In this document: positions 1-44,771 of the stretch, in pieces | Layout: the number at the start of each line of letters is the position of its first letter | Numbering within the stretch: position 1 is the first letter of the stretch | DNA from: a virus | DNA: 44,771 nt | Reading direction: 5' to 3' (one strand) | Virus record (IMG/VR): IMGVR_UViG_3300046461_000018 | Coordinates: 1 to 44,771 of that record | Made by a program: the position numbers and the translations under genes | The notes under the pieces: model-generated | Told to the model about the DNA's origin: nothing | What the model saw: only the letters and a program-made list of their open reading frames with translations | The model's database searches: none

Positions 1-57
1 GCTCGCGCGTTGTTCGTCGAGCGCGGCAAGGTCGGTCGGATTGAAGTCGGAACTCAT
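1..57 (-). CDS. Duplicated 5' end of the Bbp19-like gene (partial)
   Basis: Reading the minus strand from the ATG at 57 gives the first 19 residues of the Bbp19-like protein (MSSDFNPTDLAALDEQRAS), cut by the window edge. It is the same gene as 44398-44733, split by linearisation of a circle, and should not be counted twice. Confidence 0.9.
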   Translation of the reverse strand, partial: MSSDFNPTDLAALDEQRAS

Positions 58-95
58 GAGTGCGGAGAATACGGGCGCGTGTTCGGGGTATGGTT
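1..95. repeat. Terminal direct repeat, left copy (95 bp)
   Basis: These 95 bases are identical to 44677-44771, the last 95 bases of the window. The copy covers the first 19 codons of the Bbp19-like gene and the start of the late-promoter-like motif at 88-97. The simplest reading is a circular genome cut at an arbitrary place by an assembler overlap, because the cut falls inside a gene. A real short terminal repeat of a T7-like virion is a less likely alternative, since such repeats normally avoid coding starts. Confidence 0.95.
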
Positions 96-97
96 AC
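88..97 (-). promoter_or_regulatory. Late-promoter-like motif CGTAACCATAC, copy A
   Basis: The minus strand reads CCGTAACCATACCCC directly after the TAG stop (102-100) of the 105-aa gene. Sixteen nt further comes TATTCT (71-66), a fair -10 hexamer, and 8 nt after that the ATG of the Bbp19-like gene at 57. No Shine-Dalgarno sequence lies before that ATG. The same 11-mer recurs at 5624, 30113 and 3560, always on this strand. The role as a promoter is inferred from the repeated spacing. Confidence 0.55.
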
Positions 98-99
98 GG

Positions 100-417
100 C
101 TATTCGCCGTAGATCCGGTTCGCGATCGGCTTCGGTGCGCTGTTCCCGTTCGCGAGTTCCATGTCGGTGATCTGCAGGTTCATGCTCTTATCCGCGCCGT
201 CCTGGTTCTCGTACTGCGAGATGCTGCAAACCTCGACGAGCGCGGTGAGTTGCATCACCGTGCCGACCGGCGGCAGTTCGGTGATGCCCAGCTTCGCGAG
301 GATGTCGTCATCAAGGCAGATCGACAGTCCGTACGGGTATTGCGGCAGATCGTCGTCTGTGCCGCCGAGCATCGTGTCGGCCTTGGCTTCGGCCGCGGTG
401 AGCTTCATCGAGATCAT
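100..417 (-). CDS. Small head-region protein (capsid-associated, hypothetical)
   Basis: A 105-residue acidic protein beginning MISMKLTAAEAK. The start at 417 forms an ATGA overlap with the portal stop codon, and an AGGCGG sequence lies just upstream, so translational coupling to the portal is likely. Longer upstream readings in this frame are arginine-rich shadow of the portal gene. The KLTAAEAKA start, the Pro-rich LGITELPPVG stretch and the EVCSISQYENQDG strand-like segment resemble small conserved proteins encoded next to portals in BPP-1-like podoviruses, some annotated as capsid staple or decoration proteins. I cannot confirm which. It is the last gene before the late motif at 88-97. Confidence 0.75.
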   Translation of the reverse strand: MISMKLTAAEAKADTMLGGTDDDLPQYPYGLSICLDDDILAKLGITELPPVGTVMQLTALVEVCSISQYENQDGADKSMNLQITDMELANGNSAPKPIANRIYGE

Positions 418-2240
418 TGCGGGCCGCCTGTGTATCCGGTGAGGTTGCTCATGGTGTCGGACAGCACATTGCTGGCGCCGCCTTGCGTCGGTGCCTGCGC
501 GGCCGTCTTCGCCGTCTCTGCTGCCTGCTGCATCTGCGCCTGCTGCGCGGCCTGCTGCGCGGCCTTGGCGCGTGCTGCGCGCTGCGCGTCGCGTTGATCG
601 GGATCGACGTCGAGTGCCGGATCGGTGCCAAGCGCATCGGTGTACTGCTCGTACCATCCATCGGAGTCGAAGTTATCGAGCACCGTGACGGGCTGCTGCG
701 CTTCGAGCTGCAACTGCGCCACGCCGCTAAGCGCCATGACCAGCTTGTCGATGCTGTTCGTGCCGATCTGCTTCTGTGCCTGCGCGAGGATCGAGACGAA
801 CTCAACCTGCAGTGCCACGCCGGCCAGTTCGGGCGGGGGCGGCGGCAGGAGACCCGCTTCTACGATGATGTCGAACGCAGCATCGACGAGTGGCTTCAGC
901 AGTTCATCGTGCAGGCGCTCGATCACCGGCCCGAGCATCAGCATCTTTTCTTCGTGCAGTTCCGCGACTTCAGTCGCCGTCATGTTCGCGTTGGTGTTGT
1001 TCGCGAGCATGAGGAACAGGTCTTCGTAGAACGCGCTGCGGATGCGTTCGCGCACGTCCTGGATATCCTGCAGCAGATACTGCAGCGGGAGATTCACTTC
1101 ATAGATCGAGCGGATGCCACCGTTCGGCGTGGCCGAATCCGCGTACGAGATGCCGCCCGGCAGCGTGTCGATATCGTGATTCTTCAGCGACGTCGGCACC
1201 TGTAAAGGCGGCTTCGTCATGTAGTCGATAGCCTGGCCCTTGCGCAACTGCTCGTGCTGCAACTGGCGGATATCGCCCAGCGCGTCCATTGCGGGACCGT
1301 TGCCGTAGATGTCGCCGCCGTAGGTTGACCAGCGCGGCGCGACCACGCGGAATTTCTTGAAGCCACCCACGGACAGCAGCGCGTTATCGCCGCCTGTCGT
1401 GCCCTGGTTGGATGTCTGCTGCGAGTCCGACGAGCCGCCGACTTCGAGATAGGTCGACGTCCACGCCATGTTGCGTGCGTCCGACTTGCTCGGATCGCGG
1501 TCTTCGTTCGGCTCGATGCAGTGGATCACCGTGCGCCACACGTCCAGGTTGCCCGAGTCGTACATGCGCCGCGTGTTGTCGCTCACGTTCGCGTAGCCGA
1601 ACTGCTTCACGAGCTGCGCGACGGTCTTCTGGAATTCGCGATACAGCGTATCGACTTCGCCGCGGTCACTGGTCGAGATGCAATACTCGCCGGCCGTCAG
1701 CGGGTACATGCGGATCACGTCCTGGTAGTCCGTCATGATGATCGCGACACTGGTGCCGAACGCGCCGATTTCCTCGTACATTGAGTGCAGCGAGCGGTAC
1801 ACATTGGACCGGTTGAACACGTCGAGAATCAGCTTCGTGACAGCCGAGCACCACGCCTTGACGGGCTTCTTTTTGTTCAGGTCGTCATACGGCGTCTTGA
1901 GTGCGATCCACGGGCGTGCGGGCGATGTAGCCCCGGCCATGAGCCCGGCGCCGAGCACGCGCAGGGATTTCGTAGCCGTGCTGTCGAAGATGTTCTGGTT
2001 GCGCCGGTTGCCGCGGTTGCGATCCTCGACGAAGAAGCGGCCCGCGCGCGGCAGCAGGACATTGCTGATGTCCTTGTACTCGCGAATCCATGACGAACGC
2101 TCATTCTTCAGCGCGTACCATCGCTGGAGAATGAGTTCCTTGCGCGTCTTGACCGGCTTCGCATTGCCGCCCGACTGACTCGGTTTCTCGGCTGATGCGT
2201 CCGGTTGTGCGCTCTGGTCGTTCGTGAGAAGCGTGGCCAT
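414..2240 (-). CDS. Portal (head-tail connector) protein, T7 type
   Basis: A 608-residue portal protein that would form the dodecameric ring at the packaging vertex. The N-terminal 30 residues are polar and low in complexity. From about residue 33 the sequence is typical of the podoviral head-tail connector family: KTRKELILQRWYALKNERS, then GRFFVEDRNRG, then STATKSLRVLGAGLMAG. The C-terminus (from about 555) is an Ala/Gln-rich helix (AARAKAAQQAAQQAQ) typical of portal barrels. The length is slightly above the 520-560 usual for T7-like connectors. The start overlaps the upstream 105-aa gene by one base (TGATG), and the stop overlaps the next gene by four. Confidence 0.93.
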   Translation of the reverse strand: MATLLTNDQSAQPDASAEKPSQSGGNAKPVKTRKELILQRWYALKNERSSWIREYKDISNVLLPRAGRFFVEDRNRGNRRNQNIFDSTATKSLRVLGAGLMAGATSPARPWIALKTPYDDLNKKKPVKAWCSAVTKLILDVFNRSNVYRSLHSMYEEIGAFGTSVAIIMTDYQDVIRMYPLTAGEYCISTSDRGEVDTLYREFQKTVAQLVKQFGYANVSDNTRRMYDSGNLDVWRTVIHCIEPNEDRDPSKSDARNMAWTSTYLEVGGSSDSQQTSNQGTTGGDNALLSVGGFKKFRVVAPRWSTYGGDIYGNGPAMDALGDIRQLQHEQLRKGQAIDYMTKPPLQVPTSLKNHDIDTLPGGISYADSATPNGGIRSIYEVNLPLQYLLQDIQDVRERIRSAFYEDLFLMLANNTNANMTATEVAELHEEKMLMLGPVIERLHDELLKPLVDAAFDIIVEAGLLPPPPPELAGVALQVEFVSILAQAQKQIGTNSIDKLVMALSGVAQLQLEAQQPVTVLDNFDSDGWYEQYTDALGTDPALDVDPDQRDAQRAARAKAAQQAAQQAQMQQAAETAKTAAQAPTQGGASNVLSDTMSNLTGYTGGPQ

Positions 2241-2557
2241 CAGCTACCCAGCAACGTATTCGAGCCGAGGCCCGCGCCACCGAGGTTGAGCGACGAGCCT
2301 GCAACGCCGCCCGCTCCGGTCAGCAGCGTGGATGCCGGGCCGCTGTTCACGCCCGCAGCCGCAGCGGTGCCGCCGGGGTTGAGCGCCGACGTGTCTGCGG
2401 CCGTGCCTTTTTGCGCGGTGCCTGCGGCGGCTTTTGCCTTGTCCGCTTCGCCGCGCTGGTTCGCGGCCTGCTGGTTCGCCTGAACGTGCGACGCGACGGC
2501 GGCGCCAGCGCTGATAGCAGCGGTCGCGCCAGCGACGATAAGTGCGAGTGAACTCAT
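2240..2557 (-). CDS. Hypothetical small Ala/Gly-rich protein before the portal
   Basis: A 105-residue protein. The first 25 residues are a hydrophobic Ala-rich helix (LALIVAGATAAISAGAAVASH), followed by a Gln/Ala/Lys helix and a Gly/Ser/Ala-rich tail with repeated GGAG and LLGS-like turns. The helix could be a membrane segment or a virion-internal helix. Proteins with this plan (hydrophobic helix, QANQQAANQR) are common between terminase and portal in BPP-1-like phages and resemble short versions of T7 gp14-type internal virion proteins. The function is not known. It is tightly coupled on both sides: ATGA with the upstream gene, TGATG with the portal. Confidence 0.7.
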   Translation of the reverse strand: MSSLALIVAGATAAISAGAAVASHVQANQQAANQRGEADKAKAAAGTAQKGTAADTSALNPGGTAAAAGVNSGPASTLLTGAGGVAGSSLNLGGAGLGSNTLLGS

Positions 2558-3009
2558 GGCGTTTCCTTCGTAATCGTTACGTTGCCGGGGGCTCTCGCCA
2601 GCAGCCCCGATTCGTCGGTCATGTCGGCTTCTGCTTCTTCAACCGATTGCGCATCGCTCGGCAGGATCATCGTCATGTGCGTTTCGGCGTGCGTTCTGAA
2701 CAACGCCTTGCGCCCGCGAAGACCGGGCAGCACGTGAAAACCTGTAAGCCGCACCGCTTCGGTTCCAGTGAACATCGTCACGTCACCGTGCAGCACCAGC
2801 ACGGTCGCGCGGCGCAGTACCGTGCCCGATGCAACAACGCCCGCCGGCAGATGGGCGGTGCGCCCGTACATGCCGCCGTGAATCAGGTGATCGATCGTTA
2901 CTTCGACCTGCGGCAGTTCGCGCAGGCCAGCATCAATTTCGCGCAACGTGTCGAGCGTCGTCCGGTCAGGAGCCACAAGCGAGAGCGCACGTTCGGCAAC
3001 GTCATTCAT
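2554..3009 (-). CDS. Hypothetical protein, possibly cupin-like fold
   Basis: A 151-residue protein with a helical start and a central run of alternating strands and glycines (HLIHGGMYGRTAHLPAGVV, then TVLVLHGDVTMFTG). The pattern of short strands ending in G-D/G-T turns and the His residues at HLIHGG resemble a small cupin or jelly-roll domain. The similarity is by pattern only. The position between the GNAT gene and the portal cluster, with 4-8 base overlaps on both sides, makes it part of the head operon; a decoration or assembly role is possible. Confidence 0.65.
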   Translation of the reverse strand: MNDVAERALSLVAPDRTTLDTLREIDAGLRELPQVEVTIDHLIHGGMYGRTAHLPAGVVASGTVLRRATVLVLHGDVTMFTGTEAVRLTGFHVLPGLRGRKALFRTHAETHMTMILPSDAQSVEEAEADMTDESGLLARAPGNVTITKETP

Positions 3010-3478
3010 GACCGAAGCCCTTGAAGTACACGCGATTCGTCGCGCGGTATCCGATTCGCGGCAGGATCACATCGAGCCGGCTTTCGGCTGGCGCGCTGAT
3101 CATCAGACCGAGCGCTCCGCGTTCCTTCGCGATCTGCTCGGCCAGTTCCCGGATCTGCGTGCCGGCGCCGCCTTTGCGTGCGCTTGATGCGACGAAGAAC
3201 GAGATCAGGCAACCGATCAGCTTCGTGTAGTGGGGCAGCACCGTGAGCGTCACGACGCCAAAGCCGACCAACTCGTCGCGGTGTGCCCCCACGTCCCATG
3301 CGCCGATGCACTGCGCCACACCTGCGGCTTCCATCGCGCGATACGCGTCGGCGTCAACCTTCGGCTCACCGAACTCCGGCATGCGTCCAGACTCCGCGGC
3401 GTATTCCGCACAAAGCGCGTCGAAGCCCGCCGCACTGGCGAGTTGATCGAATGTGCATTTGTGGGTAACTGCGAACAT
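3002..3478 (-). CDS. GNAT-like N-acetyltransferase
   Basis: A 158-residue protein with the GNAT plan: helices, then a strand VGFGVVTLTVLP, then a FFVASSARKGGAGTQIRELAEQIAKERGA segment that matches motif A (V-x3-x-R-x-G-x-G-x2-L), and a C-terminal RIGYRATNRVYFKG strand. The ATG at 3478 is chosen because TGAGG sits 4-5 bases before it; a GTG at 3487 would overlap the terL stop. Small acetyltransferases of this sort are common in podoviral head operons and are related in fold to T7 gp13-type virion proteins. The acceptor is unknown. Copy D of the late motif (3560) lies 80 bp upstream, inside terL. Confidence 0.75.
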   Translation of the reverse strand: MFAVTHKCTFDQLASAAGFDALCAEYAAESGRMPEFGEPKVDADAYRAMEAAGVAQCIGAWDVGAHRDELVGFGVVTLTVLPHYTKLIGCLISFFVASSARKGGAGTQIRELAEQIAKERGALGLMISAPAESRLDVILPRIGYRATNRVYFKGFGHE

Positions 3479-3483
3479 GATCC

Positions 3484-5103
3484 TCACGCGTACGGGTTGT
3501 GCTCGCCACGGTTGCGAGGCATCGAATATGCGTACGGATCGTATTCGGCGCTCCGATCGGTATGGTTACGTTGCAGCATGTGGATCTTCGGGGTGTCGAT
3601 CAGTGCAAGGATCGCCGCGGAGCCTGCATCAGGCGAGCGCCCAATACGGGCGATGATCTCGTCGCGCGATTCCACCTTGATCTTTCGGCCGCGCAATTCC
3701 CATGTCGGCGCGGTGAGATCGGCCGCAAGCTCCTTGTCGGGGGGCAGGGCGATACCGTTGTTTGCGGTTGGGTCAAGCGCCTCGCGCATGCGCCACCATA
3801 GTTCGCTACGCAGGTTGAAGAACTCAAGTCGCCCAGACTTGTCCATGCCGCGCGCGGATTCGGACACGTTGACGCCGATGACAGGCTGGTTGGCGTTGTT
3901 CAGGAAGTCGTACGGCGAGGCGCCAATGCCGATGACGTCGATATGCATCGGCGCGTTGTCACGCGTTGCCGCGAGCACAAGCCCGGCAACGGTCGGGCCA
4001 TCCGGTGTGGCCGCGCCCGGGTACTTGAGCAGCTTGTCGAACCACATGCCGTGGCGCCGCGCGATGATGGTTGCATCCCGCCCGCCGCGCGCCACGTCGA
4101 TGCCTGTCGAGTCCATCGGTGGTTTCACGTCCAGATCTTTCCAGCGCGCCATTGCAGCATCGACCCACGCCGTGGGGATTACCTGCATCGCGTCGTCTTC
4201 GATGCCGGCGTTGAAGTCGCCATTGAGCATTTGTGACCTCAAAGGTTCGGGTAGCGCCTGCAGCGTCGACACATAGCCGGTGCCCATCAGGTACGGGTTA
4301 TCGCTCACGCGCGACGGGATGAACGTACGCGACAGCGGCGTGATGATGTCGGTCGGTTTGAATTCGGCGGGGTTGAAGTCGTACACGCGCTGATCGCCCA
4401 CGAGCACGAATGGCGTGTTGTCAGGGACTTCGATGTCTTTCGCATTGACGGTAGCGAACCATCGCAGCTCGCCCGGCTTGGCGGGGTTCGGGTGCTTGCG
4501 ATCGATCCACGGTGCAAAGAACTCGATCACCCAGCGTCCTGCTGCTGTCGTGGGTGGGTTGAACGTGAGCAGCGCGCGGCACCGCTGCTCGGGCGTAGTT
4601 GTACGCATCCAGCCCATCAGGAAGCGCACAGCGGCTTCGCGGTGGTTCGCTGCCTCGTCGTACACCAGCAGATCGTGCGGGCGGCCCTGGTACTTGGATT
4701 CGTCGCCCGGATTCGGGTATGAGCCGAACTCGATCTGGCGCGCTACGCCGTCGATCTCGGTGCGCCAGATGTTGTCCTTCCCGTTGTACCCATTGCGCGA
4801 GCCAAGCAGCTTCGTAAGCCGGTCAATAACGCCGGTTAGCTCGGTACCGTTCTCGCGCAGGATCATGGTGTTCTCGTGCTGGGTTAGCGCGAGTCCACAT
4901 GCGAGATCGGTCTTGCCGCCGCCCGCGGCGCCACCATACCCGGTGATGTCCGCAAGCGAATAGAACGCGTCACGTTGCGGGCCGGCGAGCGGCGACCATA
5001 TCGGGGGGCTGAAAGTGGCGAGCAGGCTATCAGCTTCGGCGAGTTCTTCCGGCGTCATCCACGGCCGCAACGCCTCCAGGTCGTCCAGGTCGTCCAGATT
5101 CAT
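3484..5103 (-). CDS. terL: Terminase large subunit
   Basis: A 539-residue packaging motor. The N-terminal ATPase shows Walker A at about residue 60 (GYGGAAGGGKTDLACGL) and Walker B at about residue 130 (DLLVYDEAAN). The C-terminal nuclease shows an Asp-led strand (GIDVARGGRDATIIARR), a second acidic strand (HIDVIGIGASPYDFL) and a late Asp (SPDAGSAAILAL), as in the RNase H-like terminase fold. The start at 5103 (MNLDDLDDLEAL) makes an ATGA overlap with terS. Upstream codons in the same frame are Arg-rich shadow of terS. The C-terminal codons for QRNHT contain copy D of the CGTAACCATAC motif. Confidence 0.95.
   Translation of the reverse strand: MNLDDLDDLEALRPWMTPEELAEADSLLATFSPPIWSPLAGPQRDAFYSLADITGYGGAAGGGKTDLACGLALTQHENTMILRENGTELTGVIDRLTKLLGSRNGYNGKDNIWRTEIDGVARQIEFGSYPNPGDESKYQGRPHDLLVYDEAANHREAAVRFLMGWMRTTTPEQRCRALLTFNPPTTAAGRWVIEFFAPWIDRKHPNPAKPGELRWFATVNAKDIEVPDNTPFVLVGDQRVYDFNPAEFKPTDIITPLSRTFIPSRVSDNPYLMGTGYVSTLQALPEPLRSQMLNGDFNAGIEDDAMQVIPTAWVDAAMARWKDLDVKPPMDSTGIDVARGGRDATIIARRHGMWFDKLLKYPGAATPDGPTVAGLVLAATRDNAPMHIDVIGIGASPYDFLNNANQPVIGVNVSESARGMDKSGRLEFFNLRSELWWRMREALDPTANNGIALPPDKELAADLTAPTWELRGRKIKVESRDEIIARIGRSPDAGSAAILALIDTPKIHMLQRNHTDRSAEYDPYAYSMPRNRGEHNPYA
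3560..3569 (-). promoter_or_regulatory. Late-promoter-like motif CGTAACCATAC, copy D
   Basis: The minus strand reads ACGTAACCATACCGAT inside the 3' end of terL. Sixteen nt downstream is TACGAT (3543-3538), the best -10 match of the four copies. Transcription from here would enter the GNAT gene and the rest of the head operon. This copy is constrained by coding, so it could be chance, but the same strand and the same spacing argue against that. Confidence 0.45.
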
Positions 5104-5594
5104 AGCAGATCTGAGCCGTCGTCCGTTTCCTGCTTGCGCTGCGCGGCAGCCGCACGAATGGCGGCCAGCTTCGCGGCGCGGTCTTCGGGAGTCAGGTTCA
5201 ACGATTCGCCGCCTGTAGTCATGTCTATGCGCTGCCCGAACTTGCGCGGGAACCACACGGCCAGCAACTTGAGGCGCGTCTCGATCTGCAGCTTGCGATG
5301 CCCGAGCATGTCTTCGCGCACGACCTTGTATCCCTCGTCGCTTTCTTCCGTGCGCTCGCCGAGCTTGGTCGTGTCTGCGATTTCGAGTGCCTGTTCGGCG
5401 ATTGCGTCGCCACCGAGTTCACGCGCATGCGCGAAGCGTCTGGAAAAGTCGGGGCGTGCTGACTTCCAGTCGTACACGGTCTGCCACGCCGGCATGTGAT
5501 CGTCGCGGCAAATAGCGCGCAGCGTCTCGCCGCCAGCTAGTCGGCGGCAGATTTCAGCGTCAATTTCGAGGGTGTAAAGAGTTGGGCGTCCCAT
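5100..5594 (-). CDS. terS: Terminase small subunit
   Basis: A 164-residue DNA-recognition subunit. Residues 1-60 hold a helix-turn-helix of the terminase small subunit type (EICRRLAGGETLRAICRDD, then PAWQTVYDWKSARPDFSRRFAHARE). A central helical oligomerisation segment follows, then RLKLLAVWFPRKFGQRID and a Lys/Arg/Asp tail. I chose ATG 5594 (MGRPTLYTLE, the usual start of the family) over a TTG at 5615. There is no Shine-Dalgarno before it, only the late motif ending 29 nt upstream. It is coupled to terL by ATGA. Confidence 0.88.
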   Translation of the reverse strand: MGRPTLYTLEIDAEICRRLAGGETLRAICRDDHMPAWQTVYDWKSARPDFSRRFAHARELGGDAIAEQALEIADTTKLGERTEESDEGYKVVREDMLGHRKLQIETRLKLLAVWFPRKFGQRIDMTTGGESLNLTPEDRAAKLAAIRAAAAQRKQETDDGSDLL

Positions 5595-5623
5595 GCACCG
5601 AATCGTGCAAGGCAATGACTGTC

Positions 5624-5633
5624 GTATGGTTAC
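5624..5633 (-). promoter_or_regulatory. Late-promoter-like motif CGTAACCATAC, copy B
   Basis: The minus strand reads TAGCGTAACCATACGAC, with TAG being the stop of the HTH gene. After 16 nt comes CACGAT (5607-5602), and 7 nt later the ATG of terS at 5594. The distance motif-to-ATG is 29 nt here and 30 nt at copy A. Both genes lack a Shine-Dalgarno sequence. Confidence 0.55.
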
Positions 5634-5857
5634 GCTATCGTGCGAAAGCGCGTTGCAGACTGCGCCCGCACGCGGTAATTGCAGATGCGCCAGACCTGCA
5701 TACGGCTGATCTCGAACTTGATCGCGATCACGCGATACGAAAGCCCTTCCTCGTGCAACCGGCGGATCATCTCCACGGCGGCATCGCTCAATTTCGCGCG
5801 CTGGTGATCCTGACCCACACGCAAACCGCGCTCATTTACCCCGATCATCTTTTTCAT
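5630..5857 (-). CDS. Small helix-turn-helix DNA-binding protein
   Basis: A 75-residue basic protein. Residues 22-55 form a Hin/resolvase-like HTH: KLSDAAVEMIRRLHEEGLS, then YRVIAIKFEISRMQVWRIC, followed by a basic arm. ATG 5857 is preferred because AGAGG lies 8 nt before it; a GTG at 5866 is possible. It sits between the iteron cluster and terS, where phages often place a late regulator or replication-linked binding protein. It is a candidate binder of either the iterons or the CGTAACCATAC element overlapping its own stop codon. That role is inferred from position only. Confidence 0.75.
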   Translation of the reverse strand: MKKMIGVNERGLRVGQDHQRAKLSDAAVEMIRRLHEEGLSYRVIAIKFEISRMQVWRICNYRVRAQSATRFRTIA

Positions 5858-5893
5858 CTTCGGCACCTCTGAACGCGTAATTTTTTGCTTAGT

Positions 5894-6061
5894 TCACCTA
5901 GATCACCTAGACCACCCAGTTTGGAAACTTAGTAATTTCGCCCTATACATCACACGCAGTATTGATATAAAAAGGTGATCTAGGTGATCTAGGTTGTCTA
6001 ACTGCATGCTGGGTAAGGCTTTGCGCCTAGATCACCTATCGAAAACAGGTGATCTAGGTGG
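5894..6061. repeat. Iteron cluster, candidate replication origin
   Basis: Three groups of a 9-bp unit TCACCTAGA (reverse TCTAGGTGA) lie in 168 bp: a tandem pair at 5894-5911 with a degenerate third, an oppositely oriented tandem group at 5973-5996, and a group at 6023-6061 holding a perfect 12-bp inverted repeat. Between the first two groups is an AT-rich stretch (ATTGATATAAAAAGG, about 5961-5975) that could be an unwinding element. The cluster directly follows the primase-helicase gene. Iterons, an AT-rich block and an adjacent replicative helicase are the usual marks of a phage origin; a terminator role for the inverted repeat is an alternative. Confidence 0.65.
6026..6058. repeat. Perfect 12-bp inverted repeat in the iteron cluster
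   Basis: CCTAGATCACCT (6026-6037), a 9-nt loop ATCGAAAAC, then AGGTGATCTAGG (6047-6058). It begins 5 bp beyond the stop codon of the primase-helicase. There is no T-run on the minus strand side, so it does not look like a simple intrinsic terminator. Confidence 0.85.
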
Positions 6062-6063
6062 TC

Positions 6064-8274
6064 TTATTCGGGCTTGATCCACACGAATTGCTGTTTCTTG
6101 TTCACTGACCGACGATCACGCACATAACCCAAAGCTTGCAAAACTTTGCCAATTCGCATTTCTTCGCGCTTTCCAATGCTCTTTGCGTCAAACCGAAGCG
6201 CGTCAACCAGCACGTCATTTGCGCGCAAAAATTCGCGCGTTCGCGGCGTGGTAGTCTCATTTTCGAAATCGCCCGGCGTGTCGAGCCACTGATCGACAAT
6301 CGGCGTCCACGCATCCGAGATCTTGTGCGACGCATGCACGTGCACCGCGAGGCGTTCGGCGTCGCGCCAGTCGATGTCGGTCAGGTCGTACACGACGCAC
6401 GCTTCGGCCCACAATTGCAGGCAGTCGCGCGCGATGCCTTCGGGGTCGCATACACCGACACAGATCGGCAACCAGCGCCGCTCGCCCGTCTCGTCGCCGA
6501 GGAATTCTTCCTGGTTGGTGGTTCCGAAGAACAGGAAGCGCCGGGCAAAGTGGGTGTTGAACTCTTTGTAAAGCGTTCGCCATTCCTCGTGCGTGCGGCT
6601 GATAAACGCCTTGATCGACTCGGCGTCGCGCGTGTGCAGGCCGCGCAGTTCGCCCAGCTCAAGCACGAGCCGCCCACGCATGCGCCGCGAAGCTTCTGCG
6701 TCGCGCTCGGCGAGGTTCAGTTCGGAATAGAAGTCGATAGCCGGCGCGAGCGCCTTGACCGCGCGTGTCTTGCCTGCGCCCTGCTTGCCGACGAACACCG
6801 GCGCCATCGGTGCTTCGCAGCCCGGCGACAGCACGCGCCCGGCCATGGCCGTCCACATGTAGCGCGACACAGCGCGCACGTATTCGCTGTCGGTGACGCC
6901 CATGTATGTGGTGAGGAAAGATTCGATGCGCGACACGCCGTCCCATTCGAGCGTGCGCAGCCACTGGATCGCGCTGTCGAAGCGGTTGTCGTCGGCCACG
7001 AGCCACACGCCGTCGCGCATCATTTCTTTGTTCAGCTTCTTGAAGCCTTGCTGCTCAAGCCTGATCTGCAGGCGCGTGTAATCGGCATCGGTAAAGCCGC
7101 GCCAGTCGTCGGTGCCCTGGGCGGCCAGCATGATCTCGGCGCGGAACTCGTCGAAGCGGATGTGCACGCCGGCTTCGAACGGATCGGCGAGCCCTTTGAC
7201 CACGTTCTCGATGATCGCCAGGATCTCGCCATTGTTATTGCGCTTGAACCCCGGCCGTGAGCGCTGCGGTGCTTCGCCGGGCGCCGTGGCGACGACTTCG
7301 AAGTCATCTTCGATAGGCTCCTGCCAGCCGTACTCGCGCGCGGTGTGCAGGATCGTGCGGGCGGTGATCGCGCCGCGCTCGCCGTCGTGCGCCTGCTTGA
7401 TATGCGGCCACACACGATCGTTGAGGAAGTCAGGCGCGTACTTGCTCGACCGCGCCGAGAACTCGTGAGCCAGCGCGAGCCCTTCATCCGATCCGCTCGT
7501 CGCGTGGTGCAGGGCGAAAATGATGTTGCGCCACGCCTCGTAATCGAGTTCGTCATCGCCCGAGTTGGGGATTGCGTCGAGCGCGGCGCGGACCTGTTCA
7601 AGCTCGACCGACACTTCACCGACAGTGGGCGCGACTGGCTGCTCGCGCTCGACGACGGGCACCGGGTTGGATATCGCCCAGTCGATATCGGCGGCGTAGT
7701 CTTTCGGCATGTCGTCCAGTTCGAACGGATCGAGCGGCACAGATGCGCCGGCCAGCGGCAGCACGAACATATTGCCGAAGCCGTCGGCGGGCACGCTATT
7801 CTGCTTCGGGAAAATCTCGACTTCACCGCGGGAGACACCGCCAACGCCGGAACGCAGGCCGCACATCTCAAGCACGGTGCGCAAACCGTAGCGCACGCTG
7901 TACGCGTCCTGCGGCGAGTCCCATAGCAGATAGATATGCAGGCCCGCGCCACCGGATGACCGGAACGGAATAGGGCGCATGCCGAACTGCTCCATCGCGG
8001 CCATGACCTTGAGCGCTACGGCCTGCATCTCGGGCCAGGGTGTTTCGCCCTTGTGTGAGTCGAGATCCAGCGCAGCGACAAGCGTCGTGCTGGCGCCGGG
8101 CTCGATCTGCGCGACACCGTAAGCCGGTCCACCATTGACGTGGTGTGCGAGCTTGGCGTCGGTGAGCTTCTGGCGCGTGTGGGACATCTTACCGTCGCGC
8201 TTGACCCAGCAGTGGGAAGTGACGACGCGCGAGACGATCGGCGCGAGCGCGGCGACCAGGGTTTCGTTATTCAT
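6064..8274 (-). CDS. Primase-helicase fusion (archaeo-eukaryotic-type primase, PriCT-2, VapE/SF3-like helicase)
   Basis: A 736-residue replication initiator. Residues 1-200 form a TOTE/AEP-like primase with the DLDSH catalytic pair at about 71-75, FRSSGGAGLHIYLLWD at about 105-120, and GGVSRGEVEIFPKQ. Residues 240-320 match a PriCT-2 linker (DDELDYEAWRNIIFALHHAT). The C-terminal half is a virulence-associated-E-type AAA+ helicase with Walker A PVFVGKQGAGKTRAV (about 495), Walker B RLVLELGEL and sensor FFGTTNQEEFLGDETGERRW. It is coupled by ATGA to the methyltransferase upstream and lies in the cro-initiated leftward operon, next to the iteron cluster it may act on. Confidence 0.9.
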   Translation of the reverse strand: MNNETLVAALAPIVSRVVTSHCWVKRDGKMSHTRQKLTDAKLAHHVNGGPAYGVAQIEPGASTTLVAALDLDSHKGETPWPEMQAVALKVMAAMEQFGMRPIPFRSSGGAGLHIYLLWDSPQDAYSVRYGLRTVLEMCGLRSGVGGVSRGEVEIFPKQNSVPADGFGNMFVLPLAGASVPLDPFELDDMPKDYAADIDWAISNPVPVVEREQPVAPTVGEVSVELEQVRAALDAIPNSGDDELDYEAWRNIIFALHHATSGSDEGLALAHEFSARSSKYAPDFLNDRVWPHIKQAHDGERGAITARTILHTAREYGWQEPIEDDFEVVATAPGEAPQRSRPGFKRNNNGEILAIIENVVKGLADPFEAGVHIRFDEFRAEIMLAAQGTDDWRGFTDADYTRLQIRLEQQGFKKLNKEMMRDGVWLVADDNRFDSAIQWLRTLEWDGVSRIESFLTTYMGVTDSEYVRAVSRYMWTAMAGRVLSPGCEAPMAPVFVGKQGAGKTRAVKALAPAIDFYSELNLAERDAEASRRMRGRLVLELGELRGLHTRDAESIKAFISRTHEEWRTLYKEFNTHFARRFLFFGTTNQEEFLGDETGERRWLPICVGVCDPEGIARDCLQLWAEACVVYDLTDIDWRDAERLAVHVHASHKISDAWTPIVDQWLDTPGDFENETTTPRTREFLRANDVLVDALRFDAKSIGKREEMRIGKVLQALGYVRDRRSVNKKQQFVWIKPE

Positions 8275-9194
8275 GCAGCCGCCTTGGCAATGCGCTCGAT
8301 CTGCAGCGCCTCGTAATCAGGATTGAGTTCGCAGCCGATGTACTGACGACCGAGGCGCAACGCTACCGCGGCAGTCGTGCCACTCCCCATAAACGGATCG
8401 AGCACGATATCGCCGGGCGCACTGCCGGCGAGAATGCACGGCTCGATTAGCGCTTCAGGAAATACCGCGAAATGCGCGCCCTTGTAGGGCTTGGTGTTAA
8501 TGCTCCAAACGCTACGGCGATTCCGTTTTTCCGTGCTACCCACGGCCTTCATATTGCCGTTCGTCTTGCCTGGTACGCGGTCGCTGCCAACCTGCGTCGC
8601 GAGCGACGCTTGCGAGAGCCGCGCAACCGTACTGGTGGCAACTGGCTCCTTAATCGCATCCGCGTCGAAGTAATAGCGTTCCGACTTCGAAAGCAGAAAC
8701 ATGTATTCGTGCGCCTTGGTGCAGCGGTCGGTAACACTCTCTGGCATCGGGTTCGGTTTGTGCCAGATAATGTCCTGACGCAGATACCAACCATCGGCGC
8801 GCAGCGCGAAGGCCAGAAGCCAAGGGATGCCGATTAGGTCTTTCGGCTTGAGCCCGGTGTTCTGTCGCGTGCGACCGACACCGGTGCTTCCGTGCAGAGC
8901 CTTGGCGTGCTTGCCACCGCTTGAACCACCCCATTTACCATCGTTCGCATAGCTGTCACCGATGTTCAGCCACAGCGTGCCATCGTCGGCCAGCACGTCG
9001 CGCACACCGCGAAACACGTCGACCATAGCCGCGATATATTCGTCGGGCGTCGCCTCAAGTCCTAGCTGGCCTTCGTGCCCATAGTCGCGCAGCCCGAAAT
9101 ACGGCGGCGACGTAACGCACGTGCGGGCTTGCACGCCGGCCATCTCGAACGCGCTCAACGACTCGCGGCAATCCCCAAAAAGAACGGTGTTCAC
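8271..9194 (-). CDS. DNA N4-cytosine/N6-adenine methyltransferase (beta class)
   Basis: A 307-residue enzyme. Motif IV is TSPPYFGLRDYG at about residue 28, the target-recognition region lies in the middle, and the SAM-binding FxGxG motif (DPFMGSGTTAAVALRLGRQYIG) comes at about residue 262. The order IV then I marks the beta group, which modifies exocyclic amino groups. No restriction endonuclease is nearby, so it is an orphan modification gene, probably protecting phage DNA or tuning gene expression. The GTG at 9194 (protein starts MNTVLFGDC, as in the family) has a GGGG upstream; a GTG at 9233 lacks a ribosome site. It overlaps the primase start by four bases. Confidence 0.9.
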   Translation of the reverse strand: MNTVLFGDCRESLSAFEMAGVQARTCVTSPPYFGLRDYGHEGQLGLEATPDEYIAAMVDVFRGVRDVLADDGTLWLNIGDSYANDGKWGGSSGGKHAKALHGSTGVGRTRQNTGLKPKDLIGIPWLLAFALRADGWYLRQDIIWHKPNPMPESVTDRCTKAHEYMFLLSKSERYYFDADAIKEPVATSTVARLSQASLATQVGSDRVPGKTNGNMKAVGSTEKRNRRSVWSINTKPYKGAHFAVFPEALIEPCILAGSAPGDIVLDPFMGSGTTAAVALRLGRQYIGCELNPDYEALQIERIAKAAA

Positions 9195-9286
9195 GAGGAA
9201 TAATCCCCTTTTCTTAAGACGAAATAACCCCACGCCGCGTAGGGGAATTCCCTAGCAGCTTTCTTTTTCGGCTAATGTTCGGTCCG

Positions 9287-9305
9287 TGTTAGGCTTGCCC
9301 TTACA
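9287..9305. promoter_or_regulatory. Repressor operator-like 19-mer (between cro and methyltransferase)
   Basis: TGTTAGGCTTGCCCTTACA, a TGT...ACA pseudopalindrome matching the six other 19-mers in this window, 14 of 19 positions with the copy at 9543. It overlaps the stop codon of the cro-like gene. A further half-site (TGTTCGGT) lies at 9276-9283. It could control a secondary leftward promoter for the methyltransferase; no clear promoter hexamers were found. Confidence 0.5.
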
Positions 9306-9525
9306 CAGATACGGGTAAGCCGTCAGTCGGATTTGGATACCGCTCGGGTGCCAGCATGTGGGGTGTGAACTCCCAGCTGGTCAGCTCGGCGAGCGCGAGC
9401 ACGCGGTCTGGCGGAAGACGGTCCTTTTCAATCCATTCGTATACGGAGATCCGCGAGATGCCCAGCGACCGCGCCACTGCCCCCGCTTTCCCCGCCTTAT
9501 CTACTGCTTCCTTGATGATGGACAC
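9301..9525 (-). CDS. Cro/YdaS-like repressor
   Basis: A 74-residue protein with a YdaS/Cro-type helix-turn-helix over residues 1-45: KEAVDKAGKAGAVARSLGIS, then RISVYEWIEKDRLPPDRVLAL. This family is the divergent partner of CI-type repressors in many lambdoid-like phages and binds the shared operators to silence cI. The GTG at 9525 is chosen because AGGGAG sits 6 nt upstream; the TTG two codons earlier is too close to that site. It is transcribed leftward from the promoter at 9561-9589 and heads the replication operon. Confidence 0.85.
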   Translation of the reverse strand: MSIIKEAVDKAGKAGAVARSLGISRISVYEWIEKDRLPPDRVLALAELTSWEFTPHMLAPERYPNPTDGLPVSV

Positions 9526-9542
9526 CGGCAACTCCCTACAAA

Positions 9543-9561
9543 TGTTAGGCGTTTCCGGACA
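9543..9561. promoter_or_regulatory. Operator 1 (19-bp pseudopalindrome) in the cro-cI region
   Basis: TGTTAGGCGTTTCCGGACA. It touches the -10 of the cro promoter and covers its transcription start region. The half-sites are TGTTAGG and, in reverse, TGTCCGG. Confidence 0.7.
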
Positions 9562-9589
9562 TTCTAGTCAGGAGCCGCCGTACAGTCAA
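9561..9589 (-). promoter_or_regulatory. Leftward early promoter for cro
   Basis: On the minus strand: TTGACT (9589-9584), a 17-bp spacer, then TAGAAT (9566-9561). Both hexamers match the sigma-70 consensus at five of six positions with ideal spacing. Operator 2 fills the spacer exactly and operator 1 covers the start site, so a bound repressor would block RNA polymerase. Confidence 0.8.
9566..9584. promoter_or_regulatory. Operator 2 (19-bp) inside the cro promoter
   Basis: AGTCAGGAGCCGCCGTACA. Its half-sites GTCAGG-N5-CCGTAC equal those at 18771-18789 read in reverse. Its centre is 23 bp from operator 1, about two helical turns. A TGTACGG half-site follows at 9595-9601, forming a 7-bp inverted repeat (CCGTACA-N10-TGTACGG) in front of cI. 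Confidence 0.65.
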
Positions 9590-9612
9590 CAGAATGTACG
9601 GGGGATTTCGGC

Positions 9613-10296
9613 ATGACGCTCGGCGATCGTATCCGCGAGAAGCGGAAAGCCAAGGGAATGACGCTCCAGCAACTCGGCGACGTGTTCGGCATCTCCCGGT
9701 CTTCGGTGTCGGATTGGGAGCGTGGCGCAACGCGCCCGGACCAGAGCAAGCTTGTCAGGCTGGCCGAATCCTTGGACACATCCATGGAATACTTACTCGG
9801 AAATAGTGACCTGAAAGCCCCTGTAATCGTTAAATCGGAAACAGGTACCGCGCCTACAGTAATAGACCGCAACGTAGCCGGTACCGACCAGCCGGCCGGA
9901 AAGTTGCCGGTTATATCTTGGGCGCAGGCCGGGGAATGGGGTGACAAATTGAATGCAAAGGACTTGGGGGATACAGTGGAATGGGTGACGAGCCCGTACC
10001 CTGGAGAATTCGTTTTGCGTGTAGTGGGTGAGAGCATGTACAACCCCGGCGGCGATCTGTCGTTCCGGGACGGGGATCTGATCTCCGTGAGCACGACGCG
10101 GGAAGCCGCGCACCGCAAGCTGGTGATCGTCCAGCGCCGCGGCGAAGCGGTGCCGACGTTCAAGCAGTACCTGATCGAAAACGACGGCTCGGTGTTGCTG
10201 CACGCACTGAACCCGAGCTGGCCTAACAAGTATCTTCCGTTCGACGAGCAGTGCCACGTCGTGGGCGTCGTGACCGGACAATGGAGAGAACATTAA
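9613..10296 (+). CDS. cI: CI-type repressor (HTH plus S24 LexA-like peptidase domain)
   Basis: A 227-residue lysogeny repressor. Residues 3-60 are an XRE helix-turn-helix (RIREKRKAKGMTLQQLGDVF, then GISRSSVSDWERGATRPDQS). Residues 95-220 are an S24 signal-peptidase-like domain with the nucleophile Ser in VVGESMYNPG and the general base Lys in HRKLVIVQ, as in LexA and lambda CI. An Ala-Gly-type cleavage site is plausible near SWAQAGEW (about residue 110), so RecA-linked induction is expected. ATG 9613 has GGGGGA 7 nt upstream. It is divergent from cro, with operators between. Confidence 0.93.
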   Translation: MTLGDRIREKRKAKGMTLQQLGDVFGISRSSVSDWERGATRPDQSKLVRLAESLDTSMEYLLGNSDLKAPVIVKSETGTAPTVIDRNVAGTDQPAGKLPVISWAQAGEWGDKLNAKDLGDTVEWVTSPYPGEFVLRVVGESMYNPGGDLSFRDGDLISVSTTREAAHRKLVIVQRRGEAVPTFKQYLIENDGSVLLHALNPSWPNKYLPFDEQCHVVGVVTGQWREH

Positions 10297-10439
10297 TGGA
10301 CTTCGTCTTCTACGCTGCACGCTCCCTGCTCGACGCCGGGCTCGGCTTCGGCGCGCTGTTCGCTGTTTCGGCCGCAATGGTCCACTGGCGCGAGCGCCAT
10401 GTCAGGCGCGATCACGCTTACTGGAACGGCCACACCTGA
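10296..10439 (+). CDS. Small membrane protein downstream of cI
   Basis: A 47-residue protein starting at the ATG that shares one base with the cI stop (TAATG). It has one hydrophobic helix (LLDAGLGFGALFAVSAAMV) followed by a basic, His/Arg-rich tail. Co-translation with the repressor means it would be made in lysogens, so a lysogenic-conversion or superinfection-exclusion role is conceivable, but nothing in the sequence proves it. The transcript ends at the terminator starting at 10462. Confidence 0.65.
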   Translation: MDFVFYAARSLLDAGLGFGALFAVSAAMVHWRERHVRRDHAYWNGHT

Positions 10440-10461
10440 CGTAACTCCCCGCTTCTGATCG

Positions 10462-10488
10462 ATACCCGCCAATGCGCGGGTATTTTTT
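10462..10488 (+). terminator. Intrinsic terminator of the cI transcript
   Basis: ATACCCGC, loop CAATGC, GCGGGTAT, followed by a run of T residues (to 10488). An 8-bp GC-rich stem with a six-T tail, 23 bp after the small membrane protein gene. It separates the repressor transcript from the early rightward promoter. Confidence 0.85.
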
Positions 10489-10497
10489 CGTCTTTGA

Positions 10498-10516
10498 TGT
10501 ACGGTAACGCTTGACA
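10498..10516. promoter_or_regulatory. Operator 3 (19-bp) over the -35 of the early promoter
   Basis: TGTACGGTAACGCTTGACA. Its last six bases are the TTGACA -35 hexamer of the early rightward promoter, so occupancy would exclude polymerase. It matches 16 of 19 positions of the 18771-18789 site read in reverse. Confidence 0.7.
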
Positions 10517-10539
10517 TGGGTTCTGCGTCGCCCTACATT
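10511..10539 (+). promoter_or_regulatory. Early rightward promoter
   Basis: TTGACA (10511-10516), a 17-bp spacer, TACATT (10534-10539). Perfect -35 and a fair -10. It lies between operators 3 and 4 and would drive the genes from 10583 to at least the SSB and probably on to the polymerase. Confidence 0.8.
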
Positions 10540-10542
10540 ACG

Positions 10543-10561
10543 TGTACGGCGTTGCCAAACA
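10543..10561. promoter_or_regulatory. Operator 4 (19-bp) downstream of the early promoter
   Basis: TGTACGGCGTTGCCAAACA, starting 4 bp after the -10 and so covering the transcription start. Its centre is 45 bp from operator 3. A further half-site CCTGACA follows at 10564-10570 just before the ribosome site of the first early gene. Confidence 0.65.
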
Positions 10562-10582
10562 CGCCTGACAGGAGACGCGGTC

Positions 10583-10726
10583 ATGAGCCAGCTAGCGCAA
10601 AACCTCTTTGAGCTTCAGCGCCTGAAGGGAAAAGGCGGCGGTGCTCTGACCGAACACCTGTTACGTGAAGTCGCAGCCGATCTGATCAGCGAAGGCGTTG
10701 CAGCCGACGTCGTGGCGATTGACTGA
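10583..10726 (+). CDS. Small early protein, hypothetical
   Basis: A 47-residue protein (MSQLAQNLFELQRLKGKGGG), first gene of the rightward early operon, with AGGAGACGCGGTC as its ribosome site. It is predicted helical with a Gly-rich turn and an acidic second half (LLREVAADLISEG). No family is recognised. Its stop codon overlaps the next start (TGATG). First-position early genes in temperate phages are often regulators or host-takeover proteins, but that is only a positional hint. Confidence 0.65.
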   Translation: MSQLAQNLFELQRLKGKGGGALTEHLLREVAADLISEGVAADVVAID

Positions 10727-10797
10727 TGGCCGGCATCTACACGCTGGCGGCTCTGGTTGTTGTGCTGTGGGCCGCGCTTGCACCTTTCTTTAACTAG
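10726..10797 (+). CDS. 23-residue single-helix membrane peptide
   Basis: The open frame MAGIYTLAALVVVLWAALAP plus FFN is almost entirely a transmembrane helix. The start overlaps the previous stop by one base (TGATG), and the next gene's GGAG follows its stop, which supports real translation. Very small membrane peptides are common in early phage operons. No function can be assigned. Confidence 0.55.
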   Translation: MAGIYTLAALVVVLWAALAPFFN

Positions 10798-10806
10798 GAG
10801 CCCTAC

Positions 10807-11349
10807 ATGTCGCTCGAAGAACAACTCGCCGCCAATACCGCGGCACTCAAGGAACTGACCGCCGCGCTGCTCGCAGGCGGTGTCGTGAAGAACGCGCAGG
10901 CCACGGCCGAGGCGCACTCGTCGCCGGCAGTGCAGGCCGTCGTCAAGGCACAGAAGGCGGCAGACGCAAAAAAGCCGGAAGCGGCGAAGGCTGCGCCTGC
11001 GGAAACTGCCCCGGCTGCGTCTGGCGAACAGTCTGCACCGACTGGCGAATCATCTTCGAGCGAGCCGACCGAACTGCAGCCCTGGGCGGAAAAGACGGCG
11101 GCCAAGTTCGCTGAACTGAAAGACGCCGCGCCGGATCTCGAAAACGTGCGCAAGGCCGTGCTCGGCATCAACTCGCTGATCGGTCGCGAGCAGGCGACGG
11201 CAGTGCTCGGCCGCTTCGGCGTCCAGGCTGTCACGCCCAAAGACAATAAGAAGGGGCTCGACGAGTCGCAGTACGCCGAGTTCTTCGCGCTTTGCCTGGA
11301 AGTGCTGTCGGGCAAGGTCGACGCAACCGCTTCGATGGTGTCGGAATGA
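10807..11349 (+). CDS. Hypothetical early protein with Ala-rich linker and conserved C-terminal domain
   Basis: A 180-residue protein in three parts: a helical N-terminus (LEEQLAANTAALKELTAALL), an Ala/Lys/Glu/Ser-rich disordered linker (about 35-90), and a compact C-terminal domain. The last part (about 125-175: LIGREQATAVLGRFGVQAV, then LDESQYAEFFALCLEVL) resembles a domain seen at the end of several phage early-region proteins linked to recombination or ssDNA handling. It lies immediately before the DUF2800 nuclease with an ATGA overlap, so a partner role is plausible. GGAG is present 7 nt before the start. Confidence 0.7.
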   Translation: MSLEEQLAANTAALKELTAALLAGGVVKNAQATAEAHSSPAVQAVVKAQKAADAKKPEAAKAAPAETAPAASGEQSAPTGESSSSEPTELQPWAEKTAAKFAELKDAAPDLENVRKAVLGINSLIGREQATAVLGRFGVQAVTPKDNKKGLDESQYAEFFALCLEVLSGKVDATASMVSE

Positions 11350-12653
11350 CACCCGCCACCGAAGAACGCGCTCACGCGCTGTTCTCGCCTTCGTCGGCCT
11401 ACACGTGGATTGCCTGTAAGGCGTCCACCGCCGCGCAACTCGGCCAGCCCGACGACAGCAGCGAGTTCGCCGACGACGGCACCGCGAGCCACGAACTGGC
11501 TAAGTGGTGTCTCGACGCCGGCACCGATGCCGCTGCCTACATGGGCCGAGTAATCAAGGTCGGGGAACGCGAGTTCGAAGTCGACGACGAGCGCGCCGAG
11601 TACGTGCAGATGTATGTCGACGGTGTGCGCGAGCGCATCGACGCGTACAAGCTCACCGGCGCCACGGTCGAAGTGTTCATCGAGCAACGTCTTTCGATCG
11701 AGCACATCACCGGTGAGAAGGGCGCGAAGGGCACCAGCGACTGCGTGCTGATCGCCGTGTGGCCGGATGCCCGCGCCGAGATCTGCGTCATCGACCTGAA
11801 GTACGGCCGCGGCGTCGAAGTGTCGGCGGTCGAGAACTACCAGGGAATGATCTACGCCGAAGCAGCGCGCAACGAGCACGCCGACTTTTACGACTTCACC
11901 AGCGTGCGGATCGTGATCCACCAGCCGCGCATCAGTGAGAAGCCCAGCGAGTGGGAGATCGAACCACTGCAGTTACAACAGTGGATCCAGTACGTCGCGA
12001 AGCCCGCAGCCGAGCAGGGAATGCTCTACGTCGAGTCGGTCGACTTCGTGCCGCTCAGCCTGGGTGACTTCGTTGTGACCGAGAAGGGTTGCCGGTTCTG
12101 CAAGGCGAAGGCCGTATGCCCGGCACTCGCGAAGCACGTCGAAGAAACGATCGGCGCTGACTTCGAGACGCTCGTTGCGAACCACGAGAGCCAGACCACG
12201 GGCGGCCCGGAGATTGCCGAACTGCTCGACAACGACAAGCTGGGCACGATCTACACGTCGCTCGACCTGATCGACTCGTGGGCCAAGGCCGTGCGCGGGC
12301 GCATCGAGCACGAACTGCTGAACGGCAACGTGGTGCCGGGCGTGAAGCTCGTGCAGGGCCGTCGCGGCGCACGTCAGTGGTCGAGCACCGAAGAAGCTGA
12401 AGCGCTGCTCAAGTCGATGCGGCTCAAGCAGGAGCAGATGTACAACTTCAAGCTGATCAGCCCGACGCAGGCCGACAAGCTGCTCGCCAAGGAATCGCCG
12501 CGCCGCTGGAAGAAGGTCGAGTCGCTGATCGTTCAGCGCGACGGCTCGCCGTCAGTGGCGCCCGAGTCCGACAAACGCCCGGCGCTGGTCATTGCGCCGC
12601 CCGCTGACGACTTCGAAGTCGTGACCGCTGACGAGGGGGACGACCTGTGCTAA
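11346..12653 (+). CDS. DUF2800 family PD-(D/E)XK nuclease
   Basis: A 435-residue RecB-like exonuclease. Active-site features are the early FSPSSAYTWIACKAS segment, an HELAKW helix at about 48-55, GTSDCVL at about 137 and the core VIDLKYGRG at about 152 (the D-x-K signature). A cysteine trio CRFCKAKAVCP at about 255 could, with Cys 23, hold an iron-sulfur cluster as in AddB/Cas4. Phage DUF2800 proteins usually sit beside an SSB (as here at 13095) and family A polymerase, and are thought to act in recombination or replication. The start is the ATGA overlap at 11346. Confidence 0.85.
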   Translation: MTPATEERAHALFSPSSAYTWIACKASTAAQLGQPDDSSEFADDGTASHELAKWCLDAGTDAAAYMGRVIKVGEREFEVDDERAEYVQMYVDGVRERIDAYKLTGATVEVFIEQRLSIEHITGEKGAKGTSDCVLIAVWPDARAEICVIDLKYGRGVEVSAVENYQGMIYAEAARNEHADFYDFTSVRIVIHQPRISEKPSEWEIEPLQLQQWIQYVAKPAAEQGMLYVESVDFVPLSLGDFVVTEKGCRFCKAKAVCPALAKHVEETIGADFETLVANHESQTTGGPEIAELLDNDKLGTIYTSLDLIDSWAKAVRGRIEHELLNGNVVPGVKLVQGRRGARQWSSTEEAEALLKSMRLKQEQMYNFKLISPTQADKLLAKESPRRWKKVESLIVQRDGSPSVAPESDKRPALVIAPPADDFEVVTADEGDDLC

Positions 12654-12904
12654 CCGATCGCGAAATCGTTGCCGCGCTCGTCGCCAGCGGTGAGAACCAG
12701 TCGCAGGCAATGCGCCGGGTGAAGGACCGCGACGAGCATCTGCGCGTGAACGCGCTGCGCAGCAAGGCGCGCCGCGACCGGATCGCGACTGCGGCGATGC
12801 ACGCCCTGCTGATCAAGTCGGCGGATGCCGACGTGAAACCCGCCGACTTTGCGCAAGGTGCTGTAGCGCAGGCCGACGCCCTTATCGCGGAGCTGGACAA
12901 ATGA
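12647..12904 (+). CDS. Small early protein, hypothetical
   Basis: An 85-residue helical protein, GTG start at 12647 with GAGGGGGA ideally placed. The N-terminus (LTDREIVAALVASGENQSQA) looks like a short degenerate helix-turn-helix, followed by a basic helix (LRSKARRDRIATAAMHALLI). It overlaps the DUF2800 gene by 7 bases and the next gene by 4. It may be a DNA-associated accessory factor; no known family is recognised. Confidence 0.7.
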   Translation: MLTDREIVAALVASGENQSQAMRRVKDRDEHLRVNALRSKARRDRIATAAMHALLIKSADADVKPADFAQGAVAQADALIAELDK

Positions 12905-13089
12905 ACACGATTCCCACTTTCAAGCAGCCCCATGTGCTCAGCGCGTTATTGCCGCCCGACGCGCGTATGTCCCTCGCCCGGGCGGCGCACGAAGCGAAAT
13001 ACACCAAGGATGTGCTGGAGCGTGAAGTGATCGTCGAAACCGCTATAGCGCGCATCCGTCTGCAATATCCGTCTTACTTCAAGGATTAA
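12901..13089 (+). CDS. Small early protein, hypothetical
   Basis: A 62-residue protein (MNTIPTFKQPHVLSALLPPD), mixed charge, predicted two helices with an Arg-rich end (RIRLQYPSYFKD). It is linked by ATGA overlap to the previous gene and by 5 bp to the SSB gene. No motif is recognised. Confidence 0.65.
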   Translation: MNTIPTFKQPHVLSALLPPDARMSLARAAHEAKYTKDVLEREVIVETAIARIRLQYPSYFKD

Positions 13090-13094
13090 ACATC

Positions 13095-13685
13095 ATGGCA
13101 ATCGTCAAACTTCTGAATGCTCGTCTGTCGTTCCCGGATCTGTTCACCGCTGTGCAGTTCGAAGGTGCAGGCCCGTTCAGCTATCGCGCCGCGTTCCTGC
13201 AACCCGAAGATCAGCCGGTCATGCTTCAGCAGGCCGACAAGTCGTGGAAGAAAACCACGATGGGTAAGGTGATCGAAGCCGTCGCGGCCGAAGCGTGGAA
13301 GGCCAAGGCGCCCGCGATCCTCAAGACGCTCGAAGGCAACCCGCAGAAGTGCTGCTGGTACGACGGCAATATCAAGGAATACGACGGCTACGAAGGCAAC
13401 TATGTGCTGTCCGCATCGCGCGGTCAGGACAAGGGCCGCCCGCTGATCGTCGACAACGACAAGGCGCCGCTGACCGAATCGGACGGCAAGCCCTACGCCG
13501 GCTGCTACGTGAACGGCACTGTGGAAGTGTGGGCGCAGGACAACAAGTTCGGCAAGGGTATCCGCGCCACGCTGCGCGGCGTCCAGTTCGTCAAGGACGG
13601 CGACGCATTCAGCGCCGGTACGCCGGTTAGCGACGACGACTTCGACAAGATCGAAGCCCCGGAAACCGAAGACGACATCGCGTAA
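13095..13685 (+). CDS. Single-stranded DNA-binding protein, Enc34/DUF2815 type
   Basis: A 196-residue protein opening MAIVKLLNARLSFPDLFTAV, the hallmark of the DUF2815 family, shown for phage Enc34 to be an OB-fold ssDNA-binding protein related to T7 gp2.5. Supporting features are GPFSYRAAFL, a middle KCCWYDGNIKEYDGYEGNYVL segment and a strongly acidic C-terminal tail (DDDFDKIEAPETEDD), which SSBs use to contact partners. It pairs with the DUF2800 nuclease upstream. A GC-rich hairpin follows at 13694-13710. Confidence 0.9.
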   Translation: MAIVKLLNARLSFPDLFTAVQFEGAGPFSYRAAFLQPEDQPVMLQQADKSWKKTTMGKVIEAVAAEAWKAKAPAILKTLEGNPQKCCWYDGNIKEYDGYEGNYVLSASRGQDKGRPLIVDNDKAPLTESDGKPYAGCYVNGTVEVWAQDNKFGKGIRATLRGVQFVKDGDAFSAGTPVSDDDFDKIEAPETEDDIA

Positions 13686-13693
13686 GCGCCACC

Positions 13694-13710
13694 CCGGCGC
13701 ACGGCGCCGG
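13694..13710 (+). terminator. GC-rich hairpin after the SSB gene
   Basis: CCGGCGC, loop ACG, GCGCCGG: a perfect 7-bp stem nine bases after the SSB stop, followed by TTCTCACCTTTTC rather than a clean T-run. It could be a partial terminator or an mRNA-stabilising end that sets higher SSB output than the genes downstream. Confidence 0.4.
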
Positions 13711-13742
13711 TTCTCACCTTTTCGAAACTTGGAGCAAGCATC

Positions 13743-14543
13743 ATGTCACGCATCAAAAACAACCTGACGGGCGACGTATTCGAAGCCCCGGCCCGCGACT
13801 TCGCGAACGAAGCCGACTTCACGATCGTCGACTCGTCGACCCCGATCACCGCCGAGCCGCCCGTCGCGGTGAGTGCTGCGGGGGAGTCCGTTACGTCTGC
13901 ATCGGACCCTGCCGAACCGGCTTCATCTGGCACGACCGACACACCAACCGATACCCCGTCTTCGGAGCCGGCATCGACCCAAACCGACGCGAGCCCGGCG
14001 ACGACTTCAGCATCGACAGCGGACCCCGTACCCACCGCGGCCAGTACGACGGATGGCACCGCACCGTCGGACCAAGGTGACGCGGGAAACGTTTCTACGA
14101 CCGCCACGGATTCTGGTACGACGAGTGCGACGGTCGACCCGCTTACGCCTACGTCGGATACCGGTACGACAGCTGCGACTGCGGATGCAAGTGCTTCACC
14201 GTCGACGACGAGCGTGTCTACGGATGGCACTGACCCAAACGCCGATGCCAGCACACCGCCCGTTGGTGCTGCTACCGATGCCACTACGGCTGACCCGGTC
14301 ACGCTCAACCCGACGCAACCGCCGGTCACGGACTCGGCCACGGGTAACCCGACTGGCGGCCCGACGGCCGGCAACGGTGCAACGCTCGATGCGCGCGGCA
14401 AGCACATCGTGGCCGGCCAGCTCGAAAGCGACATGCTGTTCGCAATCGCGCAGATCATCACGCCGACCGACAGCATCAAGCATGCGGCCGATGCGTTCTT
14501 CGATCAGGTGCGCTCGCAGATCGACGTCGAAGCGGCAAGCTGA
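13743..14543 (+). CDS. Ser/Thr-rich disordered protein, hypothetical
   Basis: A 266-residue protein with three zones. An ordered N-terminus (MSRIKNNLTGDVFEAPARDF) is followed by about 170 residues made nearly only of S, T, A, D, P, G, V (for instance TTSASTADPVPTAAST), and an ordered C-terminus of about 50 residues (GKHIVAGQLESDMLFAIAQI). The linker has irregular DTGTT- and TDGT-like repetition and many acidic residues but no Lys or Arg. GGAG lies 8 nt before the ATG. No family is recognised. Such linkers are usual between interaction domains, and the acidic makeup could mimic DNA. It directly precedes the structured RNA region. Confidence 0.7.
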   Translation: MSRIKNNLTGDVFEAPARDFANEADFTIVDSSTPITAEPPVAVSAAGESVTSASDPAEPASSGTTDTPTDTPSSEPASTQTDASPATTSASTADPVPTAASTTDGTAPSDQGDAGNVSTTATDSGTTSATVDPLTPTSDTGTTAATADASASPSTTSVSTDGTDPNADASTPPVGAATDATTADPVTLNPTQPPVTDSATGNPTGGPTAGNGATLDARGKHIVAGQLESDMLFAIAQIITPTDSIKHAADAFFDQVRSQIDVEAAS

Positions 14544-14548
14544 AGCAA

Positions 14549-14850
14549 GGGACCGGGAACGCGGCGGTCGGCGCCGCAGAGTACACCCGGCCCGGTCCCG
14601 CCTTCGGGCGGGGCTCTTAGGGGTGTGAGCGGCAGGAGAAATCCTCAGGCGCAAGAGACCGGAATCCTTAGCTTGCGCGGCTAGACCGGTGTCGCTCGCA
14701 CCCCTAAGAGTGGGGCGCACGTCTCCAAGTCACGCCCGGCAGCGTGGCACAAAGCTCTGGCTCGCTAACCTGCGTCGCCCGCGAAGCGAATTCACGGCGC
14801 TGGGGTGCGCAAAGGCGGTGCGCTTAATTCATTAGCGCCAAAGCCAGAGC
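14549..14850 (+). ncRNA. Candidate structured non-coding RNA in the early operon
   Basis: The 340-bp stretch 14544-14883 has no credible gene and is full of complementary segments. (1) GGGACCGGG 14549-14557 with CCCGGTCCC 14591-14599, enclosing a 6-bp hairpin 14561-14577. (2) CCCGCC-TTCG-GGCGGG 14597-14612. (3) An 18-bp stem 14614-14631 with 14693-14710, one G-U pair, closing a branched loop with an AGGA-GAAA-TCCT tetraloop hairpin and a 7-bp hairpin 14649-14678 whose loop ACCGG can pair with CCGGT 14686-14690 as a pseudoknot. (4) CACGC/GCGTG 14731-14746. (5) GCTCTGGCT-CGCTAA 14754-14768 with TTAGCG and AGCCAGAGC 14832-14850. No known RNA family was recognised. Confidence 0.7.
14614..14710 (+). 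repeat. 18-bp imperfect inverted repeat enclosing a multibranch loop
   Basis: CTCTTAGGGGTGTGAGCG (14614-14631) pairs with CGCTCGCACCCCTAAGAG (14693-14710). The only non-Watson-Crick position is T14626 opposite G14698, a G-U pair in RNA. This suggests selection on RNA structure rather than a DNA cruciform. It is the central domain of the candidate RNA. Confidence 0.85.
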
Positions 14851-14883
14851 ATGCCGGTTTAGTTGTCCTAACAGGAGATCACC

Positions 14884-15039
14884 ATGTTGTGTTACTGGCT
14901 TGCACTTATCGTTATCGCGCCGATCAGCGGCTGTCTGCTGTTCGTGTTCCTCGCCGATAACCCGACCCCGCTCGTGGCTGCGGCCGGCGCAATCGTCGGT
15001 ATGGCCGTATCGCTCGCGGCAGTGTTCTCGCTGAACTGA
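14884..15039 (+). CDS. Small membrane protein, two helices
   Basis: A 51-residue protein (MLCYWLALIVIAPISGCLLF). Two hydrophobic segments, residues 2-24 and 30-49, are separated by the polar turn ADNPTPL, giving a helical hairpin. AGGAG sits 8 nt before the ATG. It lies directly after the structured RNA, which thus forms its 5' leader. It is one of several tiny membrane proteins in the early arm. The role is unknown; holin-like or exclusion roles are possible. Confidence 0.65.
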   Translation: MLCYWLALIVIAPISGCLLFVFLADNPTPLVAAAGAIVGMAVSLAAVFSLN

Positions 15040-15041
15040 GC

Positions 15042-15653
15042 ATGGCGCGCTGGAACGTTCGCTGTAGCCGCGAGAAATGCAAGATGCGCTACGTGTTCGC
15101 CCGGCACCCCGACGACTACAAGGTGCCGCGCAAATGCGCTGGCTGCGGCGGCACCCGGTTTCGTGTCATCCCTGATCGAGCGAAGGATCGCAATGCCCAC
15201 ACACGCACCTGCGACGGCCGTGTCTACGGCGACGTGCGCGCAAGCGACTACAGCGCGGCTATGCCGCCTCACCGCCGCGGCTCGTTTGGCTGCTGGTTCA
15301 ACGCCGATGGAACTGAACGGGCAACTTACGCTTGCCCTCACGACGGGTTACCACGTTGGCCCGCTCTTTATTGTGAACAAGCGCCGCGCCCCGGTGATTC
15401 ATGGTGGCACTTTGGGTGGCAAGCGGCGCAGGCAGCGCGAGAAGCGGAATACGCCGCCCTGGGCGAATCGTGCATTGATCGCGGCGATGTATATCGAAGC
15501 GGCGCGGATGACGCGGGAGACGGGCGAACTGTACGTGGTGGATCACATCGTGCCGCTGGACGGGAAACTGGTCTGCGGCCTGCACTGGCACGTGAATATG
15601 AGAGTGATCCACTGGAAAGCGAATGCGAAGAAGGGCTGGGGCACCTGGCCTGA
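15042..15653 (+). CDS. Zinc-ribbon protein with overlapping 3' half
   Basis: A 203-residue open frame. The first 90 residues look genuine: CSREKCKMRYVFARHPDDYK, then PRKCAGCGGTRFRV, a four-cysteine ribbon, followed by a second Cys group (CDGRVYGD) and HRRGSFGCWFNADG, a pattern I associate with small phage zinc-ribbon proteins. From about residue 95 the frame overlaps the HNH gene at 15307 and its composition looks like a shadow of that gene. Either the protein really reads through, or a change of frame has lost its natural stop. The start is two bases after the previous stop. Confidence 0.55.
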   Translation: MARWNVRCSREKCKMRYVFARHPDDYKVPRKCAGCGGTRFRVIPDRAKDRNAHTRTCDGRVYGDVRASDYSAAMPPHRRGSFGCWFNADGTERATYACPHDGLPRWPALYCEQAPRPGDSWWHFGWQAAQAAREAEYAALGESCIDRGDVYRSGADDAGDGRTVRGGSHRAAGRETGLRPALAREYESDPLESECEEGLGHLA

Positions 15654-15684
15654 TATGCCGTTTGAACAATTGGAGCTTTTGTGA
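15307..15684 (+). CDS. HNH-type nuclease-like protein
   Basis: A 125-residue protein. The core is VVDHIVPLDGKLVCGLHWHVN (about residues 77-97) followed by MRVIHWKANAKKG, which fits the HNH layout D-H-I-x-P-L-x-G, G-L-H-x-x-x-N and the terminal N/K-rich helix. Preceding residues KRRRQREKRNTPPWAN are basic. Small HNH proteins of this kind are common in phages and may nick DNA or help packaging. The end is well fixed by a GTGA overlap with the dcm gene. The start is uncertain: 15307 has no ribosome site, and ATG 15193 has AAGGA but would add a shadow-like stretch. Confidence 0.6.
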   Translation: MELNGQLTLALTTGYHVGPLFIVNKRRAPVIHGGTLGGKRRRQREKRNTPPWANRALIAAMYIEAARMTRETGELYVVDHIVPLDGKLVCGLHWHVNMRVIHWKANAKKGWGTWPDMPFEQLELL

Positions 15685-16601
15685 CCCGCGCCTATTACAA
15701 CGAACACAACAAGTGGAAAGCGCAAGCGTTGCGCAATCTAATGGCGGCCGGGCTGATCGCGCCCGGCGATATTGACGAAAGGAGTATTGAAGATGTCCGA
15801 CCTGACGATCTGCGAGGCTACACCCAATGCCACTTCTTCGCCGGCATCGGCGTCTGGTCTCGCGCTTTGCGACTCGCCGGGTGGGATGACGAACGGGCTA
15901 TCTGGACAGGAAGCTGCCCCTGCCAGCCTTTCAGCGCGGCAGGCAAAGGCGCTGGGTTTGACGACGAGCGGCACCTTTGGCCCGCATGGCACTGGCTTAT
16001 CCAGGAGCGCCGACCTGTCGCGGTCATTGGCGAACAGGTTGCAAGCAGTGACGCGGCGCCTTGGCTCGACCTTGTACACGCTGACTTGGAAGGCTTGGGA
16101 TTTACCGTCGGGGCGCTCGCTTTCCCGGCTGCGGGCATCGGTGCGCCGCACATCCGTGACCGCGCCTATTGGTGCGGGGTTCTCGGGCTGGCCGACGCCG
16201 ACAACGCGCGACTGGAAGGATGGCAAATTCTGCCCGAACGTACCGATCAACTCGCTGCTGGGGCGCACGGTTTGGCTCGCAGCGTGGCCGACGCCGACCG
16301 CGACCGATATGAAGCGTGGCGTGAAACCCCCGCGCCCTTGGGATACCGGGGTTCCGCTTACACAGAGAGTTGGCCAAGTGGATACAACGTGCACGGCGCG
16401 GTTAACGGCTTCTGGCGCGATGCTGACTGGCTCCCCTGCAGTGACGACAAGTGGCGGCCAGTTGAACCCACATCATTCCCGCTGGTTGATGGGCCTACCG
16501 CCGCAATGGGACGACTGCATGCCTACGGAGACGCCATCGTCGAGCCGGCGGCCCGCGCCTTCATCGGCTGCGTCATCGAAGCAATTGGCGATCTGCTCTG
16601 A
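15681..16601 (+). CDS. DNA C5-cytosine methyltransferase
   Basis: A 306-residue enzyme. Motif I is [19 protein letters not shown] at about 50, motif IV with the catalytic Cys is [14 protein letters not shown] at about 84, motif VI is VIGEQVAS (ENV replaced by EQV), motif VIII is [10 protein letters not shown], and motif X is [11 protein letters not shown] near the end. The target-recognition region is short, as is common in phage enzymes. GTG 15681 has TTGGAG 6 nt upstream and overlaps the HNH stop. No endonuclease partner is visible, so it is likely self-protection against host restriction. A second gene is overprinted on bases 15793-16601 in another frame. Confidence 0.9.
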
Positions 16602-16620
16602 CGGTAGCGACCTGCTATGA
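15793..16620 (+). CDS. Overprinted conserved protein inside the dcm gene
   Basis: A 275-residue frame ([20 protein letters not shown]), shifted relative to dcm. Three things support it. AAAGGAG lies 8 nt before the ATG. The stop overlaps the polymerase start as ATGA, whereas dcm stops 15 bp earlier. It also carries phrases I recall from a conserved phage family: the [12 protein letters not shown] start, [11 protein letters not shown], repeated [11 protein letters not shown] and [11 protein letters not shown], and a final [20 protein letters not shown]. Proteins with this signature regularly accompany phage Dcm genes. The function is unknown; an accessory to methylation is a guess. Confidence 0.7.
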
Positions 16621-18737
16621 AACTCTGGCTCGACACCGAAACCTACAGCCCGACGCCGCTCAAGTCGGGCACGCACATTTACGCCGAGCCCGTCGAGATC
16701 ATGATCGTGACGTGGGCCGTGGACGACGGTCCTGTCGGCACGTGGGACCGCACCGCTGATCTGACGATGCCCGATGAACTCGACTTTGCGATCGACGAAG
16801 CCGACGAATACTGGTGGCAAAACGGCAACATGTTCGACTACACCGTGCTCGGCCACGGCATGCCGGAACTGCGCAAGCGCATGCCGCTTGAAAAGTGGCG
16901 CGACACGATGGTGCAGGCGTACGCGCATAGCCTGCCGGGCTCGCTCGACATGCTGTGTCAGATATTCGGCGTCCCGCACGATCAGGCAAAGAGCAAGGAC
17001 GGTAACGCGCTGATCCAGTTGTTTTGCAAGCCGAGGAAAGACGGCAGCCGCGCCACGCGCCTGACGCACCCGGCCGAGTGGGCGCGTTTTCTCGTCTACG
17101 CGGGCAAAGACATCACCGCGATGCGCGCGATCCACAACAAGATGCCGAAGTGGAATTACCCGAACAACAAAAAGGAACTGGCGTTCTCGCATCTCGACAT
17201 GCGCATCAACCAGCGCGGCATGCAGATGGACACCGAACTCGCCCGCGCCGCAGTGCGCGCGATCGACCGCGCACAGAAGGGCCACGCCGCGCGCACGCTC
17301 GAACTCACCGACGGCGAAGTGCAGAAGGCCACGCAGCGCGACAAGCTGCTAAAGCATCTGCTGGCCGAGTACAACATCGATCTGCCCGACCTGAAGAAGT
17401 CCACGCTCGAACGCCGGATCAACGACCCGGATCTGCCCGACCCACTGCGCGAGCTGCTGGCGATCCGGCTCGAAGCCACGATGACCAGCACGTCGAAGTA
17501 CAAGACCCTGTTGCGCGGCGTGTCGAGCGACGGTCGCATTCGTGGCTGCTCGCAATTCTGTGGCGCTAACCGCACCGGGCGTGTCGCGCACCGGCTATAC
17601 CAGCCGGGCAACATGCCGCGCCCCGACGTCGGTCTGATCATGCGCGAGATGGGCGTCGCGAAGCTGGCCGACGACACCGCCGAGCGCTACACCGAAATGG
17701 GTATCGACGCACTCAAGGCCGACTGCGCCGACCAGATCTTCGGCAACGTCATGGGCCTGACCGCGAACGTGGTGCGCGGCTCGATCGTCGTGCCCGAAGG
17801 CCGAAAGCTGAACGTGTCGGACCTGTCGAACATCGAAGGCCGCAAAGCCGCCTGGCTGACCGGCGAAGAATGGAAGCTGCAGGCGTTCCGCGATTACGAC
17901 GCCGGTACCGGGCTTGACCTGTACATCCTCGCGTACGCGCGGTCGTTCGGCGTGGACCCCGCTGACGTCACCAAGGCAATGCGCCAGCTCGGCAAGATTC
18001 AGGAACTGGCGCTCGCATACGAAGGTGGGGTCGGCGCGTTCGTCACGTTCACGCTCACGTACAAGATGGAACTGGACCTGATCCGCGCGGCAGTGTTCGC
18101 GACGCTCGACGCGGTTGACCCCGAGATCGTGCGCGAGGCGCGCAACGCGTGGGAGTGGGCCACGAAACAGAAGCGCACGCTCGGGCTCGACAAGGATGTG
18201 TACATCGCCTGCGACATCCTGAAACGTCTGTGGCGCCGTGCGCACCCGGCGACGTCGAGCTACTGGCCGGAACTGAAAGACGCAGCCACGCAAGCGATCT
18301 GCTCACCCGGCACGACCGTGCGCGCGCGACGCGTCGTGATGCGCCGCGACGGTAACTGGTTGCGCGTACAGATGCCGAGCGGCCGGCAGCTTTGCTACAT
18401 CGCGCCGCGCGTCGATGACGGCGGCCAGATCAGCTACATGGGCGTGAACCAGTACACGCGCAAATGGCAGCGCGTGAAGACGTACGGCGGGAAACTGTTC
18501 GAGAACCTGTGCCAGGCCAGCGCGCGCGACATCCTGTTCGAAAACATGCCGGCGATTGAATCGGCCGGCTATTCGATCGTGCTATCGATCCACGACGAAT
18601 TGCTGACGGAGACGCCTGACACCGACGACTTCAGCGCCGAAAAGCTGTCGGCCATGCTTGCCACGGTGCCCGAGTGGGCCGAGGGTTTGCCCCTGTCTGC
18701 GGCCGGGTTCGACGGGTACCGGTACCGGAAAGATTAA
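16617..18737 (+). CDS. Family A DNA polymerase with 3'-5' exonuclease
   Basis: A 706-residue T7-like replicative polymerase. The exonuclease opens directly with [12 protein letters not shown] (catalytic D6 and E8), and [11 protein letters not shown] is the second exonuclease motif. In the polymerase domain, motif A is [16 protein letters not shown] at about 401, motif B is [16 protein letters not shown] at about 460 and motif C is SIHDELLTE at about 657. There is no 5'-3' exonuclease, as expected for phage enzymes. It uses the ATGA overlap with the overprinted gene as start. Its stop is followed by the operator/promoter block at 18745-18790. Confidence 0.95.
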
Positions 18738-18744
18738 AAAGTGC

Positions 18745-18773
18745 TTGTCAGGCGTAACCGAACATACTAAAGT
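18745..18773 (+). promoter_or_regulatory. Second early rightward promoter
   Basis: TTGTCA (18745-18750), a 17-bp spacer, TAAAGT (18768-18773). The -35 matches five of six consensus bases; the -10 is weaker. It overlaps operator 5 and touches operator 6, so it should be shut in the lysogen. It would drive the VRR-NUC to integrase block. Confidence 0.6.
18746..18764. promoter_or_regulatory. Operator 5 (19-bp)
   Basis: TGTCAGGCGTAACCGAACA, a TGT...ACA pseudopalindrome of the same family as the cro-cI operators. It covers the -35 and most of the spacer of the promoter at 18745-18773. Confidence 0.65.
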
Positions 18774-18789
18774 ACGGTTACGCCTGACA
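18771..18789. promoter_or_regulatory. Operator 6 (19-bp)
   Basis: AGTACGGTTACGCCTGACA, centred 25 bp from operator 5 and so on nearly the same helical face. The spacing resembles that of operators 1 and 2 (23 bp), which suggests cooperative binding by adjacent dimers. Confidence 0.65.
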
Positions 18790-18805
18790 AAGAGTGAGAC
18801 CCGAC

Positions 18806-18982
18806 ATGAAAACCATTCTCCGCCGTTGGAAGCTGACCCGCGAACTGCGCGCCCTGAAACGCGAACTCGACTACGTGTTCGCGGTACGCCGTGAAACGGT
18901 TCAGCGCGAGTCGCAACTTCGCCGCAAGGCCGAAGCCGTGAGCCTCGAACTCACGCGCATGGAGCTGGGCCGTCATGCTTGA
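18806..18982 (+). CDS. Small basic helical protein, hypothetical
   Basis: A 58-residue very basic protein (MKTILRRWKLTRELRALKRE), probably one long coiled-coil-like helix with a heptad-like Leu pattern. ATG 18806 is preferred over GTG 18794. The ribosome site is weak. It is the first gene after the repressor-controlled promoter and overlaps the nuclease gene by 8 bases. No family is recognised. Confidence 0.65.
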   Translation: MKTILRRWKLTRELRALKRELDYVFAVRRETVQRESQLRRKAEAVSLELTRMELGRHA

Positions 18983-19253
18983 GCGCGTCGTCGAGCAGCA
19001 CTTCGTGAACTGCGCACTGCTGCTCGGCGGTGAAGTGCGCAAGCTCGCCTACGTCGGCCGCCGCGGTGCGCCTGACCGGCTGCTCGTGCTGCCCTACGGC
19101 CGCGTGTTCTTCGTCGAACTCAAGCGCCCCGGCAAGGATGCCGACGTCCACCAGGCACGAGAGCATCAACGGCTTCGCCGCATCGGCGCCGACGTGCGCG
19201 TGCTCGACACGCTCGAAGCCGTGGACGCTTTCTTTAATGAGGTTGCACCATGA
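18975..19253 (+). CDS. VRR-NUC domain nuclease
   Basis: A 92-residue standalone VRR-NUC protein. Core residues are E7 in RVVEQHF, G-A-P-D in RRGAPDRLLVLPYG (about 32-45), and VFFVELKRPGKD (E-x-K) at about 48, followed by HQARE-H-Q-RL. Standalone phage members of this PD-(D/E)XK family cut branched DNA and may resolve replication or recombination intermediates before packaging. The start overlaps the previous gene, and the stop overlaps the next as ATGA. Confidence 0.88.
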   Translation: MLERVVEQHFVNCALLLGGEVRKLAYVGRRGAPDRLLVLPYGRVFFVELKRPGKDADVHQAREHQRLRRIGADVRVLDTLEAVDAFFNEVAP

Positions 19254-19915
19254 CTAACGAACAGAAGGACGCCGCCAATGGGGCGATTGGGGAGCGGGAA
19301 GCGTTTGAGGCGTGGGGCAACGAAACATTCAACTACGGCTTTCAACCGGAAACGTGGGACGACGGCTCCGGGCCTGTTGCTCGCGAGGCGCAGTACACCC
19401 ACGAAGGCACGCAAATGGCGTGGGAAGGCTGGCAAGCCCGCGCCGCACTCACCGCCGAAAAGGTGGCGGGGCAAGAGCCGGTGGCAACGCTCCACGATGA
19501 CGGCCACTACACGTGGCAGGGTCCGAAGCCGGACGGATTCAACTACGCCGGGTGGCGCATGGAGGTCTACGCCGCCCCTCAACCCGCACACCCTACGCAA
19601 GCGGAGCCGGTGAAAGATGCCGCGCAAGAGCAATCGGGGGAGGCGATCTATCAGGCGCGCATGGTCGGAAACACGGCATGGTCCGATGTGACCGGCGACA
19701 AACTGGAGGCATGCGCGGCCAACCCGAATTACGAGGTTCGCCGCGTCTACGCCGCCCCGCAACTACAGCCCGCGCAATCTGCCGAGCAGGACGAGCCTTG
19801 CACCAACTGCGGGATGAGCGTTGACCCTAAGTGCGCATGCGAGCGTGGTCGGAAGCGCGCCGCATCCACGCAATCCACGGCAACGCAACCAGCACAGACC
19901 GAGCCCAAGCCGTGA
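19250..19915 (+). CDS. Hypothetical protein with repeated VYAAPQ motifs
   Basis: A 221-residue protein. A helical N-terminal third (FEAWGNETFNYGFQPETWDD, then QMAWEGWQARAAL) is followed by two repeats ending EVYAAPQPA (about 108) and RVYAAPQLQ (about 168), then a Cys-rich tail CTNCGMSVDPKCACERG (about 184) that could bind zinc. Phage proteins with the EAFEAW...AWEGWQARA start and YAAPQP repeats are frequent in enterobacterial and Burkholderia phages and remain without known function. Confidence 0.7.
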   Translation: MTNEQKDAANGAIGEREAFEAWGNETFNYGFQPETWDDGSGPVAREAQYTHEGTQMAWEGWQARAALTAEKVAGQEPVATLHDDGHYTWQGPKPDGFNYAGWRMEVYAAPQPAHPTQAEPVKDAAQEQSGEAIYQARMVGNTAWSDVTGDKLEACAANPNYEVRRVYAAPQLQPAQSAEQDEPCTNCGMSVDPKCACERGRKRAASTQSTATQPAQTEPKP

Positions 19916-20034
19916 ACACCGAATCGCTTGAACTGATCCTGAACGCCGACCGCTTTGTGCTGATCGTTCGCATCGGGCTCGGCTGCGCTATCCTCGGCCT
20001 TGCGGTATGGGGCCACCATGTGGGGTTACTATGA
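19912..20034 (+). CDS. 40-residue single-pass membrane protein
   Basis: A GTG start overlapping the previous stop (GTGA), and a stop overlapping the next start (ATGA). Residues 14-39 form a hydrophobic segment (FVLIVRIGLGCAILGLAVWG). The double overlap supports translation. No function can be assigned. Confidence 0.6.
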   Translation: MNTESLELILNADRFVLIVRIGLGCAILGLAVWGHHVGLL

Positions 20035-20255
20035 ATGCCCGACTGATGTCCGACGATGATCTTGTGCGCGTCACCGGCAAGCGCCGCTACACGAAACAGG
20101 CCGAGTGGTTCGCGGCGCAGTTCGGCGTCAGCGTCACGCGCGCCGCCGACGGCAAGCTCGTGATGACCTGGGTCCAGTTCGACGCGCTGCTGGCAAAGAA
20201 GAACGGCACGGCCGGCGCTACCGCTTCGCAATCTGTTGAACTCTGCTATGACTGA
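20031..20255 (+). CDS. DUF4224 protein, possible excisionase
   Basis: A 74-residue protein matching DUF4224: MSDDDLVRVTGKRRYTKQAE, then WFAAQFGVSVTRAADGKL. The family is a small winged-helix-like DNA binder that normally sits just upstream of a tyrosine integrase, as here, and is therefore a candidate excisionase or directionality factor. That role is inferred from location. Confidence 0.75.
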   Translation: MNARLMSDDDLVRVTGKRRYTKQAEWFAAQFGVSVTRAADGKLVMTWVQFDALLAKKNGTAGATASQSVELCYD

Positions 20256-20466
20256 TTTTGAACCGCTTAAGTGCGAGTGTTGCAAGCACGCCATGCTTGG
20301 CGGCCTGCGCATCCCGCGCGTTTGTCGCAACTGCGTAGCAGCGGGTCTCGCTAGTGACCCTATCTATTGCGCAACTTGCAACGGCGCCGGAACTGTCGGC
20401 ACGGGTATCGACGAAGCACCCACCAGCATTTGCAACGTATGCCGTGGTACGGGGATAGCGCGATGA
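20248..20466 (+). CDS. Small zinc-finger protein (DnaJ-like CxxC repeats)
   Basis: A 72-residue protein with four Cys pairs: CECCKH, CRNC, CATCNGAGTV and CNVCRGTG. The last two are CxxCxGxG units as in the DnaJ zinc domain. It overlaps DUF4224 by 8 bases and the integrase start by ATGA, so it is co-translated with the integration module. Whether it binds DNA or protein is not known. Confidence 0.7.
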   Translation: MTDFEPLKCECCKHAMLGGLRIPRVCRNCVAAGLASDPIYCATCNGAGTVGTGIDEAPTSICNVCRGTGIAR

Positions 20467-21563
20467 CCGCGCGCAAAAAAGCTAAATACCCGCGCGTGTA
20501 TGAGAAGCACGGCGCGTGGTACTGGTCTGAGCCGATATCCGGTAAATGGATTCGGCTCTGTTCGCTTGAGGAAAGCGAAACGGTGCTGGTCACGCGGCTC
20601 GCCGCCGAGCGCGCCAAGGTCGAGCGGCCCGAAGGCACCGGCGACATGCGCCCGCTGATCGACGAGTACGTGCGCAAGCACAAGGCCGAGCACCGCGAAA
20701 AGGCGTGGCCGTCGTACGGCACGTACGCGGGCAAAGGTTTCCGCAACGTGAACGTGGCCGACGTGAAGCCGTCGCATATTTCGAACTGGCTCAAGATCAA
20801 GTACGCCGGCAAGCTGCCGATGCAGCGCGTCATGCGCGCGTTCCTGTCGGGGTTCTTCCAGTGGTGCGTCGCGGAGAACAAGCGCGACACGAATCCGTGC
20901 AAGGAAGTGAAGCTGAAAAAGCCGAAGGTGCGGCAGACGTATATCACCGACGAGCACTTCGCCGCGATCCGTGCGGCCATGCTAGAAACGACATACGAGC
21001 GCGCCGGCCGCGAAGTCACCGCCGAAGTGCCCACCGGCCCGATGATGCAGTGCATGGTCGACCTGTGCTACCTGACCGCGCAGCGCTCGACCGAGATCCG
21101 CAATTTGAAGTGGTCGGACATTGACCGCAAGGCCGGCGTGATCCACTTCGTGCCGTCGAAGACCGAAGACAGCAGCGGCGTGCGCGTCGACTTCAAGATC
21201 ACGCCCGAGATCGAAGCCGTGCTCGCGCGCGTGCAGACGATCGACGGGCGGCCGAGCATCGGCGACAAGCCGGTGATCCACACGCAGCGCGGCGCGCGCT
21301 ACGCGGCGAACACAGTGCTCAAGGCGTGGAAGGTTGCGGCCGAGCGCGCGAAGCTGGCCGAGCTGGGCTACACGATCAAGGATATCCGCGCGAAGGCGCT
21401 GACTGACGGCGTGCGCGACGGCTACAGCATCGAAGCGCTGCAGGTCGCGGGCGCGCACACCACGAAGGAAATGACGGAAGACTACATCAAGCAGCGGAAC
21501 GTGCCGGTCGCGGACGTTCGGCTGCGGGTGCCGATCGAGCAAAGAAAAAGCGCCAACGGATGA
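20463..21563 (+). CDS. int: Tyrosine recombinase (integrase)
   Basis: A 366-residue integrase. Residues 1-50 form an AP2-like arm-binding domain (KYPRVYEKHGAWYWSEPISG), residues 60-150 a SAM-like core-binding domain, and the rest the catalytic domain. Catalytic features are the first Arg in TAQRSTEIRNLKWSDID (about 200), Lys in HFVPSKTEDS, the second Arg in IKDIRAKALTDG (about 305; HxxR is replaced by KDIR, common in this subgroup), His in GAHTTKEMT and the Tyr nucleophile in EDYIKQ (about 340). Its gene ends in a hairpin and is followed by attP. Confidence 0.92.
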   Translation: MTARKKAKYPRVYEKHGAWYWSEPISGKWIRLCSLEESETVLVTRLAAERAKVERPEGTGDMRPLIDEYVRKHKAEHREKAWPSYGTYAGKGFRNVNVADVKPSHISNWLKIKYAGKLPMQRVMRAFLSGFFQWCVAENKRDTNPCKEVKLKKPKVRQTYITDEHFAAIRAAMLETTYERAGREVTAEVPTGPMMQCMVDLCYLTAQRSTEIRNLKWSDIDRKAGVIHFVPSKTEDSSGVRVDFKITPEIEAVLARVQTIDGRPSIGDKPVIHTQRGARYAANTVLKAWKVAAERAKLAELGYTIKDIRAKALTDGVRDGYSIEALQVAGAHTTKEMTEDYIKQRNVPVADVRLRVPIEQRKSANG

Positions 21564-21576
21564 CCGATGGCGCTTT
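21548..21576 (+). terminator. Hairpin overlapping the integrase stop
   Basis: AAGCGCCA (21548-21555) and TGGCGCTT (21568-21575) flank a 12-nt loop that contains the TGA stop. An A-run precedes and TTT follows, so it could work weakly in both directions. It probably limits transcription from int into attP. Confidence 0.5.
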
Positions 21577-21591
21577 GCAGTTCAGTAATTT

Positions 21592-21834
21592 ATTAGACAG
21601 TCGTTAGACTTGGCATTAGACAGCAGTTTGAGTACCCCGCTGAAAGCCTTATGTTCGTTGGTCGGAGCGAAAGGATTCGAACCTTCGACCCTCTGATCCC
21701 AAATCAGAATGGCAAACGGTACTCAAAGGCAAGCCAGTAAAGGCGGGGCGCGGGCTGCTGTCTAATCCAATGCTTAAGAAACAGGCAACAAACCACGCGG
21801 GTTTGCGGCCAATTGCAGAGCACTTATTAGACAG
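21592..21834. other. attP region with arm-type integrase sites
   Basis: The sequence ATTAGACAG occurs at 21592-21600, 21615-21623 and 21826-21834, and inverted at 21758-21766. A related GTTAGACTT lies at 21603-21611. The inner pair extends to 12 bp (ATTAGACAGCAG at 21615, CTGCTGTCTAAT at 21755). The sites lie on both sides of the tRNA-Pro-like core, the usual plan of arm-type binding sites for a tyrosine integrase. Confidence 0.75.
21659..21709 (-). other. attP core: 3' half of a tRNA-Pro(UGG) gene
   Basis: On the minus strand this reads the anticodon stem-loop TCTGATTTGGGATCAGA (anticodon TGG), the T arm GGTTCGAATCC and the acceptor strand CGCTCCGA ending CCA. The 5' half of a tRNA is absent, so it is not a tRNA gene. 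It is the typical identity block by which a phage integrates into a tRNA gene and restores its 3' end. Confidence 0.85.
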
Positions 21835-21842
21835 GAGAAGTC

Positions 21843-21992
21843 ATGTTTCAGACGGTCAAACCGCGCGCCTACTGGTCGGAACTAGCGCAGAAGTGGGTCG
21901 TTCACGGCGCCGGGATGTTGGCGTTTGCCTCGACGCTCGACGGCGCGCTTGAACTTTGGCGCGGCTGCTACCTGGCCGAAGTCTGCGCATGA
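21843..21992 (+). CDS. Small protein before the helicase, hypothetical
   Basis: A 49-residue protein (MFQTVKPRAYWSELAQKWVV) with AGGAG 6 nt before its ATG. A mildly hydrophobic middle (VHGAGMLAFASTLDGALEL) could be a membrane or amphipathic helix. It is coupled to the helicase by ATGA. It begins just after the last arm-type att site, so the block 21843-24449 would sit at a prophage end. Confidence 0.65.
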   Translation: MFQTVKPRAYWSELAQKWVVHGAGMLAFASTLDGALELWRGCYLAEVCA

Positions 21993-23431
21993 CCCGTCGC
22001 GCTTACGTTCCTTTCGAGTATCAAAAGCTGATTCTCGAACACCAGGCCGAGGTCGAGCGCTGCAACGTGTGGGCGGGTATGGGTATGGGCAAGACTAGCT
22101 CAACCATGACGCACCTTGACGCGCTCTATTCGCTCGGCATCGAGACGCAGCCGACGCTGGTCATCGCGCCGCTGCGCGTGGCGCAATCCACCTGGCCCGA
22201 CGAGTGCGAGAAGTGGGAGCACTTGCGCGGCATGGAAGTCGTGCCGCTGATCGGCACCGCGGCCGAGCGCGCCATGCGGCTGCGACGCGACGCGCCGGTT
22301 TTCTCGATCAATTACGAGAACATTCCCTGGCTCATTGACTGGTTCAAGCACAACCCGCGCCCTTGGCCGTTCGGCACGATCGTCGCCGACGAGTCGACGA
22401 AGCTGAAGTCGACGCGGATCTCGACGCAGAAAAGCAAGAAGGGCAAGGAATTCACGCGCTCGGGCGGCGGTGGCGTACGCGGCCGGGCACTGGCCGAGGT
22501 CGCGCACACGAAGGTGCGGCGCTGGATCAACCTCACCGGCACGCCGGCCCCGAACGGGCTTAAGGATCTGTGGGGCCAGCAGTGGTTTATCGACGGCGGG
22601 GCGCGGCTCGGCCGCAGCTATACCGCGTTCGAGGGGCGCTGGTTTCAGGCCGTGCCCGGCGGCAACGGCTACCGGCAAACGAAGCCGCTCGACCATGCGC
22701 AGGCCGAGATCCAAGCCAAGCTGCAGGACTGCACGGTGTCGCTCGATCCGGCCGACTGGTTCGACCTTGAGCAGCCGATCGTGCGCCCGGTGTTCGTCGA
22801 TCTGCCCAGCGGCGCGCGGCGGCTCTATCAGGACATGGAACGAAAGATGTTCATGGAAATCGGTGAGCACGAGATCGAAGCGATGAACGCCGCCAGCCGC
22901 ACGATGAAATGTTTACAACTCGCTAACGGTGCGGCGTATGTCGACGACGCCGGCAACTGGAAGGATGTCCATGACGAAAAGCTCCATGCGCTCGAAGACA
23001 TTGTCGAGGAAGCTGCTGGCATGCCTGTGCTCGTGGCTTATCACTTCAAGTCTGATCTCGCTCGGCTTGTTCGCGCTTTTCCGCGCGGCCGTGTGCTCGA
23101 CTCCAACCCGCAAACGATTCGTGACTGGAACGCTGGCAAGATTCCCGTACTTTTTGCTCACCCTGCTAGCGCTGGGCACGGTCTTAATCTGCAGGACGGC
23201 GGCAACATAATTGCGTTCTTCGGTCACTGGTGGAACCTCGAAGAATTCCAGCAGATCATCGAGCGGATCGGCCCGGTGCGCCAGATGCAGGCCGGGTACC
23301 GCCGACCGGTTTTTATTTACCACATCATCGCGCGCGACACGATCGACGAAGACGTGATGCTGCGCCGGGAAACAAAGCGCGAAGTGCAGGACATTCTTCT
23401 CGACGCGATGAAACGTAAGGGCGTGCGGTGA
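21989..23431 (+). CDS. SNF2-family DNA helicase/translocase
   Basis: A 480-residue SF2 ATPase. Motif I is AGMGMGKTSSTM at about 30, Ia is LVIAPLRVAQSTW, motif II is VADESTKLKS at about 134 (DESH-like DEST), and motif III is INLTGTPAPNGLKDLW at about 180. In the second lobe, VLVAYHFKSDL, LFAHPASAGHGLNLQ (about 390) and FQQIIERIGPVRQMQAG correspond to motifs IV-VI. This class is widespread in phages and likely drives replication restart or branch migration. It is placed beyond attP and may have its own expression. Confidence 0.9.
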   Translation: MTRRAYVPFEYQKLILEHQAEVERCNVWAGMGMGKTSSTMTHLDALYSLGIETQPTLVIAPLRVAQSTWPDECEKWEHLRGMEVVPLIGTAAERAMRLRRDAPVFSINYENIPWLIDWFKHNPRPWPFGTIVADESTKLKSTRISTQKSKKGKEFTRSGGGGVRGRALAEVAHTKVRRWINLTGTPAPNGLKDLWGQQWFIDGGARLGRSYTAFEGRWFQAVPGGNGYRQTKPLDHAQAEIQAKLQDCTVSLDPADWFDLEQPIVRPVFVDLPSGARRLYQDMERKMFMEIGEHEIEAMNAASRTMKCLQLANGAAYVDDAGNWKDVHDEKLHALEDIVEEAAGMPVLVAYHFKSDLARLVRAFPRGRVLDSNPQTIRDWNAGKIPVLFAHPASAGHGLNLQDGGNIIAFFGHWWNLEEFQQIIERIGPVRQMQAGYRRPVFIYHIIARDTIDEDVMLRRETKREVQDILLDAMKRKGVR

Positions 23432-23483
23432 ATTTTGGTAGTATCGGTTTCTTCTAAAAATTGGCACGTCCTGGGGGCCTGAT

Positions 23484-24449
23484 ATGGCGTGGATGTATAA
23501 AACCAACGACGATATGTTTGCGGACTTCGACCACGATGCCGAAGACGCTGCGCAGCGGATCGTTGAGCACTATGAGACAGACATCGGCTTTACCCGGCTG
23601 TACATTCATCACCTGTGCGACAGCCAGCGTGGCAACAAGCTCGCCCACCTTGGTTTCGAATCCGAGATGGGCGCCTTTCAGGCGGCGCTGCGGATGGTGT
23701 CCGATCTGCAGAGTGATCTAGGTCTTAGTCTGAACGGTGCGCGTGTGCTCGATATTGGTTGCGCATCAGGTCACGCAATGCGTGCTGCATTAAAGCTCGG
23801 CGCGTCAACCGCCGTCGGCATCGAATACAGCGAACCACGAGCCTTTAACGGAAACAATATCCTTTCGGCATTCGGTCATCCGCCGTCAATCCGCGTTGGC
23901 TCAGTGCTCGACGACGCCGTGACCGGTGATCTACCCGCTGACTTCGATTACGTGTTCCTGTTCGATGTGCTGGAGCACGTGCCGTCCATCGAGGAAACTT
24001 TCATGGTTGCGCGCTCGAGGCTGAAGAAGGGCGGCAAGATCATCATCAAGTCAGGCAACCCGTACTTCCCGCTGTTCATGTTGAAAGAGCCGCACTACGC
24101 GCTGCCGGGCATGATTCTGCTGGACCGGGAAAGCGCGGCCGAATACCATGCCGCGCACTTCGATGGCGCTTACGATGACGTGAATGAATGGCTGTGCAAA
24201 GTTGAGGTCGAAGCGCTGCTTAACCGTCTCGGCTTCAGGACAATCAGCCGGCGCGATGCCACGGATGCAGAACTAGGCAAATTCGACGAAGCGATCGCAG
24301 AGCTTGAGAGCATTGCCTATCCCTCGGACGAGATCAGACGGAAGGTGCTGAGTGCGACGAAACTGCTCAAGGTGATGCGCGCGACGACGCAAGACCCCGA
24401 GCAGATGTTCTGCGTGATGAACTTCGTTGCCGTCGCAGAAGCGATCTAG
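23484..24449 (+). CDS. Class I SAM-dependent methyltransferase, possible moron
   Basis: A 321-residue protein. The SAM site is VLDIGCASGHAMRAALKLGA at about 88-107, followed by GIEYSEP (acidic end of strand 2) and FDYVFLFDVLEHVP at about 152, then LKKGGKIIIKSGNPY. This is the Methyltransf_23/ubiE-like type that acts on small molecules, sugars or proteins rather than DNA. It lies alone after the helicase, 52 bp away, with a GGGGG ribosome site. It converges on the late operon and ends on the same CTAG. A lysogenic-conversion role, for example altering a surface glycan, is possible but unproven. Confidence 0.85.
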   Translation: MAWMYKTNDDMFADFDHDAEDAAQRIVEHYETDIGFTRLYIHHLCDSQRGNKLAHLGFESEMGAFQAALRMVSDLQSDLGLSLNGARVLDIGCASGHAMRAALKLGASTAVGIEYSEPRAFNGNNILSAFGHPPSIRVGSVLDDAVTGDLPADFDYVFLFDVLEHVPSIEETFMVARSRLKKGGKIIIKSGNPYFPLFMLKEPHYALPGMILLDRESAAEYHAAHFDGAYDDVNEWLCKVEVEALLNRLGFRTISRRDATDAELGKFDEAIAELESIAYPSDEIRRKVLSATKLLKVMRATTQDPEQMFCVMNFVAVAEAI

Positions 24450-25441
24450 CGCACGCGGCGAGCGCGGATAAAGCAGTCAACCGTGACAGTTCCTGCAGCA
24501 AACGACGACGATGTAACAGCGTAGATCGTGGTCGTCGAAGCGAGGCGCAGCGGAACCAGTATCGTATTAGCGTAGAACTGGTTTGTTGTAGCGACGCTGT
24601 TATTCGTGTTGACGAAATTACCGATGGTGCCGAAGGCCCCATACGTGGCCGACGTGGTGCTGATGCCTACCGCGCCAGAGGCAATAGTGGCCGTGGTAGT
24701 GTTGAAGCGGCATTGAGCGATGGCATCCCAATCGCCTGCTGTAAGGGATATGCTCGTGCCATTGATCGCCGTCCCATTTGACAGGCTGGTGCCTGTCGCG
24801 CTGTTCGATACCAACTCGCCGATGCTACCGGCGTTCGGCGAGTCATTCGTTGCCGTGCCTACAATACCCGCGGTACTCGACGGCGTAATCGCGCCGGTAG
24901 CCTGGAGCGTCGTGAACTTGCCGGTGCTCGGCGTCGTCGCGCCGATCGCAGCGTTGTTGATCGTCCCGCCTGAGATCGTCGGCGTGCTCAGCGTCGCGCT
25001 GCCGATTGTCGGTGACGTACCAAACACAGCCGCGCCGCTGCCGGTTTCATCCGACAGCACGGCGGCCAGCTGCGCGCTGGTCGTCGCGGCGAACTGTGCG
25101 AGTGTGGAGCCCGTAAGCGCGTAGCTCGTGCCGCACGTAAAGCCGGTGCTGCTCGTGTACTGAAGCGCGCTGTTCGACGCGCTGCAGCTCGGCAACGCAA
25201 CGGCAGTCGGCGACGCCGACGCGGCCGTTGCGTTCGCGACAACGGTGTTCGCTGCCTGTGCGGCCAGTGCCGCCGCGGTGACGTTGCCCCATGTCGGCGC
25301 CGTGCTGGAGCCGGTCGAGATAACCGCCTGTCCGGATGTCGAACCCGCCGGGTTCAGAAGCTGGATCGGCGTGAGCGTCGCGGCATGTGCGGAGAATGCG
25401 ACGATAATCGCCGCGAAAAATGCGGTGAATAGTTTCTTCAT
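24446..25441 (-). CDS. Secreted tail-fibre-like protein
   Basis: A 331-residue protein with a clear Sec signal peptide (MKKLFTAFFAAIIVAFSAHA, cut expected at AHA|A). The mature part has tail-fibre phrases: LTPIQLLNPAGSTSGQAVI, then SPTIGSATLSTPTISGGTIN followed by TTPSTGKFTTLQATGAIT, and a beta-rich C-terminal domain of about 120 residues (DWDAIAQCRFNTTTATIASG) ending in basic RARRVR. A signal peptide is odd for a virion protein. It is the last gene of the late operon, coupled by ATGA to Rz1. It could be an exported adhesin or a fibre assembled outside the cytoplasm. Confidence 0.75.
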   Translation of the reverse strand: MKKLFTAFFAAIIVAFSAHAATLTPIQLLNPAGSTSGQAVISTGSSTAPTWGNVTAAALAAQAANTVVANATAASASPTAVALPSCSASNSALQYTSSTGFTCGTSYALTGSTLAQFAATTSAQLAAVLSDETGSGAAVFGTSPTIGSATLSTPTISGGTINNAAIGATTPSTGKFTTLQATGAITPSSTAGIVGTATNDSPNAGSIGELVSNSATGTSLSNGTAINGTSISLTAGDWDAIAQCRFNTTTATIASGAVGISTTSATYGAFGTIGNFVNTNNSVATTNQFYANTILVPLRLASTTTIYAVTSSSFAAGTVTVDCFIRARRVR

Positions 25442-25686
25442 TTGAGTGGTTTCCAGTTGCAGTTTTTCGCGCCGGCGTTATCGTGCGCAAGGATCGCTTG
25501 CGCGGTGGCGTCTGACAGCACGTCGGCCTTGTCGAGATAGATCGGCTTGACCCAATCGCACGACGTGTCGACGACCCGCGTCTTCGTTACGACTTCGGGC
25601 GGCAGCGAGTTCGGGGGTGGGCATGTTGCCGCACATCCGGCCAGCGCCAGGAGCACAGCACTAGCGAGTCCAGTTCTGAAGTTCAT
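25438..25686 (-). CDS. Rz1: Outer-membrane spanin lipoprotein (Rz1-like)
   Basis: An 82-residue protein with a lipoprotein signal (MNFRTGLASAVLLALAGCAA; lipobox LAGC, Cys 18) followed by CPPPNSLPPEV, the Pro-rich stretch usual for Rz1. Its 5' end overlaps the end of Rz by 26 bp in another frame, the classical overlapping spanin plan. It should be tethered to the outer membrane and pair with Rz for the final lysis step. It is longer than lambda Rz1 (60 aa), with an extra C-terminal globular part. Confidence 0.88.
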   Translation of the reverse strand: MNFRTGLASAVLLALAGCAATCPPPNSLPPEVVTKTRVVDTSCDWVKPIYLDKADVLSDATAQAILAHDNAGAKNCNWKPLK

Positions 25687-25960
25687 TGCGTACCTCGTCG
25701 GCGGGTTTGGCAGCGACGGCGTTGTCGATCTCGGTGCGCGCCGCTGCAGCGGCGCTACCGGCCTTTTGCGCATCGGCGTTTGCCTGTGCTTCGGCGGCCT
25801 GTTCGGTGCGCACCTGTGCCACTGCGCCGGCTTGCGCGGCCGACACCTGTGCCCTTGCCGTCTGCGCCGTCTTGTGGCCCCACGCAATGCCGAGCAGCCC
25901 AGCGAGAACACTGAGACCGCCAAGGATGTAGGGAAGGAAAGGTGTGATCAGCGCCATCAT
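25661..25960 (-). CDS. Rz: Inner-membrane spanin (Rz-like)
   Basis: A 99-residue protein with an N-terminal transmembrane helix (FLPYILGGLSVLAGLLGIAW) and a long periplasmic coiled coil rich in Ala/Gln/Glu (QTARAQVSAAQAGAVAQVRT). The ATG at 25960 overlaps the endolysin stop (ATGA). It is the inner partner of the Rz1 lipoprotein that begins inside its 3' end. Confidence 0.85.
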   Translation of the reverse strand: MMALITPFLPYILGGLSVLAGLLGIAWGHKTAQTARAQVSAAQAGAVAQVRTEQAAEAQANADAQKAGSAAAAARTEIDNAVAAKPADEVRNELQNWTR

Positions 25961-26445
25961 GTTGTTACCGTCCCGCCTGCCGCCTGATAGGTGGCCTGCA
26001 AATGTTCCAACTGGTTTTCATGCTGCCCGTAACCCGCGCCGGGCAGGCTGGCCCACACGTTCGCGCACTTCGCGACGGCCAACTCAAACCGACCGGCGTC
26101 GATGTACGGCAGTGCGCCGTGCTCTTTGAGCTGCTGCAGCGCGTAGCGGTCCTGTGAGATCGGGGAGAAATCCCGCAGGTACATTTGTGCCTTGTAGATG
26201 CGCCACCAGCGGTACAGGATCTGATAGCGCCCGGCCGCGGTCGAATGCAGCGCGGCATTCAGCACGTTCGGGTGATCGGCGTAGCTTTTGAACAGCAGCG
26301 GCTTTGCGGCGGTTGCACCGACGAGCACGTTGTACCCGTCGTCGCTCTTGGCGAGCAGCGCCGCGCCGATCTCGCTCGCCGCGATCATGTCGAGAAACGC
26401 GATCCGGTTTGCGCCGCCCGCGGTGCCCGCGTCAATGCGCGCCAT
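25957..26445 (-). CDS. Endolysin, lambda R-type lytic transglycosylase
   Basis: A 162-residue muralytic enzyme similar to lambda R. NRIAFLDMIAASEIGAALLA holds the catalytic Glu (about residue 25; lambda R has SEGT here). STAAGRYQILYRWWRIYKAQ matches the conserved GRYQ...W block, and FSPISQDRYALQQLKEHGAL matches the FSP..QD..A..LI block. It lacks a signal peptide, so it needs the holin. ATG 26445 has AAAGG upstream. The next gene overlaps by four bases. Confidence 0.9.
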   Translation of the reverse strand: MARIDAGTAGGANRIAFLDMIAASEIGAALLAKSDDGYNVLVGATAAKPLLFKSYADHPNVLNAALHSTAAGRYQILYRWWRIYKAQMYLRDFSPISQDRYALQQLKEHGALPYIDAGRFELAVAKCANVWASLPGAGYGQHENQLEHLQATYQAAGGTVTT

Positions 26446-26719
26446 CGTCGCCGCCTTTGTTTCTGAGCATCCCGCGCAGGCGCTCGAAAAGCGCAGCCTG
26501 GCTGACGACGCGTGCGGCCACGGCCAGCAGCGCGCCGACAATCGGCACCCATTGCTGGCCGTGTTTCGGGAAGAACGACATCAGCGACGGCGCGACGTTC
26601 GGGAATTGATCGGAGATCGCGGGGACCGCCGCCAGCAGGATCACGCCGAACGCGCCTATGCGTACTGACCACCACGAACGGATTGTCTTCAGATCCGCGA
26701 CAAACAGGTCTTTAATCAT
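26432..26719 (-). CDS. Holin (putative)
   Basis: A 95-residue protein with two hydrophobic stretches, IGAFGVILLAAVPAISDQF (about 21-39) and WVPIVGALLAVAARVVSQAA (about 57-76), and a basic C-terminus (RLRGMLRNKGG). Size, hairpin topology and location immediately before the endolysin fit a class II holin. A family name cannot be given with certainty. It overlaps the endolysin by 14 bases and the upstream gene by four. Confidence 0.78.
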   Translation of the reverse strand: MIKDLFVADLKTIRSWWSVRIGAFGVILLAAVPAISDQFPNVAPSLMSFFPKHGQQWVPIVGALLAVAARVVSQAALFERLRGMLRNKGGDDGAH

Positions 26720-27024
26720 CTAGCCCACCTTTTCGTATCGGGCCGGTTGCCGGCGTTGTTCTGCAGCAGGAAGCTCGTCAGCTTGTCGATCTTGTCGTTC
26801 GTGTCGTGCACCGAACCCTTGATCTCGGTCAGGCTGTTTTCGGTCTGAACCTGCTTGTCGTGCTGCGAATTTTTGAGGTTCACGACATCGGCCTCGATCA
26901 ACGACACCCGCTGCACGAGGGTGAAATACGCGACTGTGAGAGCGACGCCTGCACCGATAATCGCGGTAACCAGCGACTGGAGATTTATCTTCGTGTCAAT
27001 CCAGCGCGGCTTTTGTGTGTCCAT
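26716..27024 (-). CDS. Membrane-anchored coiled-coil protein of the lysis cassette
   Basis: A 102-residue protein with one transmembrane helix (LVTAIIGAGVALTVAYFTLV, about 18-37) followed by a coiled coil (VSLIEADVVNLKNSQHDKQV, then KGSVHDTNDKIDKLTSFLLQ). It resembles small phage proteins next to holins that act as antiholin or second holin. A tail-linked role is also possible because it directly follows the spike gene. GGGGG lies upstream of the ATG. Confidence 0.7.
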   Translation of the reverse strand: MDTQKPRWIDTKINLQSLVTAIIGAGVALTVAYFTLVQRVSLIEADVVNLKNSQHDKQVQTENSLTEIKGSVHDTNDKIDKLTSFLLQNNAGNRPDTKRWAR

Positions 27025-27035
27025 CTAGCCCCCGT

Positions 27036-30000
27036 TTAGAAAACCTTGACGACCACTTCGGCACGTCCGTCTTCGCGGATTCGTGATACCTGTCCGATAG
27101 CGGCGCGGTATTGCTCGAATGTCACGCTGCTCTGATCGACGAAAACGCCGTCGATTCCACCGTCCGTAGTCGCGATCGGCACGAGGTACTGGCCGGGCGC
27201 CGCGCCGGTGGCGTTGACGGGAACCTTGCCGCAGTACGCGATACGGTCAACGGTCGCGCGCAACGCTTCGACCCTGGCTTCGTAGTCGGCCAGGGCGGCC
27301 ACGTACGCAGCCTGTTCGGCTTCGTACTGTGCGAGCGCTGCGGCGTGGTCTTCGTTTTCCTGACGCCATGCGGTCAGCGCAGTCAGGTAGTGCTCGTCTG
27401 CCGCTGCAACCTGTTCGGTCGTCATGCGCCCCGCGGCGCGCGATGGCGCCGGCCCGATGTCGACAGGTTTGACTGGCATCACCGGTGCGTCGCCCGCATC
27501 CGTGTGCCAACTGTCGCCGCCGACAATGTTCGGCTCGGTCGATTTGACGCCGAAGCGAATCGCCAGGGCAAAGCGGTCGGTCAGTTTTCCGTCGGTGTCG
27601 AACCCTACGATCTGACCTTTCGCGATGGCGCCGCAGTCGCCGCGCTTGAATTCATATTCGGCGTAGTCGGCACCGCTCGCGTTGATCGTGCCGGCGGCGT
27701 TAATCGAGCGGCTCGTCGCGGTGTTTTTGCCGATGTACATCGCTGCCGCGCCCGCGTTGTAGCCGCTGCCATTGACCGTGCGGAAAATGGCAGTGCTCGC
27801 CAAGCCGCCAAGCACGTCGAGCAGATTGGTATTCTCGACTGAGGTCGGGTTAGCAATCTGGTTCTGCAGCGAATCGTTCTGGCTCGACACACGCAGAACG
27901 TTGGCGGTTACGCGCCCTGCGCCGTCAATGAAGCAGCCGCCATCCTGCGCGCCCGTCGCGAGACGCAAGCCCGCATTGCTGTTCGTGATACCGGTGCGGT
28001 TCGAACCGGTCTCGTGCAGGTTGTTCGACACACGAATCCAGCTGCTCGTATTCGCGAAAAGGATGTCGTACTGCGCGAGGTTCGGCGGGGCACCGACGCG
28101 GAAATGACAGTTAGCCAGCGTTACACCACCGTTGTTCACGGTCGCGCCAATGGCGAGATGTGCATACTGGTTGTCGTGGTTGATCGAACTGGAGTTCCAG
28201 CGGCACCCCTGAAACACTATGCCAGTCGTACCGTTCCCGAAGATGGCGACGCCGTGCTGTGCGGCGTAGTCGAATTCACAACTCGTGAACCAGATGCCGT
28301 TGCAGGGCACCGCCCCGCTGAAGAAATTCGAATCGTTGATGACAACGTTGGTACCGTTCACGCCCGCCGTTTCGATCGGCGTGAAAATGTCGCAGCCAGT
28401 GACGTGGCACGCTTCCGCGCCGAGGAACGTCAGGTTGTTGACGTTCAGCCCGAATAACGTGTGCGTGATCGTCCAGTCTGATGTCTGAATGCGAATGCCG
28501 TCCGACCCGTTGCTGCACACATAGCAGTTGATGACCCGACCGCCGCGCGCAGCGGGACCGGCGTATAGACCGATGCCGGGGCAGTTCTGCACCGTCGAAT
28601 CGATCATGCTGAAATACAGATCTTCAGACTGATGATTAAAGTTCGAATCGGGTGTGCCCGGTGCGAAGTAAATCCCGGCCGTGACGGCGCCGACGTTGTT
28701 CGCCTTGTTGCCGTCGATGCACAGGTTGTTAATTCGGACGCTGTGGCAGAACAGCGGGTAGTACAGAAAAGCGAACGGGTTGCCGGCGTTGTCGATCAGC
28801 TTGAGTTCACTACCGGCGCGGTTCACAAACGACTCGGGGCCGAAGTGGCCCGAATGGTCCGTGCCTATCCCCTGAAGGTGAACGTTCGTGATCAGCGACA
28901 GCGTTGAAGAACGATAGGTGCCCGCGCCAAAGTGCAGAACACCACCGCCTTTCGAGCCGAGCCAGTTGATCGCAGCTTGCAGGCACGTTGTGTTGTCGGT
29001 GGTGCCGTCCGCTTTCGCGCCGAACTGCTCCGCGGCCACGCGCGAGCAGAACGCCTGCAGTTTCCAGCGTCCGCCGTCGGCCGCGACGATGATCGTACCG
29101 CCGTTGTCAACGGACGTCGTATCGGTCGGGTCCAGTTGATACGCCCCGCCGCCACCGTCGTGCGCGGCGTAGTATCCAGTCACGAACGCCCGCGTGAATA
29201 CCGACGTCGATAGCAGGCGCAATGCCGCAACCGAGTCAACGGTACGCGCAAGCACGTTCCCCCATAGCAGCTGATTATCACCGACTGTGCGGTCGGGCGG
29301 CTGATAAACGGAAAGCGTCGTTCCCGTCGTGACGAAGACCTTCGACACGCCTTGCGGAATGGCAGACTTGAAAGTCAGCGCATTGCCGATCAGTGTTGCG
29401 ACCTGGTCTTTGCCCTGATAGTTTGCGTCGAAGTGGATCTGTACGTTATCCACTGTGCCGGGCGCGCGGGACAGCAACAGCGTCGCCGTCACGTTCGGCG
29501 TGAAGTCGGTCCCCGAAACGAAAACATCGGTGCGCAGATCGCCCGCACCGACGCTCGACGGTACAGGCAGCAACGTGACGTTGCCGTTCACATCGAAGCC
29601 GAGCACTGTCCCTGCCCGACCATTCGCACCCGGCAGCACCGGGCTATCGGCTTCTGCCTCAGTTACGACGATAGCGCGGGAGACGTTCTCGGCCAGCTGC
29701 TGAATCTGGATTGTTGCACGGTCCAGCATATCCTCAATGACTTGAGGGTAAAAACCGCCGCTGTTGGTGATATCGGTGAGCTGGGTATTCGGAAGACTGC
29801 CAAGCGTGACCAGCGAGTAACCGGCCTGCATCGGGCTACCGTTGATCGGGTAGGTGACAGCGCCACCGGGCGACGTGTCCTGGTTGACGTTGAGCGCGAC
29901 GGAAAAATCCGAATCGAGTTGCAGCTGTCGGGAAACGCCGTTACTGTCGACCAGTAACACCTTTACGTCGGTCTTCGTGAAAACCTTGAACGTGAAGGGG

Positions 30001-30065
30001 AAGATTGTCGCGACGCCATCGCCCGAAAACGGCCCGGCTTTGCGCGTTGTACTGGAAACAGTCAT
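27036..30065 (-). CDS. Tail spike/fibre with pectate-lyase fold and C-terminal self-cleaving chaperone domain
   Basis: A 1009-residue receptor-binding protein. Residues 1-170 match the T7-type tail-attachment domain (KAGPFSGDGVATIFPFTFKV, then DSDFSVALNVNQDTSPGG). At about 345 comes AAEQFGAKADGTTDNTTCLQ, the opening of the pectate-lyase beta-helix, which runs to about 720 and suggests capsule or polysaccharide binding or cutting. At about 797 GADYAEYEFKRGD marks a Peptidase_G2-like intramolecular chaperone that is normally autocleaved after trimerisation. A coiled-coil insertion of about 65 residues (TTEQVAAADEHYLTALTAWR) splits that domain. The start codon lies in a hairpin at 30064-30092. 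Confidence 0.88.
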   Translation of the reverse strand: MTVSSTTRKAGPFSGDGVATIFPFTFKVFTKTDVKVLLVDSNGVSRQLQLDSDFSVALNVNQDTSPGGAVTYPINGSPMQAGYSLVTLGSLPNTQLTDITNSGGFYPQVIEDMLDRATIQIQQLAENVSRAIVVTEAEADSPVLPGANGRAGTVLGFDVNGNVTLLPVPSSVGAGDLRTDVFVSGTDFTPNVTATLLLSRAPGTVDNVQIHFDANYQGKDQVATLIGNALTFKSAIPQGVSKVFVTTGTTLSVYQPPDRTVGDNQLLWGNVLARTVDSVAALRLLSTSVFTRAFVTGYYAAHDGGGGAYQLDPTDTTSVDNGGTIIVAADGGRWKLQAFCSRVAAEQFGAKADGTTDNTTCLQAAINWLGSKGGGVLHFGAGTYRSSTLSLITNVHLQGIGTDHSGHFGPESFVNRAGSELKLIDNAGNPFAFLYYPLFCHSVRINNLCIDGNKANNVGAVTAGIYFAPGTPDSNFNHQSEDLYFSMIDSTVQNCPGIGLYAGPAARGGRVINCYVCSNGSDGIRIQTSDWTITHTLFGLNVNNLTFLGAEACHVTGCDIFTPIETAGVNGTNVVINDSNFFSGAVPCNGIWFTSCEFDYAAQHGVAIFGNGTTGIVFQGCRWNSSSINHDNQYAHLAIGATVNNGGVTLANCHFRVGAPPNLAQYDILFANTSSWIRVSNNLHETGSNRTGITNSNAGLRLATGAQDGGCFIDGAGRVTANVLRVSSQNDSLQNQIANPTSVENTNLLDVLGGLASTAIFRTVNGSGYNAGAAAMYIGKNTATSRSINAAGTINASGADYAEYEFKRGDCGAIAKGQIVGFDTDGKLTDRFALAIRFGVKSTEPNIVGGDSWHTDAGDAPVMPVKPVDIGPAPSRAAGRMTTEQVAAADEHYLTALTAWRQENEDHAAALAQYEAEQAAYVAALADYEARVEALRATVDRIAYCGKVPVNATGAAPGQYLVPIATTDGGIDGVFVDQSSVTFEQYRAAIGQVSRIREDGRAEVVVKVF

Positions 30066-30092
30066 CCGTGCACCCCTTTGAGATGCACGGAT
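30064..30092 (-). promoter_or_regulatory. Hairpin holding the tail-spike start codon
   Basis: The minus-strand RNA has ATCCGTGCA (30092-30084), an 11-nt loop carrying the Shine-Dalgarno AAAGGGG, and TGCACGGAT (30072-30064), a perfect 9-bp stem. The first two bases of the ATG start codon are the last two paired bases, while the ribosome site is displayed in the loop. This layout can set or regulate translation of the spike. Confidence 0.65.
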
Positions 30093-30112
30093 TCTCTAGT
30101 TGAAACAACGCG

Positions 30113-30122
30113 GTATGGTTAC
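30113..30122 (-). promoter_or_regulatory. Late-promoter-like motif CGTAACCATAC, copy C
   Basis: The minus strand reads TGACGTAACCATACCGC, where TGA is the stop of the 1891-aa gene. After 16 nt comes GAGAAT (30096-30091), a -10-like hexamer. It would give the tail-spike and lysis genes a promoter of their own. A transcript starting about 7 nt beyond the -10 would begin inside the 5' arm of the start-codon hairpin and so weaken it. Confidence 0.55.
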
Positions 30123-30123
30123 G

Positions 30124-33100
30124 TCAGTGCTTGGGTGCACGACCTAGCGCTACGCCTTCGGCCACGTCGAGCGCGTCTTTCGGGTGCTGTTTGCCGCTCG
30201 CCACGTCGGCGAGGTATTGCGCCGAGCCGCCGGCCTGGCCGAGCCCCGGAATGTGCAGACCCATACCTGCGGCGTTCGCGATGTCTTTGATCGGCGCGTT
30301 GACGTGCTGACCGGTCGCCAGATGATAGACATCCTTGCCCGCGCCGACGAGCGTATTGAGGAACGACTCGACGCCGACTTGCCCCGCGTGGCTGTAGCCT
30401 TCGACCATCGATGCGGCGTCGCGCACGAACGGCACCATGCCGGCGACTTCGACCGCAATCGACTTGGCAATCCAGTGCGCCCAGCCGTCTTTATCGTTCG
30501 GTGGCCCGTCGGTCAGATACCCGGCCCATATCGCCGGCACGATCAGCGCCATGAACCCGCGCGCGAGCGTTTGCGGGTTGCTGATGCCGGCGGTCTTGAG
30601 CTTGTCGGCGATGTCGGCCGCCTGCCCGTAGCTGTTGTTCATGAAGCCGTACAGCGTCGTGAACATCTTCACGGCTTCGCTCGAATTGTTGATGACCATC
30701 GAGCGCGCGGTCGTGATGTTGCTGCCGTGGGCTTCGCGCACGACTTTGCTTGCGTACGCAACGGCCTGTTCTTCGGTCATCGGCTCGCCGGTGCCGCCCA
30801 TGTTCTTTGGAATGCCGACCGTGATTGCGCGGTCGTACGCGGCCCACGCAGTCGGTACCGCAGTCATCATGTCGGACCACGCGACGGCGGCATGACCGAA
30901 GCGCTCGGCCTTGCTGATCTTGCTTTCCGGCTCGAACAGGTTCGCCGACATCGCGCGGAAGTCGCGATCCTGCTGCAGCAGTCGCGCGCGGATCTCCGGG
31001 AACTTCTCCTGTGCACCGCGAATTTCCTCGGTGTAGTTCGTGCCCATAGCGGCGAAGCGCGCGGCGAGGAACTTTTCACCACCACCGGTGAAGTAGCCGC
31101 CCGTCTTGATTGCCGCCGAGCCGCCGTGCTTGAGCACGGTCGAGATACGGAACGCGATGCCGTTGATCACGATACCGGTGCGCGTGTATTGCAGGATCTT
31201 GCCCAGCGCGCCGATCTCACGGTCCTGATTGTCGGCATTCGCCGTCTTGCCGAGCCACTCCTGCAGCGAGCGGTACGCTTCCGGCCCGTACGTCTTCTGG
31301 AACTGGCGGCGGAAATCCCCGTTGCTGATGATCTTGTGCACGTCGATCAGTGTCTCGCGGTACGCGAGATCGTGAATCGACTCGGTCATCGTCTGCGGGA
31401 TCGTGTGGAAGTCGAGGTCGACGACGTCGGTATAGCCCTGATTCCGCGCGTTCAGCGAGCCGTTCGTCGTGGTGTCGGGGCGATAGTACGACTTACCGAA
31501 CAGGCCTTCGCCCGGATCGATAGCCCGGCCAGCGGATTCGATCTGCCCGCGCCGCGAGCGCAGCGGGTCGTACTTGATCGCGGCATAGCCGCCGCGCATC
31601 TCGCCGAACTTCGTCTGGAAAGCGCGCGGCTCGATGCGCTCGGGCGACGTGTTGCCCAGGCGCTGGTTCATGGCGACCATATCCGGCCAGTGCTTGTCGT
31701 ACTGATCCCACACCGACTGCACGGCCTTCCAGTCTTTCTCCGTCATGTTGTCGTGCAGGAAGCGCCACACGTCGGTGGCGTTCCACTTCCAACCCGACGT
31801 CAGTTTGTCGAAGTTCGACTCGTTACCCACGTGCAGCGCGATACCGACCATACGGCCGCGCGTCATCCGCAGCGGTACCTGCTGGTTATCGGTGCTGCGG
31901 TTCACGTCCATCAGCTTCGCATTCGTGACGCCTTCTTTCAGACTGTCCTGCCATTCGCGCCCGAGATGGTCGGCCATCTTCTGGAAGTCGTCGGACATGC
32001 CTTTCAGCATGTCGATCTCGCGATAGTTCGCACGGAACACCGGCTCATAGATCGCTTCGCCGAACGGCCCCAGCAGTTCGTGCATGTCGTACTGGTTGCG
32101 CTTGTACTCCTGCGGCTTGAGCTGGGCGCGGATCGCGCGCAGTTGCGACGTCAGGTGATCGAGCGAGATCTTGAACGGGTTGTTGCTACGGTCGGCGGGC
32201 TTATCGAAAATCTCGGCGTCGCTGAACTGCTCGCCGCGCGCCTGCATCTTCGGGATCAGATGCTCGGTGACGTATTGCTGCACGTCCTGCTTTTCGCCGT
32301 TGATCGTCGCCGTCTTACGATCGCGGCCGATTTTTTCGAGCGACTTCACTGCGTCGGTCAGCCCGCGAAACTGCTCCATCGTCATGTCGCGGTACGGCGT
32401 GCGGAACGTGGGATTGAGCATATCCGGCGACACGTTCGGCGCCATGCCGAGCGCGGTCTGCGATTCGACCCACTTTTCGAGGTTGATCTGCTGGCGCGTG
32501 GGCGCATCGACGGGATTCGTGCGCAAGTCGAAGCGCGCGAGCATGTCGTCGATCTGGTCGCGCACGTCGACGTCGATCTTCGCGCGGGCGCTTTCCTTGT
32601 TGAATTTCTTCAGGTACTGCAGCGACTTGAGCACTTCGGCCGCAGCCGAGCGCGCGGTCTTCTCCAACTGGTTGTTCAGCAGCTGGTTACGCTTCTGCTG
32701 CGCGGCTTCGGTCAGGTCGCCCTTGAGCCGGGCCGCGTCAGCGGCGCGCGCCGCGCGCGCTTCGGCCGCGCCGTACTTCGACGCGTTGATATCGCGCACG
32801 CGCGCCTTGGCGATCGTCGCTTCGGCCGCGGCCTTCGCCGCCTTTTCCAGCACGCGCACGCCACCCGTTGCCTTGGTCAGCGCCTTGTATTCGGTCGCGA
32901 TAAAGCGCGTGCGAACTTCGTTGTGGATCGCCTGATTCGCCGCGGCGTTCATCGCCTGCGGTGACGTGATGTCGCCGTACTTCTCAAGCATGCGCTGATC
33001 GGTGAGCGCTTCTACGACTTCCTTGCGCGGCTCGGCGTCGGCGATTGCCTTGGTCATCTCGTCGGCATTGGCGAAGCCGAAGCGCTCGGCAACCAGATCG

Positions 33101-35799
33101 GCGGGGATCTGGTTTTCCTTGTTCGCCTGCCCGAGCAGGAAGTCCTGCGCGGCGTAGGCCGGTTCCCTGGCAACGTCCTCGATAACCTGTTCGCGGATCG
33201 CTGCGCGCTTCGCGGCCACGTCGGCGCGCACTTCCTTGCTGGCGCGCTCCTTCGCGATCTCGGTGAAGCGCATGTCGCGCAGCGTGCGCGCGGTCAGTTC
33301 GTCCGATGCTTCGAGCGTCGCTTCGTTGCCGAGCGCGTGATACGCCTGGAATTCTTCCGGCGTCATCCCGGCTTCTTCGGCCGTGTGGAACATCGGCGTG
33401 TACGCGCGCTCGGCTTCCGCGTTGCGGATAGCGTCATTCGTCGCGAGCAGCCGGTCGAACACGCCGCGCACTTCGGGCGACAACTGCACGCCGAGGTTTT
33501 GCAGCGAGCGATACACGTTGATCATCCACGCGCGCACGCGCTGGAACACACCCTGCAATTCCGGGGTCGGGGCCTTGCCTTCGAACAGGTACGCTTCGAA
33601 GCCGCGCGCGAACTGCTCGTGCATACCGCGCTTTTCTTCGAGCGACATGCCGCGCCACGCTTCCGGCGTCGTGCCCATCCACTGCGCCACGGTGTCGAAG
33701 TCCTTCGACACTTCCGGCAGGGTGCCGTCCTTAGCCATGTGCGAGAGCATTTCCAGATGGAAGTGCCCAAGCTCGTGCACGAACGTCGATAGGTCCGCGT
33801 CCTTGTTCAGCGTGATCGTGCTCGGCACGCTGGTGATGTCGTCGGAGAATGAGAGCTTGCCGCGGGCTTCCTGACTGAGCGCGTTCGCGCCCGGCGCGTC
33901 TTCGGCGGTGATCTGCAGCGGGTAGCGCTGGAACATCGATTCAGGCGACAGGCCCGCGCGCGCACCGGCTGCGGTGTAGCTGTCGCGCACGAGCGCGGCG
34001 TACACCTTGTTCACGTCGGGGCGGAAACGGTTCGCCTGTGTGAGCTGGTCGAGCACGGTGTCGTGCACCACCTGGGCCGACTGCGCGACCGCGTCTTCGT
34101 TCGCCTTGTCGGCGCTCGCGGCTTCCGTGGCCTGCTTGAACGTGTCGACGTGCGACTGGTAAAACTCCTGCGCCTGCTGCTGCGTCATGCCGTCGGGGTC
34201 GGTCTTCAGGTGCGGCATGAGCGAATCGCCCAGCGGGCCGCCCGCGATATGCGTCGCGAAGTCTTCGACCGGGATCGACACGTCGCCGCCCGTGGCGAGC
34301 GCTTCCGGCAACTGCTGCGCGACGCGCGGCATGGTGGCTTCCACATCGCCGATCTTCACGCCCGACTGGTTCAGCGCGTTCGCGAGCGTTGCGCCGTCCA
34401 CGTAGATATTCTGCACCGGGCCGTCGGCGTTGGCCGCGGCTACGAAATCCTTGAACGCCTGCGGATCGCGCGGGCGCAGCTTGGAGTTCGCTGCCGACGT
34501 GGCGAGATCGGACAGCGTCTGCGCGTCACCCATTGCAACGTCGGCTTTTGCCGCGTCGCGCACCCATGCGCCCGTCGCGCGGCCCGCGCCGTGCAGCGCG
34601 AAAAACGAGTTCAGGCCGTAATCCATCACCTTCTGTGCGGTCGAGCGATCATCGCCAATCGACGTGCCCTGAATGGCATCCATCATGGCGTTGACGCCGA
34701 CGACGCGCGCGATGGTCTGCACGGCAGTCGAGTCGGGCAGGATGCGCCCGGCCGCGCCGAACACGCCGCCCATCTCGGCGCCGTGCAAGCCCTGCAGGCC
34801 GATGGTCGTGAGCGCCGCTTCGGGGCTGCTCTGGTTGAGCGCGTCGCCCGTCGCGGTGATTGCACTCGCGAGCCCGAGCGTGGACGCCTGTCCGATCACG
34901 TCTTTCGCCGCGGCCTTCGCGAACGACTCGCCGGCCACATGTTCGAGCAACGAGCCGCCGACTTTCTCGACCGCGCCTGCGGCCATCTTCAGCGGTGCGC
35001 CAGTCACGAAGCCCGCGAGCGTGCCGAGTCCGCTTGCGACCTGACCGGGCGTCGTCTGCGCGGGACCGTTGACGTCGGGCGCGAGGCCTGCGGTGAACGA
35101 GTTCTCGAAGCCTTGCGCGAACTGCGTCGGGATTTCCGACATGCCGCCGACTGCGTCGCGCTCCTGCCCGACGGTCATGCCGTTCTGCTTGGCGTAGTTC
35201 TGGATGAACGCCTGCGCACTGCCCGCGCCTTGCGCGTTGCCGGTCGGCACGGCATCGCCGAGACCGAGCAAATTGCGGCCCCAATTCATCATGCGTTCGC
35301 GCAGCGGCAGCGGGGAATTGTCGGGCTGGAAATAGCCCGTCGTGCCCGGCGCAAGCGGCACGGTGTTGCCGGCGGGACCGAGCGCGGTCGTTGCGCGCTC
35401 AACGGCCTGCATACCCGGCACGTCGTCGTGTGCGATCTTCGCGTTGTTCTGCGACTGGTAGAACGCTGCCGTGCTCGGGAACTGCTTCGCGAGGCTTTGA
35501 AAGTCGATACTCGCGACGGCGGCTTTCTGCTTCACCGCATCGGGGAACGCGCGCACGCTATCGACCGGCGTGCCGGTCTGCTGCGCGAGGCGCTGCATTT
35601 CCGCTTCGTAATCCGGGTTCGCGCCGACGGCCAGCGCGATATTGCTCTGCGCTGTCTGCGCGGTGCTTTGGAGATACGCCGCGGCGGGGCTGACCGGTGC
35701 GAGCGTGGGCGCTGCTGCCGGCGTACCCGGCACCGTCGGCGCGTCAGGCGTGAACGGGTTCGGCGCGGTGCCGGTCGTCGGGACGGTCAGGTCGGCCAT
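30124..35799 (-). CDS. Giant internal virion protein with metallopeptidase motif (T7 gp16-like position)
   Basis: A 1891-residue protein. The N-terminus is Pro/Ala-rich. At about 674 lies DLSTFVHELGHFHLEML, an HExxH zinc-peptidase motif. Residues about 860-1120 are rich in Ala, Lys, Arg and Glu and are probably long coiled coils. The last 500 residues contain hydrophobic segments (ALIVPAIWAGYLTD, VAGMVPFVRDAASM) suited to membrane insertion. Size and order (after gp13-, gp14- and gp15-like genes) fit the largest ejection protein of T7-like virions; similar phage giants are classed as polyvalent proteins. It starts directly after the TAA of the previous gene (TAAATG). Confidence 0.85.
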   Translation of the reverse strand: MADLTVPTTGTAPNPFTPDAPTVPGTPAAAPTLAPVSPAAAYLQSTAQTAQSNIALAVGANPDYEAEMQRLAQQTGTPVDSVRAFPDAVKQKAAVASIDFQSLAKQFPSTAAFYQSQNNAKIAHDDVPGMQAVERATTALGPAGNTVPLAPGTTGYFQPDNSPLPLRERMMNWGRNLLGLGDAVPTGNAQGAGSAQAFIQNYAKQNGMTVGQERDAVGGMSEIPTQFAQGFENSFTAGLAPDVNGPAQTTPGQVASGLGTLAGFVTGAPLKMAAGAVEKVGGSLLEHVAGESFAKAAAKDVIGQASTLGLASAITATGDALNQSSPEAALTTIGLQGLHGAEMGGVFGAAGRILPDSTAVQTIARVVGVNAMMDAIQGTSIGDDRSTAQKVMDYGLNSFFALHGAGRATGAWVRDAAKADVAMGDAQTLSDLATSAANSKLRPRDPQAFKDFVAAANADGPVQNIYVDGATLANALNQSGVKIGDVEATMPRVAQQLPEALATGGDVSIPVEDFATHIAGGPLGDSLMPHLKTDPDGMTQQQAQEFYQSHVDTFKQATEAASADKANEDAVAQSAQVVHDTVLDQLTQANRFRPDVNKVYAALVRDSYTAAGARAGLSPESMFQRYPLQITAEDAPGANALSQEARGKLSFSDDITSVPSTITLNKDADLSTFVHELGHFHLEMLSHMAKDGTLPEVSKDFDTVAQWMGTTPEAWRGMSLEEKRGMHEQFARGFEAYLFEGKAPTPELQGVFQRVRAWMINVYRSLQNLGVQLSPEVRGVFDRLLATNDAIRNAEAERAYTPMFHTAEEAGMTPEEFQAYHALGNEATLEASDELTARTLRDMRFTEIAKERASKEVRADVAAKRAAIREQVIEDVAREPAYAAQDFLLGQANKENQIPADLVAERFGFANADEMTKAIADAEPRKEVVEALTDQRMLEKYGDITSPQAMNAAANQAIHNEVRTRFIATEYKALTKATGGVRVLEKAAKAAAEATIAKARVRDINASKYGAAEARAARAADAARLKGDLTEAAQQKRNQLLNNQLEKTARSAAAEVLKSLQYLKKFNKESARAKIDVDVRDQIDDMLARFDLRTNPVDAPTRQQINLEKWVESQTALGMAPNVSPDMLNPTFRTPYRDMTMEQFRGLTDAVKSLEKIGRDRKTATINGEKQDVQQYVTEHLIPKMQARGEQFSDAEIFDKPADRSNNPFKISLDHLTSQLRAIRAQLKPQEYKRNQYDMHELLGPFGEAIYEPVFRANYREIDMLKGMSDDFQKMADHLGREWQDSLKEGVTNAKLMDVNRSTDNQQVPLRMTRGRMVGIALHVGNESNFDKLTSGWKWNATDVWRFLHDNMTEKDWKAVQSVWDQYDKHWPDMVAMNQRLGNTSPERIEPRAFQTKFGEMRGGYAAIKYDPLRSRRGQIESAGRAIDPGEGLFGKSYYRPDTTTNGSLNARNQGYTDVVDLDFHTIPQTMTESIHDLAYRETLIDVHKIISNGDFRRQFQKTYGPEAYRSLQEWLGKTANADNQDREIGALGKILQYTRTGIVINGIAFRISTVLKHGGSAAIKTGGYFTGGGEKFLAARFAAMGTNYTEEIRGAQEKFPEIRARLLQQDRDFRAMSANLFEPESKISKAERFGHAAVAWSDMMTAVPTAWAAYDRAITVGIPKNMGGTGEPMTEEQAVAYASKVVREAHGSNITTARSMVINNSSEAVKMFTTLYGFMNNSYGQAADIADKLKTAGISNPQTLARGFMALIVPAIWAGYLTDGPPNDKDGWAHWIAKSIAVEVAGMVPFVRDAASMVEGYSHAGQVGVESFLNTLVGAGKDVYHLATGQHVNAPIKDIANAAGMGLHIPGLGQAGGSAQYLADVASGKQHPKDALDVAEGVALGRAPKH

Positions 35800-37992
35800 T
35801 TACGGGTTGCTCGCGGTTCGGGATTGCGCTGTTTTGAAGTGCCAGTACGCGCCGAGCAGCTGGCCCGGCGTCGGGTTGCTGACGCCGTTCGACTTGAAGT
35901 CGGCTTTCAGCTTCGGCAGCACGTCGTCGGGGATCTGATCCGGGGTCATCGACATCATGTTCTGTGTGGTCGACGGGCGCTGGATCGACGTCACGCCGAG
36001 ATCGAGAACGTGACCGAATGTGACCGACTTCGTGAACAGTGTGTCGATGTGCTTCTCGATGTCGGCTTCGGTGAACTTCTTTCCGGCCTGGTGCTGCGCT
36101 TCGAGAATGCTTTCGTTCACGAACTGGCGGATCGCCCCGACTTGGGATACGGCGTCGGGGTCGGAGTTGAAGCCCGTCATCTTCGGGTACGGGTTGACGC
36201 CCATAGATTGCAGGCGCTGCGACAGCGTTTCGTTCACCGCGCGCATATTCAGACTGCCCGGCGCGTTGGAGCCGGTGTTATTGATCAGGTCGGCGCGCTG
36301 CTTGGACAGTGTCTTGAAGTCGTCGACCGACAGGTTTTGCGCCTGTACCTGCCACTGGTCGTTCGTCATGTTCGCCATGATCTGCGGCGATGTGACGAGC
36401 GTCTGGTACAGCGCCGTGTTCGTCGTGTTCGTGCCTTCAGACATGTTCTTCGCGAACGACTGCAGGCCGGGCAGATCCTTCGGATTGACGGCCGCCAGAT
36501 CGGCAGGATTGATCGACGCCCAATTGCCGCGGTTCGCCGACAGCGTGCGCTGCACCTGTGCGACCGCTGCGGTGTCGCGCTGTTCGATCGCCTGCGTCTG
36601 CTCGTTGTATTGCTGCGTCGCGAGCGTGACGGCCTGCTGCATCCATTCCGGCTTCTGCTGCAGGACCGGGTTCGCGCGCACCTGTGCGATCACGTCGGCC
36701 AGCGCCGGGCGTGTCGTGTTGACGGCACCGGACTGGTAAGCCGCGACGTTCTTCTGCACATACTGCTGCGTCTCCGTCGGCAGGTTCTGCAGCCACGCGT
36801 TCGGCGTGCCTGCGGCCCGGGCCTTCGCCATTGCGTCGTCGAGCGCACCAGGACCGGCGTTATACGCCGCCCATGCCTTCGCCGGATCGCCGTATTTCTG
36901 CACCATTGCCGTCAGGTAATCACGGCCTACGCGGGCGCGCTCCTGCGGGGTGTTGTCGGCAGCGGGGCGAACACCGAAACCGGGGTCGGTGTTCGTGGTC
37001 GGCATGACCTGCATCGAACCTTGCGCACCCTTCGGCGACGTGACGGTCGAGCCGTCGGCGTTCGTCTCGCGGTTGCCCGATTCGCTCTGCGCGGTGATCG
37101 CGACCATCCGCGAGATCGGGCTATTCGACAGTTGCGGCCCGACGCTCGACATTACGTTCGCGACTGTCGTCGCCGCGACCTGCGTGCCGATGTAGGTGTT
37201 CAGCTTGCCGTTCACCTTGAGAATATCGTCGGCCGTCATCTGCGGCGAATACTTCGCCAGCAGTTGATTCGCGTAGGTCGTCTGCCCCTGCTGCAGCGCG
37301 GTGTCGATTGCGCCGACGAGCGCGTTGCTCGTCATCGTCAGCTGGTTGGCTTCAATCTCGGTGGCCGCACTACCGTTGATTTTGCCCGCTTCATACGTCG
37401 CGGCCTTGATCGCCTGCAGCCCGGCGTCGATCTGCTCGGGGTTGTTGTAGCTCAACCCGACCTGATTCGTCGCCAGCTTGACGGTGCCTTGCTGCGTCGA
37501 CAGCGCATACGCCTTGAACTGCTGACCTTCCCACTGCGTCGTTTGGCCGTGGAACTGCGTGGCGATGTCCGAAGCCTGCTGCTGGAACATGCGCAACTGC
37601 ATCGGGTTCGACAGCTTCGCGCTGATCTCCGATGCGCTGTCCGTGAGCTTGCCCGTCATCTCGTCGGCGAGGCTCATGCCGCTCGGCCGCTGGATCGCGT
37701 TGATACCCGTTTGCGACATGACGCCGCCTTGCGGGTTGTACATCAGATCCTGCTGCGTCGTCTTGAGCTGGTTGACGGCGTCGTTCACGCGCGTCTGGTT
37801 CGCGAGATTCTGCGCGTCGATCGCCATCTGCGATTGCGCGTTAGCGGCCTGCCCGAGCGCGTCGCCGGCCTGGCTGAACTGTTGCGAACCCTGATCGAGC
37901 AGGCTCGCGGTGACAGCGGTCGAACCCTGAAAGTCCGGTGCCTGACTTGGGGTAACCTGTTGTGACGGGTCGAGTGACGGGACTACGGGCAT
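35800..37992 (-). CDS. Internal virion protein with lytic transglycosylase domain
   Basis: A 730-residue ejection protein. Residues about 290-400 form an SLT-type transglycosylase: ISRMVAITAQSESGNRETNA (catalytic Glu near 302), then GAQGSMQVMPTTNTDPGFGV and AWAAYNAGPGALDDAM, the G-x-M-Q-x-M-P and A-Y-N-A-G-P-G signatures. The rest is helical and Gln/Ala-rich. It should open peptidoglycan during DNA entry, the job of the transglycosylase in T7 gp16. Here the domain sits in the preceding (gp15-like) protein. AGGGG precedes the ATG, and the start overlaps the upstream stop by one base. Confidence 0.9.
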   Translation of the reverse strand: MPVVPSLDPSQQVTPSQAPDFQGSTAVTASLLDQGSQQFSQAGDALGQAANAQSQMAIDAQNLANQTRVNDAVNQLKTTQQDLMYNPQGGVMSQTGINAIQRPSGMSLADEMTGKLTDSASEISAKLSNPMQLRMFQQQASDIATQFHGQTTQWEGQQFKAYALSTQQGTVKLATNQVGLSYNNPEQIDAGLQAIKAATYEAGKINGSAATEIEANQLTMTSNALVGAIDTALQQGQTTYANQLLAKYSPQMTADDILKVNGKLNTYIGTQVAATTVANVMSSVGPQLSNSPISRMVAITAQSESGNRETNADGSTVTSPKGAQGSMQVMPTTNTDPGFGVRPAADNTPQERARVGRDYLTAMVQKYGDPAKAWAAYNAGPGALDDAMAKARAAGTPNAWLQNLPTETQQYVQKNVAAYQSGAVNTTRPALADVIAQVRANPVLQQKPEWMQQAVTLATQQYNEQTQAIEQRDTAAVAQVQRTLSANRGNWASINPADLAAVNPKDLPGLQSFAKNMSEGTNTTNTALYQTLVTSPQIMANMTNDQWQVQAQNLSVDDFKTLSKQRADLINNTGSNAPGSLNMRAVNETLSQRLQSMGVNPYPKMTGFNSDPDAVSQVGAIRQFVNESILEAQHQAGKKFTEADIEKHIDTLFTKSVTFGHVLDLGVTSIQRPSTTQNMMSMTPDQIPDDVLPKLKADFKSNGVSNPTPGQLLGAYWHFKTAQSRTASNP

Positions 37993-38621
37993 CAGCTAAC
38001 CCCTGCGCGTTGATTGCGGTACCAGTTCGATGCCACGCCCGTGGCCGACGTCAGCAGCGACGACGCGCCCGACAGGAGCGGACTCACCGACGCACCGGCC
38101 GCGCGATATGCCGCCGAGTTCGCGATGTCGCTTTGCTCCTGCTGCGTGTAGCCCATAGCGGCGCGCGCGGCGTTGGCGGTGATCGTCTGGACGTTCTGGT
38201 CGGTGATGTATTTCGTGCTTTCCTGCACGTTCTGCGCGGTGCCTGCGGCAGTCACGTCAATGCCGTTGGCGGCCATCGCCGCGCGCTGCGACGCGACGGT
38301 CTGCGCGCCTTTGGTTTCGACATTACCGGCCTGCGCCATGCCGGTAGAGATCGCGCTCGCTGCGGCGCCTTCGGCGTTCTTCGCGTTCGTGAGAAGCTGG
38401 TCGGCCGACGCGTTATCCGCCGTGATCGTGTTATTCGCCTTGCTCAGCGCGCCGATCAGACTGAATGCGCCGCCGACCGCCCCGAGCGCGAGATTGGTGT
38501 TCGCGGGCGTGAAGATGCTCGATGTGCTGGCCGGTGACGAGCCGCCGAACGCGTAGGGCGCACCGCTGCCCGTCGTCGCGCTAGCGGCGCTGGCTGCGTT
38601 CGCAAGATTGGGCAGACACAT
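37992..38621 (-). CDS. Internal virion protein (T7 gp14-like)
   Basis: A 209-residue Ala/Ser/Asn-rich protein. A hydrophobic segment (LALGAVGGAFSLIGALSKAN) near residue 50 is followed by a long helix rich in Ala, Gln and Asn with few charges, which matches the build of T7 gp14, the ejection protein placed in the outer membrane. The order after the gp13-like gene and before the transglycosylase protein supports this. TAATG overlap upstream. Confidence 0.75.
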   Translation of the reverse strand: MCLPNLANAASAASATTGSGAPYAFGGSSPASTSSIFTPANTNLALGAVGGAFSLIGALSKANNTITADNASADQLLTNAKNAEGAAASAISTGMAQAGNVETKGAQTVASQRAAMAANGIDVTAAGTAQNVQESTKYITDQNVQTITANAARAAMGYTQQEQSDIANSAAYRAAGASVSPLLSGASSLLTSATGVASNWYRNQRAGVS

Positions 38622-39079
38622 TATCGTTTCATCCCGAAGCGGTGGAACGGCAAGCCGAAAACGCCGTAGGGCTCAGTTTCTTTCTGGACGGTAAAGCCAA
38701 GACGCGCGAGCCAGTACACAGACTTGAGGCTGCGCGCGTCTACGTAGTTCAGCAGCGTCGCGTATTTGTCGTTCATTAAGGTTACGTACGCGCGCCCGAG
38801 CCGGGTCAACTGCTTCGGTGCGCGCTCGATCGCAGGCGTGCCCAGCATCCACGGCACGCCGGCATCCCGAGAAGGCGTGACGCCGAACAGGCCTGCGGGC
38901 TCGCCGTCGACTTCGATCGTCCAGAGCAGGGTCGACATCTGCGCGCCCTGCTGCAGGACCGTGAGGCAGTCACGATGCCCGACCGATCCGTGTATTTCTT
39001 CGATGTCGGCCGCGCGCAGATTTGCGGCAATCGCTTCGATATCCCCTTCGCGGGTGTTGCGTACGATCAGCTTTGCCAC
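38621..39079 (-). CDS. T7 gp13-like protein (DUF2833, GNAT-related fold)
   Basis: A 152-residue protein starting at GTG 39079 (AGGTGG lies 6 nt before; a TTG two codons earlier is less likely). VRNTREGDIEAIAANLRAAD, IEVDGEPAGLFGVTP, GTPAIERAPKQLTRLGRAYV and SLKSVYWLARLGFTVQKETE follow the acetyltransferase-like fold of DUF2833, the family of T7 gp13, needed for virion morphogenesis. Its catalytic ability is doubtful, since the GNAT acetyl-CoA loop is not evident. Confidence 0.8.
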   Translation of the reverse strand: MAKLIVRNTREGDIEAIAANLRAADIEEIHGSVGHRDCLTVLQQGAQMSTLLWTIEVDGEPAGLFGVTPSRDAGVPWMLGTPAIERAPKQLTRLGRAYVTLMNDKYATLLNYVDARSLKSVYWLARLGFTVQKETEPYGVFGLPFHRFGMKR

Positions 39080-39081
39080 CG

Positions 39082-41160
39082 TCAACCACCTATAGATGCT
39101 TCGATCGTCATCGACGCGACGATCAGCGGCAGCGGGTCCGACTGCCGGATAAACACCGAGCCGTCTGCGTTCCAGCTCGGTGCAAGGTCAAGCTCGATCA
39201 CACCGGTGATTAGCGCGGGCGGCGAACCGTACGGCTCGGTCGTGCGCTGCTTGTACTGGATCAGGTCGTCGACCGAGGGGCCGGCAAAGACGCCCGACGA
39301 GTTGTGCACGCGCAACCAGACGCGGTTCACGTTCTTCATTGCGCCCTGACCGAAGCCCGGTGCCTGATACGAGAATGGCAGCGTTTCCATGTCGGCCGTG
39401 ATCGGCAGGCCGACTGCGACGGTGCTCGCGGCGTGTTGCAGGGACACGGTCCCGTTTGTCACAACCTGCTGCGGCTGCACGGCGCCGTCGGCGAGGATGT
39501 TGACGGTCTTGCCTTCAAGATGACCGAGCCCGGTAATCGTCTGCGTGGCCGCGCCGGAATACAGCACGCCGCAGTCCACGAAGAAACTGTCGGTGAGCGT
39601 TTCGACCTGGCGGCTATGCATGCGCTCGACATAGCGCACCTGAGCACCGTTGACCGTGCGGTTGACGATTGTGTAGAGCACCGATTCGCTGCCTTCGGTC
39701 ACGACGCACACCGATTCAAAAGCGCCGTCGGTATCGTGGTGATGCCACGCCGACACCTTATTCGCTGGTGAGTATGTCAGGCCAAGCAGATCACCATTGG
39801 ACGAGACGCACCACATGATCGGATACGGGGCTTTTGCATACGCCATATCGACGATGGTGAAGAAGTCGAAAAGGTGCGGCGCCATGAGGCTAATGTCCTG
39901 CGTGACATAGCCGCCGGCATAATAGTTGTACGTCATCTCGCCGACGTGGCCGCCAAGCGCCATCGCATACAGCAGCGAATTGCTGACGGTGACCGGCACG
40001 ACATTCGACGCGCCCGTGTAACCCTGTGGCTGCACTGACAGCGTGCTAGGCGTCAACGCCTGTGTAGCAGAGCCATTGGCGGTCACGGCCCATTCTGCGG
40101 ATGACGTGAGCAGCACGAGTTCGGACAGGGGCACAATATGGCGGATTGTGTTCGCTTCCCGTGCGGCAATGCGGAAGACAAGCGCGTCGGTATCGCGCGA
40201 CGGCGTGCTTGCCGACAGGTTCGACTCGGTGCCTGTGCGCGTCATCCACAGCGTCTGCGGCAGTTTGATCGTGCTCGCGAATACCCGGCGCTGCTGCATG
40301 TAGCTCACGGCGCTGGGGTAGTTCGTTGCACTGCCGAACGGGTTTGTGAGTTCCGGCGGTGTTGTCGCCGTGTCGGGGATGATGTTGTAATCCTGGAATG
40401 TCAGCCCGTTCGGGTCGGACGCTTCCGTTTGTCCGACGTAGCTATAAAGCCCCTGGTATTTTCGGTACACGTTGTATCGCGCCGCGCCCGTGACTGCGGT
40501 CCACGACAAGGCGTTCCAGTAGCCGACGAGCGACAGGTCATTGTTCAACACGACCGGGGCGGACATCAGCGATTCCTCACCAGTGCTCGACAGCGCGGTA
40601 ATCACATAGTAGTAATCCTGAAGCGTCGGCGTGCCTGTCGATCCTTTCTGTGCGGTTCCTGCTACCCCGGTCGGGGGGGACATTGACGAAACGAAACTGA
40701 TCGTAGTGAGCGTCCAGTTGGACGCGCCGAGCCGACGCAGTTCCATCGGTGGATAGTTAGGATGCACGAGCGTCATGACGTCGGCGGATTGCACATAGTG
40801 CAGATCGAACAGGTCCGCTTCAGCGTAGGGCGTCGCCACTTCGTATACTGCCGTGCCGTCGGCGGTCAACAGTGTCTGCCCGTTGGTGTGGAACCGGATA
40901 TAGTTCACGCCGAATTCCAGCGCCATCGTCTGCGTGATGCTGTACGTGAAGGGGATCATGCGCGAGCGGGTCGCACTATTCTTCGTCGCAAGCACGAACG
41001 CGGTACCGGCGCGGTTCACCGCCGGGCCGTGTGGCAGGGTAATGAAGTTGCGGCAAAGCGCAAGCCCGGTCTGGAACTGGTCCAGGTCGACGCGGCCGAA
41101 CAGTTCCGGCGTGATCTCGCCCGCAGCGAATGAGCGCGACAGATTTTTGATATTCGGCAT
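39082..41160 (-). CDS. Tail tubular protein B (T7 gp12-like nozzle)
   Basis: A 692-residue beta-rich protein. It opens MPNIKNLSRSFAAGEITPEL followed by FGRVDLDQFQTGLALCRNFI, the standard start of podoviral nozzle proteins. Later features are YVQSADVMTLVHPNYPPMEL and VYRKYQGLYSYVGQT, a fibronectin-like segment. ATG 41160 shares one base with the upstream stop (TAATG); a longer reading to 41343 is shadow sequence of tail tube A. The protein forms the end of the short tail and anchors the fibres. Confidence 0.9.
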   Translation of the reverse strand: MPNIKNLSRSFAAGEITPELFGRVDLDQFQTGLALCRNFITLPHGPAVNRAGTAFVLATKNSATRSRMIPFTYSITQTMALEFGVNYIRFHTNGQTLLTADGTAVYEVATPYAEADLFDLHYVQSADVMTLVHPNYPPMELRRLGASNWTLTTISFVSSMSPPTGVAGTAQKGSTGTPTLQDYYYVITALSSTGEESLMSAPVVLNNDLSLVGYWNALSWTAVTGAARYNVYRKYQGLYSYVGQTEASDPNGLTFQDYNIIPDTATTPPELTNPFGSATNYPSAVSYMQQRRVFASTIKLPQTLWMTRTGTESNLSASTPSRDTDALVFRIAAREANTIRHIVPLSELVLLTSSAEWAVTANGSATQALTPSTLSVQPQGYTGASNVVPVTVSNSLLYAMALGGHVGEMTYNYYAGGYVTQDISLMAPHLFDFFTIVDMAYAKAPYPIMWCVSSNGDLLGLTYSPANKVSAWHHHDTDGAFESVCVVTEGSESVLYTIVNRTVNGAQVRYVERMHSRQVETLTDSFFVDCGVLYSGAATQTITGLGHLEGKTVNILADGAVQPQQVVTNGTVSLQHAASTVAVGLPITADMETLPFSYQAPGFGQGAMKNVNRVWLRVHNSSGVFAGPSVDDLIQYKQRTTEPYGSPPALITGVIELDLAPSWNADGSVFIRQSDPLPLIVASMTIEASIGG

Positions 41161-41825
41161 TATCGGTTCTGAATCCAGGGCGCGGGGCGTTGAGACTGCG
41201 ACGGGGACCGGCGGCGGTTGTTCGCGTCGTTCGTCTTTGCCGCGGACAGGCTCAGCATGTAGCCCTGCATCATCGCCTTCGTCACCGCCATGCCGGTGTC
41301 GCCCTTGATGACCGGACCGGCCAGATACGCGGCCAGCAGCCATGCGATAGCGTCGACAACCTGCGCGCTGAATTTCGTCGTGTCGGTGATGCTCGCGACG
41401 TAGCGGATAATCGCGTTCTCGAGATTCGTGTAAACGACGCCTGTGCCGTCGGCGCGTGCCTCAAGCTCGTACGGCACGGCCGGCATCGTGAAGCTGTCGT
41501 CCTGCCAGTGCCCGCAGCGCTCGTCGATCGGGTAGAACGTCGGCGCGTTAGGATCGATCAGGTCGATGATGTTGCGGCAATCGCTCGGCGTCTGGTACAC
41601 GAACGAGAAGCCGGGCGGGGGCGTGTCGGTCAGCAGCGCGAGGTTCGCGCGCTTCGTGGCGAATCCCCATTCATGCGACTCAAGCACAAGGTCGCGCGCG
41701 ACCGGATAGAAGCGTGCGCAATGCTCGGCCTGCGCGCTGCCTTCGGGCGGGCTGATGCTCGACACCGTGGCGCGATCGCCCAGGTGCCCAAGCGCCAGAT
41801 TGCAGATATCGACTTCGCTCGCCAA
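41160..41825 (-). CDS. Tail tubular protein A (T7 gp11-like adaptor)
   Basis: A 221-residue adaptor between portal and nozzle. MASEVDICNLALGHLGDRAT, then CARFYPVARDLVLESHEWGF and KRANLALL are the family signature, and YVASITDTTKFSAQVVDAIA leads into the final helices. It uses a TTG start at 41825 with GAGGGG 6 nt before it; there is no nearby ATG in frame. An intrinsic terminator at 41841-41868 lies just upstream, so its transcript probably starts close by or reads through. Confidence 0.9.
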   Translation of the reverse strand: MASEVDICNLALGHLGDRATVSSISPPEGSAQAEHCARFYPVARDLVLESHEWGFATKRANLALLTDTPPPGFSFVYQTPSDCRNIIDLIDPNAPTFYPIDERCGHWQDDSFTMPAVPYELEARADGTGVVYTNLENAIIRYVASITDTTKFSAQVVDAIAWLLAAYLAGPVIKGDTGMAVTKAMMQGYMLSLSAAKTNDANNRRRSPSQSQRPAPWIQNR

Positions 41826-41840
41826 AGCACACCCCTCAAA

Positions 41841-41868
41841 TAGAAACGGGAACCGCGCAGGCTCCCGT
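41841..41868 (-). terminator. Intrinsic terminator between head and tail genes
   Basis: Minus strand: ACGGGAGCC, loop TGCGC, GGTTCCCGT, then TTCTATTT. A 9-bp stem with one G-U pair. It would partly end the head transcript and lower tail gene output. Confidence 0.65.
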
Positions 41869-41893
41869 AATCACTCACCGTTGCGCGAACCGC

Positions 41894-42130
41894 TCAGGTC
41901 AGATCGGCCGGATTCGGAAGGTTGTCAGCGCCGCTGTGCGGCTTGCCGCCGAGCGGGTTATTGCCCGTGGTCTGCGGCTGTGCGGCCTTCGCGCGCCTCA
42001 TCGGCTTGCCGTCTGCGCGCTCCATCCACGATTCGTGAAACGCCTCGTCGTCCGCGATCTCGAACTCGTCGCCCGATTCGCGGAACTGCCCGTAGTAGCC
42101 CTTGGCGGTGGCGATAACCTTGATGCCCAT
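41894..42130 (-). CDS. Hypothetical head-region protein
   Basis: A 78-residue protein. The N-terminus is MGIKVIATAKGYYGQFRESG followed by DEFEIADDEAF, a small beta domain recurring in phage head-completion loci (x-V-x-A-x-x-x-G-Y-x-G-x-x-R-x-x-G-D-x-F-x-I), and the C-terminus is disordered. Similar short proteins lie after the capsid in many podo- and siphoviruses without a proven role. Confidence 0.75.
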   Translation of the reverse strand: MGIKVIATAKGYYGQFRESGDEFEIADDEAFHESWMERADGKPMRRAKAAQPQTTGNNPLGGKPHSGADNLPNPADLT

Positions 42131-42156
42131 GTGTTGCGCTCCGATGCAATCGAAAG

Positions 42157-42176
42157 AGCCGGGCCGAAGCCCGGCT
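42157..42176 (-). terminator. UUCG-loop terminator hairpin after the decoration gene
   Basis: Minus strand: AGCCGGGC, loop TTCG, GCCCGGCT, followed by CTTTCGATT. A perfect 8-bp stem 5 bp after the Bbp16-like gene. The weak T-run suggests partial termination, which would favour capsid and decoration protein over tail genes. Confidence 0.7.
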
Positions 42177-42181
42177 GCTCA

Positions 42182-42637
42182 TTACGCGACGGTGAAGCCC
42201 TTCGCGTAGTCGACCGTGCCGTTGAGCGTCTGGAGATCTTCGACCAGGCCGGCGGTGATCGCGCCTGCGGTCATCGTGCCGACGACCGTGTATTGCAGAC
42301 CGACATAGCGGCGATACTTGCCGTACGGCAGGTCGAGGCCGATCAGGCGGGCCTTTGCGGTCAGGCTCGCCAGCGCAATCGCACCGGTGGTGTAGTGCGT
42401 GATGACGTTGGTCGTCAACGCCGCATCGTCAGCCGACACGAGCGCGATCGCGAGGGACGTGCCGCCAGCAAAAGCGGCCGAACCGACCTGCGCGAACAGG
42501 CTGACGTCCTGACCATCACCGATACCAGACTTGGTGTTCGGGCCGCCGCTCGGCAGGGTGTCGATTACGTTCGTCGAATTCGCGGTGACCGTGACGGCCT
42601 GCGCATCCGAGAACAGGCTTTGTTGATCCATGATCAT
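42182..42637 (-). CDS. Bbp16-like capsid decoration (cement) protein
   Basis: A 151-residue beta-rich, low-charge protein: MIMDQQSLFSDAQAVTVTAN, then STNVIDTLPSGG and KARLIGLDLPYGKYRRYVGL. This start and the LPxGxxRRYVGLxY segment are the pattern of the Bbp16 family from Bordetella phage BPP-1, which forms trimeric turrets or cement on the capsid. The first ATG (42637) has AGGAG at 9 nt. It lies between two hairpins, as expected for an abundant structural protein. Confidence 0.85.
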   Translation of the reverse strand: MIMDQQSLFSDAQAVTVTANSTNVIDTLPSGGPNTKSGIGDGQDVSLFAQVGSAAFAGGTSLAIALVSADDAALTTNVITHYTTGAIALASLTAKARLIGLDLPYGKYRRYVGLQYTVVGTMTAGAITAGLVEDLQTLNGTVDYAKGFTVA

Positions 42638-42668
42638 GGTGTGTTACTCCTGTTTCGTTTAAGAGCAA

Positions 42669-42682
42669 GCCGCCGAAGCGGC
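42669..42682 (-). terminator. UUCG-loop hairpin between capsid and decoration genes
   Basis: Minus strand: GCCGC, loop TTCG, GCGGC, then TTGCTCTTAAACG. A 5-bp GC stem 20 bp after the capsid stop. It may act as a weak terminator or as an mRNA end protecting the capsid message. Confidence 0.45.
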
Positions 42683-42701
42683 CCGCACCTTTGCGCTTCG
42701 C

Positions 42702-43724
42702 TTAGACGACGCGCGCTTCGGTGGACAGAAGCGCGTCGACGATACGGATCGGAATTCCGAGGAACGACGTGGTGATCTGGCCTTGAGCGACTTCGATGCT
42801 CAGCGCGTTCTGCGACTTGTTCAGCGCCTGCACGCGCAGCATTTCGCCGATCGTGCGGTTCACGTAGAACACCGGGCGGCCCATACCCTGTTTCGGGATA
42901 CGCGCCGTCATGCGGATCAGCGTCTGGATCAGATCCACCGGCGACGTACCGTTCACGCCGGGGAACGTCGGCGTGGTCGCCAGCGTGGTCAGATCCGACA
43001 CGTTGATGTTTGCGGCGCGCACGACATAGCGCCAGTCCTTGAGCGCAATGCCGCATTTCCACTGCCAGCGGTCAGCGATCGCGCGGAAGCGGTTGTTGTT
43101 CGCGTCGAACGCATCGATCTCACCGAGATCCTGGTGATAGATGCCGGCCTTCGAGCCCTTCGGGAAAATGCCGGTGACGGTCTGATCGCCCCAGTTCATC
43201 AGCCAGATCGAGCAGTTGTTCGAGCCCGTGCCGCCGCAGTCGATGATGTTGTTCGCGTTCGGTGCGCCACTGATCGCGCCATAGCGCGGTGCGAGGCCCG
43301 TGAAGCGCTCGGCGTTGACCGTCGTGTCGCCGTAGAACAGCGTCGAGGCCATCGTCTCATTCATTGCTTCGAGGAACGAATTGGCTTCAGACAGGCGGAA
43401 CGCAGCCGTGTTGCCGTTCAGGTTCGCGACGTCGACGTCGATCTCGTTGCGCGCTTCCAGCATGCCGGTTGCTTCGTCGACCTGTGCGCGGGTCGATTTG
43501 CTCGGCGGAACGCCGCCGTAGAGCTTGCGCCAGATGACCGTCGGCAGGCCGGTGCGGATCGTCGTGCGGTGACCGGTCGGCAGGTTGCCTTCCGTCCAGA
43601 TCGCATCAAGCAGAATTTCGTTGGTCTGATTGAGCAGTTCGACCACGTCGGCCGTAGCGCCGCTAGGGTCGAGCGATTTCGCTACGTCGAGCAGCGTCGG
43701 ATTCTTCGTGCCAAGTACAGCCAT
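42702..43724 (-). CDS. Major capsid protein
   Basis: A 340-residue capsid protein of the BPP-1-like podovirus type. MAVLGTKNPTLLDVAKSLDP is followed by an N-arm region and LPTVIWRKLYGGVPPSKSTR, then NSFLEAMNETMASTLFYGDT, AIADRWQWKCGIALKDWRYV and a C-terminal FLGIPIRIVDALLSTEARVV, the order seen in HK97-fold capsids of this group. AAGGGG sits 9 nt upstream. It follows the scaffold gene and precedes the decoration gene. Confidence 0.9.
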   Translation of the reverse strand: MAVLGTKNPTLLDVAKSLDPSGATADVVELLNQTNEILLDAIWTEGNLPTGHRTTIRTGLPTVIWRKLYGGVPPSKSTRAQVDEATGMLEARNEIDVDVANLNGNTAAFRLSEANSFLEAMNETMASTLFYGDTTVNAERFTGLAPRYGAISGAPNANNIIDCGGTGSNNCSIWLMNWGDQTVTGIFPKGSKAGIYHQDLGEIDAFDANNNRFRAIADRWQWKCGIALKDWRYVVRAANINVSDLTTLATTPTFPGVNGTSPVDLIQTLIRMTARIPKQGMGRPVFYVNRTIGEMLRVQALNKSQNALSIEVAQGQITTSFLGIPIRIVDALLSTEARVV

Positions 43725-43736
43725 GATGTGCGCCCC

Positions 43737-44405
43737 TTATTTCTGGTTCGGATAGAGACGGTTTTCAATCGGGGTGTTGGCGCGATCTGCCTGCGCTGCA
43801 GCACCCGTTACGAGTTGCCCGTCCTCACTGATTGCCTTGCCTGCCTTGACCATGAACCGGACGATCTCCGGGTGATTACCAAGGCCGCTTTGATTCAGCA
43901 GCGTCTTAAGCTCTTTCGAGCCGAACGTGTCGAGCGCTTTCTTTGCGACGCCCAGGTTCTCGGACAGCTTGTCGCCGCCGATTTCCTTATCCGTCGTGGT
44001 CTGTTCCGCCCATTCGGCGGTCATCACCTTTTGCTGCTCGACCAGCTGCGTCGCAAACCCTTGCGCCTGCTTGACGCCGAGATCCGCGATACGCTGCGCC
44101 TGTTCGGGCGTGAGGCCGAATTCCTTGGCCGTCGTCTTCAGTTCCTCGATCGCCTCGCCTTTCAGCTCGACGCCATCGGGCAACTTGAATTCGTAGACGA
44201 CTTCCTTTGCAGGTTCTGCGGGCTTCGCGTTCGCGTCGTCCGGTTTCGCTGCAGCGGGTTCGGCTGGCTTTGCGTCTGTGCTCGCTGCCGGCGCGTTGCT
44301 GGCATCGGGCGCTGCTGCCTGGCTCTGCGGTGCATCGGCGGGGCTTGCCGTCGTGCTGGTCGCGTCTGCCGGTGCCGCCTGGCTATCAGTGATGGGGTCA
44401 GCCAT
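43737..44405 (-). CDS. Scaffolding protein
   Basis: A 222-residue protein. The first 70 residues are Ala/Pro/Asp-rich and disordered (AEPAAAKPDDANAKPAEPAK). The rest is helical (ELKTTAKEFGLTPEQAQRIA, then QQKVMTAEWAEQTTTDKEIG) with a short C-terminal region that would contact capsid. This plan and the position directly before the capsid gene are standard for podoviral scaffolds. AAGGA precedes the ATG; it overlaps the Bbp19-like gene by 8 bases. Confidence 0.88.
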   Translation of the reverse strand: MADPITDSQAAPADATSTTASPADAPQSQAAAPDASNAPAASTDAKPAEPAAAKPDDANAKPAEPAKEVVYEFKLPDGVELKGEAIEELKTTAKEFGLTPEQAQRIADLGVKQAQGFATQLVEQQKVMTAEWAEQTTTDKEIGGDKLSENLGVAKKALDTFGSKELKTLLNQSGLGNHPEIVRFMVKAGKAISEDGQLVTGAAAQADRANTPIENRLYPNQK

Positions 44406-44733
44406 TTGGTTTTTCCTTTACCTTCGCTTCAGTCGCCATCTGCGCGTACAACTCGGCACCACCGTCGATCGAATGGATCTGTGCCATGAGCCTTAGCGCA
44501 ATGCTGCGTTTGCCTTCGTTGAAGATCGACCAGTTCGCGTTGCCGTCGAACGACTGCTGGTACAGTCGGGCGTCGCCGAGAAGGCGCCACATGAATCGAC
44601 GGCCGCGTTTGCCGCTCATGAGCCAGCGAACATCGTCCAGTTCCATTCCAAGTTCAAACTTCGACTGTTCCTTCGCGCTCGCGCGTTGTTCGTCGAGCGC
44701 GGCAAGGTCGGTCGGATTGAAGTCGGAACTCAT
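44398..44733 (-). CDS. Bbp19-like structural protein
   Basis: A 111-residue protein: MSSDFNPTDLAALDEQRASA, KFELGMELDDVRWLMSGKRG, RRFMWRLLGDARLYQQSFDG, and NEGKRSIALRLMAQIHSIDG. The sequence RRFMWRLLxxA, the SFxGN turn and the N-E-G-K-R segment are the signature of the Bbp19 family named after BPP-1, found beside portal or scaffold genes, with no assigned function. Its 5' end is repeated at the start of the window. The ATG has no Shine-Dalgarno, but the late motif copy A lies 30 nt upstream on the closed circle. Confidence 0.88.
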   Translation of the reverse strand: MSSDFNPTDLAALDEQRASAKEQSKFELGMELDDVRWLMSGKRGRRFMWRLLGDARLYQQSFDGNANWSIFNEGKRSIALRLMAQIHSIDGGAELYAQMATEAKVKEKPNG

Positions 44734-44771
44734 GAGTGCGGAGAATACGGGCGCGTGTTCGGGGTATGGTT
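44677..44771. repeat. Terminal direct repeat, right copy (95 bp)
   Basis: Exact duplicate of positions 1-95. Merging the two ends restores a continuous reading of the region between the Bbp19-like gene (start at 44733, equivalent to 57) and the 105-aa gene whose stop codon lies at 100-102. The unit genome is therefore about 44,676 bp. Confidence 0.95.

Follow-up and report, generated by a model that had tools for sequence, protein, structure and literature searches.

The gene 32 mRNA of bacteriophage T4 contains a pseudoknot that is bound by the gene's own product, the single-stranded DNA (ssDNA)-binding protein gp32. The DUF2800 RNA motif shares its neighborhood of DUF2800–DUF2815 recombination genes with the RNA core described here. 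GOLLD and ROOL RNAs of phages and prophages are found near tRNAs and have unknown functions; GOLLD combines a constant 3′ part with a variable 5′ part that is able to hold tRNAs (PMC12286853). Theta ribozymes, which are minimal HDV-like ribozymes, sit at the 3′ ends of phage tRNAs (PMC10879173). The RNA reported here likewise joins a conserved 3′ domain to a variable 5′ one in which tRNAs can reside, and in plan it appears to resemble GOLLD in miniature: many GOLLD members exceed 800 nt, whereas the core measures 148 nt. However, it adopts another fold than GOLLD and ROOL, which are classes of homo-oligomeric RNA cages, and is found not in a tRNA island but 3′ of an ssDNA-binding gene, and identity with either class was rejected since neither Rfam model gives a match. 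Its placement directly 3′ of phage tRNAs, as a knotted RNA, is reminiscent of theta ribozymes, but these come from hosts among gut Bacteroidota, while the named hosts of the core are Burkholderiaceae. As in T4, the mRNA for a phage ssDNA-binding protein contains a pseudoknot; in T4 it precedes the gene, whereas the core follows it and is far more elaborate. The core differs from the DUF2800 motif in having no Rfam match at all, in the window or in its relatives.

The window, a 44,771-nucleotide stretch of viral DNA (IMG/VR record IMGVR_UViG_3300046461_000018) analyzed as a whole, carries an early operon on its + strand. Based on Pfam and PHROG matches, the gene order is DUF2800/PD-(D/E)XK exonuclease, Gp2.5-like ssDNA-binding protein (Enc34/DUF2815) and low-complexity protein, followed by the gap; 3′ of the gap come the genes of a membrane protein (51 residues), a zinc-ribbon/HNH product, a DNA methylase and a DNA polymerase of family A (Table 1). 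The low-complexity protein has no family in Pfam or PHROG searches; in phage BcepC6B and in the distant phage L039, the RNA directly follows the ssDNA-binding gene without it. A possible new structured RNA had been proposed for the gap from the letters of the window (the original prediction), and this proposal is borne out by covarying helices and by the absence of both a shared reading frame and an Rfam match to the core. On strong comparative evidence, positions 14549–14857 are a folded RNA of the + strand, and comparison of relatives shows that 14710–14857 encodes a conserved RNA on the coding strand of the operon, with a fixed triple-pseudoknot fold. That the element represents a functional RNA family is close to certain.

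Table 1. Features of the RNA locus and its flanking genes in the window.
Feature	Position	Strand	Remarks
ssDNA-binding/annealing protein gene, Enc34-type, DUF2815, Gp2.5-like	13095–13685	+	PF10991 3.7e-29; phrog_112 1.7e-36
Low-complexity (disordered) protein gene	13743–14543	+	Immediately 5′ of the RNA; confined to the window's subgroup
T0, GC-rich hairpin module GGGACCGGG..CCCGGCCCGGUCCC	14549–14599	+	Optional
T, UUCG hairpin CCCGCC-UUCG-GGCGGG	14597–14612	+	Terminator-like; U tract weak in the window
V, hypervariable stem-closed domain	14614–14710	+	18-bp closing stem 14614–14631/14693–14710; three-armed payload
Conserved core RNA, 148 nt	14710–14857	+	nhmmer/cmsearch matches in relatives
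E5′ GUGGG	14710–14714	+	Pseudoknot with E3′ 14778–14782 (CCCGC) in hairpin C loop
A5′ GCGCAC	14715–14720	+	Pseudoknot with A3′ 14818–14823 (GUGCGC) in hairpin F loop
Hairpin H	14729–14748	+	14729–14735/14742–14748; loop CCGGCA 14736–14741
B5′ GCUCUGGCU	14754–14762	+	Pairs with B3′ 14842–14850; closes the C/F domain
Hairpin C	14770–14802	+	14770–14777/14795–14802; E3′ 14778–14782 in loop
Hairpin F	14814–14839	+	GGCG 14814–14817/CGCC 14836–14839; A3′ 14818–14823 in loop
B3′ AGCCAGAGC	14842–14850	+	3′ strand of helix B
PK2 3′ strand UGCCGG	14852–14857	+	Pseudoknot with H loop 14736–14741
Linker with ribosome-binding site AGGAG	14858–14883	+	Start codon of next gene 26 nt past PK2
51-aa membrane protein gene	14884–15039	+	Slot filled by unrelated genes in relatives

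The core contains seven helices (E, A, H, B, C, F and PK2), three of which (E, A and PK2) are pseudoknots. Helix B encloses hairpins C and F, and a single contiguous strand, E5′A5′, pairs with both of their loops, which is an unusual arrangement. The third pseudoknot, PK2, joins the loop of hairpin H to the 3′ end of the core. The + strand of 14540–14883 folds to −168.3 kcal/mol, beating 100 of 100 dinucleotide shuffles (z −4.2); the − strand of the gap interval gives a z of −2.8 against such shuffles. The three supported pseudoknots were overlooked in the original prediction, and every complementary block named there is found where it was placed. Its long-range helix (CGCTAA/TTAGCG plus GCTCTGGCT/AGCCAGAGC, with a CCAA bulge) stands in its outer 9 bp (14754–14762/14842–14850), which covary, but not in its inner 6 bp, which form completely in just 2 of 21 relatives and compete with the better supported helix F.

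All seven helices are kept despite sequence change (84–100% paired; p≤5e-5 each, by strand permutation between 26 lineages). Helices E, A, H and C were tested in an alignment of 24 sequences (A2), with E left out of the fit: 96.9% of the cells are paired, compared to 79.9% after shuffling and 28–55% in slid controls, and 22 of the 26 pairs have changed on both sides, which none of 500 shuffles matches. Individually, helix E is 97.5% paired with three of five pairs changed on both sides, helix A 100% with five of six, hairpin H 97% with seven of seven, and hairpin C 94.3% with seven of eight. Across the 26 lineages, helix A occurs as 16 distinct strand pairs (for example, GCGCAC/GUGCGC, ACGGCC/GGCCGU, UGCCGG/CCGGCA and AGCUUC/GAAGCU) and helix F as 11, complementary in every case, and helix B as 21. 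PK2 likewise covaries (CCGGCA/UGCCGG, CCGGCG/CGCCGG, UACC/GGUA, GACC/GGUC, AACC/GGUU and UUCGC/GCGAA). Since the strands of B, F and PK2 had been chosen by eye in the permutation test, F and PK2 were re-tested without choosing, by taking the longest Watson-Crick helix between fixed segments (F, 96 versus 71.8; PK2, 117 versus 83.4; p≤2e-4). The pair cells include 53 G-U but only 6 A-C combinations, and the RNA is therefore read on the + strand. A coding stretch was rejected because the core has no conserved or common open frame among relatives: the lengths of their cores fall into all three phases, and no frame is open in the window core. Comparison of homologues, a check put forward in the original prediction, thus gives strong covariation and no codon-like conservation.

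Related loci were gathered via the gene 3′ of the gap, the polymerase and two DNA patterns. A profile of 14710–14857 matches all near relatives and a wider circle that includes BcepC6B (L028, E 3e-33). A covariance model built from helices A, H and C only (R1) found phage L039, as well as prophages, including L083 and L084, in 6 of the 399 host-family genomes, and loci around DUF2815 relatives contributed ~10 further lineages. Altogether, the core recurs in ~26 distinct phage or prophage lineages, including the isolated phage BcepC6B. Members left out of model building are recovered (L087, 1.4e-10, and L090, 6.5e-14; model R3), the model E-values being rough due to short calibration; the most divergent members (L046 and L126, E ~0.2, and initially L110) rest partly on context and inspected helices. 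Within a search scope that excludes plasmid and E. coli genome collections, a genome-wide pattern search returned three Burkholderiaceae and one chance match (L054), and a class-wide genome search returned the seed genome only. Neither the window segment nor hairpins T0 and T gave a useful blastn match among phage records.

The core is nearly always located in the gap 3′ of a DUF2815/Gp2.5-like ssDNA-binding gene, the window's counterpart at 13095–13685 included, and lies behind that gene at every locus with a readable flank. One small gene sometimes intervenes (the window, L018, L030, L141 and L155). L055–L057 and L082–L084 were found without using the ssDNA-binding gene, which is still directly upstream. 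The core was not detected in BPP-1-type, APSE, Yersinia, Escherichia, Acinetobacter, Vibrio, Pseudoalteromonas and Caulobacter phages that carry the same ssDNA-binding gene. In Acinetobacter phage 4316 (L075, 3052–3226), a 174-base gene-free gap behind the DUF2815 gene contains several complementary blocks and a terminator-like end and is not matched by the core models; it may represent an unrelated or very distant structured RNA. In BcepC6B (NC_005887.1, 34233–34463), the annotated start of gp37 (hypothetical) falls inside the RNA core, and a start with a ribosome-binding site ~85 nt downstream is a better fit.

Domain V, between hairpin T and the core, is optional. It is always closed by a long stem, and both stem sequence and payload differ in each lineage. 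The 18-bp stem of the original prediction is accordingly real as a stem, without a constant sequence or content. The AGGA-GAAA-TCCT hairpin (14634–14645) is present, as are the two blocks of a suggested pseudoknot (ACCGG 14658–14662 and CCGGT 14686–14690), but the latter lie in the non-conserved payload and their pairing is unsupported. In phage pairs with 94–98% identical cores, the identity of V is near the shuffled level; by this comparison, V is replaced wholesale between phages with near-identical cores.

In five other lineages, V is a tRNA or has a tRNA-like fold. Scores against the Rfam tRNA model (cut-off 29 bits) are 48.9 bits for L083, 38.6 for L009, 43.7 for L093 (tRNA-Tyr) and 61.3 for L102 (tRNA-Arg with CCA), and a tRNA is called by ARAGORN in L005. 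The V domains of L093 and L102 look like functional tRNAs, as far as can be predicted. Those of L009 and L083 look like relics, since by inspection the anticodon arm of L009 has a 4-nt loop and L083 carries G at position 33 instead of U33. The L083 domain (1662–1728, − strand) has an encoded CCA and an anticodon position that would read UCA, and is rejected by ARAGORN. The tRNA-like segment of L102 also gives a sub-threshold tmRNA match (19 bits versus a cut-off of 47). A T-arm is found in 6 of 23 V domains, compared to 0.1 expected. Many V domains have no recognizable tRNA likeness, including the three-armed V of the window, for which Rfam and tRNA searches give no tRNA signal. V is missing in L025–L029 (BcepC6B type), indicating that the core is independent of V. 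Where a tRNA is present (L083, L093, L102 and L009), the core starts 6–14 nt past its 3′ end. Among ssDNA-binding-gene loci of one protein-based collection, which is no census, tRNAs occur only alongside the core (2 of ~15 loci with it versus 0 of ~62 without).

In Bordetella phage BPP-1 (L069, 12108–12226) and vB_BbrP_003 (L081, 3043–3161), the slot behind the ssDNA-binding gene lacks the core and holds a terminator-like hairpin and a 16-bp V-type stem (CGCTTTGGCTGGGGCG/CGCCCCAGCCAAAGCG); thus, the T-V arrangement exists without the core. L052 and L037–L038 resemble these two loci. In L161 (3037–3200), a tRNA-like sequence with a GAGTTCGAATCTC T-arm follows the ssDNA-binding gene, and the core was not detected.

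The UUCG hairpin T, also named in the original prediction, is represented in relatives by varied yet complementary hairpins with a clear U tract. Its equivalent in L083, GCCTGGCCCACGGGCCAGGC-CTTTTT, is a clear intrinsic terminator. The T0 hairpin (GGGACC..GGUCCC) is missing from L001, L002 and L005. T0 and T are partly exclusive, because both use CCC 14597–14599. The T0 module recurs within the V stem of L021–L023 and stands alone as a hairpin in L024, a pattern suggestive of movement as a cassette.

The Rfam comparison proposed in the original prediction gives no match above the gathering cut-off in Rfam 15 for the core of the window or its relatives; V domains alone match, as tRNA. Group I and II introns, RNase P, T-box, tmRNA and known riboswitches were rejected on these grounds. 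A local resemblance to RNase P (GGAAAG beside a CCGGG helix) was dropped because those bases covary here. A literature search, with subscription papers outside its scope, found no description of the core RNA.

We consider it most plausible, with a probability of about 0.4, that the element is a stable, tRNA-linked phage RNA acting in trans, a reading we favor over a cis-acting leader and a ribozyme. The early-operon transcript would read past hairpin T; V and the core would fold and then be cut out or survive decay; the core would remain as a stable noncoding RNA with a trans-acting role during infection; and V would be its cargo, either as a tRNA or as a bait or adaptor shaped like one. This reading is favored by the swappable tRNA-like payload, by the terminators found immediately 3′ of the core in L039 and L143, and by the downstream genes, whose products fall into 17 unrelated groups among 29 loci, a finding that speaks against a role bound to any single target gene. 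Against it, the next start codon lies 14–52 nt (median 28) past the core in 29 of 29 loci examined, usually preceded by a ribosome-binding site, as expected for a leader; no promoter-like (sigma-70-like) site was found in the gap, and hairpin T lies upstream. Cargo in V is further at odds with the many V domains that are not tRNA-like and with the members that lack V.

The uniform spacing between the core and the next start codon, together with the tight linkage to the ssDNA-binding gene, favors instead a cis-acting element of the early operon, which we regard as a serious though tentative alternative. Such an intercistronic leader or 3′-UTR switch would set readthrough, stability or translation nearby, and could possibly bind a factor such as the adjacent ssDNA-binding protein, by analogy with T4 gp32. 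It would account for the invariable slot on the operon strand and for the intrinsic terminators directly before (L083) or after the core; the conserved unpaired CGCUAA and GCAAA could hypothetically bind a ligand. However, the regulated gene would then be any of the 17 unrelated groups, the PK2 strand leaves the ribosome-binding site uncovered, and the tRNAs or tRNA relics in V, as well as its exchange, are left unexplained.

A processing ribozyme appears improbable. Nested pseudoknots are typical of small ribozymes, and the position of the core at tRNA 3′ ends, as for theta ribozymes (PMC10879173), fits a theta-type cleavage site in a few members, where self-scission is hypothetical. An HDV-like ribozyme was rejected: the order of two crossing helices is the same, but the core is larger, and the helix order otherwise, the junctions and the catalytic C do not fit. 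In place of a P3 hairpin directly before the P1 3′ strand, C3′ and A3′ are separated by 15 nt; the partner of the C loop is the 5′ strand E5′, in contrast to the L3 pairing with J1.1/4; and AA, CA, GA or UA precedes B3′, where a catalytic C would come first in J4/2. Moreover, Rfam ribozymes give no match, many members lack V or have one that is not tRNA-like, and no invariant cleavage site is found 5′ of the core. A DNA element (an origin, recombination or cassette-exchange site) with palindromes mimicking RNA would suit the location among recombination genes (exonuclease, ssDNA-binding/annealing protein) and the precise swapping of V between conserved flanks, but is largely refuted by the excess of G-U over A-C cells on one strand, which a DNA hairpin does not predict, by covarying long-range crossing helices and by the invariable use of the coding strand.

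With the core, the small set of known large structured phage RNAs gains a well-supported family, which, like GOLLD and ROOL, couples a conserved knotted domain to tRNAs. Since the core is only 148 nt long and is present in the cultured phage BcepC6B, the role of a tRNA-linked phage RNA becomes testable in a simple system. A more speculative and rather unlikely extension is that it represents an undescribed class of phage noncoding RNA, in which a constant pseudoknotted chassis carries a fast-exchanged, tRNA-derived payload deployed in conflict with the host. If so, the payload could, for instance, bait defense factors that cut or bind tRNAs, and its turnover would record an arms race.

In L129, L134, L154, L156 and L163, a terminator hairpin lies just past the stop codon of the ssDNA-binding gene, and a strand ~20 nt downstream is complementary to its 3′ arm and U tract (e.g. 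GGGTGTTTTGC/GCAAAGCACCC), which is the layout of a terminator/antiterminator choice. Farther downstream in the window, 15042–15684 contains two long overlapping frames, one of zinc-ribbon type (15042–15653) and one with an HNH-like VVDHIVPLDGK motif (15163–15684). The same layout is found in L005, and the two frames are probably overlapping genes.
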